Below the pieces are notes generated by a model. The model did no database searches. It was given only the letters and a program-made list of their open reading frames with translations, and was not told where the DNA came from. Below, one piece after another: positions 1 through 23,343 of a stretch of DNA of 23,343 bases (positions within the stretch are counted from its first letter, which is position 1; each line of letters starts with the position of its first letter). The position numbers and the translations under genes were made by a program. Source of the DNA: a virus; IMG/VR virus record IMGVR_UViG_3300027721_000773, positions 1 to 23,343 of that record. One strand, given 5' to 3'.

Positions 1-1
1 C

Positions 2-442
2 ATTGTTGCTAACTCTGTTATCACACAACGTTCTTCTTATGCTACAGGACAAGCTGCAGAATTTATCCAATTGGAGAAAAACTTCTATAGCTACCAAGCT
101 GGTTACTTGAAACACCTTTACAGAATGAATGGTTACAATGAGAACTTTGAGTCTTATGTTTCTAATGGTGTTACTTATGATAGCTACTATATCAAATTCA
201 ATGAATATGATAAGTCTGCTTACCAATGGGGTGATTATATCATGGAAGATTCTACAGTGATCATTGCTACTCCACAAACTCAAAGCAACGGTACTTCTAA
301 TCCAATTGGTGGACTTATTGAAGCAATCTTAGTAGGTGCTTTAGGAGCTGTTACAGATGATAATGATTGTGTGATCACAACCACTACTACATCAACTGCT
401 GCTCCTAGTACAACAACAACATCTTCTACTAACATTCCTTAA
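2..442 (+). CDS. C-terminal part of a probable major capsid protein (5' end outside the window)
   Basis: The reading frame is open from base 2, so the true start lies upstream; the in-frame TTG at 71 is not needed as a start. About 146 residues are visible. The first ~95 are an aromatic-rich globular sequence (YSYQAGYLKHLYRMNGYNENF, DSYYIKFNEYDKSAYQWGDY). A short Gly/Leu-rich hydrophobic stretch follows (GGLIEAILVGALGAV), then a DDNDC motif and a Thr/Ser-rich tail of about 25 residues with no domain after it. The gene ends at a very strong terminator, and crAss-like genomes place the capsid gene upstream of the tail-ring and muzzle genes. For that reason I infer the C-terminus of an HK97-fold major capsid protein. 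It could instead be another abundant head protein. The Thr-rich tail resembles the linkers of the downstream adhesins and would probably be surface-exposed. Confidence 0.5.
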   Translation: MVANSVITQRSSYATGQAAEFIQLEKNFYSYQAGYLKHLYRMNGYNENFESYVSNGVTYDSYYIKFNEYDKSAYQWGDYIMEDSTVIIATPQTQSNGTSNPIGGLIEAILVGALGAVTDDNDCVITTTTTSTAAPSTTTTSSTNIP

Positions 443-474
443 GGATAAGTAGAGAATAATAAATTCCTAGTATC

Positions 475-509
475 AAGGGGAGATGAGTAAAACACTCTCT
501 CCCCTTTTT
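475..509 (+). terminator. Strong intrinsic terminator after the capsid-like gene
   Basis: A perfect 9-bp stem (AAGGGGAGA, 475-483, with TCTCCCCTT, 498-506) continues past one bulged T into a further 4-bp stem (GAGT/ACTC) closed by an AAAAC loop. A T tract at 505-509 follows. This is the most GC-rich hairpin in the window and lies 33 nt after the stop codon. It would separate a highly expressed head gene from the adhesin block, or allow partial read-through into it. I see no clear promoter in the 22 nt between it and the next ATG. Confidence 0.9.
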
Positions 510-531
510 ATTAACCTTCAAAAACAAACTC

Positions 532-1095
532 ATGGCAGATTTAAAATTAGATATACTTGTAGTACCTACATATAGTACATTATCACTTGGCGTAATGGAC
601 GCTTCAACCTATCCAACAGATCCACCAGATGTTGAGAGCCCATCTATAAAAATAACTGTTCCTGGATTTAATCCTGTAACATTACCATTTGATGTAAATA
701 CATTTAATGTATACACCACTGCAACTCTTGGGATTACTGAAGTGGGTAGCGAACAACCTCTACCTGATGGAATATATAGATTAGTGTACTCTGTAGCACC
801 TGCATATTTGAACTTTGTAGAAAGAACAATAATGCGTACAGAGAGAATACAAGAGAAGTTTGACAGAGCTTTTCTTCAATTAGATTTAATGGAATGTGAT
901 AGAGCAATTAAAACACAATCTACTGTCACATTGAATACAATTAATTTCTTTATACAAGGAGCAATTGCTGCAGGTAATAACTGTGCTGAATATGAGGCAA
1001 CTAGATTATACAATCAAGCAGACAATATGTTAAATAGTTTTTTAAGATCTAACTGTGGTTGTTCAGGTAACAACTACCAAATCAATTTCAATTAA
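532..1095 (+). CDS. Conserved phage structural protein, function unknown
   Basis: The protein is 187 residues long and starts at an ATG 23 nt after the terminator. The first ~95 residues look like a beta-rich domain: hydrophobic strands, many Pro and Thr, and DGIYRLVYSVAP from residue 79. The second half is helical with charged residues (RTERIQEKFDRAFLQLDL) and ends in a small Cys-Gly segment (SNCGCSGNN). There is no signal peptide or membrane segment. Its place between the capsid-like gene and the adhesins, and its separation from a Cys-rich mini-protein by only 2 nt, suggest a virion component such as a tail-hub or fibre-attachment protein. I recall similar proteins in Bacteroidota phages but cannot name a function. 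Confidence 0.75.
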   Translation: MADLKLDILVVPTYSTLSLGVMDASTYPTDPPDVESPSIKITVPGFNPVTLPFDVNTFNVYTTATLGITEVGSEQPLPDGIYRLVYSVAPAYLNFVERTIMRTERIQEKFDRAFLQLDLMECDRAIKTQSTVTLNTINFFIQGAIAAGNNCAEYEATRLYNQADNMLNSFLRSNCGCSGNNYQINFN

Positions 1096-1097
1096 TT

Positions 1098-1187
1098 ATG
1101 GCACAATGTAATTCATGTGGAGCTAATGTGGGATGTGGATGTCAATTAAAAAATGGACTATGTGCTACATGCGCAGCTAAAAAATAA
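1098..1187 (+). CDS. 29-residue cysteine mini-protein
   Basis: This small ORF starts 2 nt after the previous stop, ends 5 nt before the next ATG, and fills the gap exactly. Among its 29 residues are six cysteines (C4, C7, C13, C15, C22, C25) arranged as CxxC, CxC, CxxC, with a Lys-Lys end. The spacing suggests a miniature zinc-binding knuckle or a disulfide-knotted peptide. Cysteine pairs also occur at the end of the upstream protein and at the start of the downstream one (NCPECADIP). A role in cross-linking or metal-bridging tail components is therefore possible, but this is inference. The tight spacing and the Cys pattern make it very likely to be a real gene. Confidence 0.7.
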   Translation: MAQCNSCGANVGCGCQLKNGLCATCAAKK

Positions 1188-1192
1188 TAAAT

Positions 1193-3865
1193 ATGTTAAC
1201 ACCTAGATTAACTAATTGTCCTGAATGTGCAGACATTCCTAATTTATTAAAAAGAGTAGATTGCAAGTTAGCAGAATATGCTAATGGTCTATATAACAAT
1301 GTTGTATTTATGTTGAATCAAGTTGTTCCTGCTGGAGCAATGATTCAACTTTTGGCGTATAAAAGAATCCTTACATACAAACAATGTAATCCTGATTATC
1401 TAAGTGATATATGTATGGACAAGATTGTGAGTAAGGTGATGAGATTAACATTAGGTGCTGAGATCAACACTATTTTTACACCAACACCTACAACATCTAC
1501 AACATCAACTACATCAACAACAACTAGTACAACAACTGCTGTTCCAGTTATTACTAGTGTTACAGAAATAAATATATGGTTTGATAATTCAGGATCTATG
1601 GGTACTACATATGGTCCATTACTAAGTATGGCTAATACATTATTAAAAGATTGTATAGGTCCTGTTTATGGATATAATCCATCAGTACCTGGTAGTGATG
1701 CGTTATATAACACTAGAGTAAAAGTAAATGCTATTGCTAATGAAAGATTTGTATCATGGTTAGCTACAGGACGTAATTATGGCAGAACTACAGATACAAC
1801 AGTAAATCAAGTACTTAATTTAACCTTTGCAGATGAGTCTGATGTTTATGGAGCAGTAACAGGAGCCTTTAACAATACAATAAGAACTGCACAATATAAT
1901 TCAGACGTTACCTTACTAAGATCACAATTAGCTACAGTCTCGTATTCTATTGAAGGACTTGCTTACCAAGTAAATACAGGACCAAATCAGTTTCCTGCAT
2001 TTAGAGGTTTAACACAAGCAACTTTTGTAGACACTGGTGTTTATGTTCCTCCATATAATATTAGCAATTTAAATAATTTTGATTATCAATTAGATGTAAT
2101 TGCAGGATCAACTCCAGAATACTATTTAAATTTAGTTGAATCAGGATTAAATAGTTTAGGATTTATTTTTACATGTGGAGGTGGTACAACCACTAGTACA
2201 AGTACATCTACTTCAACATCTACATCTACCACTACAGGTGTATGTGTAAGACCAGGAGGGCTAACTGATGGTAAGTTAGTTTCAGCTTATCAACTTGATG
2301 GTGGTAATTTTAATTACTTTAGTACAATAAGTGCCCTGTTTGCTTGTCAATCATTTCAAACTTTTCGTGCAGGAAATGGTGATGGAACAATAAATTATAA
2401 TATTTCATATTCTTCATTAAATATTAATGAAAAACTTTATGAAGTTTGGGGTAGTACTAGTTGTAACTCAGTTCCAGATGGATATTATTGGTTTCAGCCA
2501 GATAATACTAATCCAGTAACATATTTTAATGCCACTGATCCAATAAACATTGTTACAGTAGTAAATGGATACATTACAGCAATTAACGTATGTAACAGTT
2601 CTACAACAACTACAACAACAACTACATGTGATCCTAATACACAACATCCATATTCTTATCAATTAATCAGTGCAACCCAAGCAGGTCCAAATTTTAATTA
2701 TATTACTTCATTAACTACTGCTTGTAATGCAAAAGATTGTTTAACTTCAAGTACTTGTATTCCTTATGTAACAACTACCACTCAGTGGAATGCAAATACT
2801 CTAGCAATAGGAATGGTTGCTTATGGAGCGACCACTGGATGTCAACTATCCCAACTTGCTGATGGATATTATACAGTGTTTATAGGTGCTGGTACTTATG
2901 CAATTGTACAAATAGTTAATAGTGTACTAGTAGATTTTCCACAATGTCCAACACCTACTACCACTACAACTAGCACGTCTACTAGCACTACAACTACAAC
3001 CACAACTACTGCAAACCCTGTATCTAGTATTTTGGGAACTACAGAAAATACTCCAGTTGGAATTACAATTGATTCGGCAGGAAATATTTATACAGCAAAT
3101 TATAGTTCAAACAATGTAACAAAAATAACACCCTCAGGTGTATCAAGTATTTTGGGAACAACAGGAACTAATCCAACTTTCATCATAATTGATTCGGCAG
3201 GTAATGTTTATACTACAAATAATGGTTCTGACAACGTAAGTAAAATAACACCCTCAGGTGTATCGACTATTTTAGGAACAACAGGAGCTGAACCATATGG
3301 TATCACAATTGATTCAGCAGGAAATATTTATACATCAAACCTAAGTTCTAACAACGTAAGTAAAATTACGCCCTCGGGAGTGTCTACAATATTAGGAACA
3401 ACAGGAACTACTCCAAATGGAATAACAATAGATGCCGCAGGAAATATTTATACAGTAAATAATGGTTCACATAACGTAACAAAAATCACACCAGCAGGAG
3501 TGTCAACTATTTTAGGAACTACAGGAATTAGTTCACATGCAATTACAATTGATTCAGCAGGAAATATTTACACAGCAAGTGTTTTTTCAAACAACGTAAC
3601 AAAAATCACGCCCTCGGGAGTGTCAACCATTTTAGGAACAACAGGAACTACTCCAGAAGGAATTATAATAGATGCTGCAGGAAATATTTATACATCAAAT
3701 TATTCTTCAAATAACGTAAGTAAAATAACACCAGCAGGAGTGTCAACCATTTTAGTAACTACAGCACCTGCAGGAACTGGTCTATATGGTATTACAATTG
3801 ATTCAGTAGGTAATATTTATACAGCAAATTCTACTTCAAATAACGTAAGTAAAATAACACCATAA
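1193..3865 (+). CDS. Multidomain phage adhesin: anchor, vWA-like domain, two recurring domains, seven-blade repeat array
   Basis: The protein has 890 residues. Residues 1-95 are a conserved-looking helical anchor (NCPECADIPNLLKRVDCKLA, then LLAYKRIL). A Thr/Ser linker (97-115) follows. Next comes a von Willebrand factor A-like domain (~125-330) with a DxSxS metal site, D131-N-S133-G-S135. A second linker (331-349) leads to two copies of a ~100-residue domain (350-469 and 480-584), each ending in a G/dGYY...nG.i..i..C pattern and separated by Thr tracts. After a fourth linker, seven 40-residue repeats (610-890) resemble NHL/SMP-30-type beta-propeller blades. This is the architecture of a surface-displayed host-binding fibre: the N-terminus would attach to the virion and the other domains would contact the cell envelope. 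The family of the vWA domain is inferred from the MIDAS-like motif and length only. Confidence 0.85.
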   Translation: MLTPRLTNCPECADIPNLLKRVDCKLAEYANGLYNNVVFMLNQVVPAGAMIQLLAYKRILTYKQCNPDYLSDICMDKIVSKVMRLTLGAEINTIFTPTPTTSTTSTTSTTTSTTTAVPVITSVTEINIWFDNSGSMGTTYGPLLSMANTLLKDCIGPVYGYNPSVPGSDALYNTRVKVNAIANERFVSWLATGRNYGRTTDTTVNQVLNLTFADESDVYGAVTGAFNNTIRTAQYNSDVTLLRSQLATVSYSIEGLAYQVNTGPNQFPAFRGLTQATFVDTGVYVPPYNISNLNNFDYQLDVIAGSTPEYYLNLVESGLNSLGFIFTCGGGTTTSTSTSTSTSTSTTTGVCVRPGGLTDGKLVSAYQLDGGNFNYFSTISALFACQSFQTFRAGNGDGTINYNISYSSLNINEKLYEVWGSTSCNSVPDGYYWFQPDNTNPVTYFNATDPINIVTVVNGYITAINVCNSSTTTTTTTTCDPNTQHPYSYQLISATQAGPNFNYITSLTTACNAKDCLTSSTCIPYVTTTTQWNANTLAIGMVAYGATTGCQLSQLADGYYTVFIGAGTYAIVQIVNSVLVDFPQCPTPTTTTTSTSTSTTTTTTTTANPVSSILGTTENTPVGITIDSAGNIYTANYSSNNVTKITPSGVSSILGTTGTNPTFIIIDSAGNVYTTNNGSDNVSKITPSGVSTILGTTGAEPYGITIDSAGNIYTSNLSSNNVSKITPSGVSTILGTTGTTPNGITIDAAGNIYTVNNGSHNVTKITPAGVSTILGTTGISSHAITIDSAGNIYTASVFSNNVTKITPSGVSTILGTTGTTPEGIIIDAAGNIYTSNYSSNNVSKITPAGVSTILVTTAPAGTGLYGITIDSVGNIYTANSTSNNVSKITP
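3020..3862 (+). repeat. Seven tandem 120-nt repeats encoding beta-propeller-like blades
   Basis: Units begin at 3020, 3140, 3260, 3380, 3500, 3620 and 3740, an exact 120-nt period. Each encodes a version of VS(S/T)ILGTTG..P.GITIDSAGNIYT.N.(S)NNV(T/S)KITP(S/A)G. The last unit carries three extra residues (APAGTGLYG region) and lacks the closing Ser-Gly. Conservation at the nucleotide level is high (for example GATTCAGCAGGAAATATTTA recurs), so the array has probably grown by recent tandem duplication. Seven units would close one propeller ring. Confidence 0.9.
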
Positions 3866-3909
3866 TAAAAGATTAAAAATAATTTAAACCTTTAAAAATA
3901 AATATAATT

Positions 3910-5034
3910 ATGTCTTGTCAAAATTGTTATAATGGATGCACTGAAACTATTTCAGATCAGTGTGTCAGATATACAGGAATAGATGTTCCTACATTAGGGA
4001 TTAGTACTGGTGATCCTTTATCAGTGATTGAACAATCTCTAACTACATTTCTTGTTTCTACATTAGATGGATCTGGAATAAAAATAGATCTTAGTAGTAT
4101 AAATATATGTGCACTTGTACGATCATATCTTCCTGCATGTTCAACATGTTCAGATATATCAATTGTAGATATAGCAAAAGCTCTTATAGAAACTTCATGT
4201 GATATACAAGCTCAAATTGATGCTATTGGTGTTACACTTACTGCATTGAACGCTGATTATACTATTGGTTGTTTAACAGGAGTTACAACTTCTTCAGATA
4301 CGCATGCTATTGTACAAGCTACAATAACAAAACTTTGTAGTGTTGATGCTAGTTTAGCATTTGTAATTAATCAATTACCATCATATGCATTAAAAACAGA
4401 AATCTGTACACTAATACAACAATGTACAAGTGAAACTGCAGCAGCGTCAGCTAGTTCTAATATGCTTCCTTATTCTGTAATTCCTTATTATGGAGCAATA
4501 TCTGGATATCCAACTGTATCAGATGGATTTAGTGGAACAGGTGCAGGATATGGATATTGGGTTAATGTGTATATATGTAATGGCCAAAACCCAGGAGTTC
4601 CAGATTTAAGAGGAAGAGTTGCTGTAGGTTCTACAGACATGGGATCAGTAAACTGGCCTTCACAAACAAATCCTTCTACTCCAGGCAATCCTACATATGG
4701 ATATAAAACAAGTACTAGTGTACAAGGAAGTAATACAACTACATTAAGTTTAGGACAGATACCAGCACATAATCATTCTGGTTCTTCAGCTACTACCAGT
4801 ATTTCTCCTAATCCACATAGTCATAATTATACTACTAGAAATAATAATAATAGAGCACAGTTTTCAAATAGTGAAAGAGAAGTTACCACTTACGCAACTT
4901 CTACTCTAGCTACTACATCCGTATCTTTAACAGCTGCAACAACAATGACAATAGTGTCACAAGGAAATAATGAAGCTCATTCTAATGTTCAACCAGGACT
5001 TGCAGTTTACTATCTTATCTATATTCCAGTATAA
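3910..5034 (+). CDS. Tail-collar-domain fibre protein
   Basis: The protein has 374 residues. A Cys-rich N-terminus (MSCQNCYNGC) leads into an attachment-like segment (VRYTGIDVPTLGISTGD) and a helical, Cys-containing stalk to about residue 185. The C-terminal half matches phage tail-collar / microcystin-dependent-protein architecture. It has a strand region with YICNGQNPGVPDLRGRVAVG around residues 218-240, GQIPAHNHSG near 281-290, a His-containing loop (NPHSHNY), and a hydrophobic end (NVQPGLAVYYLIYIPV). In T4-type short fibres such His pairs bind metal and stabilise the trimer; the same is plausible here. Probable trimeric receptor-binding fibre. The next gene starts 2 nt after the stop, so the two are likely co-translated. 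Confidence 0.85.
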   Translation: MSCQNCYNGCTETISDQCVRYTGIDVPTLGISTGDPLSVIEQSLTTFLVSTLDGSGIKIDLSSINICALVRSYLPACSTCSDISIVDIAKALIETSCDIQAQIDAIGVTLTALNADYTIGCLTGVTTSSDTHAIVQATITKLCSVDASLAFVINQLPSYALKTEICTLIQQCTSETAAASASSNMLPYSVIPYYGAISGYPTVSDGFSGTGAGYGYWVNVYICNGQNPGVPDLRGRVAVGSTDMGSVNWPSQTNPSTPGNPTYGYKTSTSVQGSNTTTLSLGQIPAHNHSGSSATTSISPNPHSHNYTTRNNNNRAQFSNSEREVTTYATSTLATTSVSLTAATTMTIVSQGNNEAHSNVQPGLAVYYLIYIPV

Positions 5035-5036
5035 AT

Positions 5037-6596
5037 ATGTCGTCTTACCCACCTGTTCCGCAAAGAAAAAATTGCAACTGTGAAGATCCTTGTATCTCTA
5101 CAGATGATGTTTACTATGCTGGTCCCAATCTTCCAAACTCAGGAGCAAATACTTATGATATATTAACAGAAGTTATTGAGAGGCTAGATAATATTTATTC
5201 TACTACTATTACTGTAATACCTACATTACAACAAGTTACTAATTCGGGTAATTATACTACTACTTCAATCATTGCAAATTCATTTCAAAAGATTGGTGGA
5301 AATGGTAATAATATTCTATTGGATAATGGTACAGTGTTACCTATAGCAAATTTACCATCAACTGTTACAGAAACATCTCAGTTAATTAATGATGGTGAAG
5401 ATGGAATAAATCCATTTATAACAGCACAAGATATTCCAGCATTCAATCCTTCTAACTATGATCTTGATGAATTTACTAATAATGGAATAGATCCATTTGC
5501 TCATATATCAGATATACCTGTAGGTGGTACACAAACATTAGCCCAAACTCTTGTATTAGGTAATAATACAGGAGGCAGAAATATATTATTGAATGATGCA
5601 GACTCCTTACTATTAGAAAATGGTTCTTATTTAATAAAGGGAAGATATGGGCTTGGAGGTCTTGGTGGTATTTCAAGAATTTGTTCTATAGGTTATGAAG
5701 ACAACTGGCAAAATGGTTTCAGACACGTTTTTGATGCTAACGGATTTGTAAGAAATTCAACTAATTGTTTTGATGATCCACCTACCGTTAATTCTGATGT
5801 TACACAAAGATATAAAGTAGGCAGTATTTGGACTTTAGATGATTTAACTAATTATATTTGTACAGATGCAACAGAGGGTGCTGCTGTATGGGAATTTTAC
5901 AAAGAAATACCTCCACCTTTAGCATATACACCAGTTAATAAAGCTGGAGATACAATGTCAGGACTATTAGTTCTTAGTGCTGATCCAGGAGCTGCGTTAG
6001 GAGCTGCAACAAAGCAATATGTAGATTCAAAAGTAATTAGTGTTTATAGAATAAAAGGTAGTGTTGCTAATTATGCAGCTTTGCCAAGTTCAGGCCAAGT
6101 TATAGGGGATGTTTGGAATCTTTTAGACACAGGGGCAAATTATGTATGGACAGGTACTGTTTGGGATGCGTTAGGTACTACTGTTGATATTAGCGGAAAG
6201 GCAAATATAGACAGTCCTACATTTACAGGAATTCCATTAGCCCCAACAGCTGCTACAGGAACAGATAATACACAAATTGCTACAACAGCATTTGTTGCAG
6301 CAACAGTAAACAATAGACTTGTAATTGAAACAACAGCAGGATACTCATTAACAAATGCTGATAGTGGAGGTATAATTATATTCAAGACAACAGTTAATCA
6401 GACATTAAATATTCCATTAGGACTTAGTGCTGGGTTTGAATGTACATTTGTGACACTTGCTAATGTAATATTATCAGTTGCTGCAAATGGTAATATATTA
6501 AATAATGCAGCAGGAACTACAATGACTGGAGGTTTAAGTTTTACACTTAAGAGAATGTTATCATCAAACACATTCATAGCAACAGGAAACTTATGA
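5037..6596 (+). CDS. Long tail-fibre protein with GDTMSG/ATKQYVD and TQIATTAFV motifs
   Basis: The protein has 519 residues. The N-terminus (MSSYPPVPQRKNCNCEDPC, then DVYYAGPNLPNSG and a helical ERLDNI segment) resembles that of the preceding fibre, so both probably dock at the same kind of site. The middle is beta-rich and Asn/Gly-rich. Near residues 302-334 are the widespread tail-fibre motifs NKAGDTMSG and AATKQYVDSKV. Near 393-421 is another (IDSPTFTGIPLAPTAATG, then TQIATTAFV). The C-terminal ~85 residues form a Thr/Gly/Asn-rich beta region (FKRMLSSNTFIATGNL-type end) typical of small terminal fibre domains. The stop overlaps the next start as ATGA. The role as a virion fibre is well supported; the receptor is unknown. 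Confidence 0.85.
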   Translation: MSSYPPVPQRKNCNCEDPCISTDDVYYAGPNLPNSGANTYDILTEVIERLDNIYSTTITVIPTLQQVTNSGNYTTTSIIANSFQKIGGNGNNILLDNGTVLPIANLPSTVTETSQLINDGEDGINPFITAQDIPAFNPSNYDLDEFTNNGIDPFAHISDIPVGGTQTLAQTLVLGNNTGGRNILLNDADSLLLENGSYLIKGRYGLGGLGGISRICSIGYEDNWQNGFRHVFDANGFVRNSTNCFDDPPTVNSDVTQRYKVGSIWTLDDLTNYICTDATEGAAVWEFYKEIPPPLAYTPVNKAGDTMSGLLVLSADPGAALGAATKQYVDSKVISVYRIKGSVANYAALPSSGQVIGDVWNLLDTGANYVWTGTVWDALGTTVDISGKANIDSPTFTGIPLAPTAATGTDNTQIATTAFVAATVNNRLVIETTAGYSLTNADSGGIIIFKTTVNQTLNIPLGLSAGFECTFVTLANVILSVAANGNILNNAAGTTMTGGLSFTLKRMLSSNTFIATGNL

Positions 6597-7315
6597 ACAA
6601 TGTAGCATTTCAAATATATGGGTTAAAGAAAAATGGTATTGTAAAAAGTAATCTTATAGTAGATTTAGATGCTGGAAATCTAAACTCATATCCAGGTACA
6701 GGACCTACATGGACAGATTTAACTGGAAATGGATATAATGGAACACTTATAAATAATCCTATTTTTGATTCTGAAAATGGAGGGTGTATTCTATTTGATG
6801 GAACTGCTCAGTGGGTTAGTTTGGGTATATTACCTATAGGTTTACGATTTACAAATAATTTTACAATTAATATTTGGCTAAGGTTTACTAATTTAACAGG
6901 TTTCCAGTCAATATTTTCTTGTAATGAAAATGCAGGATATGGAATAGTTGCAAATTATAACGTACCTAATAGAATACAAACTCGATTTTGGATAAACAAT
7001 AGTTTTGCTCCTACAGCTGGACAAGTTACAACAGCTTATAATACAACTTCATGGTTTAATATAACAGCAACTTATAATGGAACTAATACTATCTTTTATA
7101 GAAATGGAGTTTTGATACAAAGTGTTTCTGATGTAGGAGTTATTACATATCCTTCTATTCAGCCATTATTAATAGGAGCTAATCCTACAGGTCCAAGTAC
7201 AGCACAATATTTTTTTAAAGGTAGAATTTCTCAAGTACAGTTATATGACAGAGCACTTTCCTTACAAGAAATAATACAGAACTATAACACAATGAAAGGG
7301 AGATATGGATTATAA
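6593..7315 (+). CDS. LamG / concanavalin A-like lectin-fold phage protein
   Basis: The protein has 240 residues and its ATG overlaps the upstream TGA. Nearly the whole length fits the LamG jelly-roll: an opening NLIVDLDAGNLNSYPG strand, TWTDLTGNGYNGTL, GGCILFDGTAQWVSLG, a central TINIWLRFTN strand, TWFN-type and NGVLIQSV strands, and the diagnostic closing segment FKGRISQVQLYDRALSLQEI. It ends YNTMKGRYGL. LamG proteins of this kind in Bacteroidota phages are taken to bind glycans or form fibre tips. Coupling to the long fibre by the 4-nt overlap suggests a matched tip or chaperone-like partner. There is no signal peptide. Confidence 0.85.
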   Translation: MNNVAFQIYGLKKNGIVKSNLIVDLDAGNLNSYPGTGPTWTDLTGNGYNGTLINNPIFDSENGGCILFDGTAQWVSLGILPIGLRFTNNFTINIWLRFTNLTGFQSIFSCNENAGYGIVANYNVPNRIQTRFWINNSFAPTAGQVTTAYNTTSWFNITATYNGTNTIFYRNGVLIQSVSDVGVITYPSIQPLLIGANPTGPSTAQYFFKGRISQVQLYDRALSLQEIIQNYNTMKGRYGL

Positions 7316-7316
7316 T

Positions 7317-7328
7317 AATAAAAACCAA
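7317..7328 (+). promoter_or_regulatory. A-rich leader with AAAACCAA core before the first SGPF-module gene
   Basis: The stretch AATAAAAACCAA lies just ahead of the ATG at 7334. Its core recurs directly before the starts at 8088 and 9615. It may be a translation-enhancing A-rich leader of the kind used where Shine-Dalgarno pairing is absent. Confidence 0.4.
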
Positions 7329-7333
7329 ACAAC

Positions 7334-8041
7334 ATGACAGTATTAATAACACTAACAACAGCAGGTGCAGATACAGGACCATTCAACCTATATTCAGATG
7401 TTAATGGATACACTAGTGCATTTGTATTAAACGTAACCAAACAACAACTAACTGATGGTTATCCATCTGATATAGTTCCTGATGGTACAACAGTAGTCAA
7501 AGTACAATCTGTTAGTAGCTTATGTAATAATTACATACTCTTAAATGTTCCAACAACAAGTACTACCAGTACTAGTACTTCTACTAGTACAAGCACTAGC
7601 ACTAGCACTAGCACCAGTACCTCTACTAGCACATCAACATCTACTAGCACTAGTACAACCACTAGTTCTACAACAAATGGAATACCAACTATCGTAACTA
7701 CTTTATGGTATGGGGTTTTTGATGGTCCAACAAGTTATAATATGAATACTGCACCAACAGATCTTGATGCTAAATGTATATGGGAAGAGTATTTTGTGAC
7801 TTTGAATTGGGCAGGTCGTGGAATGGATCTTAAATCATTTGTTAATCTTGCTGTTGGAGTTCAATTATATAATACTAATAATACAACATATAGTTCATCA
7901 GGAAGATTTGTTATTGACACCAACACATTTGGAGCATTAACTCCTGGATTTGTACCACCTAATAGATATGTTATACAGCACACTACAGGTCTTATTACTT
8001 CTATAACTAATTTTAATGATTTACCAACTTGTCCTGCTTAA
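7334..8041 (+). CDS. SGPF-module display protein with a 41-residue Ser/Thr linker and a C-terminal domain
   Basis: The protein has 235 residues. Residues 1-72 form the shared N-terminal module (ITLTTAGADTGPFNLYSD, a GYP segment, VPDGTTVVKVQS, a Cys, then a YILLNV strand). Residues 74-114 are an unbroken Ser/Thr run, the longest in the window. Residues 115-235 are a compact domain (CIWEEYFVTLNWAGRG, LAVGVQLYNTNN, HTTGLITSI, LPTC). Its order of features loosely matches the recurring Cys...G.Y...nG.i..i..C domain of the 890-residue adhesin. The layout is anchor, flexible spacer, exposed head, consistent with a virion decoration or host-binding protein. The function of the head domain is unknown. 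Confidence 0.8.
   Translation: MTVLITLTTAGADTGPFNLYSDVNGYTSAFVLNVTKQQLTDGYPSDIVPDGTTVVKVQSVSSLCNNYILLNVPTTSTTSTSTSTSTSTSTSTSTSTSTSTSTSTSTSTTTSSTTNGIPTIVTTLWYGVFDGPTSYNMNTAPTDLDAKCIWEEYFVTLNWAGRGMDLKSFVNLAVGVQLYNTNNTTYSSSGRFVIDTNTFGALTPGFVPPNRYVIQHTTGLITSITNFNDLPTCPA
7553..7675 (+). repeat. Low-complexity Ser/Thr codon tract
   Basis: There are 41 consecutive Thr or Ser codons, mostly as alternating AGT/AGC/TCT and ACT/ACA/ACC, giving repeated ACTAG hexamer-like DNA. The unit is in multiples of 3 or 6 nt, so slippage or recombination would alter linker length without breaking the frame. Similar shorter tracts lie at about 373-435, 1481-1540, 2182-2238, 2599-2629, 2950-3012, 9838-9912, 18032-18095 and 18512-18536. 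Confidence 0.95.
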
Positions 8042-8074
8042 TATATGATTATATAAAACTAATTAATTTTTGTT

Positions 8075-8087
8075 AAAATAAAACCAA
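8075..8087 (+). promoter_or_regulatory. 13-nt leader AAAATAAAACCAA abutting the ATG at 8088
   Basis: The same 13-mer, in the same position directly against the start codon, occurs before the gene at 9615. It contains no Shine-Dalgarno. It was probably copied together with the SGPF module, or serves as a leader for translation initiation. Confidence 0.45.
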
Positions 8088-9590
8088 ATGATAATATTCT
8101 TACAATTAACAATCGCTGGATCTGATTCAGGTCCATTCAATCTTTACTCTGACTCAAATGAATTTGCAGAACCTCCTTTTGAAACAGGTGTAAATAAATC
8201 TTTACTGGAGGTAGGTTATTCACTAGATGTACCAGATGGTACAGAAACTATAAAAGTTGTATCTACAGGAAATTGCATCAATTTTATAGACATACCATTA
8301 TTGTTTCCAGATTGTAATTTAGCTGGATATTCTGAACCTGCACTTATTGCTACACCAGTTACTTTTATTACAAATGAAGATACTGATGTCACTGTGCAAC
8401 TAGTAGGACTATCACCTAATCCTAATCCAGATTATGTAATAGCATCTCTACCTAATGTTTTACAAGGAACTATATATGATCCAGGTACAACTTCACAAAT
8501 AACAACTGTACCATATACATTGGTTAGTTCTGGAGCAACAGTATTATTTAGACCTACATTAAATTATTTTGGTAACGTTGATTCATTTAATTTTCAAGTA
8601 TACCAAGATTTATATTATAGTAATGTAGCTACAATAACAGGAACAGTATTAGCAGTTAGTGATTCTCCTATATTTGATCAAAATCCTCCACCATATGATG
8701 GAACACCTAATGGAACATATACATACACAGGCACAGTGTCTGACCCAGATACTCCAGCTGCTCAATTAGTTGTAAGTGTAGCGTCTACTTCTTCTTTACC
8801 ATCAGGATGGACACTTGTTCAAACTTCTGGTACTAATCAATTCACACTTACAGGACCTGTTCCTTCTGCAACAACTTATGTCATAATCTTACAAGTAACA
8901 GATGGAGTTAATATAACCCAGCAAGAAGTATCTGTTACTGCAACCGCTGCTGATCCTTGTGGTAATTGTATAATAGGAACAGAAATACAAATAGGAACTC
9001 AAACATGGCTAACTTGTAACTTAAATGTAGATACATATAGAAATGGTGACCCAATATATCATGCAACTGATCCAACAGATTGGCTAAATAAAGGAGCAGC
9101 TGGAATAGGTGCTTGGTGTTATTTCAACAACGATTCTGCCAATGGTCCAATTTATGGCAAGTTATACAACTGGCATGTGGCTAATGATACTGCTCATGGT
9201 GGTGTAGGCCCTGCAGGATATCACGTTCCAACAGAAACTGAATGGGATACTTTATACAGTACACTAAATGCACTATCACCTACAGGAAATGTTGGAGGAA
9301 AGATGAAATCAGCGTGTGTTAACCATTGGGTTGCCCCTCAATTCCCTACTAATGTAGATGCTACTAATCAATCAGGCTTTAGAGCACTTGGAGCAGGATT
9401 TAGAAACGTTGATTATGCGCCTCCTAGTGGATTTGGAGGCTTTGGCTGGGATGAAACTTGGTGGGAATTTGGAAGTTTATTCGACCCAACAAGAGGATAT
9501 GGTCGCTACCTACGTAAAACTAGTGGTCTTGCATTTAGAGGTAACTATCCTTTCACAGATGGTTACTGCATAAGATTAATAAAAGATTAA
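8088..9590 (+). CDS. SGPF-module adhesin with cadherin-like repeats and a Fib_succ_major (C-type-lectin-like) head
   Basis: The protein has 500 residues. Residues 1-70 are the shared module (LTIAGSDSGPFNLYSD, VPDGTETIKVVS, a Cys). About 95-185 resembles a cadherin-like tandem domain (TNEDTDVTVQL, then FRPTLNYFGNVDSFNFQVY). About 190-288 is a second Ig/cadherin-like domain (YTYTGTVSDPDTPA, then TYVIILQVTDG). Residues ~290-500 match the Fibrobacter succinogenes major paralogous domain: GTEIQIGTQTWLTCNLNV, GAWCYFNNDS, YGKLYNWHVAND, GYHVPTETEWDTL, GFRALGAGFRN, and the closing YCIRLIKD. That domain has a formylglycine-enzyme/C-type-lectin fold often used for ligand binding, so this is a probable host-binding head on a stalk. 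Unlike its neighbours it has no poly-Thr linker. The C-terminal 70 residues are rich in Gly, Phe, Trp and Asp, like a variable ligand face. Confidence 0.85.
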   Translation: MIIFLQLTIAGSDSGPFNLYSDSNEFAEPPFETGVNKSLLEVGYSLDVPDGTETIKVVSTGNCINFIDIPLLFPDCNLAGYSEPALIATPVTFITNEDTDVTVQLVGLSPNPNPDYVIASLPNVLQGTIYDPGTTSQITTVPYTLVSSGATVLFRPTLNYFGNVDSFNFQVYQDLYYSNVATITGTVLAVSDSPIFDQNPPPYDGTPNGTYTYTGTVSDPDTPAAQLVVSVASTSSLPSGWTLVQTSGTNQFTLTGPVPSATTYVIILQVTDGVNITQQEVSVTATAADPCGNCIIGTEIQIGTQTWLTCNLNVDTYRNGDPIYHATDPTDWLNKGAAGIGAWCYFNNDSANGPIYGKLYNWHVANDTAHGGVGPAGYHVPTETEWDTLYSTLNALSPTGNVGGKMKSACVNHWVAPQFPTNVDATNQSGFRALGAGFRNVDYAPPSGFGGFGWDETWWEFGSLFDPTRGYGRYLRKTSGLAFRGNYPFTDGYCIRLIKD

Positions 9591-9601
9591 TAAAAATTAA
9601 T

Positions 9602-9614
9602 AAAATAAAACCAA
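9602..9614 (+). promoter_or_regulatory. 13-nt leader AAAATAAAACCAA abutting the ATG at 9615
   Basis: It is identical to the leader at 8075-8087 and again touches the start codon. Within a 24-nt intergenic gap this is the only visible candidate translation signal. Confidence 0.45.
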
Positions 9615-9914
9615 ATGAATTTATTTATAAGATTAACAAGCGCAGGACTCAACTCAGGACCATTTAATCTGTATTCAGATACTGATGGTTACCAGGCAGC
9701 ATTTGAATCTGATGTACCTAAACAAGATTTATTAGATGGTTATATATCTAATCTAGTTCCTCCTAGTACGAAAGAGATTAGAATTCAATCTAATAATGTT
9801 TTATGTACCACTTACATAAATGTAGTTGTAACAGCTCCTATAACAACCAGCACCACTAGTTCTACTAGCACATCAACTAGTTCTACAACAACATCTTCTA
9901 CTACTACTGCATAA
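9615..9914 (+). CDS. Bare SGPF module with Ser/Thr linker and no head domain
   Basis: The protein has 99 residues. Residues 1-73 are the shared module (IRLTSAGLNSGPFNLYSD, VPKQDLLDGY, KEIRIQSNN, a Cys, then YINVVV). Residues ~75-98 are a Ser/Thr linker, and the protein stops there. The two sister genes upstream carry a linker or stalk and then a globular head; this one has neither. It is the last gene before the terminator at 9952. It may be a complete decoration peptide, a remnant that lost its head domain by deletion, or an acceptor to which a head can be joined by recombination. The frame after the stop holds no continuation. Confidence 0.75.
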   Translation: MNLFIRLTSAGLNSGPFNLYSDTDGYQAAFESDVPKQDLLDGYISNLVPPSTKEIRIQSNNVLCTTYINVVVTAPITTSTTSSTSTSTSSTTTSSTTTA

Positions 9915-9920
9915 TAAAAA

Positions 9921-9950
9921 AAATCTGAGTTTGTTGGTTTTCTTAGATTT
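9921..9950 (+). terminator. Hairpin immediately after the adhesin block
   Basis: AAATCTGAG (9921-9929) pairs with CTTAGATTT (9942-9950), 9 bp including one G-U, around a 12-nt loop. It directly precedes the stronger hairpin below. It may assist termination or protect the mRNA 3' end. Confidence 0.5.
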
Positions 9951-9951
9951 T

Positions 9952-9984
9952 CTCCTCAAGATATTCTTGGGGAGTTTTTGTTTT
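9952..9984 (+). terminator. Intrinsic terminator ending the adhesin operon
   Basis: CTCCTCAAGA (9952-9961) pairs with TCTTGGGGAG (9965-9974), 10 bp with one G-U and a TAT loop. It is followed at once by TTTTTGTTTT. This is a classical rho-independent terminator for the plus strand and divides the adhesin block from the next transcription unit. Confidence 0.88.
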
Positions 9985-10004
9985 ATAACTATTTTAGTTA
10001 TAAA
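9982..10004. promoter_or_regulatory. Perfect AT-rich palindrome between terminator and promoter
   Basis: TTTATAACTA and TAGTTATAAA form a perfect 10-bp inverted repeat around TTT. It lies just after the terminator and 24 nt upstream of the candidate -33 box. It could be a protein-binding operator site, a second weak terminator, or a minus-strand terminator; the sequence alone cannot decide. Confidence 0.45.
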
Positions 10005-10028
10005 GAATAACCTATTTGATTAAATTTA

Positions 10029-10060
10029 TTTGCATAGTAAGAAAACTATTTTTATCTTTA
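10029..10060 (+). promoter_or_regulatory. Candidate Bacteroidota-type promoter
   Basis: TTTG at 10029-10032 and TATCTTTA at 10053-10060 fit the Bacteroidota -33 TTTG and -7 TAnnTTTG boxes, the latter with one mismatch (final A for G). The spacing is 20 nt. It lies after a terminator and 29 nt before the next ORF, as expected for a new transcription unit covering the phosphoesterase, ring and muzzle genes. The surroundings are AT-rich, so a chance match is possible. Confidence 0.5.
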
Positions 10061-10088
10061 CCCTAATTTTAAGTAAACTAAACTAGAT

Positions 10089-10193
10089 ATGACTGAGAAT
10101 CAAGATTTGTTATTCAGGTTAGAGGAGTTATTAAGCATGAAGAAAAGTAAAAAGTTCTATGCAGAAAGATTAGGAATAAGTGAATTGAAGTGA
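10089..10193 (+). CDS. 34-residue HTH-like leader ORF overlapping the phosphoesterase gene
   Basis: The protein starts with ATG and ends at a TGA whose last bases overlap the downstream GTG start (GTGA). It reads as a charged helix (LLFRLEELLSMKKSKK) followed by KFYAERLGISELK, the first part of a helix-turn-helix. The downstream protein opens with VNELLKELREKDE, exactly the continuation expected for an HTH recognition helix (GIS..xVxxLLxELR). So the two may be one protein split by a -1 frame change, or two translationally coupled products. Inserting a single G in the GAAGTGAAC junction would fuse them. Confidence 0.55.
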   Translation: MTENQDLLFRLEELLSMKKSKKFYAERLGISELK

Positions 10194-11311
10194 ACGAACT
10201 TCTAAAGGAACTTAGAGAGAAAGACGAACCACATATAGAAGTAATTAAGAATTATATAGAAGAATCACGTAAGGTAAATGTTGAGAAGGGTACAATAGAA
10301 AGCACTATCACTAGTGACTTTGATCCAAAGGATGATATTGAACTAGCAGCATTACACAAAATAAATTTAGACAAATACATCATTACCAACTACTGGTCTA
10401 AGATGTTACCAAGTGGGAAGTTTACATCTTCCATCTTTAGTAAAAGAAAACAAGCCCAAGATTACTCCCCTGAAGACTTTGCTAAGTTTTTAGAAAACTA
10501 CAAACCAAACAATATAGATGTCATTAAACCAGAACATCATCTCACTAAAGAGCATGTAGATGTAGAGATATCTATTTCTGATTTTCATTTAGCTAAGAAA
10601 CATGTAGATGGAGATAATGATCCTGCAAGTAGAGCACTAAGATATTTCAATGTAGCACAATCTTTGATAATGAAGGTGAGAGCTAATTACAATATAGACA
10701 CTGTTATCCTTCCTATATCGAACGATTTCTTCCACACTGATAACTATCAACATCAAACTACAAATGGTACTCCACAGGACACTATAATAGATTATGCAGA
10801 TGAATATGAATTAGGCTTTGCAGTTCTTGTAGATACAATCAATATGTTGAGACAGAATGCAAATGATGTAAAGGTGATACTTGTACAGGGTAATCATGAC
10901 AGAACTAAATCATTCTACTTAGCACACGCACTAGATGTATATTTCACAGACCACTTTGATGTAGAGTTTGATAGATCACACAGTATAATAAAAGGACTTA
11001 CTGTCGGTAATACATTTATAGGATGGCACCATGGTAATTGTAAACTAGATGATCTTCCATTATTGTTTGCTACACATACTAAATTTAGTCATCAGTTTGG
11101 AGATGCTAATTACAGAGAGATACACACAGGTGATAAACATCACTACATGGCAAAAGAACTCAAAGGAGTTAGAATACAACAAATGCCTAGCTTATCAGGA
11201 ACAGATAGATGGCACCTAGATAATAACTTCGTACACTCAGTACGAGCAGCTCTTGCTCTAGTTTATGATAGAAAGCTAGGAAAGATAGCAGAGTTTGAAA
11301 CACGAATATAA
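10190..11311 (+). CDS. Calcineurin-like metallophosphoesterase
   Basis: The protein has 373 residues with a GTG start; an in-frame stop at 10181 leaves no better upstream start. The metallophosphatase motifs appear in order: D131-x-H133 (SDFHLAKKH), N178-D179 (SNDFFH), G234-N-H-D237, a G-W-H-H-G at 278-282, and a GDKHH at 314-318 in place of the usual GHxH. These would form a two-metal site cleaving phosphomonoester or phosphodiester bonds. Phage members of this superfamily are often annotated as exonuclease- or phosphatase-like. Residues 1-120 are a non-catalytic helical extension that may bind DNA together with the upstream HTH-like ORF. It sits in a virion-gene cluster, which is unusual for a DNA-metabolism enzyme. 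Substrate unknown. Confidence 0.85.
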   Translation: MNELLKELREKDEPHIEVIKNYIEESRKVNVEKGTIESTITSDFDPKDDIELAALHKINLDKYIITNYWSKMLPSGKFTSSIFSKRKQAQDYSPEDFAKFLENYKPNNIDVIKPEHHLTKEHVDVEISISDFHLAKKHVDGDNDPASRALRYFNVAQSLIMKVRANYNIDTVILPISNDFFHTDNYQHQTTNGTPQDTIIDYADEYELGFAVLVDTINMLRQNANDVKVILVQGNHDRTKSFYLAHALDVYFTDHFDVEFDRSHSIIKGLTVGNTFIGWHHGNCKLDDLPLLFATHTKFSHQFGDANYREIHTGDKHHYMAKELKGVRIQQMPSLSGTDRWHLDNNFVHSVRAALALVYDRKLGKIAEFETRI

Positions 11312-11313
11312 CT

Positions 11314-12042
11314 ATGTCAACATTACGGAAATTAGTATCAGATGTTAGAAGTGTCCACAAGATACTTTCTACAGATAGTCTTATCACAGATAGAGCAATT
11401 GCATCTGAGATAAGAAACAATGCTTTATTGCTTATTAAGCGTGAGACAAATCTTAGAAAGCTTTGGGCTACAGATACATTGTTTACAACAATTCCTTGTT
11501 TGGAAATGTGTGAGGTTTCTATATCTGAATGTTGTAACTATGTGGATCCTTGTTCTGTTGCAAGAACTACATTTAAACTCCCACGCATATCTGAAGGAAA
11601 CTATCAGTATGTAATACAGGGAGTTTATTCTATTAATGCAATGAGTGGAAAAGGAAGAAAGCTAAAAGAAATTACAGTTAATAGATATATCAATCTATTA
11701 AAACTTCCTGTAATTAAAAAAGAAGAATACTTCTGGATATCTAATGGATACTTATATGTAAGTAATCCACTTCTTAAAGCAATTAGATTTGTAGCTTTAT
11801 TTGAGGAAGATGTAACTAATGAAATCATGTATCCAGAATGTGGATGCGGAACTCCTGATTACACAGTGGAGCAATTATGTATGAATCCTTTAGATAAAGA
11901 GTTTGCTATTCCTGGATACTTAGAACAACAAGTCTTAGAACTTACGTCTAAAAAACTTCTATCTACTTACTTCCAAATTAAGACAGATGTAACTCAAGAA
12001 GGAATAGATGGACAAGCTCCAAATTCAAAATCAACTAATTAA
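11314..12042 (+). CDS. Conserved crAss-like virion protein, possible ring or adaptor component
   Basis: The protein has 242 residues, with ATG 2 nt after the phosphoesterase stop and a TAATG overlap with the next gene. The N-terminal ~55 residues are helical (KLVSDVRSVHKIL, then NNALLLIKRETNLRKLW). A Cys cluster follows (C62, C66, C73, C74, C80), then a beta-rich middle (YVIQGVYSINAMSGKG, then EITVNRYINLLKLP) and a second Cys group (C176, C178, C189). I recall this type from crAss-like structural clusters, where such genes sit just before the ring/muzzle genes. That placement is the main reason to suspect a tail-ring or adaptor role. No enzymatic motif is seen. Confidence 0.7.
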   Translation: MSTLRKLVSDVRSVHKILSTDSLITDRAIASEIRNNALLLIKRETNLRKLWATDTLFTTIPCLEMCEVSISECCNYVDPCSVARTTFKLPRISEGNYQYVIQGVYSINAMSGKGRKLKEITVNRYINLLKLPVIKKEEYFWISNGYLYVSNPLLKAIRFVALFEEDVTNEIMYPECGCGTPDYTVEQLCMNPLDKEFAIPGYLEQQVLELTSKKLLSTYFQIKTDVTQEGIDGQAPNSKSTN

Positions 12043-12521
12043 TGAGTAGAGTTAAAGTGGACTGGAGATCTTCTAGTAAAGATAATTATAATTTATTTTG
12101 TAAGAATCATCCATCTATTAAACTTACATACGATGAATGGAGAAACATTATATATACATATAATGAACTATTCAAAGAATATATATTAGAAACTGGAGAT
12201 AAAGCAAAATTACCTTATGGCTTTGGAGAGTTCTCTATCAATAAAAAGAAGAGAAGGAAGATAAAACAAGCTGATGGAAAAGAGTTTGTTAACTTACCAA
12301 TCGACTGGCAGAAAACTAAAGAGAAAGGAAAGGTTATCTACAATTTTAATTATCACACAGAAGGATACTTTTTTGGTTGGATGTGGTTTAAACCCACAGC
12401 ACGTTTTAAGAACTCTGACCTTTGGTACTTCAAACCTTCTAGACTCACATCAAGACTTCTATCACACTACTTAAAGACCAACGACAAGTACCAACATATT
12501 TACCAAGAATGGAAAAAATAA
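12042..12521 (+). CDS. Conserved small basic protein of the phage tail cluster
   Basis: The protein has 159 residues and a start that shares one base with the previous stop. Features are YDEWRNIIYTYNELFKEYIL (residues 30-49), a KLPYGFGEFSI strand, a very basic stretch NKKKRRKIK (67-75), DWQKTKEKGKVIYNFNYHT (88-106), and an aromatic-rich end (GYFFGWMWFKP). Lys, Tyr and Trp content is high and there are no transmembrane segments. I recall the family as common in crAss-like phages with no assigned function. The basic stretch could contact DNA at the portal-tail channel or help assembly. Tight coupling to both neighbours supports a stoichiometric assembly role. Confidence 0.7.
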   Translation: MSRVKVDWRSSSKDNYNLFCKNHPSIKLTYDEWRNIIYTYNELFKEYILETGDKAKLPYGFGEFSINKKKRRKIKQADGKEFVNLPIDWQKTKEKGKVIYNFNYHTEGYFFGWMWFKPTARFKNSDLWYFKPSRLTSRLLSHYLKTNDKYQHIYQEWKK

Positions 12522-12527
12522 TGAACT

Positions 12528-13487
12528 ATGTCATACTATTATAAATATGCTTTCGTAAGCCCAGAACCTGTTTACTCAACTGTTAAAGAAGAGCTGAAAA
12601 GCTATTTTGATACTGGTGCTGTAGATGATCTTTTATTTCCTACCTATTTAGATAAAGCTCTAAAGAAGTTAGGAAGAACAACTTATGTAATCACTGATGA
12701 TATTCTTTTTGTAGAAGACTTTCAAGCTAGACTTCCTGATAACTTTTATGCTGTTAGAGAAGCATGGATGACTACAGAGGTGGCTAACTATCCATATCAA
12801 TCAGCTAACTCATTCTATTCACAAGCAGCTTCTGAAACAACAATACAAGTTTCTCCTGTAACTTCTGGTGGTGCTGCTTGTACAAATCTTGAATGCACAA
12901 CAGGATGTCCTGCATGTATGCCTGTATTGATACAAGCTGTTTACAAGACAAACAATAGTGTAGCTAGAGGATTTACTCACAACTATCTACTTAAGCCTGG
13001 AAACATATCTGCAAGAAAGAACTGTGATGTTGATTATACAAACAACTGGGACTTTCAAGCACAACCTATTCCTGTAAATAATTTTACTCCTGGTTCTGCT
13101 AGTATTGATTCATTTGATATTAGAGACAATAAGTTTGTAACTAATTTTAGAAATGGTGTTGTACATTTAATATTTTATGCTACAGAGTATGATGATATAG
13201 GAAACCAATTGATTCCTGACAACTATCGTATCAGAGAATATGTAGAAGCATTCCTTAAGTTTAAAGTGTTTGAAACTCTTACAAATCAAACTGTTGATGA
13301 AACATTTAATCAGTTACAACAGAAATTGATATATCACAAACAAGCATATGAAGAAGCTTTCATCATGGCAAGTATTGAAGTTAAGAAACAAACTGGTTGG
13401 GAGAAACAACGAAGAATTAAAAATGACTTAAATAGATTTAATATGTACGAACTTCCTACTAGTAGATATGGTAGAAGACGTAACTAA
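12528..13487 (+). CDS. Probable tail ring / head-tail adaptor protein
   Basis: The protein has 319 residues. The N-terminal ~75 residues are helical (STVKEELKSYFDTGAVDDLL, then YLDKALKKLGR) and lead to a strand with FQARLPDNFYAVREAWM. This is the layout of adaptor proteins of the P22 gp4 / T7 gp11 type. A Cys group lies at C118, C123, C127, C130 (ECTTGCPAC). The C-terminal part has a strand pair (GVVHLIFYATEYDDIGNQLI, then PDNYRIREYVEAFLKFKVF) and a long helix ending in a basic tail (SRYGRRRN). Position directly before the giant muzzle-like gene matches the ring protein that seats the muzzle in crAss-like virions. The assignment rests on position and recall, not a search. Confidence 0.65.
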   Translation: MSYYYKYAFVSPEPVYSTVKEELKSYFDTGAVDDLLFPTYLDKALKKLGRTTYVITDDILFVEDFQARLPDNFYAVREAWMTTEVANYPYQSANSFYSQAASETTIQVSPVTSGGAACTNLECTTGCPACMPVLIQAVYKTNNSVARGFTHNYLLKPGNISARKNCDVDYTNNWDFQAQPIPVNNFTPGSASIDSFDIRDNKFVTNFRNGVVHLIFYATEYDDIGNQLIPDNYRIREYVEAFLKFKVFETLTNQTVDETFNQLQQKLIYHKQAYEEAFIMASIEVKKQTGWEKQRRIKNDLNRFNMYELPTSRYGRRRN

Positions 13488-13500
13488 TTAAAATATTATT

Positions 13501-16500
13501 ATGGCTGAAGAACAATCACAAGACAATATAAAACAAGAACTTAATAGTGCTAACATAGGGCTAAACCTTGATAACACATTAAATCAAATTAAACAGGGCA
13601 CGCTAACGTATGCCCTGAATGCTGCTGTTGAAAACTTTGATTCTTCTTCTGTCAACTATCAGAATGAACAAGGTAATGAACTATGTGTGACATTTCCTAA
13701 AGAATTTATATTAATAGGAACACATTTCATTAATGAACAAAGTAAGCATATATTCTTTATCACCAATCCTAATACAGGAGATAGTGAGATAGGATATATG
13801 GATAACAATGATTGTATCTACCATACATTAGTTAGTGCTCTATGTCTTAACTTCGATACAGATCATCCTATTCACAAAGCAGTACATAAAATAACAAATT
13901 GTACAACAGAGATATATTGGACAGATGGATTTAATCCTAGAAGATATTTAGATATTAATAATATTCCATATGTATTAAAAAGCCAATCTGCACTTTGTGA
14001 TCCTAAATATACAGATGAATTAGATTGCAATCAATTAAAACTGCAACCTAATTTCAATATTCCAAATCTTTCTATTGTAGATATTACCACAGGAGGTTCT
14101 CTTCTTGCTGGTACATATCAGTTTGCAGTACAATACTCTGATGCTGTAGGTAACCCTTTCACTTCTTATTATTCTATTACCAATCCTACACCAATTGCTG
14201 ATCCACAAATTGCAACAGTTAACTTTAACTATGTTGTAGGAAAGTCTGTAGTTGTTGCTGTAGATAACTTAGATGCTACAGGACAGTTTCAATATTTCAA
14301 TCTAGCTGTAATTAAAACAGTTAATGCAATTACATCTGTAGAATTGATTGGAACATATTTTATAGATAACACATCTTTAAATGTAACTTACACAGGACAG
14401 ATAGTTGATAACATTCGTTTATCAATGAATGATATATTTGAGAAGTTTCCATATTATGATATAGCAGAAGATTTAACAGCTGTGCAAGATGTTCTTGTAT
14501 GGGATGGACTTGGATCTATAGATAGAATTAATTATCAATCTATAGCTTCACAAATAGAGTTGTTATGGGAAACATATCGACTTCCTGTAAATGAAAACTA
14601 TGCAAATGAATTAAATGCTACAAACCTTAGAGGATATCTTCGTGATGAAGTGTATGCATTTGAAATTGTATTCTTATTAAAGAATGGAAAACAAACAGAT
14701 GGTTTCCATATTCCTGGAAGAATATTAAGTTATACTGATTCACAATATCCAGATATTCCAACTACAAATTCTGATTTTGTAGGTGAACCTGATAGAGTAG
14801 ATCCTGGTACAGGAGTTGGATATAGTCCTTATTGGAAAATATATAATACAGCTAGAGATCTTGGTGTATCTAATGGTAATCCTATTGGTAATGCTATTGG
14901 ACATAGATTTGGTGAATTTTCATATTGGGAATCAACAGAAAAGTATCCATGTAATGCAGATCTTTGGGGAGAATTAGCTGGTCAACCTATTAGACATCAT
15001 AAGTTTCCAGATGTATTAATATCTCCTATTACACAACCAATTATAGGATATGATCCTTCAACAAGATTAGTTACTCAAAATAATTATGTATATCCAATAG
15101 GAGTTAGAATAAGTACATCACAAGTCTATGATTTAATAACAATATCTTCTTTAACTAAAGATCAAAAAGCTGATATAGTAGGATACAAAATAGTAAGAGG
15201 AGACAGAGGAACAAATAAATCTATTGTAGCAAAAGGGATTCTTCGTAATATTGGAAAATATCAAAGAGAAGGACAAGATTTTTATTTTCCCAACTATCCA
15301 TACAATGATGTTAATGTTGATCCATTTTTAAATACAACTAATAATGCTTGGACTGGTGTATCACAAGTTTGGTTAGTAACTTGTGATAGTTTAGATCCTA
15401 CATTAGGATATGCAGAATATTCATATGGAGATCCAAATACAAATAAACTAGCAACAGCAAGGATAGCCAAAGGTGAGACAAAAGAATTTTGCGCAACTAG
15501 TAGACCACTAACAACTGTAGGAACATGTACAATAGGTCCAGCTAATTATGATGTCTATTCTACTAATGGGTGTGAATCGTGTAAAGGTTCTAGAGTTTTT
15601 TATAATGATCCATTTACAAATAATAATACGCTTTCTACACGTTACGAACCATGGGTAGATGGATACAGTGGTAGTTGTGGCACTGATTACAGAAGAGTTA
15701 ATGTTGGTGCTGGTGTAAGTACTGATTGTAGCAAAAACTCAGGACCGCAATGTGCTGCATGCCAGTGTTGTAATCCAGGTATAACTTTACGAGAAAGTAT
15801 AACAATGCCTGAAAGACAGATTACAACTAGCGAAAAAGGTAGAAGATCAAGTATTAATTGTGCTGCTGCACAACCACAATCTTATAATAATAATGATGAT
15901 AAATATAGACAAATATTTAATTCTCCAGAAACTTCTTTTGGACAACCATTCTTAGGAGACATTCTTAAACTAGAGAATGTAATGTATGGTAAAGGAAGTG
16001 CACATTTTGTACCAGTTAAAAGTAATGCTAAATATAGACTTCTTACAAAAGAAGCACAACAGGATGCATTAAATAGTTCTAGTCAATTAGGTAATAGAAC
16101 TAGTCAGTTTAGTGCCACTGCTATGTTTACAGCATATCAAGCATACTTACAAATATATATAAATGGTATAACTAGAAGAAACTATGCATATTCATTTAAC
16201 TCAACAGCTAGTTATGATTATAGTGCCAAGGTTACTAATAGTGGAGACAAACAAAGAACGTTAGATATTAAAAGATATTTAATTCCAGGAGTACAAAATG
16301 TTGGTGATAATTTTAATATCAATAACTGGAATAGAGAATCTTCTATATATTTAAGAACAAAAGGATCTAAAGATAGTAGTGCTAATCCTTTACCATTTCC
16401 TAGTGATAATGGAGAAATGGCTAGCATAGGAATAAAGGATAAATCAAGATTTACTATAAGTGGTGGTAGTTCTTGTGGAACTCCTGCTCAAGAAAAAGAC

Positions 16501-18729
16501 ATAAGTGTTGTTTCTTATTATGCATCATTAAAGAATACATTTGTGAATCAATATGGTCAGATGTATTCTTATGATACAATTGATACAGGATTTCAAAGAA
16601 GTGTAACATCTAATACTGATGCTACAATATTTGGAGGAGATACATTTATATCTAGGTTTGCATTCAAAACTAAACTTCCTTTCTTTATAGACAATAGAGT
16701 TAATGCTCCTGATGATTCAGATATATTCTATGATGAGATTGGAAATATAGCCTATCCAAAATATTGGCACTCAGCTAGATCTATATTAAGTGATTACGAA
16801 GGTAACAATTCAGGGAAACTTACAAATATTATTTCTTACAAAGCTCATGAATTTGATTGTCCTAATGATCCATTACCTGCTACAGGTAGTAATAGAACAT
16901 TCTATGATGGATACTTTTATTTGTTTGCATATGGTATTCCTAATTTCTATTGTGAGAGTTCTTATAATACAGATCTAAGACAAGCATTCAATAATAGAGA
17001 AGGAGACTTCTGGCCACATGTATCAACAGGTATTCCTGATGATTGGGTACAAGAAGATTTTGTATCAATAGCAAATGATAATACATATACATATAATGTA
17101 ACATTCTCTAAACAAAATAAAGAAAATACATTTACACATTTACCAGCAGATTATGATGGAAACCCATGTTATACATACTATCCATTTAGAGCTGTGTATT
17201 CAGATGCACAGAACACTGATGCTGACAATAGAGTTAATAGCTGGTTAACATATAGAGCTATTTCTTATTATGACTTTCCTCAGAACTATGGTAAACTTAT
17301 ATCGTTAGATGGTATTCAAAACAAAGCTGTATTAGCTAGGTTTGAGAATAAGACATTAATGTATAACAACCTCCTTACAATTGATACAAGTAATCCACAA
17401 GCTGCATATGTAGGTAATCCTAATATGTTTAAAGGAGCACCTCCTATTGACTTTGCAGAAACAGATCTTGGTTATGTAGGTTCCCAAAACAAAATGTTAT
17501 TAAAGATTCCTCAGGGACAGATAACAGTTGATGCTAAAAGAGGACAAGTGTTTCTTATAGAAGGAACAAAGGTTGAGGACCTATCTGCATTTGGTTCTGG
17601 AATGAATAGATTCTTCACAGACCATTTAGCTTTTGAAATATTGAGATACTTTTCAAAAGTAGATATAGATAATAATTTTAATGGTATAGGATTACATGGT
17701 GTATATGATAGTAAGTTTGATAGAATCATACTTACTAAAATAGATTATATTCCATTAAGTTCAGATATCAAATATGATGATGTAACAAGAGATTTCTATA
17801 TAGGTGAATCACTAGGTAATAATACTATATTTAAAAGAGTTGTAAGTTTAAAAGACACAGATTACTTTTGTAATAAGTCTTGGACTCTTTCATTTAATGT
17901 AAACACTAAAAGCTGGATCTCTTTTCATAGTTATATTCCTAACTGGTATATAGCAGAAAACAATTTCTTTTATTCTGGTATCAATGGATGTTGTGATGAT
18001 TTTGAGTTTATTGCAGGAGGTCGTGTACCTACACCAAGTACTACTACTACAACTACTATATTTGCACCTACTACTACTACCACTTCAACAACAGAAATAC
18101 CTGCTAATTGTATAATAGCAGGAGAATTAATATTAACTAATTGTGAACTAGAAGGATTAGGTTATATACTTCCACAACAATGTCAAAGACCTACGGGATT
18201 ACAAACAACTTTACTTATAACAGGATATCGTATAATAGATCCATCTTCCACAGTAGTATCTACAGGAAGTAGTGCAGATGCATGTGCTGCAATGACTTAT
18301 ATTGACAATGCACTTATAGGATCAATAATTATTATTAGTATTTCAGGACAATTTTCAACTATTGCACTTGGTGAAACTGTGTATGATGGTACAACAGGTA
18401 CAGATTGTACAGTGGTACCTGATGGTTGGTATTTTACAGATGAAACATCTTCTATTGGTGATGTATTTAATATATCAAGTGGTATTGTAAGTCAAATACT
18501 TAATTGTAATCCAACTACATCTACTACTACAACATTAAATTGTTACTCGTTTACAATAAGTAAAGTATCAGTAGGAACTGTAACAGTAGATTACATTGAT
18601 TGTTCAGGAAATCCAGCAACTACAAGTGTTGGACTTCCATCACCAGGAGGACCTTCTGAAGTAACAATCTGTGGACAAAGTGTGAGTACACTTGCTGGAG
18701 TAACAATTCGTAATAATGGAACTTGTTAA
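13501..18729 (+). CDS. Giant tail muzzle-like protein with C-terminal display domains
   Basis: The protein has 1742 residues. It begins with a charged helix, then NIGLNLDNTLNQIKQGTLTY and a long beta-rich body to about residue 1505, as expected for a tail nozzle or 'muzzle' forming the tube end of a crAss-like podovirus tail. Within it, residues 691-757 hold a Cys cluster (CESC ... CAACQCC). Conserved-looking segments include GVYDSKFDRIILTK and WTLSFNVNTKSWISFHSYIP (from ~1460), followed by NGCCDDFEFIAGG. At ~1510-1535 there is a double Thr linker, then a ~100-residue domain ending VVPDGWYF ... GIVSQILNC. A short TTSTTTT linker and a 60-residue Cys-rich domain ending RNNGTC close it. The last ~230 residues look like added surface decorations. 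No enzymatic site is visible. Confidence 0.7.
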   Translation: MAEEQSQDNIKQELNSANIGLNLDNTLNQIKQGTLTYALNAAVENFDSSSVNYQNEQGNELCVTFPKEFILIGTHFINEQSKHIFFITNPNTGDSEIGYMDNNDCIYHTLVSALCLNFDTDHPIHKAVHKITNCTTEIYWTDGFNPRRYLDINNIPYVLKSQSALCDPKYTDELDCNQLKLQPNFNIPNLSIVDITTGGSLLAGTYQFAVQYSDAVGNPFTSYYSITNPTPIADPQIATVNFNYVVGKSVVVAVDNLDATGQFQYFNLAVIKTVNAITSVELIGTYFIDNTSLNVTYTGQIVDNIRLSMNDIFEKFPYYDIAEDLTAVQDVLVWDGLGSIDRINYQSIASQIELLWETYRLPVNENYANELNATNLRGYLRDEVYAFEIVFLLKNGKQTDGFHIPGRILSYTDSQYPDIPTTNSDFVGEPDRVDPGTGVGYSPYWKIYNTARDLGVSNGNPIGNAIGHRFGEFSYWESTEKYPCNADLWGELAGQPIRHHKFPDVLISPITQPIIGYDPSTRLVTQNNYVYPIGVRISTSQVYDLITISSLTKDQKADIVGYKIVRGDRGTNKSIVAKGILRNIGKYQREGQDFYFPNYPYNDVNVDPFLNTTNNAWTGVSQVWLVTCDSLDPTLGYAEYSYGDPNTNKLATARIAKGETKEFCATSRPLTTVGTCTIGPANYDVYSTNGCESCKGSRVFYNDPFTNNNTLSTRYEPWVDGYSGSCGTDYRRVNVGAGVSTDCSKNSGPQCAACQCCNPGITLRESITMPERQITTSEKGRRSSINCAAAQPQSYNNNDDKYRQIFNSPETSFGQPFLGDILKLENVMYGKGSAHFVPVKSNAKYRLLTKEAQQDALNSSSQLGNRTSQFSATAMFTAYQAYLQIYINGITRRNYAYSFNSTASYDYSAKVTNSGDKQRTLDIKRYLIPGVQNVGDNFNINNWNRESSIYLRTKGSKDSSANPLPFPSDNGEMASIGIKDKSRFTISGGSSCGTPAQEKDISVVSYYASLKNTFVNQYGQMYSYDTIDTGFQRSVTSNTDATIFGGDTFISRFAFKTKLPFFIDNRVNAPDDSDIFYDEIGNIAYPKYWHSARSILSDYEGNNSGKLTNIISYKAHEFDCPNDPLPATGSNRTFYDGYFYLFAYGIPNFYCESSYNTDLRQAFNNREGDFWPHVSTGIPDDWVQEDFVSIANDNTYTYNVTFSKQNKENTFTHLPADYDGNPCYTYYPFRAVYSDAQNTDADNRVNSWLTYRAISYYDFPQNYGKLISLDGIQNKAVLARFENKTLMYNNLLTIDTSNPQAAYVGNPNMFKGAPPIDFAETDLGYVGSQNKMLLKIPQGQITVDAKRGQVFLIEGTKVEDLSAFGSGMNRFFTDHLAFEILRYFSKVDIDNNFNGIGLHGVYDSKFDRIILTKIDYIPLSSDIKYDDVTRDFYIGESLGNNTIFKRVVSLKDTDYFCNKSWTLSFNVNTKSWISFHSYIPNWYIAENNFFYSGINGCCDDFEFIAGGRVPTPSTTTTTTIFAPTTTTTSTTEIPANCIIAGELILTNCELEGLGYILPQQCQRPTGLQTTLLITGYRIIDPSSTVVSTGSSADACAAMTYIDNALIGSIIIISISGQFSTIALGETVYDGTTGTDCTVVPDGWYFTDETSSIGDVFNISSGIVSQILNCNPTTSTTTTLNCYSFTISKVSVGTVTVDYIDCSGNPATTSVGLPSPGGPSEVTICGQSVSTLAGVTIRNNGTC

Positions 18730-18738
18730 TAAATTAAT

Positions 18739-19605
18739 ATGTTAAAAATAATAACAATAAGGCTAACGCAAGTGTCACCATCTTCTGGACCATTCACAAT
18801 CTATGATCAGTTTGGGAATGTGATAGCAGAAGATGTGACTAATGAAGCTCTCATTGATGGGATTAACTATTCTGTGGACGACAATGTATTATCAGTTACA
18901 TTAAGATCTACTGGTAAATGTAAAATACAAAAGACAATGTATTTAAGAGAGATTCCAGAAGATGAATATATTAATATTGGATTAAAACAAATTGTAACAG
19001 GATGTATATGGAGACACTTAACTAATATACAATTATACAATTCTTATTACGGTGTTACAGAACCATACATAATTGAATATCCATTTGCTTATAAGAATCA
19101 AGATGAGATATTACAGAATATAAAAGACTACACTAAAGCATATGAATATATATCTATACCAAATGGTGTCTTTAATGATAACACAAGAATAGAAACAAAC
19201 AACAAGTGGTTTAACAAAGCTATTCTATACAATGGACAACAGAGCTCAGGAGTGTTAACTCTTGTTGCTAAACCTCTTAATGATATGCGTGCGTACATGC
19301 AATATCCAATATTCAATGCAGATAGCAAAACAATCACATATACTAAGAGTGATAACTTCTATCAATACAATACATTCTGGGCACTACAGAAAAGTTCTCA
19401 AGTTCCATTGTTTAATACAGGATGTGAAAGTCTTTCTATTGATAAGGTGATTAACCAAAGCAATATGGATTATGGATCCAGAAGTTTCAAGAAAGCTACA
19501 CTAAGAGCTAAGGAGCTTAAGATACGTCATATATTAGATGACAATTGTACAACGCATTTAGTGAGTCAATTCTTAATTGCTCCTGCACAAATCTCTTACA
19601 AGTAA
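18739..19605 (+). CDS. SGPF-like module fused to a muzzle C-terminal-like domain
   Basis: The protein has 288 residues and starts 9 nt after the muzzle-like stop. Residues ~3-70 are a divergent copy of the shared module (IRLTQVSPSSGPFTIYD, TLRSTGKCKI). The remainder (TGCIWRHLTNIQLYNSYYGV, EPYIIEYPFAYKNQ, NKWFNKAILYNGQQSSG, FNADSKTITYTKSDNFYQYN, KKATLRAKELKIRHILDD) resembles, as I recall it, the segment that in other crAss-like phages continues the muzzle chain after its 'HSYIPN' region. I therefore infer that this phage carries the muzzle as two polypeptides: the body with decorations, and this C-terminal piece. It would act in the tail tip. The stop overlaps the next start as TAATG. Confidence 0.65.
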   Translation: MLKIITIRLTQVSPSSGPFTIYDQFGNVIAEDVTNEALIDGINYSVDDNVLSVTLRSTGKCKIQKTMYLREIPEDEYINIGLKQIVTGCIWRHLTNIQLYNSYYGVTEPYIIEYPFAYKNQDEILQNIKDYTKAYEYISIPNGVFNDNTRIETNNKWFNKAILYNGQQSSGVLTLVAKPLNDMRAYMQYPIFNADSKTITYTKSDNFYQYNTFWALQKSSQVPLFNTGCESLSIDKVINQSNMDYGSRSFKKATLRAKELKIRHILDDNCTTHLVSQFLIAPAQISYK

Positions 19606-22073
19606 TGAGTGGTAAAGTAAAATGCACATGTGGATGGAGCTGGAACAAATCTGATTCTAGTAAGAAAGATATGTACATATGTCATGAGTGTGGAAGAGAT
19701 AATTCTAACAACATGAAGAATGGTGGTTGGTTAGATAACTATGGTGAAGAAGAAAATGCAAATGATTCTTCTGTATCATTACCAGAAGGATATGTAGGAG
19801 AAGGAATATTCAATGGTCCTATATTTGAAAACCCTGCTGTTAAAGGACAGTTTCAAATGGGTGGTAATATACCAGGAGCTGTAGGACATATGTATGCTAG
19901 AACAGGATCTCCTAGTAAAGGACCACGTAGAAACCAAACTGATGTAACAGATGCTTCTGCACAGAATGGTAAAGAGATGCAATATTACCAACAAGGATTA
20001 GATTGGAAACCTAAGACTATTAGTAAGGATGGTGCATGGTTAGATCAATATGATGTAGCTCAAGCTGGTAAGTTTATAAATAAACGTGGTGTTGAATTAC
20101 AGTTAAAAGAATATAAAGATGTACAGAAAGATAGTGAAAAATTACATGCTACTGGAAAATTAGATAATCCTAGATCTGTTCTATATAAACAAAATGCACC
20201 TAAGCAAGAAGAAGTAAGAAAGCATATACCACAATCTAAAAAGTCTAAAGCATGGGAGATAGCAACTCATCCTACAACAGCATTTGGATATGCTGTACGT
20301 AACGAAGAATTACCTGATCATTTTAGTAAAGGTGCAATTAATGCACATGAACAAGCTGTTGATATAATCAATCCTTTTTTCTATGCTGATCAATCAGGAC
20401 AGTTTGTAAAAAATGTAGCAACAGGTCATCCAGTTGATGCAACAATAAATGCATTATCTGTAATACCTGCAGCTGCTGAGTTTGCTCCTGAATTAAGAAT
20501 GCTTGGAAAAGGTATAAGTAATGCTGCAAGAGAAACAGGGGCATTGGCATCTGATTTAACAAAAGCTAGAAGTGTAAAAGAAGCAGTTGGTAGAATGGCT
20601 GGTTTACCTATTGAAGGTTCACTCCCTAGACTATCTCCAGAAGAATTAAAGATGTTTAGACAAGTTCAAGAAGTTGGAAGACTGAGAGCAACAGGAAAAC
20701 CTATATCTGAACAATACAAATATGCATTAGAACAAAAACTTCCTGAAGAACATTTACAAAAAGTATTTGGAAAATCAAAAAAAGAAATAGAAAATGCAAT
20801 TCCTAATGCACAAGAAGAAGAAGCATTTAGATTAGCAAATCCAATACGTGATAGAATTAATTTAGAAAGACCTCCTAGACCTTCTAGACAATCAGCATCA
20901 ACAGCTCAACAATTAGATAGAGATAGACTAAGAGCAATGATGAGAGGGTGGGATGAAGATATTAATGCAGGAAGATCTACTATTTCAAATGCAGATTTAG
21001 ATATACCTACAACTTCAATAGATCCTAATGAAGCTGCACTTAGTGAATTAATGGCAGATGTTCCTTCTTCATTTCAAGATAGGATTTCTGCAATTCGTCA
21101 ACAAAATGAAACAGCTATTAATACAAATGCAAGTACAAATCTAGATGATCTATTTGCAGCACTAGATGCAGGAACACATTCAACTCAAACAAATAGATTA
21201 GCAAATAATGATATAATAAATAGTATGCGGTCTAATGTTATTACCGAACATGGTCCTCAGAAAGTTGAAAATTTTATAGAACAAGGACTTGCCCCTATGC
21301 AAAATGCATCTAATAAATTAAAAACTAAATTTATAAACAGTGTTCAAGACTATCCTTATTATGAAGGTCCTATAATGGAGAACGTACCTAGTCTACACTT
21401 AAGAGGTTCTGGATCTTTAAAAGATGTTTCTAATAAAGTTGCTACTACTTCTACAGAAGGAATAGGTTCTGGAGATGTATTTACAGGAAGTCTTAATACA
21501 TCACATAGTTCATATCTTCCTCAATTAAAACAAGTGTTTAAATATGATGAAGGAGCACCACAATTCTTTGGATACAAACCAATGAATGATTTAGGATTTT
21601 TATCTGACTATCGTTATTCTAAAGATGATATTGCAAAATATCTTAACACAGAAATAGATGCTCAAATAAAAAGAGGAATTCTTCCTAAAAATATACAAAG
21701 ACCTTTTGTAAAAGGTGAACAAGTTCAACTTCCTCATTATGGTGTAAAGCAATTTAGAGAAGGAGGAGTTATCAAAGATGATAGAGGACAATGGGATCAT
21801 CCAGGAGAGATAACAGAAATAGGAAGCAATAAAATAACAATGAAGGGAGTTCCTTATAATGTAATTGGTGTATCAGATACAGGAGATGTAAAAATGATGA
21901 GACCAGGAAAAGATTATAAGTTCAAAGGAAAGAAGGTAACAGAATATCCTATGGCTAAGAATGGTGTAAACCAACAAGACCAAAAAACTTTGCAACAATT
22001 AGATCAATTGACTAACTTTACAAATTATAATAAACCACAACCAGGAGGCTGGCTAAACAAATATAAATCATGA
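19605..22073 (+). CDS. Probable virion cargo protein with Zn-ribbon and GGWL(D/N)xY motifs
   Basis: I place the start at the ATG at 19605 (822 residues), which overlaps the previous stop; a longer version from the TTG at 19545 would run 60 nt into the upstream gene. Residues 7-29 form a small CxC...CxxC ribbon (C7, C9, C26, C29). A short motif recurs: GGWLDNYG at 40-47, GAWLDQYD near 143-150, and GGWLNKYK at the extreme C-terminus. The middle is helical (KAWEIATHPTTAFGYAVRNE, then a hydrophobic Ala-rich stretch near 290-310) and then strongly hydrophilic, rich in Gln, Asn and Arg. Residues ~720-790 contain GQWDHPGEITEIGSNKITMK and KVTEYPMAKNG. I recall this class as cargo proteins of crAss-like virions, carried in the head or tail and released with the DNA. 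Function otherwise unknown. Confidence 0.65.
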   Translation: MSGKVKCTCGWSWNKSDSSKKDMYICHECGRDNSNNMKNGGWLDNYGEEENANDSSVSLPEGYVGEGIFNGPIFENPAVKGQFQMGGNIPGAVGHMYARTGSPSKGPRRNQTDVTDASAQNGKEMQYYQQGLDWKPKTISKDGAWLDQYDVAQAGKFINKRGVELQLKEYKDVQKDSEKLHATGKLDNPRSVLYKQNAPKQEEVRKHIPQSKKSKAWEIATHPTTAFGYAVRNEELPDHFSKGAINAHEQAVDIINPFFYADQSGQFVKNVATGHPVDATINALSVIPAAAEFAPELRMLGKGISNAARETGALASDLTKARSVKEAVGRMAGLPIEGSLPRLSPEELKMFRQVQEVGRLRATGKPISEQYKYALEQKLPEEHLQKVFGKSKKEIENAIPNAQEEEAFRLANPIRDRINLERPPRPSRQSASTAQQLDRDRLRAMMRGWDEDINAGRSTISNADLDIPTTSIDPNEAALSELMADVPSSFQDRISAIRQQNETAINTNASTNLDDLFAALDAGTHSTQTNRLANNDIINSMRSNVITEHGPQKVENFIEQGLAPMQNASNKLKTKFINSVQDYPYYEGPIMENVPSLHLRGSGSLKDVSNKVATTSTEGIGSGDVFTGSLNTSHSSYLPQLKQVFKYDEGAPQFFGYKPMNDLGFLSDYRYSKDDIAKYLNTEIDAQIKRGILPKNIQRPFVKGEQVQLPHYGVKQFREGGVIKDDRGQWDHPGEITEIGSNKITMKGVPYNVIGVSDTGDVKMMRPGKDYKFKGKKVTEYPMAKNGVNQQDQKTLQQLDQLTNFTNYNKPQPGGWLNKYKS

Positions 22074-23343
22074 AAGCACAAATTTTAAAAATTGCAGGAG
22101 TTAAATCTGAAAAGGAGTTCTATAAGAAATATCCTTCGGAGGAAGCCTTTATGAAAAAACATGGTAAAGAGTTTAAGAAAGCTCAAACTGGTGTTGCAAT
22201 AAATGCATCACAAGTACGTCAAGGAGTTTATAAACCTTTAAGTTATCAAACTCAAGTTGATGATGTTGATAGAATGCTTACAGGTTCTACAGAAGCTGAG
22301 AGACAAGCTGCATTAGCTAAACAACAAGCTGCTGCTCCACAAGATGGTGGAGGTGGTGGATTTGATATTGGTGGTCTTATGAAGTTAGCTAGTGGTGCTA
22401 TGGGAGGAGGAGAAGGCATGGGTGCTATGGGAGGAGGAGGTATGGAAGGTATGGATATAGCACCACCAGCTAGATATGGAAGAGGTATTCCTAAAGCACA
22501 AGCTGGTGATTGGTATGCTAATAACCCTCCAGGTGGAGCAACTAACTACGGACAAGCACAACCTGTAAATCAATTAAAACCTGCAGGATCTACAAATCCT
22601 TTAGCTACTGGTGGTATAGGAGGATTTGATGTTTCTAAATTAGGTGCTCAAGGGCCACAAGGCTCAGCACCTGGTGATGGTTTAATGAAAGCTGGAAAAA
22701 TGATAGGTCAGTTTGCAGGACCAGTTGGAGATTTAATTGGAGCTTTTGGAGAATTAGAGAAATCAAAAGATTTAAGAAAAGGGGCAGAAAGAGATAGAGA
22801 TATAAGTAAAATATCTCTTCAAGCAGCAGAGAGTATTGATCTTGATAAACAAAGACAACAATCTGAAAATATATCTAAGCAAAGAGAAGCACAGATGCCA
22901 GTTAATACAGGAGAAGAATTCTTTCCTATATATGGTGTAGGTACAAATGTTCTTGCTAGAAATGGTTTTAGATTACAAGGTGGTGGAGAAATACAAAATA
23001 CATTTGCTCCAAATGATATATACATGGATAGTGGATATGAACCATTGAATGATAGTAACGTGAAACAATACTACAATGGTGGAAGATTACCTAAGATGAT
23101 TGATGGTGGTGCAGCTGCTGGTGGAGGAACTCCTTGGGGAATGATTTCACAAAAAGTTACAGGTATGGGACAAGAAGCAATGGGTGGTCAAAATGCTGGT
23201 GGTAAAATTGGTAGTACAATAGGTTCAACTGCAGGTACTCTTATTGGAGGACCTATCGGTGGAGCTATTGGTAACTTTGTTGGAGGAATAGCTGGTAATG
23301 CTTTAGATACCAATGCTAAGAGAATGAAGAAAGCACAAGATGC
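22070..23343 (+). CDS. Gly-rich probable cargo/ejection protein (3' end outside the window)
   Basis: The start ATG overlaps the upstream TGA (ATGA). At least 424 residues are visible and the frame is open to the end of the window. It begins with KIAGVKSEKEFYKKYPSEEA and FMKKHGKEFKKAQ, followed by a Gln/Ala-rich helix. Then come Gly/Met-rich runs (QDGGGGGFDIGGLMKL, GAMGGGGMEGMD), a helical central region with KSKDLRKGAERDRDIS, and near the window end a glycine-zipper hydrophobic stretch (GSTIGSTAGTLIGGPIGG, GNFVGGIAGNAL) of about 35 residues. Such Gly-zipper segments occur in phage proteins that insert into membranes during DNA ejection. Coupling to the GGWL-type cargo gene supports an internal or ejected virion role. 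Confidence 0.65.
   Translation, partial: MKAQILKIAGVKSEKEFYKKYPSEEAFMKKHGKEFKKAQTGVAINASQVRQGVYKPLSYQTQVDDVDRMLTGSTEAERQAALAKQQAAAPQDGGGGGFDIGGLMKLASGAMGGGEGMGAMGGGGMEGMDIAPPARYGRGIPKAQAGDWYANNPPGGATNYGQAQPVNQLKPAGSTNPLATGGIGGFDVSKLGAQGPQGSAPGDGLMKAGKMIGQFAGPVGDLIGAFGELEKSKDLRKGAERDRDISKISLQAAESIDLDKQRQQSENISKQREAQMPVNTGEEFFPIYGVGTNVLARNGFRLQGGGEIQNTFAPNDIYMDSGYEPLNDSNVKQYYNGGRLPKMIDGGAAAGGGTPWGMISQKVTGMGQEAMGGQNAGGKIGSTIGSTAGTLIGGPIGGAIGNFVGGIAGNALDTNAKRMKKAQD

Follow-up and report, generated by a model that had tools for sequence, protein, structure and literature searches.

A poly-threonine linker in the last gene of a crAss-like phage surface-protein array as a likely site of head exchange

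The window analysed here, a 23,343-nucleotide stretch of viral DNA, is the virion cassette of an environmental crAss-like phage, in which the gene at 9615–9914 encodes an Ig-like module followed by a Ser/Thr-rich tail, without the C-terminal head domain carried by other members of the same array. Comparison with relatives revealed that the last gene at this fixed locus is headless in some phages and headed in others, that the breakpoints fall in the linker and at the stop, that heads move between proteins, and that the module is conserved. We consider it likely that this terminal gene offers, in its linker, an exchange site for heads, and that its headless form is stable and probably works as such.

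Specifically, the 9615–9914 product would be the terminal member of an array of virion surface proteins, its Ig-like base domain docking on the virion and the array products being exposed on the surface, as we infer. The tail or linker DNA and the conserved operon 3′ end would jointly be the site where heads are gained, lost and exchanged by recombination, and heads would also be traded with further T-linker scaffolds, of the fibre-like and hub-like kinds. Loss of a head would leave the module, the Thr tail and a stop, and the resulting headless form, both stable and common, would most likely be a small virion decoration with a short flexible and possibly sugar-modified tail.

The headless gene and its cassette

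Ring proteins 1 and 2 (PF24228, E=5.4e-8, and PF25702, E=5.3e-17; Pfam) are present in the window, which begins inside the gene of a capsid-auxiliary-like protein. Full-length orthologs of this protein measure about 390 aa, and a model of the ortholog from locus L163, of moderate confidence (pLDDT 65), matched chain a of 7qof, the capsid auxiliary protein of phicrAss001 (Foldseek E=2.9e-8; VIA Z 12.7 over 265 residues). It is through this model that the capsid auxiliary protein (PH + FD fold) was putatively recognised in the cassette. The features on which the analysis draws are as follows.

2–442, + strand: C-terminal part of the capsid-auxiliary-like protein, with a headless poly-Thr end; kept in relatives
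1193–3865, + strand: hub-like scaffold (MLTPRLTNCPEC) with T-linkers and several heads
7334–8041, + strand: module, long S/T linker and head
8088–9590, + strand: module and Fib_succ_major head; in L085 and L005 the ortholog stands last in the array
9615–9914, + strand: open reading frame of the headless protein, ATG start, TAA stop, 99 aa
9615–9824, + strand: Ig-like N-terminal module, residues 1–70 of the headless protein (E=2e-28 against a module profile made from the window and its relatives)
9825–9911, + strand: Ser/Thr-rich C-terminal tail, 29 aa, predicted to be disordered
9912–9914, + strand: TAA stop of the headless gene
9924–9947, + strand: 6-bp covarying hairpin with conserved loop TTTGTTGGTTTT at 9930–9941
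9952–9974, + strand: intrinsic terminator hairpin, then a T run
10190–11311, + strand: exonuclease-like neighbour, the anchor for sampling loci
13501–18729, + strand: crAss muzzle protein (PF25731, E=1.6e-36) with C-terminal T-linkers and small heads
18739–19605, + strand: divergent module fused to a muzzle-associated domain (muzzle-tip protein)

The first-pass annotation had described the 99-residue product as a module with a Ser/Thr linker and no head, and the open reading frame, the profile match and the disorder prediction all agree with this description. The tail, VVTAPITTSTTSSTSTSTSSTTTSSTTTA, consists for the most part of Ser and Thr. AlphaFold2, supplied with 136 module sequences, predicted a confident beta-sandwich for the module (pLDDT 93–97) and disorder for the tail (pLDDT about 52). 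Further copies of the module were found elsewhere in the window, at the N-terminus of the 7334–8041 and 8088–9590 products and, in divergent form, in 18739–19605. Because 225 distinct proteins among the loci fetched carry the module, the module gene cannot be attributed to chance.

Searches of Pfam, PHROGs and the sequences of solved structures, the latter by sequence profile, yielded no relative of the module; nothing convincingly related to the headless protein turned up in named phage records, and a single species-genome scan queried with a headless relative gave no match. At the level of fold, solved structures returned generic Ig/FN3-like matches only (best VIA Z 5.8, no Foldseek E below 0.4), including a weak likeness to type 9 secretion C-terminal domains.

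That the gene is the last of the array, with a terminator right after it, was also confirmed; two hairpins lie 3′ of its stop. The hairpin at 9924–9947 is kept across the phage group directly before the terminator, and compensatory changes were observed in 13 of the 16 predicted pairs of the conserved 3′ end; no Rfam family matched the hairpin. From the stop onward, the 3′ flank is 98% identical to that of L085 over 378 bp and near-identical in close relatives. No head follows the headless reading frame, the interval between its stop and the next gene being made up of about 275 bp of noncoding DNA with the terminator, and a hidden head or frameshift in the window is thereby ruled out. Site-specific cassette exchange with a site after every gene was rejected as well, since the conserved hairpin loop is not repeated: TTTGTTGGTTTT occurs a single time in the window, after the last gene only. 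The true start of the neighbour gene lies upstream of the GTG at 10190. In aligned relatives the neighbour frame reaches an upstream ATG near 10089, and in the window (about 10089–10190) this frame is broken by a length difference of one base shortly ahead of 10190, reflecting either a real frameshift or a sequencing or assembly error.

Some array proteins contain Fib_succ_major or Laminin_G_3 domains, which would fit host-receptor binding by the heads. The Fib_succ_major family is a reported target of diversity-generating retroelements; the involvement of such an element was rejected, as no match to reverse transcriptase (PF00078) was found in 16 records of relatives (52–119 kb, some perhaps incomplete). 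At its C-terminus, the muzzle protein combines T-linkers with small domains, and thus shows the same joint on the tail tip.

Head states and breakpoints across relatives

Relatives of the locus were collected through the downstream neighbour gene, yielding 80 loci without selection for emptiness, and frequencies were derived from this sample only because a search with the headless protein itself is biased. After leaving out two loci without space for any upstream gene, and L091 with only about 1.3 kb upstream, 77 loci and the window remained as 78 informative cases. A module gene occupied the last place in every one of these 78, being headless in 43 and headed in 35, with heads of many kinds. 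The first-pass annotation had suggested comparing the locus among close relatives, where an identical 99-residue protein throughout would have spoken against a swap site; the comparison instead revealed that the linker of this last gene is joined to different heads, or to none.

In each of the 43 headless loci the last gene closes with TAA, after a tail of 13–47 aa. The spacing from stop to neighbour is 271–301 bp in 76 of the 78 informative loci, with 273–289 bp in the headless relatives and 271–301 bp in 33 of the 35 headed loci (the other two having 345 and 524 bp). On the tree of the neighbour gene at least 17 state changes were required, 11 of them forced by well-supported branches. Two kinds of change could be distinguished, namely gain or loss of a head on one module and exchange of entire module genes. 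Within ten groups with identical neighbour DNA the state never differed, indicating that head turnover is evolutionary and not a fast switch. Headed L151 and headless L152 do differ in state with nearly identical neighbours, their modules also differing, at 72% identity.

Several pairs of loci (L147/L151, L131/L138, L112/L132, L105/L118, L143/L155 and others) keep the module, the 3′ flank and the neighbour and differ in the head. In the first four of these the modules are 84–91% and the neighbours 91–96% identical, with the head present or absent. DNA identity in close pairs often reaches about 30 nt beyond the module, into the T-run, and returns at the stop or a few nt before it. The same N-terminus was moreover found with unrelated C-termini in close relatives (L052/L080, L131/L149 and L112/L133), the modules of L052 and L080 being 99% identical and their heads unrelated. 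The 7334–8041 gene and its counterpart in L085 likewise have unrelated heads on modules of 90% identity. Some headed genes (L105, L151, L087) have no T-linker between module and head.

Heads in turn recur on different carriers. Among module genes, heads of up to 99–100% identity sit on modules of 66–73% identity (in L047/L143, 99% and 66%, respectively), and of the 83 head families distinguished across all T-linker proteins, 24 are shared between scaffold classes, mostly the module, fibre-like and hub-like ones. The head of the last gene in L131 also lies inside a 550-aa fibre-like protein of L135, with T-linkers on both sides; the last gene of L135 itself is headless, and the neighbours of the two loci are 96% identical. 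Exact repeats between last-gene linker DNA and the upstream region are longer than for random DNA (median 15 nt, and 19 nt in the window, versus 10 nt), which would fit homologous recombination in these repeats without proving it. The breakpoints at linker and stop, the varied heads and the repeated changes of state together bear out the swap site proposed in the first-pass annotation, with recombination as its probable cause.

The window's own lineage is more intricate. Its six nearest relatives by neighbour DNA (90–95%) are all headed, and its closest relatives have a different module in last place, at 54–60% DNA identity. The best ortholog of its headless gene is an internal gene, headed in L085 and headless in L005. 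The module gene of the window has thus changed position in the array as well, an instance of the second kind of change, and cannot be taken as a plain loss of the head.

A second lineage (L025, L056–L057, L063, L068, L075, L077–L079, L084) displays tandem arrays in which bare modules, about 75–81 aa long and almost without a tail, accompany a headless and a headed gene.

Function of the headless form

The first-pass annotation had suggested that the headless gene may show the vacant state of the locus. This reading holds insofar as heads are present or absent there; as a mere vacancy it says too little, given that the headless form is common, under selection at the level of the group and often the sole module. 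A non-functional leftover of head loss, serving only as landing site for the next head, is in our judgement unlikely. It would agree with the polymorphic state, with breakpoints in the linker and with the module of the window's lineage, which differs from that of L005 by 4 synonymous changes versus 29 differences in amino-acid-changing codons, so that the case for selection on the window's own copy seems weaker than that for the group. It is opposed by headlessness being the majority state, with intact frames and a pairwise module dN/dS of 0.23 among headless genes, matching the 0.25 among headed ones. Moreover, among the 31 headless loci that have 7.5 kb or more of upstream sequence, 21 show no other module gene in the array, and in four 113–117 kb records the muzzle-tip protein carries the sole other module. 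Foresight for future heads could not preserve such a gene.

A second headless end is found on the capsid-auxiliary-like protein. Of the relatives whose sequence extends to the end of this protein (L163, L168 and others), nearly all have a conserved poly-Thr tail there, of about CITTTTTTSSAPASTTTTTSTLIP; all 44 distinct complete proteins of this kind with a detected T-linker are headless at that linker. Because the module is selected, is often encoded by the only module gene, and has a parallel in the capsid-auxiliary-like protein, whose poly-Thr end is likewise headless, the headless form is likely functional and probably represents a working product, for which this same parallel suggests a role as decoration. 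A functional poly-Thr tail, which the first-pass annotation had put forward as its alternative, appears at least as well supported as the vacancy. Substitutions in the tails (pS 0.45, pN 0.14) suggest Thr conservation, although we discount them, as the alignment of low-complexity tails favours such a result. The O-glycosylation motif of Bacteroidota is Asp-Ser/Thr-hydrophobic; the tail of the window contains no Asp, and the motif is therefore impossible there, so that a sugar modification of this tail is a guess.

An extension of the exchange-site explanation, which we put forward tentatively, would make the poly-Thr joint a general exchange platform, with one stock of small heads shared by recombination across Ig-module, fibre-like, hub-like and perhaps muzzle scaffolds, and the headless poly-Thr ends, invariable on the capsid auxiliary protein and often seen on the module protein, forming a functional, possibly glycosylated surface brush.

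It is very improbable that the head was deleted when repetitive linker DNA collapsed during metagenome assembly. Linker DNA does contain repeats, and the window is a contig assembled from a metagenome, but one and the same headless gene is present in independent records (L096, L098 and L099; L124/L125; L127/L128), and over 43 loci the flanks are coherent and the spacing is constant. It is likewise very improbable that another gene supplies a head which becomes attached in the course of translation or afterwards, whether through a frameshift, through readthrough or because a separate head protein is assembled onto the product. Although T-linker DNA lacks stops in the other frames and the next gene in L005 starts at the stop of the headless gene, the window's stop is followed by terminator and noncoding DNA, spacing is equal in headless and headed loci, and TAA closes every headless last gene.

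Relation to known systems

The locus makes an exchange of surface domains visible at one place that is alignable across many related phages: it shows where the joint lies, where the breaks fall, which protein was the donor in one close pair, and that the headless state is frequent. Renewal of surface proteins in phages of Bacteroidota-type hosts, a host range suggested by the crAss-like kinship, thereby becomes testable, and the headless Thr-tailed form, which even the capsid auxiliary protein takes, suggests a separate function.

Clear matches to the module fold were found in uncharacterised, unannotated proteins of Virus NIOZ-UU157 (BFVD A0A7S9STY0, A0A7S9XH99, A0A7S9SU94, A0A7S9SU37 and A0A7S9XFL2), with Foldseek E-values of 3e-6 to 5e-5 and 25–36% identity. 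Two of these proteins have 77 aa, scarcely more than the module and without space for a Thr tail, and one has 287 aa, a size like that of the muzzle-tip protein.

The virion cassette of phicrAss001 (Bayfield et al. 2023, PMC10172136) resembles that of the window in having muzzle, ring 1, ring 2 and capsid auxiliary protein in the same neighbourhood; the part of that article consulted describes neither T-linked heads nor poly-Thr tails. The tandem BACON repeats of crAssphage tail proteins (PMC6949934) are similar as Ig-like repeats in crAss tail genes that are seen as hotspots of adaptation, but they belong to another domain family and architecture, and the portion of that source available to us does not describe exchange at a Thr linker. 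A full-text literature search returned nothing on poly-threonine joints in crAss-like phages.

Phage receptor-binding proteins are known for domain mosaicism (Smug et al. 2023, PMC10684548), in which, as here, a constant N-terminal part is combined with C-terminal domains that are swapped, and one C-terminal domain can recur on unrelated proteins. Unlike in that work, whose text mentions neither linkers nor crAss phages nor threonine, the joint here is a poly-Thr linker of several scaffold proteins in one phage group, and headless forms are frequent. The phenomenon is therefore a variant of the known domain mosaicism in phage host-interaction proteins, distinguished by a shared poly-Thr joint and by a frequent, apparently functional headless state.
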